Source: Lentisphaerota bacterium | GTDB taxonomy: Bacteria > Verrucomicrobiota > Lentisphaeria > Victivallales > Victivallaceae | Direction: 5' to 3' | NCBI GenBank assembly: GCA_017134815.1 | Contig: CP071032.1 | Coordinates: 1,856,001-1,920,000, forward strand | DNA length: 64,000 nt | In this document: positions 1-64,000 of the stretch, in pieces | How the letters are laid out: every line of letters starts with the position of its first letter | Position numbering within the stretch: position 1 is the stretch's first letter | Made by a program: the position numbers and the translations under genes | The notes under the pieces: generated by a model | Seen by the model: only the letters and a program-made list of their open reading frames with translations | Told to the model about the DNA's origin: nothing | The model's database searches: none

Positions 1-401
1 AAAGTTCGCTGCGAAAACTGATACATCACGATTAAATACACTGCGGACGCGGCAGCCAGCAGCAAAATTCCGTTCATCAGGCAAATTCCAGTCCATTTGC
101 CAAGCCAGATAGTAATTCTTGAAACCGGCTTGGAGACGACCATGTGCAGCTGATAACTTTCAACATCCCGTGTCATTATATAGCAGCCCAGCCAGACCGA
201 CGAAAGCGACAGAACAAAAGCTACTGAAGCCAGTGAATATTTCAGTGAAATCTGAATAAAACCACGCGCAGTACCATCGCCGGTTACGGTATTCGGAATT
301 AGAAAAATGCACAACACCAGAAGAGTCAGCAACAACTGGAAAATATGCGAACGTATCGCGTTTTTTAATGTCAGCCGTACAATCGCCCAAAAAGCTCTCA
401 T
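1..401 (-). CDS. ABC-2 type transporter permease (partial, C-terminus off the window)
   Basis: Reading back from an ATG at 399-401 gives an uninterrupted frame of 133 residues starting MRAFWAIVRLTLKNAIRSH and running off the left edge. It has an amphipathic N-terminus, a hydrophobic segment at about residues 20-37, a second at about 58-78, and a third at about 112-128. This layout, with the 'VVSKPVSRITIWLGKWTG' region between helices, is typical of NosY-like ABC-2 permeases that partner a single cytoplasmic ATPase. The ATPase gene ends 28 bases upstream, so the two are almost certainly cotranscribed and form one exporter. Substrate is unknown; the metal ATPase and SPFH genes upstream hint at envelope or metal homeostasis. 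Only the first half of the protein is visible. Confidence 0.8.
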   Translation of the reverse strand, partial: MRAFWAIVRLTLKNAIRSHIFQLLLTLLVLCIFLIPNTVTGDGTARGFIQISLKYSLASVAFVLSLSSVWLGCYIMTRDVESYQLHMVVSKPVSRITIWLGKWTGICLMNGILLLAAASAVYLIVMYQFSQRT

Positions 402-429
402 CTTATTACCTTAAATCCTGCAGTTATTA

Positions 430-1611
430 TCAGTTGAGCAGATCTTTGAGTTTTTCATTTGCTTCGGAAAGCTTTTCACTTTTCAAATTTGAAAACTCTT
501 CAGCAGCGGCTTGCTTTTCAGGCCCTTTTTCAACCGTCAAGCTGGAAGTCAACTCCTGAATACGCAAATTTTCCTGCTTAATTTTCTGTTGCTCCTGCTT
601 TTCATCAACTGCTTTTTTGGCTGCTGCCACCTCGGGAGACGGGTCTCCGCTTGCAGAAAGGCCGGCCAGGACCTTAGCTGCCTTATCGTCCTCCTGAAGA
701 TACTCCGCAATCCTGCCGCTGTTTACCACCCCTGAAGTAGTAACGCTTTCCGCTTTGGCTTTATCAATCACATCAAGGAAGAATTCTTCAAGAGTGCGCC
801 GCGGATGATCAATATTAAATTCCTCACCGGACAGATTTTCACGTAGAATTTTTAAAACTTTCTCAGTTATTTCCGGCTGCATTGCCGGGGTAGTAATCCT
901 GCTGGCTTCGGTTACTGTCAACAGATCGTTTAGCGGTCCCTCAGCACGGATTTTACCGCCATAAAGAATTATGACCCGATCACATATATCCTCGACATCA
1001 CTCAAAAGATGGCTGGTAATCAAGACCGTTTTACCCCGTTTCTTCAGCAACATAATCAAGTCCTTGACTTCCTTGCAGCCCAGCGGATCAAGACCTGAAG
1101 TAGGCTCATCCAGAATCAGCAGTGACGGATCATTAATCATCGCCTGGGCCAGCCCGATACGTCGCGCCATGCCTTTAGAGAACTCCCCGACACGGCGGCT
1201 GCGGACATGGCTGAGACCAACCATATCCAGAAGCTGTTCGCTGCGGTTACGGCGCTCTGTTTTGGACAGATTGAACAACGAACCGAAAAAGTCCAGAGTC
1301 TCCATTGCTGTCAGATACTTGTATAAATACGATTCTTCAGGCAGATAGCCGATACGCTTTTTGATAGCAACCGTTCTTGGTGATCTGCCGAAAACCGCAA
1401 GCTGCCCCGCTGTCGGATAAAGCAGTCCGAGCAGCATTTTTACAGTTGTCGATTTACCTGAACCGTTGGGACCAAGCAGGCCGACAACCTCACCTTCTCT
1501 GATCTCAAAATCAATGTCGCTGACCGCTTTGGCTTTTGGACGGTTCCAGAAGTCACGAAAGACTTTACTGAGCCCAACCGCGCTGATTACAGGTGCTTTA
1601 TTCTCAGCCAT
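430..1611 (-). CDS. ABC transporter ATP-binding protein with C-terminal coiled-coil extension
   Basis: 393-residue ATPase. Walker A is GPNGSGKST near residue 47, the signature is a variant FSKGM, Walker B is LLILDEPTSGLDP and the switch histidine is in ITSHLLSD, so all catalytic elements are present. The CcmA/NosF-like N-terminal 220 residues are followed by a family-typical C-terminal domain and then an unusual tail of about 120 residues rich in Lys, Glu, Gln and Ala, predicted by eye to be coiled coil. ATG is preceded by CAGGAAA. It lies 17 bases after the metal ATPase gene and just before the permease gene. It should energise the neighbouring permease; the tail may contact the SPFH proteins or dimerise, which is speculation. 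Substrate unknown. Confidence 0.9.
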   Translation of the reverse strand: MAENKAPVISAVGLSKVFRDFWNRPKAKAVSDIDFEIREGEVVGLLGPNGSGKSTTVKMLLGLLYPTAGQLAVFGRSPRTVAIKKRIGYLPEESYLYKYLTAMETLDFFGSLFNLSKTERRNRSEQLLDMVGLSHVRSRRVGEFSKGMARRIGLAQAMINDPSLLILDEPTSGLDPLGCKEVKDLIMLLKKRGKTVLITSHLLSDVEDICDRVIILYGGKIRAEGPLNDLLTVTEASRITTPAMQPEITEKVLKILRENLSGEEFNIDHPRRTLEEFFLDVIDKAKAESVTTSGVVNSGRIAEYLQEDDKAAKVLAGLSASGDPSPEVAAAKKAVDEKQEQQKIKQENLRIQELTSSLTVEKGPEKQAAAEEFSNLKSEKLSEANEKLKDLLN

Positions 1612-1628
1612 ATATATTTCCTGTCCTG

Positions 1629-3638
1629 TTAATTATCCTGATTTCCGGCTGTCGCGGCACTTTCCTCAAGAGTCAGCTCTTCACCGGTTCTGACCAGGCG
1701 CGCACTGTTAAAAACAATCAGCAAAGTGCTCAAAGTATGCAATATGGCCGCCCAGACCGGGGTCAGCCAGCCAAAAACCGAAAAAATCATGCCGCCAAGC
1801 ACAAACAACATGCCGACAAAAAGGTTCTGATTAATGATTATTCGGGATTTCTTAGACAAATACACCAACATCGGAATACGGCGCAGATCGTTGGTCATCA
1901 AAGCAACAGAAGCACTGTTAATAGCAATATCGCTGCCGATCGCCCCCATGGCTATACCAAGGTCGCCGGCAGCCAGAGCCGGCGCATCATTCACCCCGTC
2001 ACCAACTACAGCGACCCGGGCTGAATGCTTGATATTTTCAACATATTCCACTTTTCCTTCAGGAAGACATCCGGCTCGAAATTCGTCGATCTGCAGCTGA
2101 GCAGCCACGTTTTCAGCGACTGACAAACGATCCCCGGTAACCATGGCACAATGCCTGACGCCAAGCCCCTTAAGGTCGTTGATTATTTTGACTGATTCAT
2201 TGCGCAACTTGTCTTTGAAGCCGACCCAGCCGCACAGCAGGCCGTCAATAGCAATATAAACCACACTCATGCCATGGGCTTCATCATCTTCATGCTTTTT
2301 TATAACCAGCCCTTCGCTTTCAAGCCAGGCTGCCCGGCCGACCATAACAGTCTTTTTACCGAATACCGCATTTACACCTTTACCATGAACTTCTTTGAAT
2401 TCACTGGCTTCCTCAAGTTCTATGTCGGCCTCTTTTGCCAGCTTCTGCAGCGCTATTGCCGTCGGGTGATTGCTGTGGCTTTCTGCAGAGGCCGCGTATT
2501 TAAGCAATTCCGCAGGCGACATATCGCCAACTGGATTAAGTTTTACCACTGACAAAATTCCGTCAGTCAATGTCCCGGTCTTATCAAAAACAAAAGCCCG
2601 GATTTTGGCAGCCAGCTCAAGATGGCTGATATTCTTGATAAAAATACCCAGCCGGGCAGCAGCGGCAACCGCGGCGACAACTGCAGTTGGAGTCGACAGA
2701 ACAATAGCACATGGACAGGCTATGACCATCAGGGTTATCACCCTTGAGATATCCTGAGTGAACATCCAGGTCACAGCAGCCAGCATCAGGATTGTCGGCG
2801 TATAAAAACCAGCATAACGATCAATAATCCTGACAATTGGAGTACGTGAACTTTCAGCCGCCAGTATCATGTCTTTTACTTTACCCAGGGTAGTATCCTC
2901 GCCAACCTTGGTCACCGTCATTTCAATGACCCCGGTCAGGTTCTGGGTCCCGGCATACACTTCGTCATCCCTGCTCTTGTCCACCGGCAGAGATTCACCG
3001 GTGATCGAAGCCTGATTTACCGTACTCTCACCAGATATAATTTTTCCATCCACCGGAAAGTTTTCACCGGGACGGATTCTTATAACATCTTTAAGATTGA
3101 GCTCCAGAGCCTGAACTTCTACCTCTTTGCCATCCACAATTTTACGGGCTGTATTTGGAGTCAGCTTTATCAACTCTTCAATGGAGCGCTGTGCCCCGCT
3201 GGCCGTCCGACTCTCAATGATGATAGTCATCAGCAGGAAAAAGGCTATTAAACCGGCAGTCTGAAAATTTCCACCCGCCATCGCCGCCAGAATCGCCAGC
3301 GCCACCAGCTCATTCATATAGACCTGGCCTTTGATCAGATCCTTGATCGCAGTGTAGACAATTGGAAAGGCCAGGACGACCGAGCCAATAATCGCGCTGA
3401 ACATTGCCGAAAAACGCTGCTCCGGCATCCAAGTTTGCAGGATAAAAGAATTAACTATAAACAAACCGCCGAAAATAGCGATTGACAATCTTCCCATAGA
3501 GCGGTCATGCCCTGTCCCTTCAGACATATTCCCGCAAACCGGACAGGTCATGCCTGGACCATGCGAATGACCGCTGTGGTCATGATGGCGCCCGGCGTGG
3601 TCGTGTTTCACTTCTGCTGTAATCACGGCTTCAGCCAT
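1629..3638 (-). CDS. P1B-type heavy-metal translocating ATPase with His-rich N-terminus
   Basis: About 669 residues. All P-type ATPase motifs are present: TGES (actuator), the transmembrane metal site CPC in VIACPCAIVL near residue 306, phosphorylation site DKTGTLTDG near 351, an SNHP version of the P1B HP motif, MTGDR and GDGVNDAPAL near 545. The N-terminus has no classical CxxC HMA domain; instead it carries a His cluster (HDHAGRHHDHSGHSHG) and a CPVCG pair. The last helices contain HTLST where zinc and cobalt pumps have other signatures, so copper versus zinc versus other divalent metals cannot be assigned. The ATG at 3638 is chosen because AAGGAC sits 7 bases upstream; an in-frame ATG at 3653 is possible. 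It follows the SPFH gene stop by one base (TAA-A-ATG), implying translational coupling. Confidence 0.92.
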   Translation of the reverse strand: MAEAVITAEVKHDHAGRHHDHSGHSHGPGMTCPVCGNMSEGTGHDRSMGRLSIAIFGGLFIVNSFILQTWMPEQRFSAMFSAIIGSVVLAFPIVYTAIKDLIKGQVYMNELVALAILAAMAGGNFQTAGLIAFFLLMTIIIESRTASGAQRSIEELIKLTPNTARKIVDGKEVEVQALELNLKDVIRIRPGENFPVDGKIISGESTVNQASITGESLPVDKSRDDEVYAGTQNLTGVIEMTVTKVGEDTTLGKVKDMILAAESSRTPIVRIIDRYAGFYTPTILMLAAVTWMFTQDISRVITLMVIACPCAIVLSTPTAVVAAVAAAARLGIFIKNISHLELAAKIRAFVFDKTGTLTDGILSVVKLNPVGDMSPAELLKYAASAESHSNHPTAIALQKLAKEADIELEEASEFKEVHGKGVNAVFGKKTVMVGRAAWLESEGLVIKKHEDDEAHGMSVVYIAIDGLLCGWVGFKDKLRNESVKIINDLKGLGVRHCAMVTGDRLSVAENVAAQLQIDEFRAGCLPEGKVEYVENIKHSARVAVVGDGVNDAPALAAGDLGIAMGAIGSDIAINSASVALMTNDLRRIPMLVYLSKKSRIIINQNLFVGMLFVLGGMIFSVFGWLTPVWAAILHTLSTLLIVFNSARLVRTGEELTLEESAATAGNQDN

Positions 3639-3639
3639 T

Positions 3640-4776
3640 TTACTGTCCTTCATTTGATTTGTTAGGTTTACTCACCGGCTCAGGATTGAGTTTTATCCTG
3701 ACCTCCTGTTTGCCGCCGTCTTTTCTGGAACTCAGGATGTATTTCTGGTCAACCCCACCGATTACTTCCGAAATAGTATTGTTGTAAAGTACCATCAATA
3801 CAGTATCAGGATTATCTTCATATGCCTTTAATATACTTAGGAAATAAATTGCTTCGGCAGATACCTCAGACACGACTTCTTTCTCGTAAGCTCTTGCCGT
3901 CGCCAGAATTTCCGCTTTGCGGGCCAATACATTATTTTCCTCCCGCACCTGATATTCACGGGCCTTGTCGATCAGCTGCGATTTTGTGTTGCTGGCATTG
4001 GTCACCTCGCGAAATGCCGCTTTGGTGCTTGCCGGCGGCTCAATCATCGGCAGCTCAACACTGACAACCTGAATTCCGCATTTCTGTTTTTCGACCATAC
4101 CGGTAATCATACTGGTTACCAGCTGCTTGTACTCAGTCTGCTTATGGGTCAGTACGTCGTCAACCTCCATTCTGGCCGTAGCCTGAATGGCCGCATCACG
4201 CAGCATGGACCGCAGCATAGTGCGAGGCCCACGCGTACCCAGCACATAGCCGTCCTTCTTATCAATAAATACCTGATCAGACTCAGTAGGAACCGGCGGG
4301 CAGAAGAAATTCAAGTAATAGGTTTTAGGATTCACTATGCGGTAATTCAACACCCAGCGGGAATGAACGATGTTGGCGTCGCCGGTCAGCAAATATTTAT
4401 CCTGTCCCGGGACCAGCGTTCTGCTGGAAGTCACCCCCGGTATTGCACTGGTCTTCATACTGGTAAAATCGACGCTGATTGACTGCTGGTTGGTTTTGAT
4501 TCGGACAAAACTGTTTACCGGATAAGGGAAAAACCAGTGCCAGCCCTCTACATAAGTATTGACATACTTGCCGAACCGGAGAACGATAACCGCTTCCTGA
4601 TTTTTCTTAACCGTGAAATAACCGCCGAACGAAAAGAAATACACCAGCATCCCGACAATTATCAGAACGAGAAATATAAATGAAATCTGCAGGCTTTTTA
4701 CCAGCGATTTCAGCCCGGAATCAAACTGACCGTAATGGTCATGCTGCTCCGGGGTATTATGTGAATGAGTTGTCAT
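3640..4776 (-). CDS. SPFH/band-7 membrane protein, HflK-like
   Basis: 378 residues. A His-containing cytoplasmic N-terminus (HSHNTPEQHDHYGQ) precedes one transmembrane helix at about 29-52, then a band-7/SPFH domain starting VKKNQEAVIVLRFGKY. A long Ala/Glu/Arg-rich helical segment at about 255-310 matches the stomatin/flotillin coiled coil. HflK-type proteins form large membrane cages that modulate FtsH, but no ftsH is visible here. A strong ribosome site (GAGGAGG) precedes the ATG. It is the third of three consecutive SPFH genes and lies directly upstream of the metal ATPase. The general family call is secure; whether it works with FtsH or with the ATPase is open. Confidence 0.88.
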   Translation of the reverse strand: MTTHSHNTPEQHDHYGQFDSGLKSLVKSLQISFIFLVLIIVGMLVYFFSFGGYFTVKKNQEAVIVLRFGKYVNTYVEGWHWFFPYPVNSFVRIKTNQQSISVDFTSMKTSAIPGVTSSRTLVPGQDKYLLTGDANIVHSRWVLNYRIVNPKTYYLNFFCPPVPTESDQVFIDKKDGYVLGTRGPRTMLRSMLRDAAIQATARMEVDDVLTHKQTEYKQLVTSMITGMVEKQKCGIQVVSVELPMIEPPASTKAAFREVTNASNTKSQLIDKAREYQVREENNVLARKAEILATARAYEKEVVSEVSAEAIYFLSILKAYEDNPDTVLMVLYNNTISEVIGGVDQKYILSSRKDGGKQEVRIKLNPEPVSKPNKSNEGQ

Positions 4777-4796
4777 TGCCGCCTCCTCGAAGCAGG

Positions 4797-5717
4797 TTAT
4801 TTTTGTCGGACTGCGCCAGAATTGATTTTATCCGCGCTCTGTTTCAAAATATCAAACGGTGCCGAGTCGGTATCCAGAATTAAAGTGGTTTTTGACTTCA
4901 GGATTTTTTGCAATGAGTCAAGTTTACGCAAAAAAGCAGCCAGTTCCGGATTCTTTTTGAACACAGCATAATATTCGGCCGCTTTGGCATCACCTTCAGC
5001 CCTGATTTCTTTTGCCTTGGCCTCGGCTTCAGCCAGAATAAGCCGCTTTTGACTGTCAGTTTCAATCCTGATCTCTTCAGCTTTCTTTTTGCCTTCAGCC
5101 AGATAATTCGAGGCTACAACCTTGCGTTCCTGATTCATCCGCTCAAAAACTTTCTTAGAAATACTTTCCGGTATATTGAGTGCGTCAATGCCGACTCTGC
5201 TCACTTCTATACCATAGGGGGTGGCGCGCTGCTGCAGCTTTTTCAGGATATCATCCTGAATCTTTACCAGACACATCTTCTGGGGGTTGGTATTGATCAA
5301 TTGATCAAAGTTATACCGTCCCAGAGTTTCCAGTGTATACCCGCGCATCCAGTCATTAAGCTGCTCTTCACCGTTCTCAATCGTTTCCAGCTGCTCATAA
5401 AATTTCCTGGCATCGCTGATGCGGTAGTTCATAAAGACACTGACAAATACGTTTTTGCTGTCCTTGGTCAGGGTTTCCGCCCCCTGGCTGGCAGTAGTGC
5501 CGCTGAAGCAGCGAACACGATGATCAAACCGGAACACTTCCTGAATCGGATAAGGCCAGCGGAAGTGCAGCCCGGGGCCATAGCTGGCTTCTTCAGCTTT
5601 ACCAAAAGTTGTAACAACCGCGGATTCCGTCTGTTTTACCTGAAACGAAAACACCGCAATCAGGAATATTGCCGCGACAATTATTCCAAGAAGCATTGTA
5701 GGCCAATGTTTAATCAT
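4797..5717 (-). CDS. SPFH/band-7 membrane protein, HflC-like
   Basis: About 306 residues with an N-terminal membrane helix (PTMLLGIIVAAIFLIAVFSF) followed by an HflC-like band-7 domain: QVKQTESAVVTTFGKA, GPGLHFRWPYPIQEV, then the RVGIDALNIPESISKKVFERM region and the conserved AEGKKKAEEIRIE / AEAEAKAKEIRAEGDAKAAEYY helix near 210-250. This C-terminal half is the most HflC-like of the three SPFH proteins in the operon. The ATG at 5717 lies 11 bases after GGAGG; an in-frame TTG three codons earlier is too close to it. It sits between the other two SPFH genes, suggesting a hetero-oligomeric membrane microdomain assembly. Confidence 0.88.
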   Translation of the reverse strand: MIKHWPTMLLGIIVAAIFLIAVFSFQVKQTESAVVTTFGKAEEASYGPGLHFRWPYPIQEVFRFDHRVRCFSGTTASQGAETLTKDSKNVFVSVFMNYRISDARKFYEQLETIENGEEQLNDWMRGYTLETLGRYNFDQLINTNPQKMCLVKIQDDILKKLQQRATPYGIEVSRVGIDALNIPESISKKVFERMNQERKVVASNYLAEGKKKAEEIRIETDSQKRLILAEAEAKAKEIRAEGDAKAAEYYAVFKKNPELAAFLRKLDSLQKILKSKTTLILDTDSAPFDILKQSADKINSGAVRQK

Positions 5718-5762
5718 GTTATTCAAAGCCTCCTTTGAAAATTATTTTTTATTATATAAATT

Positions 5763-7736
5763 TTATTTTTTTGTAATTGAATCAAGATCAGCGTCAATAA
5801 GGTCAAGCCGCTGTTTCTGCTCAAAATTGAGTTCATAAACTTCATAAGGCAGGGTGCCACTGACAATGAATTTGCGAATGTCTTTCGCATCCTTTTCCAA
5901 CAGTGAAAGATAAGTCCGCAGTTTATACATATAAGGCATCACCAGATAGGCAGTTAACTGCTTATTGAAGCGTTCTGCTTCAGCCTCAGCTACTTTGGTT
6001 ACCCGGTTTTTATAAGATCTGGCATCCTCAAGTTTTCGCGTTTCCTCGCTTTCTATCTGCGGCAGAACTTTTTCACGATATGCCTTGGCGCGGAGTATTT
6101 CTGCTGATTTGGTTTCCATAGCGCCGATCACATCCTGAAATGCCGGAGCAACTTCTTTGACCGGCGGGTGAGCGTCCAGAATTGTAACCTCAACGATATC
6201 AACGCCAAGCCTGATCTTATCAGCACTTTTCTGAATCCGTGACTTAAGCGTTGCCGCTGCGGTCCCACGGCCATGTGCCATCACATCCATAAAATCAACG
6301 CTTGCCAGGTAACGAACAGCCTCCATTTCGCTGATTTTTTTCAGAACTCTGGCTCCATCACGGAAATTATAGGCAAAATTAATCAGGCCTTTCTCGCGAA
6401 TGCGATACTGAACCGGAATAGTAGCCCCAAGGAAAGAAACTGAAACTGAAGACCCGGAATCCGCAACCTCCCCGTAACTGTTATTTGCCTCAAGCTTCTT
6501 ACCGGCTTTCTTAGACTCATAATTCTGCTTGACCGCAACCAGAAAACGGGACTCCTTAGCAAAATGTTCTTTGGTCCACAAAACAACTTTTGGGCGCATC
6601 AGCTTGCCGTCCTTGTCAATCATCTTTGGTCCAACAGTAACCCGATATATTTTTGAACAGGAATAACGGGCGATTTTACCGAAAGGATAGGGTAACGTAA
6701 AGTAAATATTCGGTTTGAGCAGTTTTCTGGAAACAATTCTACCAAAATGCTCCTCAACACCAACCTCATTTGGACCAACCTCTTTTATACAGGTAAAAAC
6801 CCATAAAATCAGCAGCCAGACAATCAGCATCGGAAACAGGGCTTTTTCCACAAAACGATATACCCAGGTTCCGGAAACCTTGAAACCAAACTGGTAGTCC
6901 AGGGTCGCAGCAATATTGCGCATAACCCCGCCGGGTTCGGTAAACAGCGCCAGCAACCGGCTTTCAAAAACCGGACGCGGTTCTTCAAGAGTCCTCGGCC
7001 GATAGAATTCGACGACAAAAGCAACTATAAATTCAGCTCCGAGAATCCCGAATATTACCATCATTACCCTTGATACGTAATAATCCGCTCCAGGATATCC
7101 CCAGCCATTAAGAATTGAGGTTATTCCAGCCAGCAACATGACCATCGAGCCACATATCAGCCAGGCACCGAGTGGACTCATCCAGCGAAAAGTCTTATCA
7201 CGTGACTGCCCGACAAAAAAAGCCCCGGCAAAAACGGAAATAAACATAAAAATACCGGCAACAAAAGCTACATGCTGTGAACTGTCAGGCATGGCTTTCT
7301 TTACTCTTACCCCCCAGTAACGGGCAAACAGATATATAAAAATACCGGTAAGCAATGCCGCCATTACAGCCAGCACATAAGGAGCAAATTTTTTATAATT
7401 AGCAAAGGAACGGCCCGCGGTAAACCTGACATCCTCCTCAACATTAAAGGCACTGTTTTCCTTGCGCTGCTCAAGCAGGCGCTTTTCCTCCTCCTCGCGG
7501 GTTGCCGCAGTTGACATCAGACCGTAAATCACACAGGCAAAGGCAAACAGTGCCGCCAATGTATAAGGAATCACTGCCAGAGCAAACGTGTCGGAGCAAG
7601 CGAAGTTTTTTAAAATCCCCAGAGTTAAGACCAGAACACCAAGTACAGCGGCACCTATACCGCCAATTACAGACAACTTGGTCATCAGCCTGGAACTGTC
7701 TACTTCTTCACGAAGGTTTCTCTTTTTTTCCATCAC
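5763..7736 (-). CDS. Polytopic SPFH-domain protein (seven membrane helices plus band-7 domain)
   Basis: 657 residues, about twice the size of usual HflK. The first ~320 residues hold roughly seven hydrophobic helices (the last, MLIVWLLILWVFTCI, is in the usual HflK position). A band-7 domain follows, beginning VGPNEVGVEEHFGRIV, with HflK-like features (LKPNIYFTLPYPFGKI; VEVTILDAHPPVKEVAPAFQDV; the long charged helix AKAYREKVLPQIESEETRKLEDA). The N-terminal six-helix module is unlike canonical HflK. First gene of the operon; ATGATG start preceded by GAGG. A perfect 9-bp stem-loop lies in its leader. Probable role: scaffold of a membrane microdomain linked to the metal ATPase and ABC exporter encoded downstream; this is inference from context. 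Confidence 0.85.
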   Translation of the reverse strand: MMEKKRNLREEVDSSRLMTKLSVIGGIGAAVLGVLVLTLGILKNFACSDTFALAVIPYTLAALFAFACVIYGLMSTAATREEEEKRLLEQRKENSAFNVEEDVRFTAGRSFANYKKFAPYVLAVMAALLTGIFIYLFARYWGVRVKKAMPDSSQHVAFVAGIFMFISVFAGAFFVGQSRDKTFRWMSPLGAWLICGSMVMLLAGITSILNGWGYPGADYYVSRVMMVIFGILGAEFIVAFVVEFYRPRTLEEPRPVFESRLLALFTEPGGVMRNIAATLDYQFGFKVSGTWVYRFVEKALFPMLIVWLLILWVFTCIKEVGPNEVGVEEHFGRIVSRKLLKPNIYFTLPYPFGKIARYSCSKIYRVTVGPKMIDKDGKLMRPKVVLWTKEHFAKESRFLVAVKQNYESKKAGKKLEANNSYGEVADSGSSVSVSFLGATIPVQYRIREKGLINFAYNFRDGARVLKKISEMEAVRYLASVDFMDVMAHGRGTAAATLKSRIQKSADKIRLGVDIVEVTILDAHPPVKEVAPAFQDVIGAMETKSAEILRAKAYREKVLPQIESEETRKLEDARSYKNRVTKVAEAEAERFNKQLTAYLVMPYMYKLRTYLSLLEKDAKDIRKFIVSGTLPYEVYELNFEQKQRLDLIDADLDSITKK

Positions 7737-7761
7737 GACCTCAGATATTTATTGCCTTGAG

Positions 7762-7783
7762 GGATATTGCTAAGGCAATATCC
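7762..7783 (-). promoter_or_regulatory. Stem-loop in the leader of the SPFH operon
   Basis: Perfect inverted repeat GGATATTGC-TAAG-GCAATATCC, 26 bases before the first codon of the polytopic SPFH gene. It lacks a T-run on the minus strand, so it is not a terminator for the operon. It could be an operator dyad or a mRNA leader structure. The remaining 330 bases up to the tRNA terminator are AT-rich and show no gene. Confidence 0.4.
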
Positions 7784-8110
7784 TTAATTCCTTTTGTCTT
7801 TAAGGACAGGTTCAAAAATTATACCACTAATCCTGAATAAGAGCAAATTTATAAAACTAAATTATACTGAAAACAATGTTATGGTTCTGCTTAGCGGAAC
7901 GGCAAGACCAAAATGTATTTTTTGAAGAGTACCAGCCCACCGGCAAACATAAAAAAATGGAAAAGGCTTTAATTAATGAAAGCTTCCTCGCTTTTACCAA
8001 GTCTATTATGCCCAAAACTTAAAAGTATAATATTGCGCGCAAATTAACAAAAAGCAACCCCGTATTACAAAGTATGAATCAAAATAATGTATTAATTTAA
8101 ACAGTCAGGC

Positions 8111-8139
8111 AAAAAAAAGCCCTGTTATCAAACAGGGCT
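8111..8139 (-). terminator. Rho-independent terminator after tRNA-Arg
   Basis: Nine-bp stem AGCCCTGTT/AACAGGGCT with an ATCA loop. On the minus strand it is followed by eight T residues. It lies 41 bases after the CCA end of the tRNA. Confidence 0.85.
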
Positions 8140-8179
8140 AAAAATATATCATCAGGCCTTACACCTGGGAGAAACAAAA

Positions 8180-8256
8180 TGGTACGCCCGAAGGGACTCG
8201 AACCCCAAACCTTCTGGTCCGTAGCCAGACGCTCTATCCAATTGAGCTACGGGCGC
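8180..8256 (-). tRNA. tRNA-Arg (anticodon ACG)
   Basis: Complete cloverleaf on the minus strand: acceptor stem GCGCCCG/CGGGCGT (one G-T pair), D-arm with AGCTCAATTGGATAGAGC, anticodon stem TCTGG/CCAGA with loop CTACGGA giving ACG (read as ICG, codons CGU/CGC/CGA), T-arm with GGTTCGAGTCC, discriminator A and an encoded CCA. Decodes arginine. Confidence 0.96.
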
Positions 8257-8678
8257 ACATCAAACACGTCATTTCCGTGAATGAGCTCATAAGTTACTCT
8301 GAAATTGCCAAACGTCAAGCCGGGAACTGTATTTTTTCCGGTTTTTCTTTAAAAAATTTCTTAGCCGGTTTCAATGAAATTCGCATGGAAACTTTCAGGT
8401 GCATGGAGAATACTCTTTTCCGGGTATGGACGGCAGTCAAGGAAGATTTGTTTTTGAAGGAAAAACAAATACCTTGTAAAGTGATGAAAAAACTGAACTG
8501 CTGTTGACTGTAAGGGCGGAGTTCAGGCAGATCAGTAAAAAAAAGTGAGTTTTTTTTGCTAACCTATGAGAAATTTCAGTTTATGGCGTTAAATTACATC
8601 TTTCCAGGTAAAAATATTGTTATAGTACTGAAATATTTATATATATGAATTATAGTAATAAAACAAAAGGGCAAACCA
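8257..8678. other. Intergenic region, no supported gene
   Basis: About 420 bases between the divergent tRNA and the small basic protein gene. A 76-codon frame at 8277-8507 has no ribosome site and no recognisable composition, so it was not called. A weak promoter for the downstream gene is possible: TTGTTA at 8617-8622 and TATATA at 8640-8645, 17 bases apart. Confidence 0.4.
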
Positions 8679-8768
8679 ATGGGTAACCTGAAAAAGAAAC
8701 GTCGCAAAAAAATCGCCAAGCATAAGCGGAAAAAACAGCTCAAGGCGATGCGTCATAAGAACAAATAA
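8679..8768 (+). CDS. Small basic AURKAIP1/COX24-domain (mS38-like) ribosomal protein
   Basis: 29 codons, MGNLKKKRRKKIAKHKRKK then QLKAMRHKNK. The sequence matches the very short Lys/Arg-rich AURKAIP1/COX24 family (DUF1713), related to mitochondrial mS38 and to small bacterial accessory proteins of the ribosome decoding centre; the KKRRKKIxKHK...RHK pattern is diagnostic. It probably binds 16S rRNA in the small subunit. AAGGGCAAACCA precedes the ATG, and a strong terminator follows 28 bases downstream, so it is a monocistronic unit. It is easily missed by gene callers because of its length. Family assignment is by pattern recognition and is fairly confident. Confidence 0.82.
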   Translation: MGNLKKKRRKKIAKHKRKKQLKAMRHKNK

Positions 8769-8796
8769 TCAGCATTACAGCTGGTTTTATGGTCAG

Positions 8797-8838
8797 CCCT
8801 CTTGCTTAAGTTTTCGAGCAAGGGGGTTGAATTTTTTT
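8797..8838 (+). terminator. Rho-independent terminator of the mS38-like gene
   Basis: Ten-bp stem CCCTCTTGCT/AGCAAGGGGG (one G-T pair) with a nine-base loop, then TTGAA and seven T residues. Confidence 0.8.
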
Positions 8839-8864
8839 AACACAAAAAAGGGGGAGACTTTTCT

Positions 8865-10601
8865 GTGAAAACAACAGCATTATTCCTGTTGTCAGGTGCT
8901 GTTTTATGTATTCACGCCGCTGCGGCTGAGCTTAGCTCTGACCAGCTTAACCGGCAGAATCGTCCGGATTTGACATTCAATCTTCCCGCAGAAGACCAGC
9001 AGCAGATAGCGGCGTTGAGCTCCTTCGGCACTGCCATGCTCAGCAATGAGCGGAAATCCAAAATAAAATGGCTGCTCAGTACTATTGATGCAGACCCTTC
9101 AAAAGTTTTCGTACTGAAAGCACTGCTGAAAAACTTTAATGACAAGAAGTCTACCCGCCAATACATTCCAGAACTTGTTAAAACAGCCAGACGCCATCCC
9201 CAAGCCCTGCCGTTAAATCTGGCAGCACTGGCTCTGTCAAGTCAAATCAACACACCGGCTGAACGCCGCAGTCTTGCCGCAAACTGTCTGAACGCCAATG
9301 CTCCTGAACAACTGAATAATACTGAATTCAGGATTTATGCCAATATCGCGGCAATACTCTGCTCACTTTATACTAAAGACGATATGTATAAACAAGCAGA
9401 TGAAATGCTGGATCGGTTGTTGAAGCATCCTGAGACAAAAAGTAATATGACAATTTTAAAGGCTGCAGCATTACTTTACAGCAAGGCAGCAAGGAACAGC
9501 TCAAAAGAACGCCGCTTTCTAGGGTTAATGTCCAGCCCGGCTGCAATTTACGCTGAAAAAAAAGAACTGGCTATTTCACTTTTTGAAAAAATTCCGGCAG
9601 CTGGACAAAAGATCAAGGAAGTTCGTAAAACAGTGGACTTCTGGAATGAACTTGACAAGCCGGATCGAGCTGAAGGCATTATTCTCAGGTTCCTCAGCTA
9701 TAACCCGAAAAGCACTGCAGCCAAATTGCTGCTGATTTCATTATATAATAATAATAACCGCCGTCCTGAAGCAATTCTGCTGCAGGAGCAGATGTGCCTG
9801 GAGTTTCCATCTGACTTCAACTACTTCAGGCTTGGCGCTATTTCTTATGATGCCCAGTACTATTTCAACACTATTACGGCACTTAACTGGTGTATGCTGA
9901 AAAACCCGGACAATGCCAGAGCTGTCGGATTAATGGCCCTGGCCTGCTACATGAATTCACAGCCAGAACAAGCGCTTTGCCAACTCAAACGCAGCAAAGG
10001 GTTATCACAGTTTGATTATCTGCGCCTGTCCTGCCTGGCAGCAATGGGCAAATACCGGGAAGCTTTTGCATTATTCAGACTTATTATGGAAAAAACCGGT
10101 CTAGAAAAACTTTCTGACACCCTGATTTTTGCTGGACTGGGACTGGCGGAAAAAGTTGACAAACTTGAAACCGTCAAAGCGCTGGCAACCGCCTGCATTG
10201 CCAGAAAACAGCTTTCCCCGGAACTGGCAAACGCTGCTGGCTATACTTGTGCAAATAACAATATTATGCTGGACACGGCTGAGAAGCTGCTGAGGTTCGC
10301 GCTGAAAAGTAAACCGGGATCAAAAGAAATTCTTGACAGTATGGCCTGGCTTGAATATCGCAAGGGTAACTATAAAGCTGCTGCCGTTTACATCAGAAAA
10401 TCTCTGGCTCAATGTGGAAAATACCCGAACCCTGAAATTAATATCCACGCCGGTGACATATACTACAAACTCGAAAAACCGCTAAAGGCATTGCGGCACT
10501 GGAAAGCGGCGCTGCAGGTTTATTCTCGAGATACTAATGCCGAGGCTGTAAAGGCAAAAATAGCGAAAACTGAAGCCGAAATGAAATATAATCAAGATTA
10601 A
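8865..10601 (+). CDS. Secreted tetratricopeptide-repeat protein
   Basis: 578 residues starting at GTG preceded by GGGGGAGA. An N-terminal signal peptide (MKTTALFLLSGAVLCIHAAAA) has a likely cut after AAA. The rest is helical, with TPR-like repeats: clear examples near the C-terminus are 'ILDSMAWLEYRKGNYKAAAVYIRKSL' and 'INIHAGDIYYKLEKPLKALRHWKAAL', each with the W/L/G/Y/A/A/P-like pattern, and 'NYFRLGAISYDAQYYFNTITALNWCML' in the middle. It is probably a periplasmic or outer-membrane-associated scaffold, as are many PVC TPR proteins. No enzymatic motif. The AEC transporter gene follows 36 bases later on the same strand, without an obvious functional link. Confidence 0.75.
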   Translation: MKTTALFLLSGAVLCIHAAAAELSSDQLNRQNRPDLTFNLPAEDQQQIAALSSFGTAMLSNERKSKIKWLLSTIDADPSKVFVLKALLKNFNDKKSTRQYIPELVKTARRHPQALPLNLAALALSSQINTPAERRSLAANCLNANAPEQLNNTEFRIYANIAAILCSLYTKDDMYKQADEMLDRLLKHPETKSNMTILKAAALLYSKAARNSSKERRFLGLMSSPAAIYAEKKELAISLFEKIPAAGQKIKEVRKTVDFWNELDKPDRAEGIILRFLSYNPKSTAAKLLLISLYNNNNRRPEAILLQEQMCLEFPSDFNYFRLGAISYDAQYYFNTITALNWCMLKNPDNARAVGLMALACYMNSQPEQALCQLKRSKGLSQFDYLRLSCLAAMGKYREAFALFRLIMEKTGLEKLSDTLIFAGLGLAEKVDKLETVKALATACIARKQLSPELANAAGYTCANNNIMLDTAEKLLRFALKSKPGSKEILDSMAWLEYRKGNYKAAAVYIRKSLAQCGKYPNPEINIHAGDIYYKLEKPLKALRHWKAALQVYSRDTNAEAVKAKIAKTEAEMKYNQD

Positions 10602-10637
10602 CCAGGACTTAAAGCATTCGCTTTACAGATAGTTGTG

Positions 10638-11669
10638 ATGGATAAATTTTTTGAACTGCTGCCTTATTCGATCAAAGCCGTTGCTTCTATTTTTCTAATA
10701 GCTGCAGCCGGAACGATACTGGTTAGATATAAAATATTAAGTCAAAACTCCCTGCAAGTTATCAGCCGACTGGTTTTTATCCTGTTCCTGCCAGCGCTGC
10801 TTTTCACAAAAGTAGCGTCATCCGTTACAATATACCGGCTGCAGGAATACTGGATTTTCCCTGTAAGCTGCGTCATAATTTTAATATCCGGCACCCTTAC
10901 CGGGCTCTTGCTGGTCAAAATTTTCAAACCTAAGGAATTCATCAAAAACGGGGTTGCCGCCGCTGTCGGATTCGGAAACTCCAGCTATGTTCCAATCACC
11001 TTGATGCTCGCTGTAACCACAGTTTTTCCGGTTTTCAACCAGCACCCCGGCAATGCTGATGCCGCAATCACTTTTATTTCAGTCTATCTGCTTGGATACT
11101 CGCCGCTGTTCTGGACTGTCGGCTACTCAATGATCAGCGGTAATAAAATGTCAGAGCTCTCACTGCGCAAGGTGTTAACGCCACCGGTGACAGCCATGCT
11201 GCTGGGGCTGACAGTGGGACTGATTCCGCCACTCAAAAACCTGTTCTGCTCAAGTGACAGTCTGCTTTTTCCGCTATTCAATGCCACTGAAGTCATTTCC
11301 ATGGCAACAGTTCCTTGTGCCCTGCTGGTTCTGGGCGGCAATCTGGCGAACGGCCCGACCGCTGGAATTATCAACAAACGCACGATCTTCAGCGTGATTG
11401 TCACTAAACTCATAGTCTTCCCGGCAGTTGCAATTCTTTATGTACTGTTTTTGCGTAAAACCGGATTAATGCCGGCAAGCCTGCTGACCGCTTTAGTGCT
11501 GGTAATAGAGGCTGGTTCCCCACCGGCAACCAACCTGATAGTAATGACATCTCTGATAAAGCCGGAAATGGAAAAAGGTCTGGCTACTCTGCTGTTCTGG
11601 TGCTATCTGGCTTCAATATTTACTCTGACCGCAGTCATTCTAACTACAGTCTGGATATTCGGCTATTGA
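10638..11669 (+). CDS. AEC (auxin efflux carrier) family transporter
   Basis: 343 residues with about ten membrane helices in two halves, typical of the AEC/PIN-like permease family: helix 1 'AVASIFLIAAAGTILVRYKIL', the G-F-G-N-S-S-Y-V-P motif near residue 113 equivalent to the crossing region of PIN-like folds, and the second-half 'ALLVLGGNLANG' and 'EAGSPPATNLIVM'. The family exports organic anions or, in bacteria, malonate/malate-like acids; the substrate here is unknown. The start is GTG-ATG; ATG at 10638 was chosen, with no strong ribosome site. The gene ends overlapping the convergent recD end by seven bases, with no terminator between. Confidence 0.82.
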   Translation: MDKFFELLPYSIKAVASIFLIAAAGTILVRYKILSQNSLQVISRLVFILFLPALLFTKVASSVTIYRLQEYWIFPVSCVIILISGTLTGLLLVKIFKPKEFIKNGVAAAVGFGNSSYVPITLMLAVTTVFPVFNQHPGNADAAITFISVYLLGYSPLFWTVGYSMISGNKMSELSLRKVLTPPVTAMLLGLTVGLIPPLKNLFCSSDSLLFPLFNATEVISMATVPCALLVLGGNLANGPTAGIINKRTIFSVIVTKLIVFPAVAILYVLFLRKTGLMPASLLTALVLVIEAGSPPATNLIVMTSLIKPEMEKGLATLLFWCYLASIFTLTAVILTTVWIFGY

Positions 11670-13618
11670 TTTACCAATGCACTCTGCAGATTTGAACATC
11701 GACTGGTCGGAGTCATTAAAGCAGCAGTCAGTAATTCAGCATCGGCCCAGATGACAGCGCGCTTTTCCGCCCGGGTAATAGCAGTATAAATCATTTCCCG
11801 TGTCAACAGCGGAGATTCGCTGTCCGGGGTTATCACCAGAATATGCTGGAATCCAGAGCCTTGAGACTTATGAACAGTCAAGGCATAGGCAGAACTGAAT
11901 GAGGGAATAATTCCAAGTTCAAAACAGCGAAATTCGGCTCCCTCCTCCAAAGGCGGGAAAAATGCCTTCAAAGTACCATCCTCTGCTGTCCAGACCATAC
12001 CGGTATCTCCGTTATAAAGCCGCATCGCATGACAATTTTCATTAATTATCAACGGCTTTCCGTGATAGAACTCCCGGCCGCTTGAAATTTCATACATGTG
12101 GCGTTCAAGTATTCTGTTTATGTTGTGGACTCCGTAAAAACCACGGCGGTGCACGCATAAAAATCGGAACTTGTTGAACATTTCATAAGCCGTCCTGACA
12201 TCCTTGTGCTTATGATAATCAGCAAACCTGTGTGACTGCCCGCCAAAGTCGACTTGCATTTCATTAAAATACTCTACTACAGCGCGTTCAAACTTCTGTT
12301 CCTGCCAGACAGGTAGACTTTCCAGCGCAATTTCACCGGTTTTGTCCGATCTCATGGCATGTATAATTCGCTCAACCTCGATTAATTCGGCATTTTCAGG
12401 CAGTGTCCTTACAGCAGCTGCAGCCAACCCCAGTCCACGGTTAGAGCTGAAGCGGTGATTTGACTTGAGTTCAACCACACAGTTTGCCAGAAAATCTTCA
12501 GTTTGAGCAGCAGGCTCAGGCAGTATTTCTCCGGGGCTGAAAACCTGCCGGCAGTCATCGATAAAATCACCGGTAAAACGATTCTGTCCTGCCGCCTGGC
12601 AAAAATCTTTCAGCACCATGCCGGACTCTACCGACGCCAGCTGCTGCATGTCGCCAAGCAGAATAACCTTGCAACCCTCCGGCAAAGCTGCGAATAATGC
12701 TTTCATCAAGCGCTGTGAAATCATTGAGGCTTCATCAACGATAACCACTTCAGCATTTAATAAATTGTTTTCATTGAATCTGCTGACAGTGGAACCGGGA
12801 CGGCTTCCCAGCAGGCGGTGAATTGTTGAAACCGGCAGGTTATCCAGCAGTTTTTTAATATTTTCAGAGCAGTTGAATCCTGCAAACTGGCTTTTTACAG
12901 ACTCCTGCAGTCGAGCCTGTGCTTTGCCGGTCGGAGCACAAAGCAATATCGCAGTTTCCGCATCCTGTTCCAGGACCAGCGCCGCTATTGCCGCCGCCAC
13001 TGTTGTTTTACCGGTACCGGGACCACCGCTGATTACCGTCAAGCGGTTGCGCAAGGCGGCAGCAATCGCGACCTGTTGCCAGTCTGGACGCTGGTTCATT
13101 GCTTTAAAGTATGGTGAAATTTCAGTTATTCTGCCGGTTTTGAGGCTTAAGACGTCCGGTGGCTGGCTGCACATTTTTTTAAATGACGACGCCAGCTTGC
13201 GTTCACTCAGGTAGTCCCGGTAGATATATAAAAAACTGCCGTCGAGGACCAACGGTTTAAACGGTACCTTTCCACCCTCTACAATCCCAACGGCCTTTTC
13301 AAGCAGCAAAAGTTTTTCTCTGAACTCTTTGGGAAATTCAATTCCCGATAAAAGCTTACGCAGCTCTTTCTCCTCGCCCGCACAATCATTTAAATCCGTA
13401 AACCAGCAGTTTAAATCTCCAGCGAGATTTTCCAGATTAATACAGGTGTGCTTGCGGGCTACTGTAGCATTACACACCAGAGCAGCACCGAGGAACAGAG
13501 GAAAGCTGTCCTCACAACCGGCTGTCCGGCATACAAAATCGGCAAAACTCAAATCAAGCGAGCCAAAAATACCCGGCGGCAGAGCTTTAAGTTTTCCAAT
13601 TATATATTTATCATCCAT
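11663..13618 (-). CDS. recD: RecBCD enzyme subunit RecD (5'-3' helicase)
   Basis: 651 residues, SF1B helicase. Motif I SGGPGTGKTT is near residue 200, motif II VIVDEASMIS near 293, motif III LLGDMQQLASVESG, and the C-terminal UvrD-like motifs 'YALTVHKSQGSGF' and 'MIYTAITRAEKRAVIW'. The length and N-terminal extension fit RecD (RecD1) rather than RecD2. It works with RecB and RecC in double-strand-break resection and in loading RecA. Its ATG follows GGAGGATTAAAGGGAGC and lies seven bases after the recB stop, so it is the last gene of recC-recB-recD. Confidence 0.93.
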   Translation of the reverse strand: MDDKYIIGKLKALPPGIFGSLDLSFADFVCRTAGCEDSFPLFLGAALVCNATVARKHTCINLENLAGDLNCWFTDLNDCAGEEKELRKLLSGIEFPKEFREKLLLLEKAVGIVEGGKVPFKPLVLDGSFLYIYRDYLSERKLASSFKKMCSQPPDVLSLKTGRITEISPYFKAMNQRPDWQQVAIAAALRNRLTVISGGPGTGKTTVAAAIAALVLEQDAETAILLCAPTGKAQARLQESVKSQFAGFNCSENIKKLLDNLPVSTIHRLLGSRPGSTVSRFNENNLLNAEVVIVDEASMISQRLMKALFAALPEGCKVILLGDMQQLASVESGMVLKDFCQAAGQNRFTGDFIDDCRQVFSPGEILPEPAAQTEDFLANCVVELKSNHRFSSNRGLGLAAAAVRTLPENAELIEVERIIHAMRSDKTGEIALESLPVWQEQKFERAVVEYFNEMQVDFGGQSHRFADYHKHKDVRTAYEMFNKFRFLCVHRRGFYGVHNINRILERHMYEISSGREFYHGKPLIINENCHAMRLYNGDTGMVWTAEDGTLKAFFPPLEEGAEFRCFELGIIPSFSSAYALTVHKSQGSGFQHILVITPDSESPLLTREMIYTAITRAEKRAVIWADAELLTAALMTPTSRCSNLQSALVNQ

Positions 13619-13625
13619 GCTCCCT

Positions 13626-16600
13626 TTAATCCTCCAAATGCGCCGGAAAAATACTTTCCAGCATTTGCAATGCAGCCGATGGCGGCTTTAGACTGTAAAC
13701 ACCAAACTCAGCGGTTTCCTCCATAATTCCACGAACATAAAGGTAAAAAACACCGCCGAAATGCTTCTGGTAATCATAACCGTTTATCCGGGTCTTAAGA
13801 TACTTGTCAAGCGCCAGCGTATATATTGCCGCCTGCAGCAGATAATTGCTTTCAAACATACTCTCTGCCAGAGTGTCCTGGCGGTAATCTGTAAACCCGG
13901 AACCGAGGTTGTTAGTTTTCCAGTCAATTATGTAATAGCAGCCTTTGTACTCAAAAACGAGGTCTATAAGCCCGTTCATAAAACCATAAAGCGGCTGACT
14001 GCCAGAAGCTGTTGATAAATTGCCTTCCTGCCCTGCCAGCAATTCAATCAAGCAGTTTATCTGCTTATAATCAATCCGTTCTGCAACAGGAAAGTAGAAC
14101 TCCATTTCCGGCAGATGACTGCCGGCCGGAAGATCGCATAACCTGAAATTTCCGTCCTTTCCCGGCAGCGGACAGCGCAATACATTCTGCAGCATGTCGC
14201 ACACCTGCCACCGACGTTTCTGCAATGCCTGCCGGAAAATTTCAGTTCCGCGAGCCCCTTCAACTCTCCCCATCGCAACCAGACGTTCATCAATTAATGC
14301 TTTTACTTCAGGGCATTCATGCCACCTGTCGTTGGCAATCAGAGAAAAATCGATCTTTTCAAAAATCTGATGAATGCAGTCTCCGGACACCGGCCCGCCG
14401 GGAAAATCCCCCAGCGGCAACTGCTTTGAACTGACTGCCGGCGGCAGCTCTGCTGCTGATTCATTATCAGGCTCATCATCTGCCCCGGGCCTGACCTCAC
14501 CCTGAAGGTGAGAGCCAGCAGTTAATGCAGTAAAACTCAAAATTCCCCAGTCTCGGACAAAAGATCTGATGGCTGGCGGATCATTCAACTGCCTATTTTC
14601 ACTCCTGCTTAAAACATTTGCCGAATCCATCCTGGCTTTGCAAAAAGCAATTCTCCCGCAAGCCCGCCATTTATGCAATTGACGTCTGGTGTCCGGCTTG
14701 CGCTTTTTATACAGCTCCTCAAGTTCATCATCCGAATAAGCCCCGGCCAAATAAGCCAGAGCCGAATCCTCAGTATTCTTGATGCTGCCGAAAGTAAAAC
14801 TGCAGTAGTTTCCTGCCCGGGTCAGCGCAACATATACAAGCCGGATATTCTCTGCAAGCTGTTCGCGGCGGTATGCCCGACAGTGCGATTCAAGCTGTCC
14901 GCCGTCGATTCCAAATTCGAAATATTGCTTGTAATCCCCTGACTCATCTCTTTCATGAAAGAAAAAGTCCAGCTCTTTTTTACTGCTGCCCGGTAAACAG
15001 CCACGCTTCCAGAGACTGGTACAAAAAACAATTGGGAACTGCAGCCCCTTGCTTTTATGGGCCGTCATTATTTTGACCGCCTTTTCATCACTCTCCAGGC
15101 GACGCTCATGTTCAGTACCTGCCTCAGGCTCGGTCATACGGCGTCTGAGCCAGGAAGTTAAAGCAGACGGTCCAAGCCGCTGCCGGCTTTCTACTTTATG
15201 CAGAAGTTCTCCCAGATGCAGCAAGTCAGTAATACAGCGCTCCCCTTGTGGAGCTGACAGCAGCTGTGCCCGGACATCACATCTTACTCTGCATTGGACA
15301 CGCGGCTTAAGCAGTTCATAAAAGAACCTGATAAACCCGTGTTCCTGCCAAACCTTCAGCAGCAGAAAGAAAAATTCCTGCCAGGGCTCAAGCAGTTCAT
15401 TATCGGCGGCCAGCATGTATAATTCCTCATAAGTGAAACCAAACGATTTTGCAGCCAGCGCAGTCAAAACCCGGCGTGGCTCCCGGGGTTCTTCTGTTGC
15501 GGCCATGATATGCAGCAGCTCTGCCGCAGCCTGCTGTGCTTCAAAAATATTTCCCGTATTCTGCAGCACTGCAGGAATACCTCTTTCAGCCAGCATAGCA
15601 CATATTTTCTGAGCTTCTGCATTGGTGTCGGTCAAAACGGCAATATCCCGGGGCTCCACCGGGCACCACCGCCCGGTTTCGTCTTCAAAACGCGCGCCGG
15701 GCAACCCGGCTTCATTATTTGTTCCGGCTGATTTCAGGATGAAACTAATTTCACTGCAAACTGCCGCTCTGGAAATATCATAGGCCGCAGTCTTGTTGAC
15801 TGCCTGCCCGTCCGGACTGTTAATTTCAAGAATTCGTAACGGCTTCTCAGCCACATCTGTCCCTTCAATGATCAATTTCCGCTGAGTACGCCCGGCTGTA
15901 GCCGGAATATAGCCGATTGAATTTTCAATAAACGGGTTTTCCAGATCAAAAACCGTATTAAATGCTTCGAGAAGCTCCGGACTGGAACGGAAGTTATGGC
16001 TCAGGGTGGAACGACTCGTTACGGGCAGCTGTTCAGCGACCTGCAAGTATGAATAAATATCTGCACCCCGAAACTGATAAATGGACTGTTTCGGGTCACC
16101 AACCATAATCATCAATGCTTCAGAATGATTGAAAGTACGCTCAAAGATTCTGAATTGCAGTGGATCAGTGTCCTGAAATTCGTCAATCAAAACTACCGGA
16201 TAACGACGCCGAACGCGGGAGCGAAAGTCAGGACAGTCTTCCACTGCCCTGAACATGCCGAGCAGCAAGTCATCAAAAGCCTGGACTCCGGCTGCAGTTT
16301 TTTTCTGCTCCAGAGCTCCGCCCTTCAGGGCAAATTCTATAAAGTCAAGTCGCAAAGCGATCAGGTATTCACTGACTACAAACCGGAAGCTGTCTATTCT
16401 TCCAAATATTTCCATCAGGTCAGCCGGCATCTCACCCTTAACGGGGTTTTTATCCTTTACCCCTTGCCAGGCAGCTCCTTTCAACTTTACCCCGCTGCAT
16501 AAATCCGCTTTCTTTAAGCCACAGCAACAGCCGAGCAGAGCTGCCAGGTCCTGACTCCGCAGCATATTAACCAGTCTGGTTATGGCAAGACGGGCTTTTT

Positions 16601-17390
16601 TCTTGAAATTATCCGCATTTTCATTCAGCAGAGAAACAACTTCAGGCCGACTGCAGTACTTCAACAGTTCCTGCCAGTTTTCGTTCAAATTTTTTTCCGC
16701 TTTGTCCAGCGGCAGGTTATCAACCGCAATTTCCACCAGAGGAGAGCCTTTTAACTGCCGCAACGCACGACAGAAAACGTCAACATTAACGCCGCAGGTT
16801 GCAGCCAGTGCTGCATAAAACTTCCTATCAGGAGCATAAAAGCTGCGTCGCCAGTAATCATGAGCAGTTTCATCCAGATAGCTTGATTCATCTTCGGTAA
16901 GTTCCAGGTCAAAGCGCAATCCGCTCTCAAACGCGAATTCACTCAGCATCTTTGAACAAAAGCCGTGGATAGTGGAAATTGCTGACTCGTCAAAACTCAG
17001 GAGCGCCATTCTGAGCCTCATCTGGGCAATATGAATTTTTTCGGCAGGCGACAACCTGAATTTTTCCAGGAAATCACGCAAGACCCTGGCGGCAATTGAA
17101 TTATCTTCTTCAAGGCTTTCGCGATCATTGCGCAGCAAATGCAAAGCTCTGGATATATTATCCCTGACCCGCTGGATAAGCTCCGAGGTAGCAGCTTCGG
17201 TAAATGTAACAACCAGAATCTCCTGCAGGGTTATTTCCCTGCTTTCACCATCACTCGTCGTTATTCCTTCAAGCAGCAGCCGCAGCACCAGATTTTCCAG
17301 TGTGGTTGTTTTTCCGGTCCCGGCACTAGCCTCGATCAGCAGTTGATCCCCTTGACGCAATGGCTGTTCCAACAGATTGAATTCAAACAT
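13626..17390 (-). CDS. recB: RecBCD enzyme subunit RecB (helicase-nuclease)
   Basis: About 1254 residues. UvrD-type helicase motifs in order: Walker A EASAGTGKTTT near residue 18, AISTIHGFC, LIDEFQDTDPLQ, VGDPKQSIYQFRGADIY, LSHNFRSSPELL, MTAHKSKGLQFPIVFC, VYVALTRAGNY. The C-terminal RecB nuclease domain has GDCIHQIFE, GLIDLVFEY and DWKTNN (the D-x18-DxK metal site), then QAAIYTLAL. Both 3'-5' translocation and DNA cleavage should therefore be active. The start MFEFNLLEQ at 17390 is preferred because GGAGG lies five bases upstream; it overlaps the recC stop by eight bases, indicating translational coupling. Confidence 0.95.
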   Translation of the reverse strand: MFEFNLLEQPLRQGDQLLIEASAGTGKTTTLENLVLRLLLEGITTSDGESREITLQEILVVTFTEAATSELIQRVRDNISRALHLLRNDRESLEEDNSIAARVLRDFLEKFRLSPAEKIHIAQMRLRMALLSFDESAISTIHGFCSKMLSEFAFESGLRFDLELTEDESSYLDETAHDYWRRSFYAPDRKFYAALAATCGVNVDVFCRALRQLKGSPLVEIAVDNLPLDKAEKNLNENWQELLKYCSRPEVVSLLNENADNFKKKARLAITRLVNMLRSQDLAALLGCCCGLKKADLCSGVKLKGAAWQGVKDKNPVKGEMPADLMEIFGRIDSFRFVVSEYLIALRLDFIEFALKGGALEQKKTAAGVQAFDDLLLGMFRAVEDCPDFRSRVRRRYPVVLIDEFQDTDPLQFRIFERTFNHSEALMIMVGDPKQSIYQFRGADIYSYLQVAEQLPVTSRSTLSHNFRSSPELLEAFNTVFDLENPFIENSIGYIPATAGRTQRKLIIEGTDVAEKPLRILEINSPDGQAVNKTAAYDISRAAVCSEISFILKSAGTNNEAGLPGARFEDETGRWCPVEPRDIAVLTDTNAEAQKICAMLAERGIPAVLQNTGNIFEAQQAAAELLHIMAATEEPREPRRVLTALAAKSFGFTYEELYMLAADNELLEPWQEFFFLLLKVWQEHGFIRFFYELLKPRVQCRVRCDVRAQLLSAPQGERCITDLLHLGELLHKVESRQRLGPSALTSWLRRRMTEPEAGTEHERRLESDEKAVKIMTAHKSKGLQFPIVFCTSLWKRGCLPGSSKKELDFFFHERDESGDYKQYFEFGIDGGQLESHCRAYRREQLAENIRLVYVALTRAGNYCSFTFGSIKNTEDSALAYLAGAYSDDELEELYKKRKPDTRRQLHKWRACGRIAFCKARMDSANVLSRSENRQLNDPPAIRSFVRDWGILSFTALTAGSHLQGEVRPGADDEPDNESAAELPPAVSSKQLPLGDFPGGPVSGDCIHQIFEKIDFSLIANDRWHECPEVKALIDERLVAMGRVEGARGTEIFRQALQKRRWQVCDMLQNVLRCPLPGKDGNFRLCDLPAGSHLPEMEFYFPVAERIDYKQINCLIELLAGQEGNLSTASGSQPLYGFMNGLIDLVFEYKGCYYIIDWKTNNLGSGFTDYRQDTLAESMFESNYLLQAAIYTLALDKYLKTRINGYDYQKHFGGVFYLYVRGIMEETAEFGVYSLKPPSAALQMLESIFPAHLED

Positions 17391-20300
17391 GCACACCTCC
17401 ACGCTCTACTTTTTCAGGCATGGAATTCAGCCTCAACAGCGCTACAATTCCTGTCGCATAATCACTGAATCCTGGCAGTTCGCGTAATTCACGGCTGAAA
17501 CAATAGGCCACTGCCGGGTCATCAGCTTCGCCTTTATACTGCTCACTTGTGCCCAACCAGTCCTTAGCGGATTTTTCAAAAGCACTTTCGATACTGCCGC
17601 CGTTTTTTCCATGCATCGCCCTGTAAAAAGCGGTCGAAGTCTTTGGAAAAAAAGGCAGCGGAGTCACCAGACCCTGCCGGTAAATTTCACCAAGCTGTTC
17701 CAGCTTTTCAGCCGCCTTAGCCTTGCCTTCCGCCTCAAGGCAATATTCAAAATCACGCCCCAGCAATATAGACTTCTGTAAATCGCCACAAGCCTCAACT
17801 GCCAAAGAGCTCAAGGAAGTTCTGATCAAACGCTTGAGCTTGCTGGAATCACCGGAAAAGGCAAAATGAACCAGTTGCGTACCGGAGCCAGCCTGATATA
17901 AATCTTGCTGTTTAACTTTGATATTCAAACCACAACTCAACCTGATCTGAGCATCCAGCGGTTCCCGGGCTCCATCGGTCGCATTCAATACCCGGTCCGC
18001 AAAGGGGAAAAAATCATCCAGCAGCTGATCGCATTTCACATCGCCCCAGACTCCAGCCGGGATTGCTCCTGCTGCGTGAAAGCGCCGTTTCAAATAATTA
18101 CGCATCTCAAATGTATCAATGTTCTGCCAGTCACTCAGTTTCTCGCGCAGAATGGTTTCTGCCAGCTGGTAGCGCCTGAGACTGTCAATATCAAAACATT
18201 CTGCTTCACTCAAATCATGTTCCTCCCTGATATTGAGTGACACTGCCAGACACTTGCGCAAAAAATAGCCAGGCGGGTTTACGAAGAATTCACAGAAATC
18301 ATCCAGGCTGATATCCAGCAGTTCATCAGGAACTGCAGCCAGTTTTTTCTCATCCGCTTTGGCATGTGGTGTCTGCTGCAGAGCCCGGGCTGCATGCAGG
18401 TTCTCGAAGGAATATGACATCAGCCTGGAATCACTTTCCGAACTGAAATATTTCCAGCTGAACGCCTGCAGTGGATGCTTGACAATCAGGTTATCAACAC
18501 TGTAATTCTCATGCATATAATCGACCAGCTCACTGACCACCACACTTGGCGGCTTCTGCTCATTGTCCTTGATTCCCTGTCCAACATAGCTGAGGTAAAA
18601 GACACTCCGGGCTGAAAGCAGTGCCTCCAGAAAAAGATAACGGTCATCATTGCGGGCAGAACGATCACCGAAGCGCGGTCTGGCCGCCATCAGATCAAAG
18701 GACAAGCGCTTATCGCCGCGCGGGAAGCTGTTCTCGTCAAGCCCTAACATGCATATGACCTTCGCTGGAATACTGCGCAATGGCCTGGCTTCACAGAAAG
18801 TTATACCGCCGCGTAAAAAACCGCCTCCAGAAATGTTCCCGTCAAAATATTTTTCAAATTCACTAAGCATGACTTCCAGCGAAGCTTTGACCCTGTAACC
18901 TGAATTACGCATATTTCCGATAACTTCAGAAACAGCCTCGCGCAGCAGACTTACTTCACGTTCAAAATTTCCCTCCTGCGGGAAAAAATTCTCTATTATT
19001 CCACTTAGAAGTTTACTCCAGCAATCAACCTCAAATTCAGCAGCAGCAGTTAATCTTTCATGCAGGTCCGTCAAAAGGTTTATAAAGCTGCACAGAGCCC
19101 CAAGCTCCGGTGCGTTATCACTGTCACTGCAGTAAAAGGGCAGTAATTCAGAACTATCCGCCGTGCCGAATAAATCTCCTCTGTTTTCCGGCTCCGCACC
19201 AAAGGCAAAACCCGCCAGCATTCGATCCAGGCCCTGCCGCCAGGATTGATCGGCAAAAGCCGCACCGGTCTGCTGACTGCGAAAATCAGCGTCAATTCCC
19301 CAGGAAATCCCAGCCTCCTCTATCCAGTCGCGCAGAATTGCAGTTTTCTCTTCATCCAGACCGAAAGCAGCAGCCAGGATTGGAATTTCCAGCAGGGAAA
19401 TTATTTCAGCAGCTTTGAAGCGACTGCATACCACTTTCAGGATACCGATAAAAGCTTCGACCTCCCGCGACCGACTCAAACTGCTGCGGTCGGCTATGGC
19501 AATATGGGTCCATCTCGGATCATTTTCATCCAAAGACTTGAACACTGCTTCCACATAAGGAGCATAAGTTTCTACATCCGGCAGCAGAACAATTATATCG
19601 TTGGGAAGCAGCTGCGGATCGGCTTCGAAAATAGCGGTAATATTTTCCAGGAGAACTTCGACTTCACGCATCGGACTGTGACAGGAGTGAACTTGCACAC
19701 TACAATCTTCAGGCAGCACCTTAAAGCAGTCAGGATCAGGAACCAGATTCTGCTGAATATCATTCTGAATCCTTTTCAGCACAGTACCAGCCTGATCAGT
19801 TTCCGGGAAACATGTATCAGCATCAATATCAGAAGAACCAAGCAAACCGAAAAATTCCCTGCCCTGAGCTCCCAGCGAAGCCAGCAGCGGATTTCCGCTG
19901 TCCAGAAAATTGCTTTCAAAGTCACGCAAGTGATCTCCGAGCTCGAAGTTTTGGCGTAAATCTGATTTTTGAACAGCATTGGCAGCTTCGCCCAGTATCA
20001 GTTTCAGCATACCGCGTTCACTCAAGTCATACTGCCATTCGCCCTCACTTGGGTTCAAATAATAAAAATAAACTTCAGTATAACGTGACAACTCACAGTA
20101 AATATCAATAAATGCCGGCGCCATCGAAGAAAAACCAAAAAGGAATACCCGTTTCAACTGGGCAAGCGCGGCAAAAGGCGGCACCTCAAAATCAGGTTTT
20201 CCGTGAACCTGAGGGTTGGCGCATTTCAAAAAATCAGCGTATAAATCCGGAAAGGTCCTCCCATTACCCGGCCTTACAATCCGTCGCCATAACCTGTACT

Positions 20301-20829
20301 GCCAGCCGCTTCCAGACACTCCGCCAAGCGGATTGCGTCCGTCATTCCAGGCTTGGATCAGGTCTGGACGATAAATCAGGTACTGCTCAAAAAGACTGGC
20401 TATTCTGGAGGCTAGTTGAAAGGTCTTAAGACCATTATAATCATTGCTGAGATATTTTTTCAGCTGGCTGAAACTGCTGTCGTTTTTAACCAGCTGTTTC
20501 AATTCAGAAAAAATCTTCCAGGTATAAACCTCAGCATTCAGACTGTTCTCCATTTTTCCGTCCAGCAACGGCGAAAATACATAATCTGAAGTAAAGGTAC
20601 GCGGAAAAGGAAATTTGATATTTGCTGAAATTCCGGACAATCGAGCCAGCTGAAGTCGCAGCCAACGCTCCATGCCGCGACTCTGGACAACAACAATTTC
20701 ACTTTGAAGAGGGTTGGCGGCGACCGGTTCATGCAGTACACAGGCTAATGACGCCGCCAGAATCTCAAGACGGTTGCTGCTTATCAGGTGAAATTTTTTA
20801 TCCTTTGAGTAATCCTTTACCGAGCCCAT
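17383..20829 (-). CDS. recC: RecBCD enzyme subunit RecC
   Basis: 1148 residues, matching the RecC length. Diagnostic stretches: N-terminal 'LISSNRLEILAASLACVL' and 'QSRGMERWLRLQLARLSGISANIKFPFP'; 'RVFLFGFSSMAPAFIDIYCELSRYTEVYFYYLNP'; 'VQVHSCHSPMREVEVL'; 'GGGFLRGGITFCEARPLRSIPAKVICMLGLDENSFPR'; 'YLSYVGQGIKDN'. RecC lacks a working Walker box and nuclease site and reads Chi while splitting the strands; that is family knowledge. First gene of the recC-recB-recD operon; the ATG is preceded by CAGGGAGATGAA. No ptr-like protease gene lies between recC and recB, unlike in E. coli. Confidence 0.94.
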   Translation of the reverse strand: MGSVKDYSKDKKFHLISSNRLEILAASLACVLHEPVAANPLQSEIVVVQSRGMERWLRLQLARLSGISANIKFPFPRTFTSDYVFSPLLDGKMENSLNAEVYTWKIFSELKQLVKNDSSFSQLKKYLSNDYNGLKTFQLASRIASLFEQYLIYRPDLIQAWNDGRNPLGGVSGSGWQYRLWRRIVRPGNGRTFPDLYADFLKCANPQVHGKPDFEVPPFAALAQLKRVFLFGFSSMAPAFIDIYCELSRYTEVYFYYLNPSEGEWQYDLSERGMLKLILGEAANAVQKSDLRQNFELGDHLRDFESNFLDSGNPLLASLGAQGREFFGLLGSSDIDADTCFPETDQAGTVLKRIQNDIQQNLVPDPDCFKVLPEDCSVQVHSCHSPMREVEVLLENITAIFEADPQLLPNDIIVLLPDVETYAPYVEAVFKSLDENDPRWTHIAIADRSSLSRSREVEAFIGILKVVCSRFKAAEIISLLEIPILAAAFGLDEEKTAILRDWIEEAGISWGIDADFRSQQTGAAFADQSWRQGLDRMLAGFAFGAEPENRGDLFGTADSSELLPFYCSDSDNAPELGALCSFINLLTDLHERLTAAAEFEVDCWSKLLSGIIENFFPQEGNFEREVSLLREAVSEVIGNMRNSGYRVKASLEVMLSEFEKYFDGNISGGGFLRGGITFCEARPLRSIPAKVICMLGLDENSFPRGDKRLSFDLMAARPRFGDRSARNDDRYLFLEALLSARSVFYLSYVGQGIKDNEQKPPSVVVSELVDYMHENYSVDNLIVKHPLQAFSWKYFSSESDSRLMSYSFENLHAARALQQTPHAKADEKKLAAVPDELLDISLDDFCEFFVNPPGYFLRKCLAVSLNIREEHDLSEAECFDIDSLRRYQLAETILREKLSDWQNIDTFEMRNYLKRRFHAAGAIPAGVWGDVKCDQLLDDFFPFADRVLNATDGAREPLDAQIRLSCGLNIKVKQQDLYQAGSGTQLVHFAFSGDSSKLKRLIRTSLSSLAVEACGDLQKSILLGRDFEYCLEAEGKAKAAEKLEQLGEIYRQGLVTPLPFFPKTSTAFYRAMHGKNGGSIESAFEKSAKDWLGTSEQYKGEADDPAVAYCFSRELRELPGFSDYATGIVALLRLNSMPEKVERGGVHV

Positions 20830-21029
20830 TTCATCTCCCTGTAAAATACGATAACTAATTTAACACCCGATATCGATTTTTACAGGATAATTGCCAAGGA
20901 ATCAGAAATTTGTTTAAACAAACGTTCTATCAAGCCGTTATATTTGTGGACTGGTACAAATCTGTAACCGCCAGGCACTCAAAAGCAGCAAATTCTCTCC
21001 GGTCGGCAGCCACTAAGCAGATCCGTCAA

Positions 21030-21290
21030 CTAAAAAATACCGCAAGCTCGTAAAATAGTATAGATTAACACCCCCGCATAGGCTGTAATAAACACCACCA
21101 GATCAGCCTTTGCGGAAAAGAGTACGAAATGGGAAGCCTTGAAGCTTTGTTCGGGGTGACCGTCAGCAACGGTAAGCCGCCGCCCTGCACTGACTTTACG
21201 CTTCGCACGAGTATACAAAGCGCCTATAATTGCCAGCAGCAACACATGGAAGACTATCACGCCAATCCAATCCAGACATTCAGTGCTCAT
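21030..21290 (-). CDS. Small hypothetical membrane protein
   Basis: 86 residues with two hydrophobic segments, IGVIVFHVLLLAIIGALYTRA (about 9-29) and ADLVVFITAYAGVLIYTIL (about 62-80), separated by a basic loop (RAKRKVSAGRR). No family recognised. The ribosome site is weak (GGGAATGAAAG), and there are no close same-strand neighbours. The topology looks real enough to list, but it could be a fortuitous frame. Confidence 0.4.
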   Translation of the reverse strand: MSTECLDWIGVIVFHVLLLAIIGALYTRAKRKVSAGRRLTVADGHPEQSFKASHFVLFSAKADLVVFITAYAGVLIYTILRACGIF

Positions 21291-21530
21291 TTTATACTTT
21301 CATTCCCTTGTTTCAGCCCTAACCCTTTAAGCCATTACGCTAGAGACAGGTTTTATTAGACCGGAAAGGCTTTAGATTTGTTCCATAGTTTAAGTTCAAG
21401 ACTCTGTCAATAAGGCATTTATTGAAAAGAAAATACGCCGGCCTGAAGGATTGCTAACATTATTATTAGCACCTTTAAAGTTAGGAAATATATAAATTCA
21501 ATCTTTGCAGAAGTTTCCCTAAAACGCATA

Positions 21531-22367
21531 TTAAAGTTTATTATCGCCAAGAGTTTTTATGTAGTCAACAGAGATTTTTCCATCGAAGCCTGCCGAGGCA
21601 GGGCGCGCCTTGCTGCCTTCAGTTTTCTTATTAATATATTTACTGTAGTTATTTTTAACTTTCCTGTATTCACCGAATGCATTTCGCAAAGCGATCTGGT
21701 TACCGCTCTCATAAGCCAGCGCGATTTTCTTTTTGGTCAAAGCCAGATCTTTGTAATATGCAGCTTTCTGCAGCCGACCCAGTTTCTTCATTTTAATTGC
21801 ATAATACCTTAAAGCCTGATACTGCTTATCATATCTTTCAGCCAGTTTTTTTTCTTTATTCCTTGCAGGTTCTGCTGGAAAATTTTGGCCGCCAACCGGG
21901 GAATTATTGAAACGTTTTTGAAAACGGTCAAACTTTTCCTGAGCAGTTGAATTTTTACTGCAGCCGTTTTTATTTGAGCTCCAGGATGATTTATCTTTTA
22001 CATAATACCCTTTTTTATAACTTTTGCTTTTGCATTTCTCACTGGACTTCCCGCTTTTACGGTATTTTTCAGCATCAGCTCTGGCACATTTATACTGTGA
22101 GCATGCTCGAATGTATTCCGATTTGCTGGATTTACCCTCAAAGTACCTCGCCATGGTCTTCTTGCACTGTGCACACTGGCGGTAGGCAGCGGCAAGTCTG
22201 GAATTTCCGGCAGCAACAGCTTTTGCCGCCTTCTCATTATAACTGCGAGCATAGCCATAGTACTTCCTGGCTTTGACATCGTTATTTTTACAGCTGTAAG
22301 GAGCCGGAAGTTTTGTTCCCGCAAACAGGATTATCATAAACAGTAGAATTCCAGATACAGATCTCAT
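21531..22367 (-). CDS. Secreted Lys/Tyr-rich helical protein with an internal duplication
   Basis: 278 residues. A signal peptide (GILLFMIILFAGTKLPAPYS) is followed by a very basic protein rich in Lys, Tyr, Ala, Ser and, in the first half, Cys (eight or so). Residues about 33-100 and about 185-250 look like two copies of the same helical module: AAAYRQCAQCKKTMA in the first aligns with KAAYYKDLALTKKKIA in the second, each followed by an S/G-rich turn and a second helix ending EKY or SKY. No family recognised. It may be a periplasmic or cell-surface nucleic-acid- or polysaccharide-binding protein; that is a guess from charge only. Confidence 0.6.
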   Translation of the reverse strand: MRSVSGILLFMIILFAGTKLPAPYSCKNNDVKARKYYGYARSYNEKAAKAVAAGNSRLAAAYRQCAQCKKTMARYFEGKSSKSEYIRACSQYKCARADAEKYRKSGKSSEKCKSKSYKKGYYVKDKSSWSSNKNGCSKNSTAQEKFDRFQKRFNNSPVGGQNFPAEPARNKEKKLAERYDKQYQALRYYAIKMKKLGRLQKAAYYKDLALTKKKIALAYESGNQIALRNAFGEYRKVKNNYSKYINKKTEGSKARPASAGFDGKISVDYIKTLGDNKL

Positions 22368-22515
22368 GCCACCACCACTCCTTTGCTGAAAATAAAATCC
22401 TCAAACCACTCCCATTAAAGTATAATATCATATTTTTCAAAAATAATCAACTTTTGGCTCTATTTCCATGAAGCTGGCTGGCTTTCCACTCAAATAATGC
22501 CTCTTTTAGAACAGC

Positions 22516-22547
22516 ACAGCCGGGGACGCTGAACGTACCCCGGCTGT
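22516..22547 (-). terminator. Hairpin after the DUF6868 gene, possible weak terminator
   Basis: Ten-bp GC-rich stem ACAGCCGGGG/CCCCGGCTGT starting 29 bases after the stop of the kor-operon gene DUF6868. On the minus strand it is followed by GCTGTTCTAAAAG, so the T-run is poor. It probably ends the korA-korB-DUF6868 transcript. Confidence 0.45.
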
Positions 22548-22575
22548 AAAAAAACATGCAAAGCATCCACAGTAC

Positions 22576-22836
22576 TCAGAACATGGGGCCTTTGCTCATA
22601 ATGACCAATGCAATATACGGCACAAGATTAAGTACGATAATCGCGATCTTGTAATACGTCATAAATTGATAATAACCGCGCAATACCTGTTTTTCACTAA
22701 TTCCGAACATCTTGGCATGAAGTTTAGCAAAAGCCCTTTTGAATGGCAGTATTACAATCACCGATAAGATCATCAGAGCAATATTGAGCAATAGACTCCA
22801 TCCGAGAAATTCCCTTAATACTTCGTTGATAATCAT
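22576..22836 (-). CDS. DUF6868-like small membrane protein
   Basis: 86 residues with two membrane helices: LGWSLLLNIALMILSVIVILPF (about 11-32) and KIAIIVLNLVPYIALVIMS (about 62-80), between them the conserved-looking 'AKLHAKMFGISEKQVLRGYYQFMTYYKI'. This pattern (small, two helices, 'H.KMFG.SE......Y....YK') matches the DUF6868 family as remembered; function unknown. A strong ribosome site (AAAAGGAGG) precedes the ATG. It starts 58 bases after korB on the same strand with a terminator-like hairpin behind it, so it is likely cotranscribed with the oxidoreductase. Confidence 0.7.
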   Translation of the reverse strand: MIINEVLREFLGWSLLLNIALMILSVIVILPFKRAFAKLHAKMFGISEKQVLRGYYQFMTYYKIAIIVLNLVPYIALVIMSKGPMF

Positions 22837-22894
22837 AACCTTACCTCCTTTTAGTTACGGTTAAAACTATTGTGTAAAATATTCAACAAAAATC

Positions 22895-23707
22895 TCAGCT
22901 TAGATAATGCTTAACCAACGGCCCTTTTTGTAAAACTTCGTTTGCTTCTTCAAAGCTTTTACGTTTACTTTTGTAGAAAATGCCGATTGGGATTTCATCA
23001 CCCCACTGCATTGCCAGTTCAAGTGCCTGCATTTTATCATTCGGATCGTGTGATGCTGGTATTTTGCGCACCCGTTCTTTGTACCAGGCAAAAGTGTTGT
23101 GGTGATTGAACGAAACACATGGCTGCAGAATATCCAGCAGGGCAAACCCATGCTTGTGCTCTATAGCGGCTTTCATCATTGCCGCCAGATGTTCCTTGTC
23201 GCCGCTGAAACTTCTGGCGACAAAAGTGCATTCCTCTATAATGGCCAGACACAATGGATTAACCGGAGAGGCTTTGACCCCGTGATTCTGTATTGGAGTT
23301 ACAAATCCCGGGTCGGAAGTTGGTGAAGCCTGGCCTTTTGTAAGACCATAGACCTGATTGTTATGAACAAACGCCTTGACCCCGATATTGCGCCGAATCG
23401 CGTGTAACAGATGATTGCCGCCTTCACCATACATATCACCGTCACCAGAGGTTATAATTACCTCCAGCTGATGATTAGCTATTTTTATCCCGGTTGCTGC
23501 CGGCAGCGCTCTTCCGTGCAGACCGTTGAACACATTTATGTCCATATAATGCGGCAGCTTGGCAGCCTGGCCAATACCTGAAACCAGAACGAATTTATGC
23601 GGGTCATAGTGTGCTTTTTCAAAAACGGTTTTAAGGGTATCCAGAATACTGTAATCACCGCATCCCGGGCACCAGGCCGGAGTGGTATTGGCAAATTCAA
23701 TTATCAT
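22895..23707 (-). CDS. korB: 2-oxoacid:ferredoxin oxidoreductase, beta subunit
   Basis: About 270 residues. The thiamine-diphosphate binding subunit is shown by WCPGCGDYSIL near residue 12, GLHGRALPAATGIKIAN, and the TPP/Mg motif GDGDMYGEGGNHLLHAIRRN. Size and the 'NNQVYGLTKGQASPTS' stretch fit the KorB/PorB-type beta subunit of the two-subunit form. With KorA it decarboxylates a 2-oxoacid to acyl-CoA while reducing ferredoxin; the exact substrate (2-oxoglutarate, pyruvate or other) cannot be told. ATG at 23707 follows GAGGAG by ten bases and overlaps the end of korA by 11 bases. Confidence 0.9.
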   Translation of the reverse strand: MIIEFANTTPAWCPGCGDYSILDTLKTVFEKAHYDPHKFVLVSGIGQAAKLPHYMDINVFNGLHGRALPAATGIKIANHQLEVIITSGDGDMYGEGGNHLLHAIRRNIGVKAFVHNNQVYGLTKGQASPTSDPGFVTPIQNHGVKASPVNPLCLAIIEECTFVARSFSGDKEHLAAMMKAAIEHKHGFALLDILQPCVSFNHHNTFAWYKERVRKIPASHDPNDKMQALELAMQWGDEIPIGIFYKSKRKSFEEANEVLQKGPLVKHYLS

Positions 23708-25379
23708 ATTCTTCAAGCTCCTCTATAATATATTCCAACTGAAAAGGCAGCCCGTCGTACCTGGTAATCAGCTTACACTCCTGCACAATATTTTGTTCTT
23801 TAAGCATGGACGCAAACTGCCCGGTAAAGTTACCCTCAAGGACAAAAACCTCACAATCTGCATTAAAATATTTTTTCAGTCTGGAAGCATCAAGCGGCCA
23901 CAGCTGACTGAAATGCAGCATTGCGAACTTTTGATTACAGCTGTTAAGTTTGTCAACCGCTTCCCGGCAGATACCATAAGTTGACCCCCAGCATACCAGC
24001 AGCTTTTCAGGCTTTTTCGCCCCGTACAAAGTTGGCGGCAAAGCCTCAGCCTTCATGCCTTCAAGTTTACGCATCCGCTTATTCTGCTGAGCAACTCTGA
24101 ATTCAAAATCCTCCGTCAAATGACCAGCTTCACTGTGCTCATCGCTGTCACAAACTACCAGCGCCCCGCCTCCGGGCAAGGCGCGCGGAGAAACCCCGTC
24201 AACCGAGTAAGCATACCGCTTATAGTCTGACTTCGGCTTTAACTCGACTCGACGATCAATCGGATCATAAGCCGCCTCCAGAGGCTCTATATTTTGAATG
24301 CTGTCCTGCAGATACTGATCAGTCAGAATAATAACCGGGGTCTGATACTTATGAGCCGTTTCCAGGGCAGTGCGGGTAAGCTGATAGCACTGCTCAACAT
24401 TTCCCGGCGCATATATCGCCCGTGGAAATTCGCCATGTCCGGCATGCAGGGCAAAACGTAAATCCTCCTGGGCTGTCCTGGTCGGCAGCCCGGTGGCGGG
24501 CCCCGGACGCATGGCTATTAGAATTACAATCGGGTTTTCTGTCATACCGGCAAGTGAAAGCCCTTCACACATCAGGGCAAAACCGCCGCCGCTGGTCGCC
24601 GCCAGCGACGGCACTCCGGCATATGCTGCTCCGCAAATCATATTTACAGCGGCAATTTCATCTTCAGCCTGCTCCACTACAATATTGTATTTATCCGCCG
24701 CTCCGGCCAGATAAGTAAATGTCGCTGTCGCTGGGGTCATCGGATAAGAAGCTACAAATTTGACCCCTGACCTAGCGGCAGAAAGCCCAATTGCCCCGGC
24801 ACCGCTGATGAGAAAGTCCGGAGTTCTGCCGTGACGCTGTTCCAGCTTAAACGAGGCTCCGCACGTTTTACAGCGTTCCCAGCCACGTGCTGCGGCTTCA
24901 TTGTTCTGCTGGATAATATCCTCGGCCTTATCTGTGAATTCCCTTTTTATTGCGGCGGCAAGCCGGTTCTTTGACATTCCCAGCAGTCCGAAAACAATCC
25001 CGACAGCATAACTGTTGATCATTCTGCTGTGCCCGGACTCTTTGGCAAAATCTATATTATGCAGTCCGGGCTTTGTCTGCAAAGCAGCAGAAGTATTATA
25101 AAAAACGACCCCGGCAGTACTATTGACCGGATAAAGCACGGTCAGAGCATCATCAGTCAGCGCGAACAGGATATCAGAACCGCCTCGCATCCCGGAGAGC
25201 GGTCGATCGGAGATTCGAATATCATACCAGTTAAGACCGCCGCGTATTCGCGACATATAACTGCGGTAAGTGAAAACATACAAATCGAGTTTCGCAAAGG
25301 CGTTGACCAGCATATCTCCGGCTGAAACAACACCCTGCCCGGCTTCTCCTGCAATTCTTATTACCAGGTCCATAGACAA
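23697..25379 (-). CDS. korA: 2-oxoacid:ferredoxin oxidoreductase, fused gamma-alpha subunit
   Basis: 560 residues. Residues 1-180 are the gamma (POR_N) domain, beginning 'VIRIAGEAGQGVVSAGDMLVNAFAKLDLYVF' with 'SYMSRIRGGLNWYDIRIS'. The alpha domain starts near 190 with 'FLISGAGAIGLSAARSGVKFVASYPMTPAT', then 'VEQAEDEIAAVNMICGAAYAG', 'ATSGGGFALMCEGLSLAGMTE' and the C-terminal 'LLVCWGSTYGICREAVDKLN'. This fused layout is the KorA type. No ferredoxin-like delta domain is encoded nearby, so an external ferredoxin is needed. First gene of korA-korB-DUF6868. The leader contains an inverted repeat at 25402-25448. The enzyme family is oxygen sensitive and points to anaerobic metabolism. Confidence 0.9.
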   Translation of the reverse strand: MSMDLVIRIAGEAGQGVVSAGDMLVNAFAKLDLYVFTYRSYMSRIRGGLNWYDIRISDRPLSGMRGGSDILFALTDDALTVLYPVNSTAGVVFYNTSAALQTKPGLHNIDFAKESGHSRMINSYAVGIVFGLLGMSKNRLAAAIKREFTDKAEDIIQQNNEAAARGWERCKTCGASFKLEQRHGRTPDFLISGAGAIGLSAARSGVKFVASYPMTPATATFTYLAGAADKYNIVVEQAEDEIAAVNMICGAAYAGVPSLAATSGGGFALMCEGLSLAGMTENPIVILIAMRPGPATGLPTRTAQEDLRFALHAGHGEFPRAIYAPGNVEQCYQLTRTALETAHKYQTPVIILTDQYLQDSIQNIEPLEAAYDPIDRRVELKPKSDYKRYAYSVDGVSPRALPGGGALVVCDSDEHSEAGHLTEDFEFRVAQQNKRMRKLEGMKAEALPPTLYGAKKPEKLLVCWGSTYGICREAVDKLNSCNQKFAMLHFSQLWPLDASRLKKYFNADCEVFVLEGNFTGQFASMLKEQNIVQECKLITRYDGLPFQLEYIIEELEEYDN

Positions 25380-25401
25380 GCCGCCCTTGTATTTTGGGGT
25401 T

Positions 25402-25448
25402 GATACGGGTTACAATTGCTCCTGATGTTTAATCTACCGTCCCGTATC
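25402..25448 (-). promoter_or_regulatory. Inverted repeat in the korA leader
   Basis: Arms GATACGGG (25402-25409) and CCCGTATC (25441-25448) separated by 31 bases, 23 bases before the korA start. The arms could form a mRNA leader stem or two half-sites of an operator. No known riboswitch was recognised. Confidence 0.3.
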
Positions 25449-25522
25449 TACAAAAAAAGGGCTTTAAAAGAAAAAATGCCGGCTTTTATGCTTTAACCAC
25501 CTTAACAGACGGCTTTAACCAT

Positions 25523-25554
25523 AAAAAAGGGTCATCTTGAATGATGACCCTTTT
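25523..25554 (-). terminator. Terminator of nrdJ (possibly bidirectional)
   Basis: Twelve-bp stem AAAAGGGTCATC/GATGACCCTTTT with a TTGAAT loop, ten bases after the nrdJ stop. The minus strand runs into TTTTTT; a short T-run also exists on the plus strand. Confidence 0.85.
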
Positions 25555-25564
25555 CAATATTTGA

Positions 25565-27880
25565 TCAGCCGCACTTGCTGTATTCGCAAGCCAGACATTT
25601 CAGGCAGTTTTCCTGATTTATCAGTTCACGTTGATTACAGCTTGGACAAATCATCTTATTATTGTCAACAGCCGCATCAGATTTTATGACGCTCACTTTT
25701 TTTTTTGCATCTTTCTTATCAGTAATCCCCAGTTTGCCGAGATGCTGCTCTACGACATAACCAATTTCCGCGGCCAGCGACGGCATGTACTTACCGTTCT
25801 TGAAATATCCGCCATTCGGATCATAAACACTCTTGAGCTCGTCCACCAGAAAAGTAGGTTCCGGATCATGCCGGAAAACTGCTGAAATCAAGCGGGAAAT
25901 AGCCACAATCCAGCTGAAATGCTGCAGGTTCTTGGTGTTAATAAAAAGCTCATAAGGGCGCCGTTTTTCCTGTTCGATATGGTCATTTATGGTAATATAA
26001 AAAGCATCTGGCGACAATGATGTTTTTATCTTGTAGGTCGTACCCTCCAGTTCCTCAGGACGTTTGACCAGTCTGGCTTTCTCTTTGTGCGCCTTGAGTT
26101 GTTTTTCGTGCTTTTCAGCTTCAGCTTTCTCTTTTTCTTTTTCCTGCTTCTTCTTGTCGTCATCACGGATAAGCACCCCGGCGATGTACTCTGAAGGCCG
26201 GAAGGTAGTGCACCCCTTAAGCCCTTTTTCATAGGCTTTCATATAAATATCCTTGAAATCCTCAAAGGGATAATCAGCAGGAATATTGATAGTCTTTGAA
26301 ATTGAACTGTCGATATACTTCTGAAGCTCAGCCTGAACCTCAAGGTGCTCAACCGGCCTGATATTATTTGAGCTGACAAAATAATCCGGCAGGTCCTTTT
26401 CGGCAATGCTGTCAACTTTCTTATGTTCACAGTATTTACGATAAGCATAATCGCTGATTTCAACTTCTGAAAAATCGTCTTCAGTAGTATTGCGGATGCG
26501 GCGGGTGTATTTAAAGGCAAATACCGGCTCCAGGCCACTGGAAACATTGCCGGCCAGCAAACTGATAGTGCCGGTAGGCGCGATTGAAGTTAAATGCGAA
26601 TTACGGATACCATGCTCTGCAATATTATCTCGAATATCTTTAGGCAGGGATTTGACAAAACCACCGGCCAGATAACTCTCTTTATCAAACAGCTTGAAGG
26701 TGCCTTTTTCTTTAGCGAGTTCAATACTGGAACGATACGCGGAGTGAGTAATAGTCTGCATTATTTTGCCAACTGTTTTGACTGATTCTCTGGAGCCGTA
26801 CTTTTTGCCCAGAAAAATAAGCGTATCACCCAGCCCGGTTATACCTATCCCCATGCGGCGCTTTGAATAAGCTTCCTGCTGTTGCTTTTCCAGCGGATAG
26901 TTACTCATCTCAATTACGTTGTCCAGCATGCGAACAGCCAGCGGCACTACTTTTTTGAGACGCTCAAAGTCAAATTCCGCTTTATCGGTAAACGGGTTTT
27001 TGACAAATTTTGTCAGGTTAACTGAACCGAGCAGACAAGCCCCGTAAGGCGGTAGCGGCTGCTCTCCACACGGATTTGTAGCACGAATTTCTTCACAGTA
27101 ATGCAGATTGTTCATCTGGTTGATCTTGTCTACCAGAATGAATCCGGGCTCAGCGTAATTATAGGTGGAATTCATAATCTGATCCCATAAATCACGCGCT
27201 CTGACGGTTTTTACAACTTTGCCGTTAAACTGCAGATCCCAGTCAGTGTCTTTCTTAACCGCTTCCATAAAGTCAGCGGTTACCGCGACTGACAGGTTGA
27301 ACATCTGAAGCTGAGCGTTTTTACGCTTGGCATTAATAAACTTCTCAATGTCCGGATGATCACAACGCATAATCCCCATCTGAGCTCCGCGGCGCTGTCC
27401 GGCACTCATGATTGTGCGGCAGGTTGAATCAAGAACCTGCATAAAACTTATTGGACCGGACGACTGGGCTTCACAACCGCGAATGTGAAAGCCTTCCGGG
27501 CGGATTGTTGAAAAATCAAAGCCGACACCACCGCCCTGTTTCTGGGTCATGGCGGACTCTTTTACAGTATCAAAAATTCCCTCAATGGAATCGTCAATTT
27601 TATTCATCACATAGCAGTTGAACATGGTTACTTCCTCGCGGGAAGTCCCGGCATTAGCTATGATTCTGCCGCCCGGAATGAATTCAAATGAGCAGAGCAC
27701 CTCTTCAAATTTCTTCTGCCATTTTTCAGAATCCTCTTCTGCTTGAGCACAGGCTCCGGCAACACGCTGCATTGTCGCCATAATACTGCTGTCGGCAGGC
27801 AAGTCATTATTGCCTTGATAACGATATTTGCGGTTCCAGATGTCATGCGAAATGCAATACTTCTGTTGTGCTTCGGACAC
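25565..27880 (-). CDS. nrdJ: Adenosylcobalamin-dependent (class II) ribonucleotide reductase
   Basis: 771 residues. Class II motifs: 'FEFIPGGRIIANAGT', 'TMFNCYVM' (first redox Cys), 'TQKQGGGVGFDFSTIRP', 'ATNPCGEQPLPPYGACLLGSVNLTKF' (radical Cys in NPCGE), 'KRRMGIGITGLGD', 'SIAPTGTISLLAG'. A zinc-ribbon tail (CPSCNQ...NCLKCLACEYSKCG) provides the C-terminal redox cysteines. It makes deoxyribonucleotides without oxygen and needs B12. Start is GTG after GGAGGTGG. Two NrdR-like boxes lie about 180-225 bases upstream. No cobalamin riboswitch was recognised in the leader. A Lys/Glu-rich stretch near residue 580-610 is an insertion common in this family. Confidence 0.95.
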   Translation of the reverse strand: MSEAQQKYCISHDIWNRKYRYQGNNDLPADSSIMATMQRVAGACAQAEEDSEKWQKKFEEVLCSFEFIPGGRIIANAGTSREEVTMFNCYVMNKIDDSIEGIFDTVKESAMTQKQGGGVGFDFSTIRPEGFHIRGCEAQSSGPISFMQVLDSTCRTIMSAGQRRGAQMGIMRCDHPDIEKFINAKRKNAQLQMFNLSVAVTADFMEAVKKDTDWDLQFNGKVVKTVRARDLWDQIMNSTYNYAEPGFILVDKINQMNNLHYCEEIRATNPCGEQPLPPYGACLLGSVNLTKFVKNPFTDKAEFDFERLKKVVPLAVRMLDNVIEMSNYPLEKQQQEAYSKRRMGIGITGLGDTLIFLGKKYGSRESVKTVGKIMQTITHSAYRSSIELAKEKGTFKLFDKESYLAGGFVKSLPKDIRDNIAEHGIRNSHLTSIAPTGTISLLAGNVSSGLEPVFAFKYTRRIRNTTEDDFSEVEISDYAYRKYCEHKKVDSIAEKDLPDYFVSSNNIRPVEHLEVQAELQKYIDSSISKTINIPADYPFEDFKDIYMKAYEKGLKGCTTFRPSEYIAGVLIRDDDKKKQEKEKEKAEAEKHEKQLKAHKEKARLVKRPEELEGTTYKIKTSLSPDAFYITINDHIEQEKRRPYELFINTKNLQHFSWIVAISRLISAVFRHDPEPTFLVDELKSVYDPNGGYFKNGKYMPSLAAEIGYVVEQHLGKLGITDKKDAKKKVSVIKSDAAVDNNKMICPSCNQRELINQENCLKCLACEYSKCG

Positions 27881-28058
27881 AATCCACCTCCATTTTTACT
27901 CTTCATAAGTGTTTATATCAACGCGCCTCTAAAACGTGCTGAGATCTTTAATTTTTTACCGCTGAAAGGGGGTCCCGGCCCATTAATTAAAAGACACAGA
28001 TAGAGTGACTTAACTGGATACGGACAGATGGAACTTTCGCGGTCCGCGATTCGAAATA

Positions 28059-28106
28059 TTTCAATATATTGTATACACTATCAACAAAAAACACAATATA
28101 TAGTAT
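28059..28106 (-). promoter_or_regulatory. Pair of NrdR-box-like operators upstream of nrdJ
   Basis: Two similar AT-rich dyads: TTTCAATATATTGTAT at 28059-28074 and ACACAATATATAGTAT at 28091-28106. Their CAATATAT cores begin 32 bases apart, exactly the three-helical-turn spacing known for paired NrdR boxes (consensus near ACACWATATWTWGTGT). They sit between hppA and nrdJ, about 180 bases upstream of the nrdJ start codon. Likely binding site of the NrdR repressor; the nrdR gene itself is not in the window. Confidence 0.65.
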
Positions 28107-28204
28107 ATATCTTGTATGGTAAATAGTAATCGTTTTTAAATAAAAAACAAACATGGAAATAAAAAAAGTATCAAAAAAAACGATTTTGAGCAGCAATTCA
28201 ACTA

Positions 28205-28250
28205 TAATAATTTAAACTTCCTGCACAGAGTATTTTCCCCGTGCAGGAAG
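28205..28250 (-). terminator. Rho-independent terminator of hppA
   Basis: Ten-bp perfect stem CTTCCTGCAC/GTGCAGGAAG with a 14-base loop, eight bases after the hppA stop. On the minus strand it runs into TTTAAATTATT. Confidence 0.75.
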
Positions 28251-28257
28251 ACCAAAT

Positions 28258-30294
28258 TCACAAAGCTGAAATCGTCAGCAATGCAACAATGTTTACAATC
28301 TTGATCAGCGGATTGATTGCCGGGCCGGCAGTATCCTTATAGGGATCTCCAACCGTGTCACCGATAATTGCCGCACTGTGGGCATTGCTGCCCTTACCGC
28401 CGTATTCACCTTGCTCAATAAGCTTTTTCGCATTGTCCCAGGCGCCGCCGCCGGCAGTCATGCTGATTGCCAGAAACAGGCCGGAAACAATCGTTCCCAT
28501 CAACACGCCGCCCAATGCTCTCGGTCCCAGGAAAATTCCGACAACCAGCGGAATTACCACTGGCAGCATAGACGGCATTATCATCTTGCGAATGGCAGCT
28601 TTGGTCAGAATGTCAACAGCCCTGGAATAGTCCGGCCTGGCTTTGCCTTCAAGGATTCCTTTGATCTCATGAAACTGGCGGCGAACTTCATTGACCACCG
28701 CCCCGGCACTCTTGCCGACCGCCGACATCGCCATTGCTCCAAATAAATAAGGAATAAGCGCGCCTAAAAGCATCCCGACAATTATTTTAGGATCAGAAAG
28801 GTCAAAAGCAGCTTTACCATGAAAAAGCTTAAGCTCATGCGTGTAATCACTGAACAGGGCCAGAGCACCGACACCAGCTGAACAAATAGCATAACCTTTG
28901 GTAATAGCTTTCGTTGTATTGCCGACCGCGTCCAGAGGATCTGTCACATTTTCACGCACTTCCTGCGACATGTCGGCCATTTCTGCAATTCCCCCAGCAT
29001 TGTCGGTAACCGGCCCGAAGGCATCAACGGAAATAATAATACCCGCCATAGACAACATGCTGCTGGCCGCAATGGCCAGGCCGTAAATTCCAGCCAGATC
29101 AAAACTCAGCAGTATAATCGCACAAACCGCAATAACCGGCCATGCTGTAGCCCGCATAGACAATCCCAGGCCGGATATAATATTGGTCGCGGCACCGGTT
29201 GTGCAGGCCTTTGCCAGTCCATTAACCGGAGGATATTTAGTAGAAGTATAGTAATCAGTCACAAAAGCCATAAACCAGGTCAGACCCAGTCCGCCGAGTA
29301 TGCAGAAATAAAGATAAGCCGGGACCCTTTCCAGGTGCCCCATCAGCATATAGGTAACCGGATACAGCAGAAGAGCTGCCAATAAAGTGGAACTGAGGAT
29401 ACCGCGATATAATGCCCGCATTATATTTTCCTTACCCTTAGTCCTTACAAAAAAGATACCGAAAATTGAAGCAATTATGGAAATACCGCCAATAGCCAGC
29501 GGGAACAGAGTCGCCCGTTCCGGAGCTTGTTTGAAGAGCAGGGCGCCAAGCAGCATGGTCGCCACCATAGTAACTTCATAAGTCTCGAATAAGTCTGCTG
29601 CCATGCCGGCACAGTCACCAACATTGTCTCCTACATTGTCCGCGATCACCGCCGGATTGCGCGGGTCATCTTCAGGGATGCCGGCTTCAATCTTGCCAAC
29701 CAGGTCAGCACCGACATCAGCACCCTTGGTAAATATTCCACCTCCAAGCCGGGCAAATATTGAAATAAGCGAACCGCCGAATGCCAGCCCGATCAGGGGG
29801 CGAATGACCTCAGCCAGCGGTTTCCCTGGAGCAGAATTAAAGCGCATCAGAATATAATAGAAAATAACCAGCGCCAGCAACGCCAGCGACGCTACCAGCA
29901 TACCGGTCACCGATCCGCTGCGGAAAGCCAGCTTGAGAGCCGGGTTGAGGCCATCTCGTCCGGCTTCAGCAGTACGGACATTGGCCCTGACAGAGACATG
30001 CATCCCGATAAAGCCTGCAGCACCGGAAAATATCGCACCTGTAGCAAACGCGGCTGCCGTGAACCATCCAAGGTGCGGAAAGAAACCCAGGACAAAAAAT
30101 ATTATCACCCCAACCGGAAGAATAGTCAGATATTGTCTGGTAAGAAAAGCAGAAGCACCCTGCTGGATGGCTAATGCAATCTGGTTCATTTTCTCGTTGC
30201 CGCTACGCCGGGTCAACACCCACCTGCAGGTGATAGCCCCATATAAGATACCGGCCAGTGAACATATAAACGCAAATATAACCAGTTCGTTCAT
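28258..30294 (-). CDS. hppA: Membrane-bound proton-translocating pyrophosphatase
   Basis: 678 residues, about 16 membrane helices. Substrate-site motifs: [48 protein letters not shown], and the C-terminal [18 protein letters not shown]. The K+-dependence position is Lys ([10 protein letters not shown]), as in potassium-independent H+-pumping members, rather than Ala. It should couple PPi hydrolysis to proton export across the inner membrane. The ATG at 30294 follows GGAGGAAAAT. A terminator follows. It may share a transcript with the DUF493 gene 126 bases upstream. Confidence 0.95.
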
Positions 30295-30419
30295 ATTTTC
30301 CTCCAAAAAATGAATTAACTCCAGTATATATCTATTAATATATATGTAGTTCCTTTCAAAATGGAGAGACCGGGGAAAAAAACCAAAAAAATCTTTAAGT
30401 TTCAGAAAGCAACAAACTG

Positions 30420-30686
30420 TTAAAGCAGAAATTTGACACCATCAACAGCACTGAGTTCCTTACTCAGCTTTTCCATAATATCACGGTTCTCAAAAACTAC
30501 CGAAATCCGGTAAGACTGATACTTTCCGGTCTTAGACTTTTCTTTCAGTTCAGGCACGGCCTCAAATCCGTTACGGCGCAAAACCTGACAGAGCTTGTCA
30601 AGACATTTTACATTTGCAGTATCAACTACTACCCGGTAATTCCAGTCGACTGGAAACTCTATTTCCTGTTCTCTGTTTTTAATCAT
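30420..30686 (-). CDS. DUF493 (YbeD-like) family protein
   Basis: 88 residues: '[17 protein letters not shown]' N-terminus, '[57 protein letters not shown]'. The FP..W.Y.V..., S..GKY.S......, and C-terminal L...DGVK.LL pattern is that of the ACT-like DUF493/YbeD family. Function is unknown in most bacteria. Lies between the small Cys-rich genes and hppA on the same strand. Confidence 0.8.
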
Positions 30687-30710
30687 ATCACTCTACAGTT
30701 TAGATTAATC

Positions 30711-30842
30711 TCAGTGTTTTCTCTGACACTTCGGCTTACTGCCTTCCGCGTAATGCTTTGACCGGCATTTCTCACAATCACCATGACGTGGACAGTCAAA
30801 AACGGTACAGGGACAGTCAGCCTTTTTCTTTCCTTCCGTCAT
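30711..30842 (-). CDS. Cys-rich mini-protein, copy 1
   Basis: 43 residues from ATG at 30842 (CGGAG 7 bases upstream): MTEGKKKADCPCTVFDCPRHG then DCEKCRSKHYAEGSKPKCQRKH. The CPCxxxxCPRHGxCxxC...C pattern with six Cys and a His is shared with two other mini-genes at 30964 and 31306. It resembles small cysteine clusters annotated as DUF6485-like, but I am not certain of that family. Likely binds a metal such as zinc. The gene ends 24 bases before DUF493. Confidence 0.7.
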   Translation of the reverse strand: MTEGKKKADCPCTVFDCPRHGDCEKCRSKHYAEGSKPKCQRKH

Positions 30843-30963
30843 AATAAACTCCGCTTTTCTGATCATAACGTGCAAACCTGTAATGTACCTTTTAAATACC
30901 GGCATTCAAGCCATAGTGCTGATAACCACAATAAATAAGGAAAGGCAGGGGCAAAGCTGCAAT

Positions 30964-31164
30964 TCACGATCTTCCGCAGCTGGTCTTTTCACCGCGGCTA
31001 CGGCTGTAAGCCAGACATTCCCTGCAGTTACCATGTCGGGGACAATCAAAGTGGACACAGGGGCAGTTCGGGTTTCTTTTTTTATTTTCAGGCTTACAGT
31101 TTTTTATGCACTCTTCGCATTCAGCGCGCAAAAAAGAACGCTCTTTCTGTTGATCTCCAGCCAT
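30964..31164 (-). CDS. Cys-rich mini-protein, copy 2
   Basis: 66 residues from ATG at 31164 (GGAG nine bases upstream; an ATG five codons earlier is possible). It differs from copies 1 and 3 by an N-terminal extension with its own cysteines (ECEECIKNCKPEN), followed by the shared module CPCVHFDCPRHGNCRECLAY and RSRGEKTSCGRS. Function unknown; metal binding is inferred from the Cys pattern. Confidence 0.72.
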   Translation of the reverse strand: MAGDQQKERSFLRAECEECIKNCKPENKKRNPNCPCVHFDCPRHGNCRECLAYSRSRGEKTSCGRS

Positions 31165-31252
31165 AACTTTATACTCCATGCTAAAATATTAGACTTCCCA
31201 AATAATGTAATATTTATTCGCGCATTTTCAAATGATAATAAACCAGGAGTAT

Positions 31253-31282
31253 AAAAAAAAAGCCCCACTTTTTTAGTGGGGC
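31253..31282 (-). terminator. Rho-independent terminator of the bamA transcript
   Basis: Eight-bp stem GCCCCACT/AGTGGGGC with a five-base T-loop, 23 bases after the stop of Cys-rich copy 3. On the minus strand nine T residues follow, so it closes the long housekeeping run. Confidence 0.85.
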
Positions 31283-31305
31283 GGCAGTAATCATTAGAAA
31301 GCCGG

Positions 31306-31434
31306 TTATTTGCCACAACTGGTTCTGGAGCCGTGACTGTGATGATATGCCTGGCAATCTTCACAGTTTCCCTGACGCGGACAACCGGAATAAGTACACG
31401 GACAATCCACACTCTTCTTTTTATCCTCAGCCAT
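31306..31434 (-). CDS. Cys-rich mini-protein, copy 3
   Basis: 42 residues from ATG at 31434 with GGAGG at the right distance: MAEDKKKSVDCPCTYSGC then PRQGNCEDCQAYHHSHGSRTSCGK. It lies 16 bases after the bamA stop on the same strand and just before a strong terminator, so it is cotranscribed with bamA. The module is paralogous to copies 1 and 2. Confidence 0.75.
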   Translation of the reverse strand: MAEDKKKSVDCPCTYSGCPRQGNCEDCQAYHHSHGSRTSCGK

Positions 31435-31450
31435 TTTTCTCCTCCATATG

Positions 31451-33766
31451 TTACCAGGTGAAACCCATATTGAAGTGGAATCTGAGCTTGTTTGACAATC
31501 CCGGTACACTGTTGACAACCGGGTAAGCCAGGTCAAGCTGAATTGGGGCCTGCAGGTATGGAACCTTTATGCGAAGACCGTAACCCACGCCAACATTGAG
31601 CTTATTAAACTGGAAATTATAAGAATTACGCCAGACGTTACCGGCATCAACAAAAATAGCTCCACGAATAAACTTGTAAATTGGATGTGTCATAGTTGCC
31701 GTCAGCAGCAGCATTGACTGGCCGCCAATAGCGTCGTCCTGACTGTCAACTGGTGCAATTGAACGGTAGGGGAAACCACGAATTGTCTCACCACCACCAA
31801 GAAAGTAACGCTCAAACAGCGGAGCTTCCTGATTACGGTTGAAACTTGAAAGTTCACCCACCTTTCCACCGAGGTGGAATATAAGGGCTTTTTCGAGCAG
31901 TGAGAAATAATAGCTGCCTTTGGCCTCGACCCGGTAGAAGTTATTACTCGAACCAAGAATACGCGGCGAAATAGCTCCAAGAGTACTGATCTGGTAACCG
32001 TTAGTCGGGCTTGACAAGCTGTCACGAGTATCACGGTTAAGCAACAGCGAGAACTGACTCACCCACTGGTGACCGGACTGATCCCGCAGCTCCTGTGAAC
32101 GATCTGAGTCAATATTGCTGACATTTACGTTCTCAAGTTTATAACCCGCAGATGCTGTTGTAAAATCATCAAAGAATTTCTTGGACAAGGTGGTCCTGAA
32201 ACCAATACGGGTTTCATCCCAGTAGTCGTACTGCACGGTATTCCAGTAAGCATCAAAAGCAAGACGCAATGGAATATCAAACAGCCAGGGTTCTACAAAA
32301 TTCAAATTGATGCTGTTACGTTCCAGACCAACTAAAGCCTGCAAGCGCAATCTCTGCCCGCCGCCGCTGAAATAATTTTCAGGGTCAAACAGGTCAAAGT
32401 TATTATTGGTTATTTCAGCCATACCTACCAGAGAATAGTAACTGGAGAAACCGCCACCAACTTTGAACTGGAATGGTTTCTTTTCCTGAACTTCAAAGTT
32501 GACATTTTTGCTGCCGATTTCGTTTGAACTGACTGAAACAGCCTCAACTTTCTTGAAATAACCCATTCCCATCAGTCGCTCTTTACTGGCCTTGATACGG
32601 TTTTTATCAAGCGGGTCACCAGGCTGTATTACCAGCTCGCGGCGGATTACTTTGTCTTTGGTAATGTTGTTACCACTGATTATAACATCCTTGACCGTGT
32701 ATTTGCGACCTTCATTGACAACATACTCAATATCAACAATATGGGTTTTAAAGTTCGGCAGTCTGACCTCACGTACGCCAATATCTGCATAACCAAGTGA
32801 TTCATACGCGTTTTCAATCGCCTTCTGCGAGCGTTTTGAATTGTCATAGTTATAAACGTCGCCCTGACGTTGAGTCATTAAAGGAAGCAACTCGGAATCC
32901 TTGAAAATCTTATTACCAACAATAGATATCTTTCCAACCTTGTACGGCTTTCCTTCATAACACTTGAAGGTAATATTAACATATTCCGGATCGTCTTTTT
33001 CCTGAGCTACAATAACTTTTTCCACCTTAAAGTCCAGGTAACCGTATTCCCAGTACAGAGTACGCAACCTGGCTTTGTCATTATCCAGTTCATCACGCTG
33101 CAGCAAACCGTATTCCAGAAAACGGCTCAAGTAGGAATGGCGATTGGCAATCATGCCTCGAAGCCGCCACTGTGAAAAAGCGGTTACCCCGTCAAAAACA
33201 ACGTTATCCACTTTCAAACGCAGGTTTTCCTTGATATTGAAAACAACATCAATTTTGTTTTTACCCACTTTTTTCAGTACGGGAGAAACCTGAACATCGT
33301 TATATCCTTTGTCTTTATAATACTTCCTGAGGCGCTCCGCGCTTATTCTCAGTTTATTATCATTCAAAGGCATATCCGGGCTGAGGGTAATCTCTTCAAT
33401 CAAGTCTTTGCGCTTGAATTTCTGATTTCCCTCGAAAATAATCTTCTTGACCCTGGGCTTGACGAGTAATTTTATGGTAATCGCCTTTTTGCCGTCAGAG
33501 GTCGTGCGCTCCTCGGAAACCACATCAGAGAAAAATCCCAGCGAATAGAGTCGCTTGATATCCTGCCTCAGGATATCCTTATTGAACTCTTTGCCAGGTT
33601 TCTGCTGCACATTGTAAAGCAACATCTTACGCGGAAATTCATATCCGCCGATCTGCTTAAAATCAATGCTGCCGATTTCCGCAGCGAACGCTGTAATGCT
33701 CCACATTACCGCAAGAAAAGTTGTTATAACAAAAATCCCCTGTCTCACGTACGTAAGTCCTTTCAT
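31451..33766 (-). CDS. bamA: Outer membrane protein assembly factor BamA
   Basis: 771 residues. Signal peptide (IFVITTFLAVMWSITAFA), then five POTRA domains (for example 'VKKIIFEGNQKFKRKDLIEEI', 'VGKISIVGNKIFKDSELLPL', 'VKDVIISGNNITKDKVIRREL') and a C-terminal Omp85 barrel with 'YFLGGGETIRGFPYRSIAP' (the conserved VRGF/Y-like loop) and a final aromatic FTW. It inserts beta-barrel proteins in the outer membrane and shows this is a diderm. The ATG overlaps the dnaB stop; a GTG six codons later, after AAAGGAC, is an alternative start. Confidence 0.95.
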   Translation of the reverse strand: MKGLTYVRQGIFVITTFLAVMWSITAFAAEIGSIDFKQIGGYEFPRKMLLYNVQQKPGKEFNKDILRQDIKRLYSLGFFSDVVSEERTTSDGKKAITIKLLVKPRVKKIIFEGNQKFKRKDLIEEITLSPDMPLNDNKLRISAERLRKYYKDKGYNDVQVSPVLKKVGKNKIDVVFNIKENLRLKVDNVVFDGVTAFSQWRLRGMIANRHSYLSRFLEYGLLQRDELDNDKARLRTLYWEYGYLDFKVEKVIVAQEKDDPEYVNITFKCYEGKPYKVGKISIVGNKIFKDSELLPLMTQRQGDVYNYDNSKRSQKAIENAYESLGYADIGVREVRLPNFKTHIVDIEYVVNEGRKYTVKDVIISGNNITKDKVIRRELVIQPGDPLDKNRIKASKERLMGMGYFKKVEAVSVSSNEIGSKNVNFEVQEKKPFQFKVGGGFSSYYSLVGMAEITNNNFDLFDPENYFSGGGQRLRLQALVGLERNSINLNFVEPWLFDIPLRLAFDAYWNTVQYDYWDETRIGFRTTLSKKFFDDFTTASAGYKLENVNVSNIDSDRSQELRDQSGHQWVSQFSLLLNRDTRDSLSSPTNGYQISTLGAISPRILGSSNNFYRVEAKGSYYFSLLEKALIFHLGGKVGELSSFNRNQEAPLFERYFLGGGETIRGFPYRSIAPVDSQDDAIGGQSMLLLTATMTHPIYKFIRGAIFVDAGNVWRNSYNFQFNKLNVGVGYGLRIKVPYLQAPIQLDLAYPVVNSVPGLSNKLRFHFNMGFTW

Positions 33767-35202
33767 TCATCTAAATTTGGGGGCCTGTCCTCATCCCCAT
33801 ACTTGCTGGGGTTAACAAACTCCATTCGATCCGGGTAAAACTTTAAGTCGAGAATTCCGGTCTGGCCGTTACGGTTTTTTTCTATAATCAGTTTAGCATC
33901 AAGACCATTTCGCAAAGTTTCAGCAGAAGGAGACTTAGCTTCATCGCGATCACGATGTAGAAAAGCTACGATATCAGCATCCTGCTCAATGGTACCGGAT
34001 TCACGGAGATGGCTTAGTTTCGGGTGAGCAGACGCTCCTGAGGTTTTTTCCACCTCACGGTTAAGCTGGGCAAGAACCAGAATAGGCACATCCAGATCTT
34101 TGGCCAGTTTTTTAATCCCTGAAGATATTTCAGCGACTTCCTGCTGGCGGCTGTCAATACGCCCATCGGCTTTCATCAGCTGCAGGTAGTCGATCGCAAT
34201 CATTTCGATATTCTCCATCATTTTAAGGCGTCTTGCCTTAGCCCTGAGTTCGGCAATAGTCAGTCCGCCGGTAGGGTCAATGAAGATTTTAGTTTTCTGA
34301 AGCTCGGAAACAGCGCTGGTGAGCTTAGTCATTTCACTGGGTTTGAAGGATCCGTCAAAAAAACGGCTTTCAGGTATCTTGGCTTCAGTGCAGATTAAAC
34401 GACGGGTAATCTGTTCGGCAGTCATTTCCAGGCTGAAAAATGCCACTGCCCGCGGCCTGGTTTCCTTCATGGCAACATTGCGCAATAAATTCAGCGCCAG
34501 AGAAGTCTTACCAATTGAGGGGCGGGCCGCCAGCACAAACATCTCACCTCTTTTGAAACCTCCCACCATTTTATTCAAGTCCGGCAAACCGGTAGGAATA
34601 CCGATCTCCACTTTGCCGTTAATAAGATCCTGAATATTTTTGAAAGTTTCACCGAGACTGTCTTTAATTCTTACAACGTCGTTTTTGGAAGTCATATTAC
34701 GGACGCTGAAAACATCCGTTTCAATCTGATCAACCAGATTCTTTACTTCGATATCCTCATCATAACATTTCAGCAATGATTCGGTGCAAATGTTGATCAT
34801 TTTCCGCAAAGTCGAGTATTCACGGATAATATCGCACCAGCCGTCAATATTAACGGTAGTAGCAATTGCATTATAGAGGTCGGCCAGGAAAACCTGACCG
34901 CCCATCTCGTCCAGCTTGCCGCTTTTAGCAAGCTGGTTGGCAATGGAAATAAGGTCCACCCCAGTATTTGAGTGGTTGTAAAGATCAGCAATCGTTTTAA
35001 AAAGTTCACGATGAACATGCGAGTAAAAAACCTCTTCTGTACTGAGATTCTGAATTGCAATATCAATACAGGTAGACGGTTCCTTGAGCATCGCAGCCAG
35101 AACAGCACGTTCCGCTTCCAGATTATGCGGTTGCGGGCGCTCCTCCGAAAGGGCGCCTGGAACTCTGCGATTTTTCTGATACTTATCCTTATCTCCAGCC
35201 AT
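33763..35202 (-). CDS. dnaB: Replicative DNA helicase DnaB
   Basis: 479 residues. The N-terminal domain begins near 'PQPHNLEAERAVLAAMLKEP'. The RecA-like domain has Walker A ARPSIGKTS near 216, 'VAFFSLEMTAEQITRRLI', Walker B MIAIDYLQLM, 'LKKLAKDLDVPILVLAQLNREVEK' and 'LRESGTIEQDADIVAFLHR'. Length is normal. It unwinds DNA at the replication fork. It lies 19 bases after rplI and overlaps bamA by four bases. Confidence 0.96.
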   Translation of the reverse strand: MAGDKDKYQKNRRVPGALSEERPQPHNLEAERAVLAAMLKEPSTCIDIAIQNLSTEEVFYSHVHRELFKTIADLYNHSNTGVDLISIANQLAKSGKLDEMGGQVFLADLYNAIATTVNIDGWCDIIREYSTLRKMINICTESLLKCYDEDIEVKNLVDQIETDVFSVRNMTSKNDVVRIKDSLGETFKNIQDLINGKVEIGIPTGLPDLNKMVGGFKRGEMFVLAARPSIGKTSLALNLLRNVAMKETRPRAVAFFSLEMTAEQITRRLICTEAKIPESRFFDGSFKPSEMTKLTSAVSELQKTKIFIDPTGGLTIAELRAKARRLKMMENIEMIAIDYLQLMKADGRIDSRQQEVAEISSGIKKLAKDLDVPILVLAQLNREVEKTSGASAHPKLSHLRESGTIEQDADIVAFLHRDRDEAKSPSAETLRNGLDAKLIIEKNRNGQTGILDLKFYPDRMEFVNPSKYGDEDRPPNLDE

Positions 35203-35221
35203 TAATCAGCCTCCGGAGTTT

Positions 35222-35674
35222 TTAAGCGCGGACAATCCACACTTTTACAGTTCCAGTGACTTCGCCATGCAGCTTGACTTCAACTTCATATGAGCCGAGA
35301 GCACGGATAGGCTCTTCAAGCTTGATGCGCTGATGATCAACCACAATATCGTTTTCGGCCAGTTTGTCCATAATATTACGGGCAGTTACTGAACCGAACA
35401 GGCGGTCATCGTCAGACGCCTGCATCTGGATAGTTATTTCATTTTCAGCAAGCTTCGCAGCCAGATCTTTGGCCTTCTGCAGTTCATCAGCACGCTGTTT
35501 TTCGATTTTATCTTTACGGGCTTCCAGAATACGCATGGTGCTGCGGTCAGCTTTAGTTGCCAGCCCCTGCGGAATCAGAAAATTTCTGGCGTATCCTGAT
35601 GCTACACTGACTTCAGATCCGGCCAGACCAAGATCTTCGACGTCCTGAAGTAATACAAGTTTCACGTTTGCCAT
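35222..35674 (-). CDS. rplI: 50S ribosomal protein L9
   Basis: 150 residues starting MANVKLVLLQDVEDLGLAG at 35674 with GGAGG upstream; the reading frame extends further 5' but lacks a ribosome site there. N-terminal L9 domain, 'VASGYARNFLIPQGLATKA', a connecting helix and C-terminal domain 'RLFGSVTARNIMDKL...EVEVKLHGEVTGTVKVWI'. Fits rpsF-ssb-rpsR-rplI order. Confidence 0.96.
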   Translation of the reverse strand: MANVKLVLLQDVEDLGLAGSEVSVASGYARNFLIPQGLATKADRSTMRILEARKDKIEKQRADELQKAKDLAAKLAENEITIQMQASDDDRLFGSVTARNIMDKLAENDIVVDHQRIKLEEPIRALGSYEVEVKLHGEVTGTVKVWIVRA

Positions 35675-35693
35675 AGCTAAACTACCTCCTGTC

Positions 35694-35927
35694 TTAGTAA
35701 ACCAAGCTGATGATTCTGGCGCGCTTGATAGCGGTGCTGAGCATCTTCTGGTGCTCAAGGCAGGTACCGGTAATACGGCGCGGCAGGATCTTCCCTTTTT
35801 CGGTCTGGAACTTGCGAAGAGTATCCGGATCCTTGAAATCAATGTAGTTTACCTTGCTTTCGCAAAAACGACAGATTTTTGGCTTGCTCGCCCGGCGTCT
35901 GCGGGATTTTTTTCTAGGCTTCTGCAT
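35694..35927 (-). CDS. rpsR: 30S ribosomal protein S18
   Basis: 77 residues with a basic N-terminus ([12 protein letters not shown]), then [20 protein letters not shown] and '[32 protein letters not shown]'. The CxxC plus a later C and H show the zinc-binding (C+) form of S18. Between ssb and rplI, as in most bacteria. Confidence 0.95.
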
Positions 35928-35973
35928 AATTATTATCCTGTAATTATGTTATTATTTATATTATTAATTTTTC

Positions 35974-36573
35974 TTAAAACGGGATATCGTCTTCAACATC
36001 ATCGACGTTGAACGCGTTGTCAGGCATAGGAGGGAATCCGTTCCCACCCTGGGCTTCGGGAGCGCTGTTCTGCTGCTGATAGCCACCATTATTCTGTTGA
36101 TAGCCGCCGCTATTCTGCTGATAACCGCTGTTATCCTGCCGATTACCACCGCCACCATTATTCTGTTGATAACCGCTGTTATTGCGCTGCGAACCACCAC
36201 CATTATTCTGCTGGTAACCGCTGCCTGCCCCCTGACCACTGCCACGAGTATTCAGAAACTGAACTCTTTCCGCGACCACACGCAGTCTAGAACGTTTTGA
36301 GCCTGATTCTCGATCTTCCCATTGGTCGAGCTGGAGGCGGCCTTCTACCATTGCCATAGCACCTTTATCGAGGTACCGCTGGCAGGATTCAGCCTGTTTA
36401 CCCCAGACCACGATTTCTACGAAACAGGTCTCTTCCTTATCCTGATTATTCGAGGTGAATTTACGGTTGATAGCCATACCAAATTCACATACTGCTGCGC
36501 CGCCCGGAGTATATCTCAACTCAGGTTCGCGAGTCAGATTCCCAATCAGAAAAACTTTATTCAGGGATGCCAT
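35974..36573 (-). CDS. ssb: Single-stranded DNA-binding protein
   Basis: 199 residues. OB fold (MASLNKVFLIGNLTREPELRY to about residue 110), then a long Gly/Asn/Gln/Tyr-rich linker with tandem SGYQQNNGG-like repeats (about 115-175) and the acidic tip VEDDIPF that recruits partners. AAGGAGG precedes the ATG. Sits between rpsF and rpsR. Confidence 0.95.
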   Translation of the reverse strand: MASLNKVFLIGNLTREPELRYTPGGAAVCEFGMAINRKFTSNNQDKEETCFVEIVVWGKQAESCQRYLDKGAMAMVEGRLQLDQWEDRESGSKRSRLRVVAERVQFLNTRGSGQGAGSGYQQNNGGGSQRNNSGYQQNNGGGGNRQDNSGYQQNSGGYQQNNGGYQQQNSAPEAQGGNGFPPMPDNAFNVDDVEDDIPF

Positions 36574-36610
36574 AATGCCCTCCTTGCCCGATTAAGAGTT
36601 TCAGAAACAA

Positions 36611-36970
36611 TTAATTGGCTTCAGCTGCCGCAGGCTCTGCCGCAGTTTCTTCAGCCTGACTTCTAACAGTGTTGACTACTTCCGGACGATCAAACTTGAT
36701 GATCATGTTGCGGAGTACACGTTCGTCAAGGCGGAATTTGTTTTTAATAGCCATAACTTTGTCAGCATCAGCTGTAAAAACATAGTTCCAGTAAATACCG
36801 GCCTTGCGTTTTTTGATTTCATAAGCGAACTGGGAACGTCCCAGTGAGGCAGCTTCACTCATTTCGCCGCCCCACTCCTTGATCATCTCAGTAAGTTCAG
36901 AAGTGAAGGCTTTTCCTTCATCATCGACTTTCCGGATATCCAGAATGAAAATTGCTTCATATTTATTCAA
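36611..36970 (-). CDS. rpsF: 30S ribosomal protein S6 (TTG start)
   Basis: 119 residues beginning MNKYEAIFILDIR. TTG at 36968-36970 is chosen because GGAGG lies seven bases upstream and the S6 family starts at this point; an in-frame ATG five codons earlier (36985) would place the ribosome site inside the coding region. The body has 'KRKAGIYWNYVFTADADKV' and 'DERVLRNMIIKF', followed by an acidic Ala/Glu tail. Stop of pth lies 17 bases upstream. Confidence 0.93.
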   Translation of the reverse strand: MNKYEAIFILDIRKVDDEGKAFTSELTEMIKEWGGEMSEAASLGRSQFAYEIKKRKAGIYWNYVFTADADKVMAIKNKFRLDERVLRNMIIKFDRPEVVNTVRSQAEETAAEPAAAEAN

Positions 36971-36986
36971 GGGATAATCCTCCATA

Positions 36987-37628
36987 TTAATTATGGGAAC
37001 CGGCATCCTCGCCGGTGTTATTCTCTTTGCCGTCGGAAACCGCTTTTCCGTTGTATTCATTCATAGCGGTCGTGACTCCACGGCTTAAACTTAGAATAAG
37101 TGCATCTACAGACATAGTCTTAACGGTTTCGAGCGTTTCAGCTTCTTCAGCACTGAATCCGCTCAACACATGATCGATGTGCTGCTGTCGTTCCATACGT
37201 CCGATACCGACCCGCAGTCTGGGAAAATTTGCGGTGTTCAGGCAATCTATTACCGATTGTACTCCGTTGTGACCGGCACTGCTGCCGTTTTTCCGGATTC
37301 TAATCCGTCCCAGAGGCAAATCCATATCATCGTATACCAGCATAATCTCCTGCGGCAGAATTTCGTTTCTCGCGGCCAGCGGGGCCACGGCTCTACCACT
37401 GAGATTCATAAAGGTCATCGGCTTCTGCAACAGGAGCTTGCGCCCTTTGAAGCGACCTTCCCAGAATATGCTGCTGCACCCTTCCTTTCTTGTAAAAGTG
37501 TTCGGCAGTTTTTCCAGCATGGCGTCAATGACATCGAAACCGACATTATGCCGGGTGCCATGATACTCAGCTCCAGGATTACCCAGGCCGACAATCAGGC
37601 TGATGCGATGCTGCATATGGTTATTCAT
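36987..37628 (-). CDS. pth: Peptidyl-tRNA hydrolase
   Basis: 213 residues. Motifs: LIVGLGNPGAEYHGTRHNVGFDVIDAML (catalytic His in TRHNVGF), 'LLQKPMTFMNLSGRAV', 'LVYDDMDLPLGRIRIRKNGSSAGHNGVQSVI'. Releases stalled peptidyl-tRNA. The ATG at 37628 is preceded by AAGGAAG. C-terminal part is somewhat extended and acidic. It lies 35 bases after rplY. Confidence 0.95.
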   Translation of the reverse strand: MNNHMQHRISLIVGLGNPGAEYHGTRHNVGFDVIDAMLEKLPNTFTRKEGCSSIFWEGRFKGRKLLLQKPMTFMNLSGRAVAPLAARNEILPQEIMLVYDDMDLPLGRIRIRKNGSSAGHNGVQSVIDCLNTANFPRLRVGIGRMERQQHIDHVLSGFSAEEAETLETVKTMSVDALILSLSRGVTTAMNEYNGKAVSDGKENNTGEDAGSHN

Positions 37629-37663
37629 TGACACTTCCTTCAAACTACCTTGACAAACAATAT

Positions 37664-38296
37664 TTACTCGGCGGTTTCTTCGCCTTCAGCGACTTCTTCG
37701 CCTTCTTCACCTTCTCCAGCAGTAGCTTCAGCTGAAGCTTCAGCTGCAGGCTTAACCACCGCAAAGACTACCAGCTCGCCGTCAGAAATCAGTTCAACGC
37801 CTTCCGGCAGCTCAATCTCTTTCACGTGGATAGACTGATCAAGTTCAAGGCCGCTGACATCTACCTCTATAGACTCAGGCAGTTTTGACGGCAGGCATTT
37901 GACTTCAACTTCATGAACAGCCTGTTCCAGCATTCCACCCTGAGCTATACCGGCAGCTTCACCGATTGATGCATGAACAGGTACAGATGTTGAAATAGCT
38001 TCATTGGCGCTGACTTCCTGAAAGTCAATGTGGACAACCTGGCTTTTCAGGTAGTTGACCTGAACTTCTTTGACCAGTGCAGCAGTCTTTTTTCTGCCGT
38101 TAATCAGAGTCACCAGATTGAAGTCGTGGTTTGACAGCACGGCCCATTCGCTGGAATCAACGAACAGCGCAGTCCCCTCTTTTCCGTGAGAGTAAACTAC
38201 GGCAGGAATCATACCGGCTTTTCTAGCACGCCGGGAAGCATTCTTACCGAATTCACTTCGCGGTTTAACCGAAAGTTCATAGGTTGTTGTGCTCAT
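37664..38296 (-). CDS. rplY: 50S ribosomal protein L25/general stress protein Ctc
   Basis: 210 residues, the two-domain Ctc form: the N-terminal L25 domain 'ELSVKPRSEFGKNASRRARKAGMIPAVVYSHGKEG' binds 5S rRNA, then a C-terminal TL5/CTC beta domain 'VHASIGEAAGIAQGGMLEQAVHEVEVKCLPSKLPESIEVDVSGL'. It ends with a strongly acidic Glu/Ala/Gly tail. AAAGGAATAGT precedes the ATG. Between prs and pth. Confidence 0.95.
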   Translation of the reverse strand: MSTTTYELSVKPRSEFGKNASRRARKAGMIPAVVYSHGKEGTALFVDSSEWAVLSNHDFNLVTLINGRKKTAALVKEVQVNYLKSQVVHIDFQEVSANEAISTSVPVHASIGEAAGIAQGGMLEQAVHEVEVKCLPSKLPESIEVDVSGLELDQSIHVKEIELPEGVELISDGELVVFAVVKPAAEASAEATAGEGEEGEEVAEGEETAE

Positions 38297-38335
38297 ACTA
38301 TTCCTTTCCTTTTTGTTATTAAGTATGAATTATTA

Positions 38336-39283
38336 TTATTTCTTTATTTGAAAAAGAGAAGACACCGACTTCCCTTCATGAATGCGTTTAATGGCTTCGC
38401 CAAGCAACGGTGCAACACTCAAAACTTTTACCTTGCCGTCGAGATGATTTTCAACCGGCACACCGTCAGTGGTAATAAGTTCCTCAATAGACTCACTGGC
38501 CAGCAGTTTTTCCCTGCCTTTATCATTGAGCAGGCAATGCGAGACAGCTACGTAAACTTTTTTCGCACCTTTATTCTTAAGAATGTCAGCCGCAGCACAG
38601 ATAGTACCGGCAGTGGAAGTCAGGTCGTCTGTAATCACACAGATTTTGTCTTTGACTTCACCAACCAGATGCGAGGAAGCCACCGAATCCGCATCAATAC
38701 GGCGCTTGGCAACAACAGCCAGCCCGGCATCAAGCGAATCACAGTAAGCCATAGCCATTTTCACACTGCCTGAGTCAGGTGATACGACTACAGCATCTTT
38801 GCCAAGTTTTTTCTTGAGGTAAGGCACCAGTACCGGTCTCGCATAAAGGTGATCAACAGGGATGTCAAAAAATCCCTGAATCTGCTGCGAGTGCAAATCC
38901 ATGGCAATAATCCGGTTCGCACCGGCAGCCACCAGCAGATTTGCAACAAGTTTTGCAGTAATCGGAACGCGGGGACGGTCTTTACGGTCCTGGCGGGCAT
39001 ATCCGTAAAAAGGAAGAACCGCAGTAATGCGGGCTGCTGACGCACGCTTGGCCGCGTCAAGCATAATTAAAAGTTCCATCAAGTTTTCATTGGCCGGACA
39101 GCAGGTAGGTTGAATTATAAAAACGTCTGCACGGCGAATGTTCTCTCCAAACTGTACGAAAATTTCTCCATCAGGAAAACGGGTAAGGTCAACTTTCCCT
39201 AGTGGAATCCCCAAATAATCGGCTATTGATTCCGACAATTTTGGATTCGATGAACCAGAATAAACACAAATGTTTTTCGGCAT
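38336..39283 (-). CDS. prs: Ribose-phosphate pyrophosphokinase
   Basis: 315 residues. Conserved stretches: 'VYSGSSNPKLSESIADYLG', 'RFPDGEIFVQFGENIRRADVFIIQPTC', 'ARITAVLPFYGYARQDRKDRPR', 'IMDLHSQQIQGFFDIP'-like 'MDLHSQQIQGFFDIPVDHLYARP', the PRPP loop region 'KICVITDDLTSTAGTICAA' (second D of the usual DD motif present). Makes PRPP. ATG at 39283 is eight bases after AAGGA; another ATG two codons earlier is possible. First gene of the long minus-strand run. Confidence 0.95.
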   Translation of the reverse strand: MPKNICVYSGSSNPKLSESIADYLGIPLGKVDLTRFPDGEIFVQFGENIRRADVFIIQPTCCPANENLMELLIMLDAAKRASAARITAVLPFYGYARQDRKDRPRVPITAKLVANLLVAAGANRIIAMDLHSQQIQGFFDIPVDHLYARPVLVPYLKKKLGKDAVVVSPDSGSVKMAMAYCDSLDAGLAVVAKRRIDADSVASSHLVGEVKDKICVITDDLTSTAGTICAAADILKNKGAKKVYVAVSHCLLNDKGREKLLASESIEELITTDGVPVENHLDGKVKVLSVAPLLGEAIKRIHEGKSVSSLFQIKK

Positions 39284-39438
39284 ATCCATAATCCTTAAAT
39301 TCCAAGTCTTATAGAGATCATCCCCTTGACCGGAAAAAGGATACGGCATACTAACCGGCAAATACCGCAACGCAAAACCTTCCGGGTGTCTCGGTTGTCC
39401 GAGAATCAAATCCCCTTAACGGGATTAAGGCTTTGATC

Positions 39439-39486
39439 TCACTGATCATATTAATATAGAAGCAGTAAACTACACGTGATCAGTGA
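39439..39486. promoter_or_regulatory. Inverted repeat between prs and the pyrophosphatase gene
   Basis: Arms TCACTGATCA (39439-39448) and TGATCAGTGA (39477-39486) separated by 28 bases. Lies about 155 bases upstream of prs and 70 after the pyrophosphatase stop. Could be part of a terminator or of the prs control region. No tRNA or other RNA gene was found in the 273-base gap. Confidence 0.3.
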
Positions 39487-39556
39487 AATTACAAGCGGGG
39501 TGCAGCTTTTTTTGAGATGTTTTTTCCAATATTTTCACATCAGCTCAGACTGCAGC

Positions 39557-41236
39557 TTATTGCCCGAGATCAGACAGTACTCCCAGCATCTGCGGCAGCA
39601 GTTGTTTCTTGCGGCTCAGCACGCCAGGCAGACTGAACAAATTGCGTCCGGCCGGCTTATATGGCAGAGAACTCATGACTTCGGCGTCTCCTGAAGCCAG
39701 CAGTTCGGAATTTTCACGAACCACATCAGTGACCAGCAAACCAAAAAATGCCAGCTTTTCGGCTTTTGCCACCCGGTCAATTTCCTCCAGCAGCTCGTCC
39801 AGGCGGGTGTGGAGCTGTTCAAAGTTGGTTTCTTCAACCTGTGCCAGCGCAAACTGCATACCGGATTCAGAATAATCTTTGCGGTCAGCATTCACAATTT
39901 CTTCTGGAGTACAGCTGGTCAGCAGTGAACCGATATTCATCATTTCATGCATCAGCTCCTCACCTTTCATGCCCGCAATCTTTTCCAGCCAGGCAAGGGC
40001 CGCACCGTCGCGCTTTGTCGAGGTTGGCGAACGCAGCAACAGGGTATCTGAAATTACACCACCAAGCAGCAGTCCAGCAATTTCCTTTGTTGGCCTTTCA
40101 CCGTTCTGGCGGTACATTTCTGAAATCAAAGTGCAAGTGCTTCCAACAATATCACAGGTTATTTTAATCGGCAGCGTGGTCGCCGGCATCCCGAGGCGAT
40201 GGTGATCAACCACCTCCACAATCGGTGTTTCTTCTGCCCCGGGCAGGCTCTGCTCGAGCTCATTGTGATCTACCATGATCAGGCGGTATGGTTTACCAGT
40301 GTCAAAATCGCTTTTACAGACAACCCCGGCAAGCTTGCCGGCAGTCGACTGAACAGGAAAAACATCCTCAGCCGAAGCAAAAATTGCCTTGCGGACATCA
40401 CGCAGTCTGGTCTGCGGCGCCAGTGGAGCCGTACTCATCAAGGAAGCGCTCTTTTCAACCGGCACGCTGAATTTCAGCCTGCGAATGACGGTTGCCGAAT
40501 CAAACCGGGTCTGAATAATGCAGACCTTGCGTGATCTTGCCTCCTTAAGAATTGTCGGGTCAACCGGGCGGTCGCCGGTTATGATCAGCAGCCTGACTCC
40601 CATATTCAACGCCATCAGGTGAATATCCGGGCGGTCCCCGACAATAATAGCGGTCTTATCCGGCTTTCCAGCCGGCAGATGATCGAAAAAACTGTCCAGG
40701 TTCATGGCTGCTACAAATACATCAAAATTCTGCCTTTTGGACTTGTTGTGCAGGTTCACTGCTTCGGCAGCCAGTACTTTTACAATCAGTTCGGGTGAGG
40801 AAAAAACCCTCCTGCCGGTAAAGCTCGTATTGTCAGATTTATCACCGATCTGCAACAGATTTGACAGCAGTGAAAGCGGACTCAGCATTCCCAGTAACCT
40901 ATTGTCGTTAGTCGTCACTGGCAGCCTTGATAAGTGTGATTCACTGAGGGTGCATATAGCGTCAAGCAATGGGGTTCCTTCAACGATAACCGGCGGGGCC
41001 GGGTCCATTATATCTTTGATCTTTGGATAAAGGTCGGTACAAATAACCGGCGGCTTGACCGCAAACTTCTCAAAAAGAAACCGGGCCCGTTCAGGCATAG
41101 CTCCCGGACAAATCGGAATAACATCCTTCATGCCCAGCTTTCTGCGCAATTCAGCCAGCGCACAGGCAGCTGCGATACTGTCAATATCGGGATTGCGGTG
41201 ACCTGAAATTACAGTTGAACTTTTCTTTACTCTCAT
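39557..41236 (-). CDS. ppaC: Family II Mn-dependent inorganic pyrophosphatase with CBS/DRTGG insert
   Basis: 559 residues. The N-terminal DHH domain starts GHRNPDIDSIAAACALAELR; a long regulatory insert (about 65-310) has a CBS domain ('IKDIMDPAPPVIVEGTPLLDAICTLSESHLSRLPVTTNDN'), a DRTGG-like stretch ('IIVGDRPDIHLMALNMGVRLLIITGD') and a second CBS ('SLMSTAPLAPQTRLRDVRKAI'). Catalysis continues with 'VDHHRLGMP', 'IVGSTCTLISEMYR' and 'LLGGVISDTLLLRSPTSTKRD'. CBS-PPases of anaerobes are regulated by adenine nucleotides. Compared with many relatives, the usual T in GHxNPDTDS is I. Cytoplasmic; complements the membrane H+-PPase. Confidence 0.93.
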   Translation of the reverse strand: MRVKKSSTVISGHRNPDIDSIAAACALAELRRKLGMKDVIPICPGAMPERARFLFEKFAVKPPVICTDLYPKIKDIMDPAPPVIVEGTPLLDAICTLSESHLSRLPVTTNDNRLLGMLSPLSLLSNLLQIGDKSDNTSFTGRRVFSSPELIVKVLAAEAVNLHNKSKRQNFDVFVAAMNLDSFFDHLPAGKPDKTAIIVGDRPDIHLMALNMGVRLLIITGDRPVDPTILKEARSRKVCIIQTRFDSATVIRRLKFSVPVEKSASLMSTAPLAPQTRLRDVRKAIFASAEDVFPVQSTAGKLAGVVCKSDFDTGKPYRLIMVDHNELEQSLPGAEETPIVEVVDHHRLGMPATTLPIKITCDIVGSTCTLISEMYRQNGERPTKEIAGLLLGGVISDTLLLRSPTSTKRDGAALAWLEKIAGMKGEELMHEMMNIGSLLTSCTPEEIVNADRKDYSESGMQFALAQVEETNFEQLHTRLDELLEEIDRVAKAEKLAFFGLLVTDVVRENSELLASGDAEVMSSLPYKPAGRNLFSLPGVLSRKKQLLPQMLGVLSDLGQ

Positions 41237-41723
41237 ATATTTAACTCCTTGCGATAATACATTTTACAAAACAGCACCACAGTTGACACCAAAAGACATA
41301 TTTCAAAAAATTGCCGCTGATAGAAACTTTAAACTTGATTCTCAGGCTATGACTCAGGCTTACACAAATCAACTTAGATAAAACACTCATAACCACTTAC
41401 TGCACGGCAAAAAAACTTTATTCTGCTGCGCTGCACCTTTTCCACCGAAATATACAGCTGATAGCGTCGAATAACAAGAAGAAACAGTAAAACGACGCAA
41501 ATACATTATTATCAGACAGCAAAGCAAATGTTCTTATTTTGTAGTATTTTATGATAAAATTGCTGTTTTTTTGTTAATTTTTCATTATAACATTTGAAAG
41601 TTTTAAAATAATACGTAGAATGTTCCGCAATTAATCAGGCAAACGCTCTCGTAAGCGTTTAAAAGTCAGCGTGGGCAAAAGGCACGCATAAAAATAAGGG
41701 ACATTCTTAAACAGGAAGCTAAT
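41237..41723. other. Intergenic region with a small hairpin
   Basis: 487 bases between two divergent genes, AT-rich. A seven-bp hairpin AAACGCT-CTCGTA-AGCGTTT lies at 41641-41660, about 63 bases before the downstream ATG; no T-run follows, so it may be a leader structure or an operator. No gene seen. Confidence 0.35.
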
Positions 41724-43244
41724 ATGCTATTCAGTTCTGATGAACATTTGACCTTTCCGGTCATTATAATGCGTAACGGCGGTCTTGACGGTGTGGCTTT
41801 ACAGGCTCGCGAATACCGGAGACTGCTTAACAAACTTGATATCAGCGTCCAGGTGATCACCGGACGCTGCGAGACCAGGTTTGCTCCACGCAATCCAATC
41901 GGGCACAAACAGTCCGTTATATCCAGACTTGATTTTTATCATAATGACTCGCTGCTGCTGTTTGCCAATCAATTCACTCATGGCCCTGAAACCGAAGGTA
42001 TCAGGAAGATATCGGACCCGCAATGGCTCGAATTGTTTGAATCGCACAGGGAAAAAATTCAGAAACGGCTGGAAAAGCTGCTGCTGTCCTGTCATCATAA
42101 TACCCCGGTGCTGATTTACAACCTTATTTCATTGCGCCATGCTCAACCTGCAGCAGCAGCGGCGTTGCTGGATATAATGCGCAAATACCCGCAGCGACCA
42201 TTTATCAGTCATTCGGCAGACCCGGATGCGGAACGTCCTGAAAAAATTAAGCGCATCAAGCCCTTTGCGTTGCAGAAAATCTCCGCAGCCGGCCCGGATG
42301 AAGCTTATTCAGGCGGCCCTTACAAACTGCCGAATCTTTATCACATAGTGCTCAACCCCACTCAACGGGAAAGTTTCCTACATAAATACGATATCCCCAA
42401 AGACCATATCTTTGAAATACCGGATTTCCTGGATTTTGCTTCTAATAAACCTGGTATACGCATGAATCCTCGTAAAATATTTCTACAGTTTCTCATGGAG
42501 AGAAAGCTTAAAAAATCCAATCACAGTTACAAATATGAAACCGGCCATATCGACCGTGAAACTGTTATTTTTGTCTCTCCAGTACGTCCGGTTTACCGAA
42601 AACGACTTAAAGAGGCAATGCTGCTTGCCAGGGAATACGCCGCGACTCGCAATGTTGAGGCTGCGTTTGTGGTGACTCACCCGGACAGGGATGACAAGCA
42701 GTATTTTGCTGAAACCATTGATTTCGCCGAAAAAATCGGCCTGCCTTATTACCATCTGGGTAAAGATTTCTCGCTGGAGACACTGGATTCAGTTTACGAA
42801 AACCTCGCACCAATGAAAACCATTGGAGTAGTGGCAAGCTCTGCCGGTGGCTGGGAAAACGCCCTTAACGAAATGGCTCGGGCCTGCATTCCTTTTTATA
42901 TGGACAGCAAGTTAAACTCATTCAAGCCCCTGACTGAAGAAATCGGAATGAAAACCCACGGCACTGACTTCGGTCTGGTTACCTCACTGACAGAAGCAGT
43001 TGAAAATGGAACTTATAATCCAGGACAGTATGCCGAAGAAGCAGTGGCCGCTGATGCCATGAACTGGATTGACCGGATGTTGCGCCAGCCAGTTCGCAAG
43101 GAATTGATTGAACATAATTACAAGAAAGCATACGACTACCTGTCGCATGACGCCACAATGCCCAAGCTGGTAAACAGCATTAAACACGTATATTCGCGGC
43201 ACTGCAAGCATAAACCTGCAGAAGCCGAGCTGGTACCGGCCTGA
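41724..43244 (+). CDS. Glycosyltransferase-like protein (GT-B fold)
   Basis: 506 residues, no signal peptide. N-terminal part 'FPVIIMRNGGLDGVALQAREYRRLL' resembles the sugar-acceptor domain of GT4-type enzymes (GG-D/S-A loop). The second half has a domain start after 'ETVIFVSPVRPVYRKRLKEAM', then 'EAAFVVTHPDRDDKQY' and the nucleotide-sugar pocket-like 'GVVASSAGGWENALNEMARACIPFYM', where E in GGWENALNE occupies the place of the catalytic EPxGxxxxE. Donor and acceptor unknown. ATG is preceded by AGGAAG; a terminator follows. Monocistronic. Confidence 0.68.
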   Translation: MLFSSDEHLTFPVIIMRNGGLDGVALQAREYRRLLNKLDISVQVITGRCETRFAPRNPIGHKQSVISRLDFYHNDSLLLFANQFTHGPETEGIRKISDPQWLELFESHREKIQKRLEKLLLSCHHNTPVLIYNLISLRHAQPAAAAALLDIMRKYPQRPFISHSADPDAERPEKIKRIKPFALQKISAAGPDEAYSGGPYKLPNLYHIVLNPTQRESFLHKYDIPKDHIFEIPDFLDFASNKPGIRMNPRKIFLQFLMERKLKKSNHSYKYETGHIDRETVIFVSPVRPVYRKRLKEAMLLAREYAATRNVEAAFVVTHPDRDDKQYFAETIDFAEKIGLPYYHLGKDFSLETLDSVYENLAPMKTIGVVASSAGGWENALNEMARACIPFYMDSKLNSFKPLTEEIGMKTHGTDFGLVTSLTEAVENGTYNPGQYAEEAVAADAMNWIDRMLRQPVRKELIEHNYKKAYDYLSHDATMPKLVNSIKHVYSRHCKHKPAEAELVPA

Positions 43245-43250
43245 AATTTA

Positions 43251-43290
43251 AACGCTGCTGGACAAATATTTTTACGGCAGCGTTTTTTTT
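43251..43290 (+). terminator. Rho-independent terminator after the glycosyltransferase-like gene
   Basis: Eight-bp stem AACGCTGC/GCAGCGTT with an 18-base loop, followed by eight T residues, seven bases after the stop. Confidence 0.8.
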
Positions 43291-43439
43291 AAAACTTAAT
43301 GCCAGAAAATTAACTCCAGAGTGTTGACATAAGCGCCTATAATCATTTTATTATTAGGTAATAGTTAATCTATAACAACGCAAGCCTTGAGCATAACAGC
43401 TTCATATAAATTCGGGCTTAAAATCTCAGGAGTCATCTT

Positions 43440-43880
43440 TTGAAAAAAATCAGCATTCTGTTCTTATGCACCGGCAATTCCTGCCGCAGCCAGATGGCTG
43501 AAGGCTGGACACGGTACCTGAAAGGTGACATAATCAATGCCTTTTCTGCGGGCATCGAAACCCACGGACTGAATCCTGACGCCGTCAAGGTCATGGCGGA
43601 AGCCGGTGTTGATATCTCAAAGCAGAAGTCCAAAAACCTGAATGATTTCAAGGACACAGAGTTTGATTACGTCATTACGGTATGTGATCATGCTAATGAA
43701 ACCTGTCCCTGGTTTCCCGCTGGCTGCAAGGTTATTCATGCCGGCTTTCCTGATCCTCCGAGACTGGCAGAAAAACTTGCTGAAAACGGAGCGTCTGAGG
43801 CTCAACAGCTTGACTGCCGTCAGGTTCGGGACCAGATAAAGGCGTATATTGAAACCCTGCCGGGTGCTTTGCATAAGTAA
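43440..43880 (+). CDS. ArsC-like low-molecular-weight tyrosine phosphatase/arsenate reductase
   Basis: 146 residues. The phosphate loop CTGNSCRSQMAEGW near residue 10 has the catalytic Cys and Arg of the LMW phosphatase fold; 'TVCDHANETCPWFP' supplies the further cysteines used by thioredoxin-coupled ArsC, and the general acid Asp is in 'GFPDPPRL'. Reduces arsenate to arsenite in that family. Start is TTG, with AGGAG upstream. No arsenite pump or ArsR gene is beside it. Confidence 0.82.
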   Translation: MKKISILFLCTGNSCRSQMAEGWTRYLKGDIINAFSAGIETHGLNPDAVKVMAEAGVDISKQKSKNLNDFKDTEFDYVITVCDHANETCPWFPAGCKVIHAGFPDPPRLAEKLAENGASEAQQLDCRQVRDQIKAYIETLPGALHK

Positions 43881-44020
43881 GCCCGCAGCAATGGGCAGAA
43901 TCATAGACCGGCAGCTGTCAACCGCAAACGCGCAAGGCCGGGCGATAAAATACGGCGATTTGTCTACAGTTTCGAGCTGATTGTTTTCAACACAACCTAA
44001 GCGATAACAGAGGCATGAAA

Positions 44021-44479
44021 ATGAATTTTGTAATTCGAAAAGCAGGTAGTTCAGACCTCCCGGAAATTCAAGACATTGCCAGACGTACAATTGATGCCTG
44101 TTATCGCTCATTTCTGGGAGATGACGGAGTCGACTGGTTTTTAAACAGCGGAGCCTCCGATCAATATCTAAGCAGCAATCTCTGCAAGTGCCAGGTAATT
44201 GAAGCCGACGGCAAAATTGCCGGCTTCTACATTTGCCGCGGCTGCCTGCTGGACTTGATAATGGTTGACTGCAACCATCAGCGAAAAGGCATTGGTTCCA
44301 GGCTGCTGCAACATTGCGAAGAGAGCCTCTTCACTAAATACGATGAAATCAGACTTGAAAGCTTTGAAGATAACAAGAGAACCATTAATTTCTACCGCAA
44401 ACACAAATGGATTGAAAAAAAGCGCATCATGGATGAAGATGCAAACTGCTGGAAAATTACTTTTATAAAAAAAAGATAA
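44021..44479 (+). CDS. GNAT-family N-acetyltransferase
   Basis: 152 residues. N-terminal 'FVIRKAGSSDLPEIQDIARRTIDACYRSFLGDDGV', and the acetyl-CoA loop 'VDCNHQRKGIGSRLLQHCEESL' (Q/R-x-x-G-x-G/A), then the C-terminal 'NFYRKHKWIEKKR'. Acceptor unknown. ATG at 44021 is seven bases after GAGG; an ATG two codons earlier is too near it. Confidence 0.82.
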   Translation: MNFVIRKAGSSDLPEIQDIARRTIDACYRSFLGDDGVDWFLNSGASDQYLSSNLCKCQVIEADGKIAGFYICRGCLLDLIMVDCNHQRKGIGSRLLQHCEESLFTKYDEIRLESFEDNKRTINFYRKHKWIEKKRIMDEDANCWKITFIKKR

Positions 44480-44538
44480 ATTATGTCTATCCCAAGTAAT
44501 TTTTAAAAATCAATTTTGCTTCTGGCACTTCTTAGCCG

Positions 44539-44565
44539 GCACAATTTATTGTGCTGCTTCTTTTC
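44539..44565 (+). terminator. Possible weak terminator after the GNAT gene
   Basis: Seven-bp perfect hairpin GCACAAT-TT-ATTGTGC followed by TGCTTCTTTTC. The T-run is interrupted, so confidence is modest. Confidence 0.35.
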
Positions 44566-44748
44566 ACTCAATGCAGTTATTAAAGTATTTCAAATAACAA
44601 GCAGTTGCACATCGTGCGTCTCTATATTAACTTAACTCATGAAAGCGAATTGCTCTGTCAATTTTACGGCTCATACCCACTTTCAAAAAAAGGAGTTTTG
44701 CGCTTGAAGCTTTCGAACTTAATGAATAGCAATCAAAGAGGCTGAACG

Positions 44749-45234
44749 ATGAAATTTTACACCAGATTTAAAACTGTGTTCTGTGAGGTAATCCTGGTTG
44801 GTGATGACAACGGACTTTGCAATCTCCACTTAAACACTGGTGAAGGTAAAAGACACTTTGAAATTTCTGAAGACTGGAAACGAAATGATGAATTCTTTTC
44901 AAAGGAAATACGGCAGATAAAAGAGTATTTTGAAGGCAAAAGAACATCTTTTTCCATAAAGACAAACCCTGCAGGCTCCGAATTCCAGAAGCGGGTCTGG
45001 CAGGCCCTGGCTGAAATACCCTACGGAGAAGTGCGTTCCTACAAAGATATCGCAAAAACCGTCGGCAACAGCAAAGCCTGCCGCGCCGTCGGCATGGCTA
45101 ATTCAAAAAACCCGCTCCCGCTGATTATACCCTGCCACCGGGTCATCGGGGCTGACGGCAAACTGACTGGATTTGCCCAGGGGCTGGATATAAAGGAAAA
45201 GCTTTTAAAACTTGAAGAGAAAAATCATGGATAA
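44749..45234 (+). CDS. ogt: Methylated-DNA--protein-cysteine methyltransferase
   Basis: 161 residues. The active site is IPCHRVIG with the acceptor Cys; upstream 'QKRVWQALAEIPYGEVRSYKDIAKTVGNSKACRAVGMANSKNP' is the helix-turn-helix DNA-binding half. Repairs O6-alkylguanine by suicide transfer. AGAGGCTGAACG precedes the ATG. Its last codons overlap a 30-codon remnant of another enzyme at 45227. Confidence 0.93.
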   Translation: MKFYTRFKTVFCEVILVGDDNGLCNLHLNTGEGKRHFEISEDWKRNDEFFSKEIRQIKEYFEGKRTSFSIKTNPAGSEFQKRVWQALAEIPYGEVRSYKDIAKTVGNSKACRAVGMANSKNPLPLIIPCHRVIGADGKLTGFAQGLDIKEKLLKLEEKNHG

Positions 45235-45319
45235 AAACCGGCAGAAACAGCTTGCGGTTAACTTTATGAAGCTGCATTACTCAGATGAGCCGCTGATCTT
45301 TATAATAAACATGACATAA
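45227..45319 (+). pseudogene. N-terminal remnant of an isocitrate lyase/PEP mutase-family enzyme
   Basis: 30 codons: MDKNRQKQLAVNFMKLHYSD then EPLIFIINMT and a stop. This resembles the first ~25 residues of isocitrate lyase/phosphoenolpyruvate mutase-like proteins, which begin with a similar basic helix and 'FRALHxxxxPLVLPNAWD'. The usual NAWDxxSA core is lost; no further homologous sequence is visible before the next gene. Its ATG overlaps the end of ogt by eight bases. It could instead be a short real peptide; the identification is by resemblance only. Confidence 0.45.
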
Positions 45320-45392
45320 GTTCCATGAATGGGCATAGGTTCTCATATGATGCGGCAAACAGGTTTTTTGAGTAAAAGACAGGAGGCTTTAA

Positions 45393-46061
45393 ATGCAATA
45401 CTCCCTGGCGCTTGATATTTACGGTACCATTGTAAACACTTCAGGAATTTATGCTTCTGTGCAAAATATTATTGGAGAAAAGGCAGCCGATTTTGTTGAA
45501 CTCTGGCGCAGCAAGCAGCTTGAATACTCTTTTCGGCGTTCGGCAATGGGAATCTATGCGGATTTTTCAGTATGCACCAGAGAAGCTCTGGAGTTCTGCT
45601 GCATAAAATTCAATGCACCTTTAAGTTCGCTGCAAAAAGAACAGCTGATGGAGAACTATCAAAAGCTCCCGGTTTTTCCGGATGCTGAAACCGGAATATC
45701 TAGAGCCCGAAAAGCCGGTCATACTATTTTCGCGTTCTCAAATGGCAGCAGCAAAGCAATTTGCGCACTGCTTGAGGCTAACCGTATTTCCGGTCTTTTT
45801 GACGGCATCATCAGTGTGGAAGAAACCAGAAAATTTAAACCCAGTCCGGCCGTTTACAGTTATTTCCTGAAGCAGGCCAATGCGAAAAAAGGCAGCACAT
45901 GCCTGGTCTCCAGCAACCCCTTTGACATTATCGGGGCTGCTGTTTTCGGCATGCGAACTATCTGGGTAAGGCGCAATGAAGAATCTGTTTTTGACCCATG
46001 GGGAATAACTCCAGACTGCACAATCGGAGGACTCAATGAATTAGCCGCAGTTCTTAGGTAA
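45393..46061 (+). CDS. HAD-superfamily hydrolase, haloacid dehalogenase type II-like
   Basis: 222 residues. Motif I DIYGTIV (nucleophile Asp, residue 8; Tyr at D+2 as in L-2-haloacid dehalogenases rather than Asp), motif II AFSNGSS, motif III Lys in RKFKPSPAVY, motif IV SSNPFDIIGAAVFGMRTIWVRR, which is the SxNxxD signature of type II dehalogenases. The substrate is unknown; dehalogenation is possible but not shown. AGGAGGC precedes the ATG. Confidence 0.83.
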   Translation: MQYSLALDIYGTIVNTSGIYASVQNIIGEKAADFVELWRSKQLEYSFRRSAMGIYADFSVCTREALEFCCIKFNAPLSSLQKEQLMENYQKLPVFPDAETGISRARKAGHTIFAFSNGSSKAICALLEANRISGLFDGIISVEETRKFKPSPAVYSYFLKQANAKKGSTCLVSSNPFDIIGAAVFGMRTIWVRRNEESVFDPWGITPDCTIGGLNELAAVLR

Positions 46062-46097
46062 TGCCGGCAACCTGATTTTTTATCACTTTTAATTAAG

Positions 46098-46128
46098 AAG
46101 CCGCGGCGGGTCAGACCGCGGCTTGTTT
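46098..46128. terminator. Terminator between convergent HAD and chitinase genes
   Basis: Nine-bp stem AAGCCGCGG/CCGCGGCTT with a nine-base loop; GTTTC follows on the plus strand and CTTAATT on the minus strand. Probably serves both genes. Confidence 0.65.
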
Positions 46129-46147
46129 CAGTAATCGCTACAGGTTG

Positions 46148-47725
46148 TTACTGCGAGTCAAGTGCTTCACGAGCAGCGAAAATATTTGAGTAGCGGTTTC
46201 CAAACTGCCAGTCACCGGCCGAGTAAGCGTCGCCGTAAAGTTCCCAGAAGGAAACGCCGCCTAAGTCGTATTTTTTGACCAGGTTATCTACTTTATATTT
46301 TACTGAAGCCGGAGTATCAAAAGTAAATACCGGATAACCCTGAAAAAATTGTCCAGGAATAACTCCATTCAAACCAAGTTTCTGAACACTGCCGAACGGC
46401 CCGATTGCCCATGAAATATTTTTATCTGTAATTACTTGATTCTGAAGAGTTGCAGGTAAAGCTTCACCGCCTGTATCACGCATTCCAGGATAGGGCTTGG
46501 CTTCAACTGCATCTGGATAATTAGTGCCGAACAATTTATTGGCCAGCTGAGAGTAATAATATACTCCAGTATTGTCAACCATGCCGCCTACTCCCGGATA
46601 AGGCTCAATATTAGCCGGGTCAATATAACTGGTGTCTGCCTGATATATCTCAACCGGAAGCAGAGGCTGATCATAGCCGCCGTTGGTGTCTGATGTAACA
46701 ATCATTTCACGAGCATAATTCGGCATACCGAGGAGAATTTTTTCTGGCTTAATACCAAGGTCATTGACCAGGTGCCTGATTACCGGCTCTATTTCATCCG
46801 GATCAGACATTGATTTGGCGGTACTGCCTGGAGTTGCCGCCTCATACTCGCCATGCATGTCATAAGCCATCAGGGTAATAAAACTTACGTTGTTGTTTAT
46901 AACCTCGGCAAGCCCTGTTGTATGATCAAACATTTCATCAATTGCCTCGTTGGAACAGGGTAGATCTATTGAAAAATAGAGCTTCTGACCATTCGCGCTG
47001 GTACCCTTCATAGCTTCACCGAGCTTTTCAATAAGAATCTTGAAATATTCGGCTTCCTGCGGAATATTTTTCCAGAACTCCGGCGAACCGTGCCCGCGCA
47101 CCGGGTATTCCCAGTCAAGGTCAACGCCGCCAAACCAGTTCTGGTTCTTCAGCATATTGATATCCCGCATCAAGTTGTTGAGCTGCGCTCCGGCCTGATA
47201 GTTGTCCCAGGCTGCCATATCACGGAAGCGATGAGTATAAGACCAGCCGCCAAGTGAAATCATTACCGGCTTGCCTTTTGCTGCCATAAGAGTGTTCAAT
47301 TCCTGCAGGAAACTGCGATCAGTTTCCGGGTCAGCAGCAAAAGTACAACCAGCCCAGGGAGCGCTCGCATTAGGGTTACTTGTCCACTGTGTCCCTCCAA
47401 GAAAATTAGTGATGGGATTAAGTCCTCCATAAGTTGTCAGGTTATAGCTGGCTTTTGAAGGGGTATCCCAGGCACTCGGACAGTGCTTAGCCTGAGCAAT
47501 TCCCCAAAAAGCCATGGCAACAAAATCAACTTTGTCCCAGGGAACTGCCTGTGCCGTTCCCGGCCAGCCTTTGCGCCATCTGGTCCAGTCAGAGTAAAAG
47601 CCTCCCAGAACATTATGTGTTTTCTGCTTGGGTAATTCGTTAGGTTGCTGAGTAACTGCTTTTAACCCGGTTCCGCCTAACATACAGGCGGCAGCCAGTA
47701 AAATAACAAAACTGCTCTTTTTCAT
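46148..47725 (-). CDS. Secreted GH18 chitinase
   Basis: 525 residues. Signal peptide or lipoprotein-like N-terminus (SFVILLAAACMLGG). GH18 TIM-barrel motifs: 'VMISLGGWSYTHRF' (SxGG), catalytic 'GGVDLDWEYP' with the acid Glu in DxDxE, then 'VSFITLMAYDMHGEYE' and 'GGVSFWELYGD' near the end. The first position of DGxDxDxE is Gly here, which some GH18 enzymes tolerate. Degrades chitin or a similar N-acetylglucosamine polymer outside the cell. GAGGACG precedes the ATG; a structured leader lies upstream. Confidence 0.92.
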   Translation of the reverse strand: MKKSSFVILLAAACMLGGTGLKAVTQQPNELPKQKTHNVLGGFYSDWTRWRKGWPGTAQAVPWDKVDFVAMAFWGIAQAKHCPSAWDTPSKASYNLTTYGGLNPITNFLGGTQWTSNPNASAPWAGCTFAADPETDRSFLQELNTLMAAKGKPVMISLGGWSYTHRFRDMAAWDNYQAGAQLNNLMRDINMLKNQNWFGGVDLDWEYPVRGHGSPEFWKNIPQEAEYFKILIEKLGEAMKGTSANGQKLYFSIDLPCSNEAIDEMFDHTTGLAEVINNNVSFITLMAYDMHGEYEAATPGSTAKSMSDPDEIEPVIRHLVNDLGIKPEKILLGMPNYAREMIVTSDTNGGYDQPLLPVEIYQADTSYIDPANIEPYPGVGGMVDNTGVYYYSQLANKLFGTNYPDAVEAKPYPGMRDTGGEALPATLQNQVITDKNISWAIGPFGSVQKLGLNGVIPGQFFQGYPVFTFDTPASVKYKVDNLVKKYDLGGVSFWELYGDAYSAGDWQFGNRYSNIFAAREALDSQ

Positions 47726-47787
47726 TGTGTGCGTCCTCTGCTTAAAACATTACTGAGATAAAATGATTGCGGAGGTCATTTACTACA

Positions 47788-47910
47788 GCAATTAACTCAT
47801 GGACTGCGGCCCAGCCATCCTGAAATTCATTCGCCGCCTGATAAAAAAGCAAAACTTTGCCCCGACGCCGGTTCAAAAACCGGACGTCCTGAACCCATGT
47901 AGTTAATTGC
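47788..47910 (-). repeat. Long inverted repeat with an inner hairpin upstream of the chitinase gene
   Basis: Arms GCAATTAACTCATGG (47788-47802) and CCATGTAGTTAATTGC (47895-47910) are inverted copies with one inserted base. Inside lies a ten-bp GACGCCGGTT/AACCGGACGTC hairpin at 47864-47888. The 123-base unit might be a leader structure, a regulatory dyad or a short MITE-like insert. The following ~520 bases to 48427 are very AT-rich and hold no gene. Confidence 0.45.
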
Positions 47911-48427
47911 TTAATTTTGATCTTGAAATCTAGTTATGATTCCCGCAACCATAAGTGTTATTAGACTAGACACTAAAATGCATTAGCAAGTTCTTTGAAG
48001 GTTTTATAAAACCACAAAATTATTAACATTTCAAATTATTATTAAATTGATAATAATTAGATAAAAGTCATAATGACTTATAAAATACATTTAAAACAAA
48101 ATCATAATATGTTTATAATAAATTATATAAGCACAATAAATTTTATTTTATGATAAATAATCAAAATAAATTTTACAATCTAATAAAACCGCAAAAATAA
48201 TTATCAATTTTGCAAATTTAAGAATTTTGTAATACATTTTATGTATTATATAATTATCTCCAAATATATTAAGTATAGCAGCCATTTTATACAACCTGTC
48301 CGACAATGGGTATTTCCGTTTAAACACCCATAGAAAACGGATTTATTATAAATTATACACTGTTTGTTGCATACTCAGGATTTGAGACTAAATTTACACA
48401 GGGTTACCATTTAACAATATAATATTT

Positions 48428-49408
48428 GTGAGCTTATTTTTTATGGACATTTTCTTTTTTGAAGCCTTTGAGGAGGAGCAGGAAGCTCTGAAAAAATATA
48501 ATGCCGATAAATTTACAGCCGGCTACTCTTGGAAGACCATCCAGGAATACGGCGCAGATGAACCTCCAGCCCCAGTTATATCAGTCAGAACTCAGTCAAG
48601 AATACCAACAGCATGGGCTGGCAAAATAAAGGCGCTGCTGTCCCGCAGTACCGGATTTGACCATTTAACCGCGTATCGCGAAGAGACCGGAGCTAAAGAC
48701 CTGAAATACGGTTTTCTGCCGCTGTACTGTAACCGCTCTGTTGCCGAACAGGCTTTGACCTTATGGATGGCACTGCTGCGCAAACTGCCGTTACAGACCA
48801 GTCAGTTCAAGACTTTCAACCGCGACGGCATTACCGGCCATGAAACCTGCGGGCGGAATCTGCTGGTTGTCGGAGTTGGCAATATCGGCAGTGAAGTTGT
48901 CAAAATTGGACAGGGGCTTGACATGAATGTCAAAGCTGTTGATCCTGAACAGAAATATGACTTCGTCGAATATACCAGTTATGAAGAAGCCGCACCAAAA
49001 GCAGATATAATAGTTGCGGCTATGGACTTGAACCCAACCAGTGAAGGTTATTTCAGCTATGAAAAACTTAAGCAGGCCCGTCCAGGTGCTGTTTTCGTCA
49101 ACATTGCCCGCGGTGAACTGTCACCACTGTCCGGCATGCTTAAGTTAATAAATGAAGGCCACTTGAGCGCACTTGGCATGGATGTCTACGAAAATGAAAA
49201 GCTTATAGGCCCGGCAATGCGGGGAGAAATTGAAGCCGATACTCCGGAACTGCAGGCTCTCAAGGAACTTTCGAAGATGCCAAATGTAATTTTTACTCCG
49301 CACAACGCGTTTAACACCGCAGAGTCGGTTGACCGCAAAAGCGAGCAGTCTATCCAACAGCTCGAAGAGTTTAAACAAAAAGGAAATTTTCTCTGGAATA
49401 TTCCGTAA
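48428..49408 (+). CDS. D-isomer specific 2-hydroxyacid dehydrogenase
   Basis: 326 residues. Rossmann motif VVGVGNIGSEV near residue 140 with Asp after the second strand (AVDP), giving NAD preference. Catalytic set: Arg in FVNIARGE, Glu in DVYENEKL region, His in FTPHNAF. Possible D-lactate or other 2-hydroxyacid production. GTG start at 48428 (an ATG five codons later is possible); no clear ribosome site, possibly leaderless. It overlaps the next gene by one base (TAATG). Confidence 0.85.
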   Translation: MSLFFMDIFFFEAFEEEQEALKKYNADKFTAGYSWKTIQEYGADEPPAPVISVRTQSRIPTAWAGKIKALLSRSTGFDHLTAYREETGAKDLKYGFLPLYCNRSVAEQALTLWMALLRKLPLQTSQFKTFNRDGITGHETCGRNLLVVGVGNIGSEVVKIGQGLDMNVKAVDPEQKYDFVEYTSYEEAAPKADIIVAAMDLNPTSEGYFSYEKLKQARPGAVFVNIARGELSPLSGMLKLINEGHLSALGMDVYENEKLIGPAMRGEIEADTPELQALKELSKMPNVIFTPHNAFNTAESVDRKSEQSIQQLEEFKQKGNFLWNIP

Positions 49409-49935
49409 TGAATGATTTTTCGGCCCGTATTTTTATCGAGACTCCACGTTTGTACGTACGAACGTGGAGTCAGGACGATATCGAAGACTTATACAATGTT
49501 ATGTCTAACCCGGCGGTTCACCAGTACACCGCCGAAAAACCATGGAATATCGAAAGATGTTTCGAACAAATCGACTATTGCATTAAAAACAAATTCGGAC
49601 AGTCCCCAGGATTGTTCAACTGCCCGCTCATCTGCCGCAAAAACGGTCACCTTATCGGCCTGGTAGGGCTGAATCCGTATTTAAAAGACAAGAATATACC
49701 TGAAATTGAATTTTTCATCAATCAGAGTTTCTGGTCAAAAGGTTACGCCACTGAAATCGGCGCTGCAATACTTGAATACGGCTTCAAAAAATGCGGTTTT
49801 GCGTCAATAACCGGATTAACTTCACAGGAAAACATAGCCTCCAAAAAAGTCCTTCACAAAATAGGAATGCGCTTCGTTGGGAACGAACCTAAAAATAAGA
49901 AAATATACAGTTTTTACCAGGCGAAAAACTGCTGA
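49408..49935 (+). CDS. RimJ/RimL-type GNAT acetyltransferase
   Basis: 175 residues. N-terminal 'FIETPRLYVRTWSQDDIEDLYNVMSNP' is the typical start of RimJ/RimL/Acetyltransf_3 enzymes; then 'EIEFFINQSFWSKGYATEIGAAILEYGFKKCGF' (acetyl-CoA loop SKGYATE) and 'NIASKKVLHKIGMRFVG'. Acceptor unknown. ATG overlaps the stop of the dehydrogenase gene, so they are translationally coupled. The coding sequence contains a 32-base near-perfect palindrome (see 49440). Confidence 0.85.
   Translation: MNDFSARIFIETPRLYVRTWSQDDIEDLYNVMSNPAVHQYTAEKPWNIERCFEQIDYCIKNKFGQSPGLFNCPLICRKNGHLIGLVGLNPYLKDKNIPEIEFFINQSFWSKGYATEIGAAILEYGFKKCGFASITGLTSQENIASKKVLHKIGMRFVGNEPKNKKIYSFYQAKNC
49440..49471. repeat. 32-base near-perfect palindrome inside a GNAT gene
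   Basis: Arms GACTCCACGTT and AACGTGGAGTC flank the self-complementary core GTACGTAC; only one position pair is a T/G mismatch. It lies over codons 11-22 of the acetyltransferase. Could extrude as a cruciform or form a strong mRNA hairpin. Confidence 0.7.
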
Positions 49936-50308
49936 GCTCAAACTTAGCTTTTCATTTTCAATGAATGTCAAGATTTTTTGCCAAACTTTACAGGTGACCT
50001 CTTTTACAATTTAAATTACGCTTCAAAAAAATTATATTATTTAGGTTCAAGCAGAAAATTTTTATTACTAATGCTGCTAAACCGGCATTAAAAGGTCCTA
50101 TGGAAGTGCTGCAACCAACGTGAACTCAACTTCCGGCAGTATGCCAGTTTGTCCATATGGTAAAACCTCATGGGCCGCAAGGTGGACGCTGACATGGCAC
50201 CTGCAGTGTGCTTCTATGCGTATAATACATTGACGACTGATTTCTACATTGGCAAACGCCCATTACTGTAGAGCTGAAAACCTGGTGGTCGATTAACAGA
50301 AGACAGAC
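49936..50308. other. Intergenic region, no supported gene
   Basis: 373 bases between convergent genes. A 33-residue frame at 50170-50271 (MGRKVDADMAPAVCFYAYNT...) has more balanced base use than its surroundings and might be a decayed gene fragment, but no family was recognised. Confidence 0.3.
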
Positions 50309-51058
50309 TCAGGTCCTGCCTGCCTTGACTATCAGCGTTGAGGGAAATTTATCAAACTGTTCGCGGTACTGCTCCCAGACCTGACTCGTATACGGCGGCT
50401 CCAAACAGGCAGCGGGCTCTGCTATCCTGAGGATGCTCAATCCATTTGCGTCCAGCAAAGCACTTATCTCTGAAATGCCGTGAAAAAAAGAACGCTCAAT
50501 CAATACCCCATACTCATCATAGCGCTCTTCAGGCGGAATATTCATGTAATTCCGCAAAAATAAGCCATCTTCACCGTCCAGCTCCAGAAACTCAGCTGAA
50601 AACAGCGGGTGCGGCAGCGAAAAAAGCAAAATACCTTGAGCAGTCAGCATCTCTGCACAGCAGGAAATTACTTTTTCAAGCTCTGCTGTAAAGTTTAAGC
50701 CGTATGCTGAGTGAATCAGGTCAAAACATCCAATTGCCGGGATCAGCTCTTCAAGATCCAGTTGAAAAAAATTAATATCTGCTTTTTCAATATCAGCAAG
50801 CGCTGCAGCTCGTTTCAACTGCTCTACTGAAATGTCCAAAGCCGTACATTCTACACCCTGCCCAGCCAGATAAATACTATTCTGAGCAGCACCACAAGCC
50901 AGCTCGAGGCTCTTTGCTCCAGATTTAAGCTCTGGCAACAGTCCAAGCTGTTTATCGCCGGGAATCAATGGACCGTAATGAAAGTCCTTGCAGGATATTT
51001 GTGTTTTCTGCTGGTACTCCGCGGCAAAACGATCCCAGTAAGCATGCTTTGAATTCAT
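50309..51058 (-). CDS. Class I SAM-dependent methyltransferase
   Basis: 249 residues. SAM-binding motif I 'SLELACGAAQNSIYLAGQGVECTALDIS' near residue 50, motif II region 'CFDLIHSAYGLNF' and the later 'GILLFSLPHPLFSAEFLEL'. Target molecule unknown. Its ATG overlaps the upstream protease stop (ATGA), so it is the last gene of the three-gene run from 53842. Confidence 0.85.
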   Translation of the reverse strand: MNSKHAYWDRFAAEYQQKTQISCKDFHYGPLIPGDKQLGLLPELKSGAKSLELACGAAQNSIYLAGQGVECTALDISVEQLKRAAALADIEKADINFFQLDLEELIPAIGCFDLIHSAYGLNFTAELEKVISCCAEMLTAQGILLFSLPHPLFSAEFLELDGEDGLFLRNYMNIPPEERYDEYGVLIERSFFHGISEISALLDANGLSILRIAEPAACLEPPYTSQVWEQYREQFDKFPSTLIVKAGRT

Positions 51059-52362
51059 TGCTGATTATCCCTGAATTTCACAATACCGTTTGCCAGCTGC
51101 AATGCCCGCTGCAGCTGGACATCGGCAATATCATGTTTACCCTCAGGCTCTAGCTGTCCGGGATTCCGGGTCAGCTGTCTGGCCAGCATCAGGCGCTGTT
51201 TCAACGGCAGTTTAATATTTATATCGGGTTTTATACCGGCCCCGTGAATCACTTTGCGGTTGGGAGTAAAATATTTAGCTATAGTGAACCTGATAGCTCC
51301 GTCATTAGAAAGCTTATGCAAGCGCTGGACAGAGCCTTTGCCAAATGATTTACTGCCGACAAGAACGGCACGATTATGATCTCTCAGGCAGCCGGCAACG
51401 ATTTCTGAAGCACTGGCACTGTAACAGTTTATGAGTATGACCAGCGGTATTTCCAGGTATTTTCTGGATTTGGCAGCATAAAACTTCTGACAGCTGTTTT
51501 TTTCACGGCCCTCTGTAAAGATAACCAGTTCACCAGTATTGAGAAAATAGCTGCAGACCCCCAGAGCAGCCTGCAGCAGTCCACCCGGATTATTCCGCAG
51601 ATCAATAATCAGAGCTCTGGCTCCTTCAGCTTTGAGTTTTTTTACCGCATTGCCTATTGCCGGTCCGGCCGCTGCTGAAAATACTGACAACCTGATATAA
51701 CCCACTTTGCCAGGCAACATCTTTATTCCGTTATATGGAACCGGACTGTTTTTAAAAACAGCCCGCTTTACCGTAAAATAGAGCGGTTCATTTTTGGTTT
51801 TGCGTATCACCTTCAGGGTCACTTCAGACCCTTTCGGGCCTTTAATCATAGCCATACACTGCTCAAGAGTCAAACCATTAAGCTTATTCCCGTTGATTTC
51901 AATTATGAGGTCGCCAGGCTTGATTCCAGCCTGTGCAGCTGGCGAACCGGAAAACGGAGTTATAACTTTCAGTCCGGACTTCTTAGTCTTGTAAATCAAC
52001 ACCCCGACCCCGACAAGACTGCCGTTGAAGCGTTCAGTAGTTTTCCGGTACACCCCTGCCGGTTCGTAACTGCTGTACGGATCAAGTTCATGAAGCATTC
52101 CCTTAAGCGCTCCACTGAGCAGTTGCTTACTGGAAACCCTGCCTGGGTCCACGTAATAGCGCTGCAGTATTTTCATAACGGTAACCAGCACCAGCATGGA
52201 TTCATAAGCCGCATTGTCATTATCAGCGGGCTTTACCAGTTGGCCAGCTGTAACAGCTTGACCAGCTGCAGCAGCGGGGGCAATCGCGGTACATGCCATC
52301 AGGCATGTGAGGACTGCGCAGACAATTTTTTTCCAGTTAGCAACTACTGTAAATGTTCTCAT
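51055..52362 (-). CDS. S41-family C-terminal processing peptidase
   Basis: About 435 residues. Signal peptide 'KKIVCAVLTCLMACTAIAPAAA'. Order: N-terminal helices, PDZ domain ('SGLKVITPFSGSPAAQAGIKPGDLIIEINGNKL'), then the peptidase with 'LIIDLRNNPGGLLQAALG', catalytic Ser in SASASEIVAG and Lys in GSKSFGKGSVQ. Periplasmic tail-specific protease. ATG at 52362 follows CAAAGGAGTGGT. 22 bases after the phosphoesterase-PHP gene. Confidence 0.93.
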   Translation of the reverse strand: MRTFTVVANWKKIVCAVLTCLMACTAIAPAAAAGQAVTAGQLVKPADNDNAAYESMLVLVTVMKILQRYYVDPGRVSSKQLLSGALKGMLHELDPYSSYEPAGVYRKTTERFNGSLVGVGVLIYKTKKSGLKVITPFSGSPAAQAGIKPGDLIIEINGNKLNGLTLEQCMAMIKGPKGSEVTLKVIRKTKNEPLYFTVKRAVFKNSPVPYNGIKMLPGKVGYIRLSVFSAAAGPAIGNAVKKLKAEGARALIIDLRNNPGGLLQAALGVCSYFLNTGELVIFTEGREKNSCQKFYAAKSRKYLEIPLVILINCYSASASEIVAGCLRDHNRAVLVGSKSFGKGSVQRLHKLSNDGAIRFTIAKYFTPNRKVIHGAGIKPDINIKLPLKQRLMLARQLTRNPGQLEPEGKHDIADVQLQRALQLANGIVKFRDNQQ

Positions 52363-52384
52363 ACCACTCCTTTGGCAAAATGAT

Positions 52385-53842
52385 TCAGTCAAGTAATATA
52401 TCACAAAGTCGCTGATTAGTCACAATTTTTTTCAAAAAATTAAGATGAGGATAAAATTCCCCAACCTGGCAAAGATTGTGGGAATCACTGCCAAGGCTGA
52501 TTTTCACCCCTTTGGCAATGCAGATGCGAAAAAACTCCAGCGGTGGATTATTGGCATGAAAATTCAGTTCCGCCGCGACATTTCCGGCTTTCAGCATTTC
52601 TGCGACCGGTTCGTATAAATGACGCGGCAGCGGTTTTCCCCGCCTCCTGAAAATCCTGAAAGGATGAGCAAGCGCATTCACCCCGGAATTTATCACGGCC
52701 TGCGTCTGAGCCAGAAACTCGGCTTCGACCTCTTTCATGGGAGCACGGGAAGCCGTCGATGCCAGACAGTGAACCGCACCGTTGCGGAATTCCAGCTTGT
52801 TATTAATTTCCGGCATGATTATTGGAGCTCCGTCAATATCATAGTCAAGCTCCATCCCGCAGCCCGTGTTTGGAGAAGCTTCACCGGCATGCAGCTCAAA
52901 GAATTCTTCGGTGCGGTCTTCAATTTCCGAATTATTCAGTCCTTTGTAAAAATATTGATTCTCGCGATAATTTTTCTCACTCTGATAAAGGTGAGCGGTG
53001 TGCTCAGTAACATAAATTTTTCTCAAATTGAAAGCTTTTGCCAGACGTTCAGTCCGGGCGATGTCCATATTTTGATTGCAGTATGCCAGTTTTGTGTGAA
53101 TGTGATGGTCACAGAGTTCCAATTCTTTCGGCATAGCCAAGGCTTCATCAATACGTGAACATTGCCCAAGATGATCCACTTCAATAATACTGTACTTGAA
53201 AGGTTTTTCCCGGAGAGCGGGACAGGCATTATAGGTTATACCGTCGGCAGCGTCGTAACAAAAACCGGCATGGTAGTGTCCAGCCAGTGAAACCTTATAA
53301 TTATTATCACGCATAACGGAACATATCTCAGCAGCATTGGTACACCCATATTCACAACACCCGGCCTCTGGCGGAAATACCGGAACATGCTGCAAAGCAA
53401 TCAGCGTCCCCTTGAATTCCGCAGCAGCCTGCCGCATTTTCTGCAGATCTTTTTCACTCCGACGGGCTTTATATCCCGGCAGCTGTTCATCAACAAACGG
53501 CACCAGGCGGAAATTGTTTATATCTTTTATTTCCGGTCTTCCGAAAACCTTAAAGAAGCGCTCTTCATTCCCGTCGTGATTTCCGGGTATTACTGTATAA
53601 GGGGCCTGCAGCAGGTTGAGAGTTTTTTTCAAAACTCCCAGCAGTTCGACTGCGTCTTCCGACTCCGGGTCTTCGATCAGGTCTCCGCCAATAAACACAA
53701 AATCCGGCCTGATGTACCTGTTAAGGCGGCGAACTGCACGCAGAAGCAGAACATCCGCCAAGTCATCAAGGTTATCCGGCGGGAAAACGCTTTTATCGCT
53801 GCGAAAATGAATATCCGTCAGCACAGCGATCTTTATTTTCAT
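52385..53842 (-). CDS. Fused metallophosphoesterase and PHP-domain protein
   Basis: 485 residues with two metal-dependent phosphatase domains. Residues ~1-225: calcineurin-like, with DIHF, FIGGDLIED, PGNHDGNEE, LQHVPVF and AGHYHAG. Residues ~240-485: PHP, with DHHIHTKLA (HxH), VTEHTAH, ALAHPFRI and SLGSDSH. Both sets of metal ligands look complete. Fusion of these domains in this order is unusual; likely substrates are phosphodiesters, nucleotides or sugar phosphates. No signal peptide. First gene of a run with the S41 protease and a methyltransferase. Confidence 0.9.
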   Translation of the reverse strand: MKIKIAVLTDIHFRSDKSVFPPDNLDDLADVLLLRAVRRLNRYIRPDFVFIGGDLIEDPESEDAVELLGVLKKTLNLLQAPYTVIPGNHDGNEERFFKVFGRPEIKDINNFRLVPFVDEQLPGYKARRSEKDLQKMRQAAAEFKGTLIALQHVPVFPPEAGCCEYGCTNAAEICSVMRDNNYKVSLAGHYHAGFCYDAADGITYNACPALREKPFKYSIIEVDHLGQCSRIDEALAMPKELELCDHHIHTKLAYCNQNMDIARTERLAKAFNLRKIYVTEHTAHLYQSEKNYRENQYFYKGLNNSEIEDRTEEFFELHAGEASPNTGCGMELDYDIDGAPIIMPEINNKLEFRNGAVHCLASTASRAPMKEVEAEFLAQTQAVINSGVNALAHPFRIFRRRGKPLPRHLYEPVAEMLKAGNVAAELNFHANNPPLEFFRICIAKGVKISLGSDSHNLCQVGEFYPHLNFLKKIVTNQRLCDILLD

Positions 53843-54079
53843 ATAAATTCCCTTATATAACTTTAAACTTTAAGAATTTTATTCTTGCTGGCATTTTTTT
53901 CAAACTGTTATAGAATATATTACTTGAAAGAGACAAAGTCTAAGTGGTTCCGCAAAATGTGAACCGCCAAGCACTTTTTCTCTGTTTTGGCGAGTATGGA
54001 ACTTCAGTCAGACCGCCAGAAATTGTTTAACAATGCATCTCAGAATATCAGATTTTACAAATAATTCAGGGAGAAGATA

Positions 54080-54811
54080 ATGAATACAAGTTACATGAAT
54101 CAGGGAAGCAGGTCGGCAATGAGCACCATGGCACAGAGTCGAGTGGTAATAGGTTATATTAACCGGGTTTACGGCTGGATGTGCGGAGGACTGGCGTTGA
54201 CTGCACTGATAGCATATTTCGGGGCCCAGAGCCCGACTCTGGTAAAACTCCTGCGGGCAAACCCGGTTATCCTGATTGGAATTATTGTAGCTGAACTGGT
54301 TCTGGTCGGCGTTCTGTCCTTTGGTCAGCGCAAACTGAATTATGCCGCTTCACTTTTGTGCTTTCTTGGATACGCTGCACTGAACGGAATCCTTTTTTCC
54401 ATGATTTTTCTGGTATATACCGGCGGTTCCATCGCATCGACTTTTTTTGTTACCTCCGGCACTTTCGGAGCAATGAGCTTATATGGTTATGTCACCAAAC
54501 GCGACCTGACAACTATTGGCAATATCTGCTTTATGGCGCTTATCGGGCTGATTATTGCTTCAGTAGTGAATATTTTTATTGCCAGCTCTGCGCTCTACTG
54601 GATTGTGACTTACGCCGGTATCCTGATTTTTGTCGGACTCATTGCGTATGATACCCAGAAGATAAAGCAGATGGCTATGGCCATGGGAAATGATCTGGCA
54701 GAAACGGATACCGGAAAAAAATACGCTATTATGGGCGCCCTGACTCTGTACCTTGACTTTATCAATCTGTTCATCCTGCTGCTGCGTATATTCGGCCGCG
54801 GCCGTGATTAA
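54080..54811 (+). CDS. Bax inhibitor-1/YccA family membrane protein
   Basis: 243 residues with seven hydrophobic helices. Family hallmarks: N-terminal 'VIGYINRVYGWMCGGLALTALIAYFGA', 'GTFGAMSLYGYVTKRDLT' and the C-terminal 'LIAYDTQKIKQMA' with 'ALTLYLDFINLFILLLRIFG' (paired Asp of the pH-sensing di-aspartyl site). YccA-like members bind FtsH; others leak calcium. GGGAGAAGATA precedes the ATG. No close operon partners except the metallo-hydrolase 105 bases downstream. Confidence 0.93.
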   Translation: MNTSYMNQGSRSAMSTMAQSRVVIGYINRVYGWMCGGLALTALIAYFGAQSPTLVKLLRANPVILIGIIVAELVLVGVLSFGQRKLNYAASLLCFLGYAALNGILFSMIFLVYTGGSIASTFFVTSGTFGAMSLYGYVTKRDLTTIGNICFMALIGLIIASVVNIFIASSALYWIVTYAGILIFVGLIAYDTQKIKQMAMAMGNDLAETDTGKKYAIMGALTLYLDFINLFILLLRIFGRGRD

Positions 54812-54916
54812 GCGTTCCTAATAATATGATGTAGTTTATTCTGAATCTGAGTTTCAGGATCGAGTATATTGCGTATTACATTTATAAATTATTTACTTTT
54901 TTAAGGAGACGGCACC

Positions 54917-55522
54917 ATGCCGCAAATTACCGTTGAACCTGTCGGATTACTGGAGACAAACTGCTATCTGGTTTATGTCGAGCCCACCGGCAGACTGTAT
55001 ATTATCGACCCCGGCGCCGACCCGGATGTAGTAATTGCCGATGCTAATAAATATGAATATGATGAAGCGGTTATCCTGCTGACTCATGCCCATGTTGACC
55101 ATATAGGCGCGGTGTCGCAAATTGCCCGCAAGCTCAATGTCAAACAGATTTATCTGCATAATGATGGAGTGGCACTCTACAAAAGTCCGGATAACCATTT
55201 AATGCCTTATGTGCAGCGAGCTGAAAACCTGCCGGATGTAACACAGGAAATCAGTAAGCCTGATTTTGAAATTATTGAAACCCCGGGCCATACACCTGGA
55301 GGCGTATGCTTTTACTTCAAGGCAATTCCCGCGTTATTTGTCGGGGATACACTGTTTGCCGGATCAATTGGGCGCACTGACCTGCCGGGCGGCAATTCTG
55401 CGCAGCTTATCAAATCCATCCGTGAAAAACTAATGATTTTACCCGACGACCTCAAGGTCTACCCGGGACACGGTCCGACTTCAACAATCGGACGTGAAAA
55501 GAAAAGTAATCCTTTTCTTTAG
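54917..55522 (+). CDS. Metallo-beta-lactamase fold hydrolase (YcbL/glyoxalase II-like)
   Basis: 201 residues. Metal ligands: THAHVDHIG (HxHxDH), ETPGHTPGG, VGDTLFAGSIGRTDLPGG and YPGHGPTSTIGREKKSNPF. Close to YcbL-type hydroxyacylglutathione hydrolase-like enzymes, possibly acting on S-acyl thiols. Strong AAGGAG ribosome site. A terminator-like hairpin follows. Confidence 0.9.
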   Translation: MPQITVEPVGLLETNCYLVYVEPTGRLYIIDPGADPDVVIADANKYEYDEAVILLTHAHVDHIGAVSQIARKLNVKQIYLHNDGVALYKSPDNHLMPYVQRAENLPDVTQEISKPDFEIIETPGHTPGGVCFYFKAIPALFVGDTLFAGSIGRTDLPGGNSAQLIKSIREKLMILPDDLKVYPGHGPTSTIGREKKSNPFL

Positions 55523-55534
55523 CCCTGTATTGTT

Positions 55535-55566
55535 CAGGCTTGAGAATCAGCAGATTCTCAAGCCTG
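55535..55566 (+). terminator. Long hairpin after the metallo-hydrolase gene
   Basis: Perfect 14-bp stem CAGGCTTGAGAATC/GATTCTCAAGCCTG with an AGCA loop, 12 bases after the stop. Followed by CAGCCAAACTTTTC rather than a clean T-run, so termination may need help. The ~335 bases after it up to 55900 hold no gene. Confidence 0.6.
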
Positions 55567-55900
55567 CAGCCAAACTTTTCTGTAAAATATAAACTTCCGC
55601 ATATTTTCCATCAGTATCATTTATTTATATCAAATTCTATTTTATTCCCTCCTGTCCCTACCTGAACATACTTTTAACATAAAAAACTTTTCTCCACAGG
55701 AACAAACTTAGAAACCGGAACTCTATATCTTTACGAAGAAGATACTAAGTTTTATTAGGTATTATGTGTAGGAATTACCTTTCAATCCGGTAAAATGACA
55801 ACCATACCGGGCTTCTTTATTTCATCTTCTGAGACAGCACCACCATGCTGTCCCGTTATTGTGTCGAAAAAGAACAGTTGCTTAATCTGGAGAAAAGTTA

Positions 55901-57364
55901 ATGATTGATCAAATGAGAAAATTCGGTAAACTGCTGACTGTCGCAATGGTATTTGCCTCTATCTGCTGCAGTGGAGTCGCGGCAAGTACTGAAAAGCCAG
56001 TCAGTCAGCTGGTAATTTTTGGGGACAGTCTTTCGGATATTGGAAATTTCCCCGCAAACTACTACTCGGCTGCCGCCGGGAAGAACGCAGATGCCGCAAC
56101 GGCATTAAGTGACCTCACTACCAATTTTTATGTCCCGGTATGCAGTCCGGTTTTTATCGGAGAACAGGCATACACTGTTCCGATGGACTTAATTTTCAGC
56201 GGGTATAATGAAGCGTTCTCGTTGTCTGACCTGCAGCAGTTTGACCGTTACCTGCCGGCACAACCTCCGATTGACCAGGTCAAAAGAGAATGGCACAGCT
56301 ACCTCTGGCCGCAGTTTTTGATAAGCTACCTGAATAGTGATGACATGATTGAGGCTTCCGGAACCCAACTCTGGCCATGGACAGTCTGGGCGGACTGGGC
56401 CGGCAAAAACGATCAGCAAAAAACCGCGGCACTGCAGCAGGCCTCTGTAAATTACGCCTGGTCAGGAGCTATGTCCGACAATCAGTATCACTATCCAAAC
56501 GGCGATGTGGTTTCAGGTGCTACCTTGCAGGAAATGAAAACAGCGTGGCTAGCCTATCTTAATGACAGACAAAACTATAATCTTGAAAATACAATTATTG
56601 TCCCTGGTCTTTTGAAGCAGATTGATTTTTTCATCCAGGATGTTAAAAGCGGGCGTATAAAAGTCAATAACAGGACCGTTTATACAGTATGGAGCGGCGG
56701 CAATGACTTGTTTAACGCGTTCAACTCACTGCTTAACGGCGGCTCCAAGACAGCTGCCCTGAAAACACTTACCTATCAGACGGTTGTCTGCAACTTTAAA
56801 GCTGTTTACCGGCTGATTAAAGAGGCAAAAGCCCAGAAAGTATATGTGTTCAACCTTTTTAACGTCAACATGACACCCCGTATCAACAGTGACGCCGCCT
56901 ATAGCAAATTCTATATAAAATTCATAATAAACACCCTGACCGTTCTCTACAACAAAGAGATGCAGGCTGCAGCAGGGATCATAAATAAGTTTGTCTGCAA
57001 CGGCCGACAGGTGGTGCAGATAGTAGATGTTAACAAACTTTTTGACGCAATGTCTAAAGGCAAAAAAGTAACCGGCACTTCACTGTATGACGGCGATTAC
57101 AGCGTTTTAAAATTTGCCCCGACCTATGGAGAAGCCGGAGAACTTTCGGCAGGCGGTGAATACTTCACTGCTGAAGCGTCAAAAGCCAATAACGCCGGGT
57201 ATATGTTCTGGAACGGAATTCATCCAGGAATGCAGGTTGAAAATGTAATTGGCTATGTACTTAAGAAAGCTGTCGCTGCAACCAGGACGGAACCGGCAGC
57301 CCCAGCCAAAGTGAGCTGGAGCTCTACACTCAATAAAATTAAAAATGCTGTTCAGGGTTTTTAA
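55901..57364 (+). CDS. Secreted GDSL/SGNH lipase-like hydrolase
   Basis: 487 residues. Signal peptide 'LLTVAMVFASICCSGVAAS' (a lipobox-like ICCSG is also visible). Block I is VIFGDSLSDIGNFP with the nucleophilic Ser; block III is VWSGGNDLF; block V is FWNGIHPG, where the usual Asp of DxxHP is Asn, so the catalytic His is kept but the helper acid is changed. COG3240-type phospholipase/lecithinase family. GGAGAAAAG precedes the ATG. It faces another SGNH enzyme gene across a shared terminator. Confidence 0.85.
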   Translation: MIDQMRKFGKLLTVAMVFASICCSGVAASTEKPVSQLVIFGDSLSDIGNFPANYYSAAAGKNADAATALSDLTTNFYVPVCSPVFIGEQAYTVPMDLIFSGYNEAFSLSDLQQFDRYLPAQPPIDQVKREWHSYLWPQFLISYLNSDDMIEASGTQLWPWTVWADWAGKNDQQKTAALQQASVNYAWSGAMSDNQYHYPNGDVVSGATLQEMKTAWLAYLNDRQNYNLENTIIVPGLLKQIDFFIQDVKSGRIKVNNRTVYTVWSGGNDLFNAFNSLLNGGSKTAALKTLTYQTVVCNFKAVYRLIKEAKAQKVYVFNLFNVNMTPRINSDAAYSKFYIKFIINTLTVLYNKEMQAAAGIINKFVCNGRQVVQIVDVNKLFDAMSKGKKVTGTSLYDGDYSVLKFAPTYGEAGELSAGGEYFTAEASKANNAGYMFWNGIHPGMQVENVIGYVLKKAVAATRTEPAAPAKVSWSSTLNKIKNAVQGF

Positions 57365-57371
57365 AGAAAAA

Positions 57372-57399
57372 GCGGCAGGATTTATAAAAATCCTGCCGC
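57372..57399 (-). terminator. Terminator shared by the two convergent SGNH genes
   Basis: Twelve-bp stem GCGGCAGGATTT/AAATCCTGCCGC. On the minus strand it is followed by TTTTTCTTT, so it best serves the gene ending at 57419; it lies seven bases after the other gene's stop. Confidence 0.8.
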
Positions 57400-57418
57400 A
57401 CAAATGGGAGGTATTAAT

Positions 57419-58621
57419 TTAATAAATAGTAGCTGGCAGCAGCCCTTGGTTTTCAATAAAAGCCTTTAATTTAGCAGCGAATTCGCCGGCAAAAGCTTTT
57501 GTCGGATGATGTCCATTACCTTCCAGGCCCACAGGGTAAAAGTATAAGATTTTAGGATCCGGACTTGTCGGGTCATTATTAAAATCACTTACCACCTTCT
57601 GGACAGCATCCCAGTATGCAGAGTGGTCAAGTGAACTGTAAGTCCCCCATAAAGTTAATATTATAACAGCGTCCGGGTTCATTACTCTAATGTCACTTAC
57701 AAACGTTTTGAGCGCAGCTGCATATTTATTTGGACCGTCAGCGTCCTGATTCAAAAAATAACCTGTCATGTCATTGGTACCGATATTTACAACGACAATG
57801 TTTGCATGCTCTGCTGGCAGAATGTTGTTACTTAGTTTATCATAACTGTATTGCAGCTGGTTATAAAAATCCGATAATTTTTTCTGCCAGTAAGGGGTAT
57901 TGGATATCGCTATCCCTGACAGTGCCGTATAAACCGCATTGATGGTAGAAACTGAAAGGTCCGGGCATAAATCTTTTTTAAGCTGTTGGGTGGTCTGGAA
58001 GGCATAGCTTATTCCCAGGTCGGAATCTCCGTAGGTACCACCGTTGGTGCCGTCAAAAAAGCCAGCAGTAATTGAATCTCCGTAAAAAGCGATTGTCTTG
58101 CGGATACTTGACTTACCAGCAATAATCGAATCACTGTTCAAGGCAATTTGCTTGAGGTTGACCAACGCTGTCGCTTTTTTGGAAGAGGTATCATCCGCCT
58201 CAGTTATTCTTAGAACTTCAATATGATAGGTTTTAGTTGAATCAGGCAGAGTCACATCTTGAGAGACCTCCTGAGTTGAGAGCGCAACCGGAACTGAAAT
58301 CAAAGTCTCTTTTACTTCAGTACTCCCCTCATACACAAAGATCCGGTATTTTACAGCTTGATAAGAGCCGTTTGGCGCGGCGTTTGACTGCAGAGTGACA
58401 GTAAAGCCGCTGCCCTGAACATTAAATCCTACACCGCTACCCTCCCAGTTCATCACGTTTATACCGTTTTGATTTGTGTTATAGCGCCCCAGGTAAGTAA
58501 TCCTCGTATCTGAGGGCAGGACTGTTTCACCCGCTGTCCCGGCAAAAGCCGGTACTGCCTTAAAGTTTGAAAACAACAAAATTAACATAAATAGAAAGGT
58601 TGAAGCAGCTGTTTTTTTCAT
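57419..58621 (-). CDS. Secreted SGNH esterase with CE2-like architecture
   Basis: 400 residues. Signal peptide 'FLFMLILLFSNFKAVPAFA'. Residues ~38-165 form a beta-rich jelly-roll-like domain ('TRITYLGRYNTNQNGINVMNWEGSGVGFNVQGSGFTV') as in carbohydrate esterase family 2; then an SGNH domain with AFYGDSITAGFFDG, VNIGTNDMT and GNGHHPTKAFA (catalytic His). The dyad-like lack of a nearby Asp matches CE2 enzymes, which deacetylate plant or microbial polysaccharides. Likely extracellular, perhaps acting with the chitinase. Confidence 0.83.
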   Translation of the reverse strand: MKKTAASTFLFMLILLFSNFKAVPAFAGTAGETVLPSDTRITYLGRYNTNQNGINVMNWEGSGVGFNVQGSGFTVTLQSNAAPNGSYQAVKYRIFVYEGSTEVKETLISVPVALSTQEVSQDVTLPDSTKTYHIEVLRITEADDTSSKKATALVNLKQIALNSDSIIAGKSSIRKTIAFYGDSITAGFFDGTNGGTYGDSDLGISYAFQTTQQLKKDLCPDLSVSTINAVYTALSGIAISNTPYWQKKLSDFYNQLQYSYDKLSNNILPAEHANIVVVNIGTNDMTGYFLNQDADGPNKYAAALKTFVSDIRVMNPDAVIILTLWGTYSSLDHSAYWDAVQKVVSDFNNDPTSPDPKILYFYPVGLEGNGHHPTKAFAGEFAAKLKAFIENQGLLPATIY

Positions 58622-59161
58622 AGTTAGCTCCTGTAGAAATTAATGACCCAATTAAAAAAATTATTGCCAGTTGCAGTTGTAAACATAAAAATGAATTACA
58701 AAATTTCACCAGACAGTATTTCTGTGCGGCAGTGCAATAATTAATCCCTTCATTTTATATTAGAATGGTTCCTCCCTGCAAATGTTCCAATGCTGGCAAA
58801 CTTTAAATGAATTTGACTTAAGAAAGAACTAAAGCTTTTTCACAAGGCAAACTATAAGATTTAAATATAATAAAAGACAGATTATTATCGAGTTACAATT
58901 TCTATTATTTTTTTACATTTTTCATTGAACATTAATGTCCAAATACAGATCTATAACAGCAAAGAAAAAGAGACTGTTGCGTATAAGTGTGTAAGTATTC
59001 AGTTATGACTGTCAGTGAGGTCCTTATCTCAAAACAAATCCTGAACTGAACCTATCTTGCCTGTTAATATTCCCAAGTCCTATAAAATGCTCAGGTCGAT
59101 AAAGACTTAACAGTCCTCCTTTTTTATTTGATTTTTTCCGGCAGACAACGAGAGACGGAAA
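58622..59161. other. Intergenic region, AT-rich, no gene seen
   Basis: 540 bases between divergently transcribed genes. No coding frame or RNA gene recognised. Presumably holds both promoters. Confidence 0.5.
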
Positions 59162-59192
59162 CTGTTTTAAACAAATTCACGAATTAAAACAG
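59162..59192 (+). promoter_or_regulatory. Inverted repeat next to the ribosome site of the lyase-like gene
   Basis: Arms CTGTTTTAA (59162-59170) and TTAAAACAG (59184-59192) separated by 13 bases. The second arm runs into AGGA, the likely ribosome site of the gene starting at 59204. It could be an operator or a hairpin that limits translation. Confidence 0.45.
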
Positions 59193-59203
59193 GATCGAAT
59201 TGA

Positions 59204-60880
59204 ATGAACAAGAGAAAATTGCCTATCGCCTTTATTGCTGTCTTTGTTGTATTTTTTTGTATAAAATCATTTTCCAGCACTGTTATTCTTGGAAAAAAGC
59301 CCATAACCCCAGAACAAATTATAAGGATAGCTTACGGAGCTAAGGTAAAAATTGCTCCAGAGGCTTTTTCCAGAGTACAAACTGGTTTTAAAATTTTGAT
59401 CAGGGCAGCAGAAACCGGACATGAAATTTACGGACTGACCAATGGGGTTGGGGAAAATAAAGACCAGAGAGAAATCAATCCTGATGGCAAATTGTCAGAG
59501 GCAGTTGTAAAAGCTTCAGAAGAATTTAACAGATCTTTAATTCAGGCACATTGCGCGGCACTGGGCAAGGCTATGAGTATACAACTGGCAAGAGCGGTAA
59601 TGGCCACAAGGCTCAATAACATGCTCTCAGGTAATTCCGGAGTAAGCCCCAGGGTGGTAAAAATGCTGGCAGCTTTTCTCAATAGAGATGTGACACCTGA
59701 AATTCCAGAGTTCGGGTCAATTGGCGAAGCCGATATTACAGTTCTGGGACATATTGGACTTGCCATGATTGGCAAAGGGAAAGCCTATTATAAAGGAAAG
59801 TTGCTGCCGGCAGCAAAAGCCCTCAGCCAGGCCGGCCTCTCACCGATTGTACTGTTTGGCAAAGATGCACTGGCAATAATAAGCTCAAATGCATACTCTT
59901 CAGCACTGACAGCTTTTGCGTTAGTCAAACTCCACCATCTATCTAAAATATACAAACTGGTTTACGCAGCAAGTCTTGAAGGACTGAACGGCAATGTAAA
60001 CCCGTTTATGAAAGCAGCATTGCAATTGCGCCCCTTTCCTTATGCGAGCCGGGCAGCCGCTCAAATCAGGAAATATCTTAAAGGGAGTTATCTCTGGTCT
60101 CAAGATGAACAAAGAGCTCTTCAGGATCCTCTCAGTTACAGATGCATTGCTTTTATTGCAGGCAATCTTGACCGCTCCATTGCCAGTGTTGACAACCTGA
60201 TGAAAATCCAATATAACTCATCAGATGACAATCCGGCAGTTGTTTTAAGTTACAAAAATGAGAACTCTGATTATGCACACAAGAAAATAGGCGTTAAGTA
60301 TAATAACTCCAGTTGTGCTGTAGTTCCTACGGCAAACTTTGACCCGGTCATCTGGGCTGCAGGTTTCGAGCAGGTTTCGCTTGCACTGGGAATCTGCTCA
60401 AAGGCTGCGACAGCAAGAACCTTGAAACTGTCAAAAACCCAGTTCACTAACCTGTCACGCTTTTTAGGTACCAGAAACACAACTCACGCTTACGGAGCAA
60501 TACAAAAGCCTTTTGTCGCCCTCAATGCAGAAAATGAATATCTTGCTAATCCTATAATGCTGAATTTTGAACCAGTGGCTGGAGACATTGAGGATTTTGC
60601 AACAAATGCTCCTCTGGTTTTAAACAAGGTGTTGAAACAGATTGATAATTTGTACGGTATACTGGCGTTTGAACTGTTGCACTCGGCTCAGGCTCTGGAC
60701 CTGCGAAAGCAAAAAAATCCCCGTCTCAAGTTGTCATACGCGACTCAACTTCTTTTCAATAAATACCGGCAAGTGGTTAAGTTCATGGATAAGGACAGGG
60801 CTTTTTCCGATGACATAAAAAAATCAACAGCCTTTCTTGAAGATCTGGACATAAATCAATTTGAGCATTTACAAATCTAA
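59204..60880 (+). CDS. Exported ammonia-lyase (HAL/PAL) homologue lacking the MIO tripeptide
   Basis: 558 residues. N-terminal export signal or anchor (IAFIAVFVVFFCIKSFS). The rest is the lyase class I-like fold of histidine/phenylalanine ammonia-lyases: YGLTNGVG (catalytic Tyr76, usual YGVNTGFG), NRSLIQAHCAALG, PEIPEFGSIG, QDPLSYRC, SSDDNPAVV, and 'GDIEDFATNAPLVLNKVLKQIDNLYGILAFELLHSAQALDLR'. Where active members have Ala-Ser-Gly, which cyclises to the MIO electrophile, this one has Glu175-Ala176-Asp177; the NGT loop is also SSN. It is therefore unlikely to work as a normal MIO ammonia-lyase and may have a different or binding role outside the cytoplasm. No pathway neighbours. Confidence 0.85.
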   Translation: MNKRKLPIAFIAVFVVFFCIKSFSSTVILGKKPITPEQIIRIAYGAKVKIAPEAFSRVQTGFKILIRAAETGHEIYGLTNGVGENKDQREINPDGKLSEAVVKASEEFNRSLIQAHCAALGKAMSIQLARAVMATRLNNMLSGNSGVSPRVVKMLAAFLNRDVTPEIPEFGSIGEADITVLGHIGLAMIGKGKAYYKGKLLPAAKALSQAGLSPIVLFGKDALAIISSNAYSSALTAFALVKLHHLSKIYKLVYAASLEGLNGNVNPFMKAALQLRPFPYASRAAAQIRKYLKGSYLWSQDEQRALQDPLSYRCIAFIAGNLDRSIASVDNLMKIQYNSSDDNPAVVLSYKNENSDYAHKKIGVKYNNSSCAVVPTANFDPVIWAAGFEQVSLALGICSKAATARTLKLSKTQFTNLSRFLGTRNTTHAYGAIQKPFVALNAENEYLANPIMLNFEPVAGDIEDFATNAPLVLNKVLKQIDNLYGILAFELLHSAQALDLRKQKNPRLKLSYATQLLFNKYRQVVKFMDKDRAFSDDIKKSTAFLEDLDINQFEHLQI

Positions 60881-61232
60881 TGCCCGGCTGGAAGAAAGCT
60901 GTGCATGGCACTTATTCTAAAAATTTGAACTGCTGAAATATTCAGATCGATCACGGGCGATCAATTATTTATTTCAAGTAACGTGAAAAGTACGTTTTTA
61001 TTATTCAGCCATATGTTCTGCACACTTTCAGCGCATTGGAGGATACGGTCTGGATTAATGTTCTTTCCCGAAAACATGACAGTGGCAATCCTGATTTTCA
61101 TAAAGCAACCTGAAAACTGCAGCCTGTATTTATTTTGACATATAAATGCACTGTTCAGGCTTGCGTTACCATGAAAAAACATGTAGCTTAAAACTCTGTT
61201 TCGAAACATTCTACAGCTGAAGCGAGGGACTT
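60881..61232. other. Intergenic region, no supported gene
   Basis: 352 bases. An 82-residue minus frame at 60961-61209 has no ribosome site or recognisable family and was not called. No terminator was found after the lyase-like gene. Confidence 0.4.
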
Positions 61233-62768
61233 ATGCTGGCAAAAACATTTTCTGCAGCGGTTATCGGCATTGATGCTTACCCGGTTGAAGTGGAGATCAA
61301 CGCCACGCAGGCAGGCGAACAAAGTATTGTATCCATAGTCGGCCTGCCGGATGCCGCTGTCAAGGAAAGCCGTGACCGGGTACGCTCAGCATTGCAAAGC
61401 TCCGGCTTTCAGCATCCGGACGGTGCCACCCTGATAAACCTTGCCCCCGCTGACATAAAAAAAGAGGGAGCGGCTTTTGATTTGCCGATCGCGCTGGGCA
61501 TGCTGGCCGCTATCGGCATAATCGAGCGCGAACGCCTTACCCGTACCGCTGTGATCGGTGAACTGGCGCTGGACGGTTCAGTCCGGCCGGTAAAAGGCGG
61601 ACTGCCGATTGCTTCAAAACTCAGTTCCATTTACGAAGTCGACGCCCTGCTGGTCCCGGTAAATAATGCTGAGGAGGCATCACTGGCTGCGGGCAATTTC
61701 CCGGTATATCCGGTCGCAAATTTACGGGATGCCGTAACTTTCTTTACAGAAGGCGGCATTCTGCCATATAGAGCTGACCTGAAAGAATATATGGCCCGTC
61801 ATGATTCTATGCTGCCGGATTTTGCCGAAGTGAAAGGCCAGACCATGGCCCGCCGCGCCATGGAAGTGGCTGCGGCCGGCGGGCATAACAGCCTGATGAT
61901 TGGTCCGCCGGGGACCGGTAAAAGCATGATTGCCCGCCGGCTGCCGGGAATACTGCCGTCGATGACACTTGAGGAGACCCTTGAAACCAGTCGTATCTAC
62001 AGCGTTCTGGGCATGCTTTCCAACGGTGAGCCGCTGCTGAACAAGCGCCCTTTCAGAGCTCCGCATCATACTATCAGCGATGTCGGACTGATCGGCGGCA
62101 GCAAAAACCCCAGACCTGGCGAAATAAGCCTGGCACATAACGGCGTACTCTTTCTGGATGAGCTGCCTGAATTCAAACGCAATGTACTGGAAGTTTTGCG
62201 TCAGCCACTGGAAAATGGGCAGGTGCACGTCTCAAGAGCGGCCGGAAGCTATACTTTCCCGGCTGATTTCATGCTGGTGGCCGCAATGAACCCATGCCCG
62301 TGCGGCATGCAGGATCCGGCCCTGGGATGCCGTTGCAAACCGGATGAGAAAAGACGGTATAGACATAAAATCTCAGGACCATTGCTGGATCGTATTGATC
62401 TGCATGTTGAAGTTCCGCACCTGAATCAGGATGAACTCCTGGCTGCTCCGGACGGCGAAACGAGTGCAATAATTCTGGCACGGGTAACAGCTGCCCGGCA
62501 AATCCAGAGCAGCAGGTTTGCCGGACAAAAAATATTCTGCAATGCAGGAATGAACAGCCGTGACCTGCAGAAACATTGCAGGATGGACTCAAATTGCAAG
62601 ATGATGCTGCGCCATGCTGTTACCAGTTTCAAGCTCAGTCCACGCGCCTATGACCGCATTCTGAAGGTATCCAGAACCGTTGCCGATCTGGCTCTGTCCA
62701 ATGCAATTAAAGAAGAGCACCTATTTGAGGCCATCAGCTACCGTTCAATGGATCGGACGGGCTGGTAA
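61233..62768 (+). CDS. comM: YifB/ComM-family Mg-chelatase-like AAA ATPase
   Basis: 511 residues. N-terminal ChlI-like domain ('SIVGLPDAAVKESRDRVRSAL', 'ALDGSVRPVKGGLPIA'), AAA domain with Walker A IGPPGTGKSM near residue 225, 'FRAPHHTISDVGLIGGS', Walker B VLFLDELPEF, 'AAMNPCPCGMQDPALGCRC', and a C-terminal Mg-chelatase-like domain ending 'AISYRSMDRTGW'. ComM is a branch-migration helicase that extends recombination tracts during natural transformation. GAGGGAC precedes the ATG. No other competence gene is nearby. Confidence 0.94.
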   Translation: MLAKTFSAAVIGIDAYPVEVEINATQAGEQSIVSIVGLPDAAVKESRDRVRSALQSSGFQHPDGATLINLAPADIKKEGAAFDLPIALGMLAAIGIIERERLTRTAVIGELALDGSVRPVKGGLPIASKLSSIYEVDALLVPVNNAEEASLAAGNFPVYPVANLRDAVTFFTEGGILPYRADLKEYMARHDSMLPDFAEVKGQTMARRAMEVAAAGGHNSLMIGPPGTGKSMIARRLPGILPSMTLEETLETSRIYSVLGMLSNGEPLLNKRPFRAPHHTISDVGLIGGSKNPRPGEISLAHNGVLFLDELPEFKRNVLEVLRQPLENGQVHVSRAAGSYTFPADFMLVAAMNPCPCGMQDPALGCRCKPDEKRRYRHKISGPLLDRIDLHVEVPHLNQDELLAAPDGETSAIILARVTAARQIQSSRFAGQKIFCNAGMNSRDLQKHCRMDSNCKMMLRHAVTSFKLSPRAYDRILKVSRTVADLALSNAIKEEHLFEAISYRSMDRTGW

Positions 62769-62809
62769 ACAGCTGAATTTTTATCCATAAAACCGGGTCG
62801 GTCTGAACT

Positions 62810-62835
62810 ATCCTGACTCCGGCGTTTGTCAGGAT
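62810..62835 (+). promoter_or_regulatory. Hairpin between comM and etfB
   Basis: Eight-bp stem ATCCTGAC/GTCAGGAT with a ten-base loop, 42 bases after the comM stop. It is followed by TGAAAAAAAAA on the plus strand, so it is not a standard terminator for comM. Possible etfB leader or operator element. Confidence 0.3.
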
Positions 62836-62967
62836 TGAAAAAAAAATATAAAAAATTCTGTTTAGATTTCATTTTCAGCACTTTGTGCTATATTGGAAGC
62901 TAGCTTTTATTTTTAAGAGTGGGAGAATCCCCTTAAGAAACAATAACCAACATTAGGGAGTCGAACT

Positions 62968-63864
62968 GTGAGTTACACTGTACTTGTGTTTGTCAAGCAG
63001 GTTCCGGATACCCAGAATATCACCGGCGATGCAATGAAGCCGGATGGTACTGTGAACCGCGCCGCTCTCCCGGCGATCTTCAACCCGGAGGATTTGAATG
63101 CTCTGGAACTCGCATTACAGCTTAAAGACCGTTTCGGAGCTAAAGTTGTAGTCGGTACCATGGGACCGCCAAACGCGGCAGAAGTACTTCGCGCTTCACT
63201 TTATCGTGGCGCGGATGAATGCATCCTGTTAACTGACCGTGCTTTTGCCGGAGCTGATACTCTGGCGACCAGTTATGCGTTGAGTTGCCTTGTTAAGAAA
63301 TATGGAAAATATGACTTAATCCTCTGTGGTCGTCAGGCAATTGACGGAGACACAGCGCAGGTTGGCCCGCAGCTCGCTGAAAAGCTTGATATTCCTCAAA
63401 TCGCCTACGTCGAAGACGTGGTTGAATTGAATGAAAAGAAAGTTGTTGCCAAACGTCGTATCGACGGCGGCTACGAAGTTCTGGAATGCCCGCTGCCCGC
63501 AATGATGACAGTTATTGACGCCAATGAACCGCGCCCGATGGCTGCCAGGCGAATTATGAAATACAAACGCGCCCGGACAAAATTTGAACTTTCCAAGGAG
63601 CATGCTGACGCTAATTATACCGATGCTGAATTCCTTGCTGAAGAAGCCGATAAGCTTGCAGCCAGAGGCCTGCTGATCCAGGAATGGACAGCCGACTACG
63701 CCGGCGCCGACAAGGAACGTATCGGATTACTCGGATCTCCGACAAAGGTCAAGCAGATCCAGAGTGTTGTCCTCACTGGCGGTGACGCCAAGAACGTTGA
63801 ACCGAATGAAAGCGGCGTCAACGATCTTATCCATGAACTGATTGAAGATCACACACTGGGGTAA
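62968..63864 (+). CDS. etfB: Electron transfer flavoprotein, beta subunit
   Basis: 298 residues from GTG (GGGAG upstream). Family stretches: 'VFVKQVPDTQNITGDAMKPDGTVNRAALPAIFNPEDLNALELALQLKD', 'GADECILLTDRAFAGADTLATSYALS', the nucleotide-binding 'CGRQAIDGDTAQVGPQLAEKLDIPQ', and 'AKRRIDGGYEVLECPLPAMMTV'. About 35 residues longer than common EtfB, with a C-terminal acidic extension. Pairs with EtfA just downstream to carry electrons between dehydrogenases and the quinone or ferredoxin pool. Confidence 0.93.
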   Translation: MSYTVLVFVKQVPDTQNITGDAMKPDGTVNRAALPAIFNPEDLNALELALQLKDRFGAKVVVGTMGPPNAAEVLRASLYRGADECILLTDRAFAGADTLATSYALSCLVKKYGKYDLILCGRQAIDGDTAQVGPQLAEKLDIPQIAYVEDVVELNEKKVVAKRRIDGGYEVLECPLPAMMTVIDANEPRPMAARRIMKYKRARTKFELSKEHADANYTDAEFLAEEADKLAARGLLIQEWTADYAGADKERIGLLGSPTKVKQIQSVVLTGGDAKNVEPNESGVNDLIHELIEDHTLG

Positions 63865-63868
63865 GCAG

Positions 63869-64000
63869 ATGACTAAAAAAATCGGAAATGTCTGGATTTT
63901 TATTGAACAGGAAGGCGGCAAAATCGCTGACGTCAGCCTGGAGCTCGTATGCAAAGGCCGTGAACTGGCCCAGCGCCTTGGCGTTAAAACTGAAGCCGTA
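63869..64000 (+). CDS. etfA: Electron transfer flavoprotein, alpha subunit (partial, C-terminus off the window)
   Basis: 44 codons from ATG at 63869, four bases after the etfB stop: MTKKIGNVWIFIEQEGGKIAD then VSLELVCKGRELAQRLGV. This is the usual EtfA N-terminus ('xVWVFIEQxxGxxxxVSLELLGxAxxLA'). The right edge cuts the gene. Confidence 0.88.
   Translation, partial: MTKKIGNVWIFIEQEGGKIADVSLELVCKGRELAQRLGVKTEAV

Follow-up and report, generated by a model that had tools for sequence, protein, structure and literature searches.

The MIO prosthetic group of histidine ammonia-lyases (HALs) makes the primary amine of histidine leave. Ergothionase is a bacterial enzyme that degrades ergothioneine, a betaine and dietary antioxidant, and thereby sets trimethylamine free. 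It has been reported to lack MIO (PMC13405746), and the structure of the Treponema denticola enzyme has been solved (PDB 6s7j and 6s7q; Maurer et al., 2019). The breakdown of ergothioneine by bacteria has been taken to imply its prior import by the cell (PMC7653990), and a survey that had only 'histidine ammonia-lyase' matches concluded that ergothionase is rare (PMC13405746). Here, a gene is described that is located in a stretch of 64,000 nucleotides of a Lentisphaerota genome (the window) and that, as judged from its sequence, probably encodes an exported ergothionase, either periplasmic or membrane-tethered. A literature search, which had most subscription journals outside its coverage, retrieved no description of an exported ergothionase.

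An Aromatic-Lyase Gene With an N-Terminal Leader

The open reading frame extends from 59204 to 60880 on the plus strand, on which all features of the gene given below are located. It starts with ATG, has no internal stop codon, and encodes 558 amino acids, which we annotate as a putative exported, MIO-less protein of the aromatic-lyase fold and an ergothionase-type trimethylammonia-lyase. Residues 35–522 match the Pfam family Lyase_aromatic (E = 5.3e-120), in agreement with the first-pass annotation, which had stated that most of the HAL/PAL scaffold is kept. The protein is far under all curated HAL, PAL, and TAL cut-offs of NCBIfam, e.g., it reached 266 bits with hutH, compared to a cut-off of 539. 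The export segment that had been proposed for the N-terminus is present: residues 1–24 (59204–59275) consist of NKRK, LPIAFIAVFVVFFCI, and KSFS, and the hydrophobic core of 15 residues has a mean Kyte-Doolittle value of 3.0. The leader was called by hydropathy (a charged N-terminus and a hydrophobic core), not by a trained signal-peptide predictor, and it is consistent with the low pLDDT of residues 1–23 and with the leaders common in the clade. Cleavage near S24 is our guess, and an uncleaved membrane anchor is possible.

The closest solved protein by sequence was the T. denticola ergothionase 6s7j (306 bits), and the next one was a HAL (179 bits). The first-pass annotation had suggested a fold prediction, and an AlphaFold2 model, generated with 31 window and locus sequences, yielded the lyase fold with a mean pLDDT of 85.8 and a pTM of 0.88. 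Stretches with values under 50 were confined to the leader and to residues 82–86 in the Tyr loop. A Foldseek search with the model had 6s7j as the top match (E = 1.7e-34, TM 0.80/0.89), followed by HALs.

A Shortened MIO Loop

Residues 175–177 (59726–59734) had been described as Glu-Ala-Asp in place of Ala-Ser-Gly. The three residues were read correctly, but the family alignment revealed a deletion of one residue rather than an exchange of the triad. The window protein has E-A-[gap]-D and thus one residue fewer than the A-S-G-D of HALs (GSIGEA-DITVL versus GSVGASGDLAPL, and likewise GSIGEA-DI versus GSVGASGDL), and D177 aligns with the normal conserved Asp that follows ASG. As Ala-Ser-Gly is missing and the GSIGEAD loop (residues 171–177, 59714–59734) is one residue shorter than GSVGASGD, MIO cannot form. 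The same shortening was common to every MIO-less relative aligned (about 85, from loci drawn from 84,980 species genomes and plasmids) and to 6s7j, and the commonest form among the ergothionase-like relatives was G[ST]xG[EQA]-[AG]D. The earlier proposal that the protein is independent of MIO is therefore supported by a short loop like that of ergothionase, which is reported to be devoid of MIO. The idea of new chemistry, in contrast, was wrong or too strong, because this loop is that of ergothionase, a branch that has already been solved and assayed. On this sequence evidence, a known enzyme type with known chemistry accounts for the motif. The alteration of the Asn-Gly-Thr loop of HALs, SSN at residues 227–229 (Asn229 at 59888–59890), is real, and S-x-N turned out to be the rule in the family.

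Active-Site Residues and Inserts

The residues were compared between 23 leader-bearing clade members, including the window protein, 63 leaderless members, and nine enzymes with ASG; the residue numbers of 6s7j follow the sequence alignment of the window protein with the solved proteins. Tyr76 (59429–59431; Tyr53 of 6s7j and of HAL), which is the catalytic tyrosine of the superfamily, was found in 86/86 MIO-less members, and so were Glu463 (60590–60592; Glu411 of 6s7j, Glu414 of HAL) and the ergothionase-type Lys86 (59459–59461; Lys63 of 6s7j), the position of which is occupied by C, A, or S in HALs. The second ergothionase-type lysine, Lys435 (60506–60508; Lys383 of 6s7j), was present in 81 of the 86 members (22/23 leader-bearing, 59/63 leaderless), while the HALs compared have Tyr. 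Arg313 of the motif QDPLSYRC (60140–60142; Arg283 of HAL) was conserved in all groups; we take it to be the carboxylate-binding arginine, a role adopted from knowledge about HAL. The ergothionase structure paper of 2019 reportedly describes four essential catalytic residues.

At the 69 near-invariant columns of the family the window protein differs only by G31K (family median: 1), which argues against a decaying gene. Two inserts, residues 93–102 (59480–59509) and residues 351–370 (60254–60313), are specific for the leader-bearing clade, the members of which have both, and are absent from the leaderless members. The second insert is predicted to form a strand-helix-strand extension.

A Leader-Bearing Branch of the MIO-Less Group

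A maximum likelihood tree of 93 rows was calculated with a quick method, with SH-aLRT values as the only supports. The MIO-less group, which includes 6s7j, was split from the HALs with a support of 100. Within this group the window protein belongs to a branch of 18 rows (SH-aLRT 99), 17 of which have an N-terminal hydrophobic leader (L041 was assigned by eye), while L020 is without a clear leader. The hosts of this branch are cyanobacteria, SAR324, Parachlamydia, Pseudonocardiales, and proteobacteria. The window protein has a long branch (0.89) and forms a sub-clade with proteins of Sinorhizobium meliloti pSymA, Burkholderia arboris, and Paraburkholderia (SH-aLRT 95). Taken together, alignment and tree verified that a conserved leader-bearing subfamily with the short loop, which the first-pass annotation had envisaged, exists. 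The new part appears to be a whole branch of ergothionases that would work outside the cytoplasm.

The leader-bearing protein of S. meliloti pSymA (L093:7929-9569) has Ala at the position of Lys435, which is otherwise near-invariant, and its neighborhood is devoid of ert homologues. It may be inactive or may act on another substrate. Copies that are similar to it are annotated as histidine ammonia-lyase.

Gene Neighborhoods of the Relatives

The neighborhoods of the leader-bearing members revealed a conserved gene set. In Paracoccus caeni (L034), four proteins exceeded the equivalog cut-offs of NCBIfam, i.e., thiourocanate hydratase (1042.7 versus 930), thiohydantoin desulfurase (564.7 versus 440), the hydantoin-5-propionate amidohydrolase ErtD (761.1 versus 600), and the N-carbamyl-L-glutamate amidohydrolase ErtE (586.3 versus 520). 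In B. arboris (L094), the hydratase, the desulfurase, and ErtD were also above the cut-offs, and the M20/ErtE homologue is truncated by the end of the stretch examined. The presence of these genes beside leader-bearing lyases therefore ties the clade to ergothioneine use. Homologues of urocanase and of the desulfurase were both present at 10/22 leader-bearing loci, six of which are near-copies from Pseudochrobactrum-like genomes. Several leaderless members from Bacillota also have homologues of the gene set nearby, and the adjoining thiourocanate hydratase was confirmed for one of them, from Sporosarcina (L031). Leader-bearing and leaderless members seem to act in one pathway.

A different arrangement was observed on a plasmid of Paraburkholderia sp. 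PGU19 (L095:4887-12364). Here the leader-bearing MIO-less lyase adjoins an ordinary HutU, which scored 966.7 bits with hutU and 687.8 bits with thiourocanate hydratase, i.e., under the cut-off of 930, and thiohydantoin desulfurase was not found at this locus. The cluster also encodes an MFS transporter and a protein of the OCD/mu-crystallin type, and a GntR-type regulator was recognized by eye. The locus is a candidate catabolic cluster for hercynine (histidine betaine).

In addition, a second type of MIO-less lyase was noticed, the motif of which, GSVGY---L, has three residues fewer than GSVGASGDL. It is encoded within 8 kb of a leaderless ergothionase in nine anaerobes, one of which is Clostridium symbiosum (L089:12577-14130, minus strand; L087:2665-4197 and L045:11316-12842, both plus strand; also L081, L092, L058, L071, L072, and L086). 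These proteins lack the two lysines, but have kept Tyr, Arg, and Glu. The tree placed them together with HALs, and one of them is barely above an NCBI HAL subfamily cut-off (525 versus 524 bits).

Genomic Context in the Window

The window lyase gene is solitary. An SGNH gene in divergent orientation lies 582 bp upstream of it, comM is located downstream, and the spacers are AT-rich. A scan for promoters and terminators revealed nothing beyond chance. Directly upstream two convergent, leader-bearing genes of the GDSL/SGNH esterase type are located (55901–57364, plus strand; 57419–58621, minus strand), and orientation and gaps speak against an operon with them. Just past the window (L096:6995-9931, minus strand) a membrane protein of 978 amino acids is encoded, which by eye appears to be spermine-synthase-like, with an FMN-binding-like C-terminal part. 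When 198 genomes of the class and 388 of the phylum were searched, no match other than the lyase itself passed the set limits. The GC3 of the lyase gene is 39%, compared to 46–56% in most neighbors, although a low value (42%) was likewise obtained for the adjoining SGNH gene. The simplest reading suggested by these data is a lateral gain of the gene.

No urocanase-family protein was found in the genome (3.2 Mb, 94% complete), and a breakdown of thiourocanate via the ert route is therefore improbable in this organism. The trimethylamine methyltransferase MttB was also not found in this genome. Several leader-bearing relatives have an ert-type cluster, i.e., the lyase together with thiourocanate hydratase and thiohydantoin desulfurase, whereas the window genome does not. 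Self-made ergothioneine was rejected, because the genome has no match to the EgtD family. Periplasmic respiration with thiourocanate as electron acceptor received no support from the two FAD_binding_2 proteins inspected, a TcuA-type dehydrogenase and a weakly fumarate-reductase-like protein, which are both devoid of a leader and are not encoded close to the lyase gene.

Discussion

The putative exported ergothionase would be a lyase-fold protein without MIO, presumably a tetramer, that would bind ergothioneine outside the cytoplasm. The beta-carbon would be deprotonated, with Tyr76 as the likely base, and trimethylamine would be expelled, leaving thiourocanate. Lys86, Lys435, and Glu463 may serve in activation of ring and thione and in acid/base catalysis, and Arg313 would hold the carboxylate. 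MIO would not be needed, because ergothioneine has a good leaving group from the outset in its trimethylammonium group, which histidine with its primary amine has not, and the fold could eliminate this group by acid/base catalysis. The proposed gain is that, with no importer for ergothioneine, the cell would free trimethylamine and thiourocanate outside its cytoplasm. The amino acids and the urocanate or cinnamate analogues that had been suggested as substrates are unlikely, and a trimethylammonium betaine is expected instead.

Several observations count against an ergothionase, namely the identity of only 37–39% to the characterized enzyme, the solitary gene, the lack of urocanase and MttB, the long branch, and two residues, F at position 170 and I at position 397, where nearly all other members have R/K and H/R, respectively. 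An exported trimethylammonia-lyase with an identical mechanism could act on another betaine, above all on hercynine, yielding urocanate and trimethylamine, or on S-methyl-ergothioneine or a further aromatic betaine. The Paraburkholderia lyase beside HutU, in the absence of a detected desulfurase, indicates that members of the sub-clade may have different substrates. The pocket motifs of the B. arboris and Paraburkholderia proteins are almost alike and therefore do not discriminate between ring substituents, and the enzymes for S-methyl-thiourocanate form separate NCBIfam families. However, no gene context is more common in the leader-bearing clade than the ergothioneine gene set, and we know of no hercynine-specific enzyme of the lyase fold. 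Another betaine is a rather improbable substrate of the window protein. The wider proposal that the leader-bearing clade comprises periplasmic betaine lyases beyond ergothioneine (e.g., for hercynine in Paraburkholderia), and that the window copy acts on one of these, splitting the scavenged compound into trimethylamine and an unsaturated acid with no need for import, is tentative and on balance unlikely.

It is very doubtful that the protein is catalytically dead, or repurposed as an exported protein for the binding of ergothioneine or of a ligand like it. The solitary gene, the long branch, and the missing downstream enzymes would fit, and the Ala of the S. meliloti protein implies that inactive members may exist, but the window protein retains all four residues typical of ergothionase and almost every position that is invariant in the family. 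It is practically ruled out that the gene encodes an MIO-dependent ammonia-lyase and that the region 59720–59735, for which the first-pass annotation had considered a sequencing error, was misread or misassembled. Nothing was found in favor of this reading, the protein has no Ala-Ser-Gly, 6s7j and all MIO-less relatives have the short loop as well, and the two ergothionase-typical lysines are absent from HALs.

If an exported ergothionase clade exists, it would uncouple ergothioneine breakdown from import, with products outside the cytoplasm and no ergothioneine transporter. Surveys based on 'histidine ammonia-lyase' matches may then overlook a broad range of divergent members, for which databases still have the name HAL, and the short loop together with the two lysines offers a simple sequence test for ergothionases. 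The remaining interest lies in the exported clade and in the solitary occurrence in the window genome.

With HutH (PF00221, TIGR01225) the window protein has the fold, Tyr76, Arg313, and the overall architecture in common, but HutH has the Ala-Ser-Gly triad, neither Lys86 nor Lys435, and no leader. The T. denticola ergothionase shares the lyase fold, an equally short MIO-less loop (SSIGEGDIT), and Tyr53/Lys63/Lys383/Glu411 as counterparts of Tyr76/Lys86/Lys435/Glu463; unlike the window protein, it lacks the leader and both inserts. The B. arboris protein has the leader, the inserts, the short loop, and both lysines, belongs to the same sub-clade, and is 47% identical; its gene is located beside those for thiourocanate hydratase, thiohydantoin desulfurase, and ErtD, whereas the window gene stands alone. 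The characterized ergothionase of Burkholderia sp. HME13 may be of the same type as the B. arboris protein.
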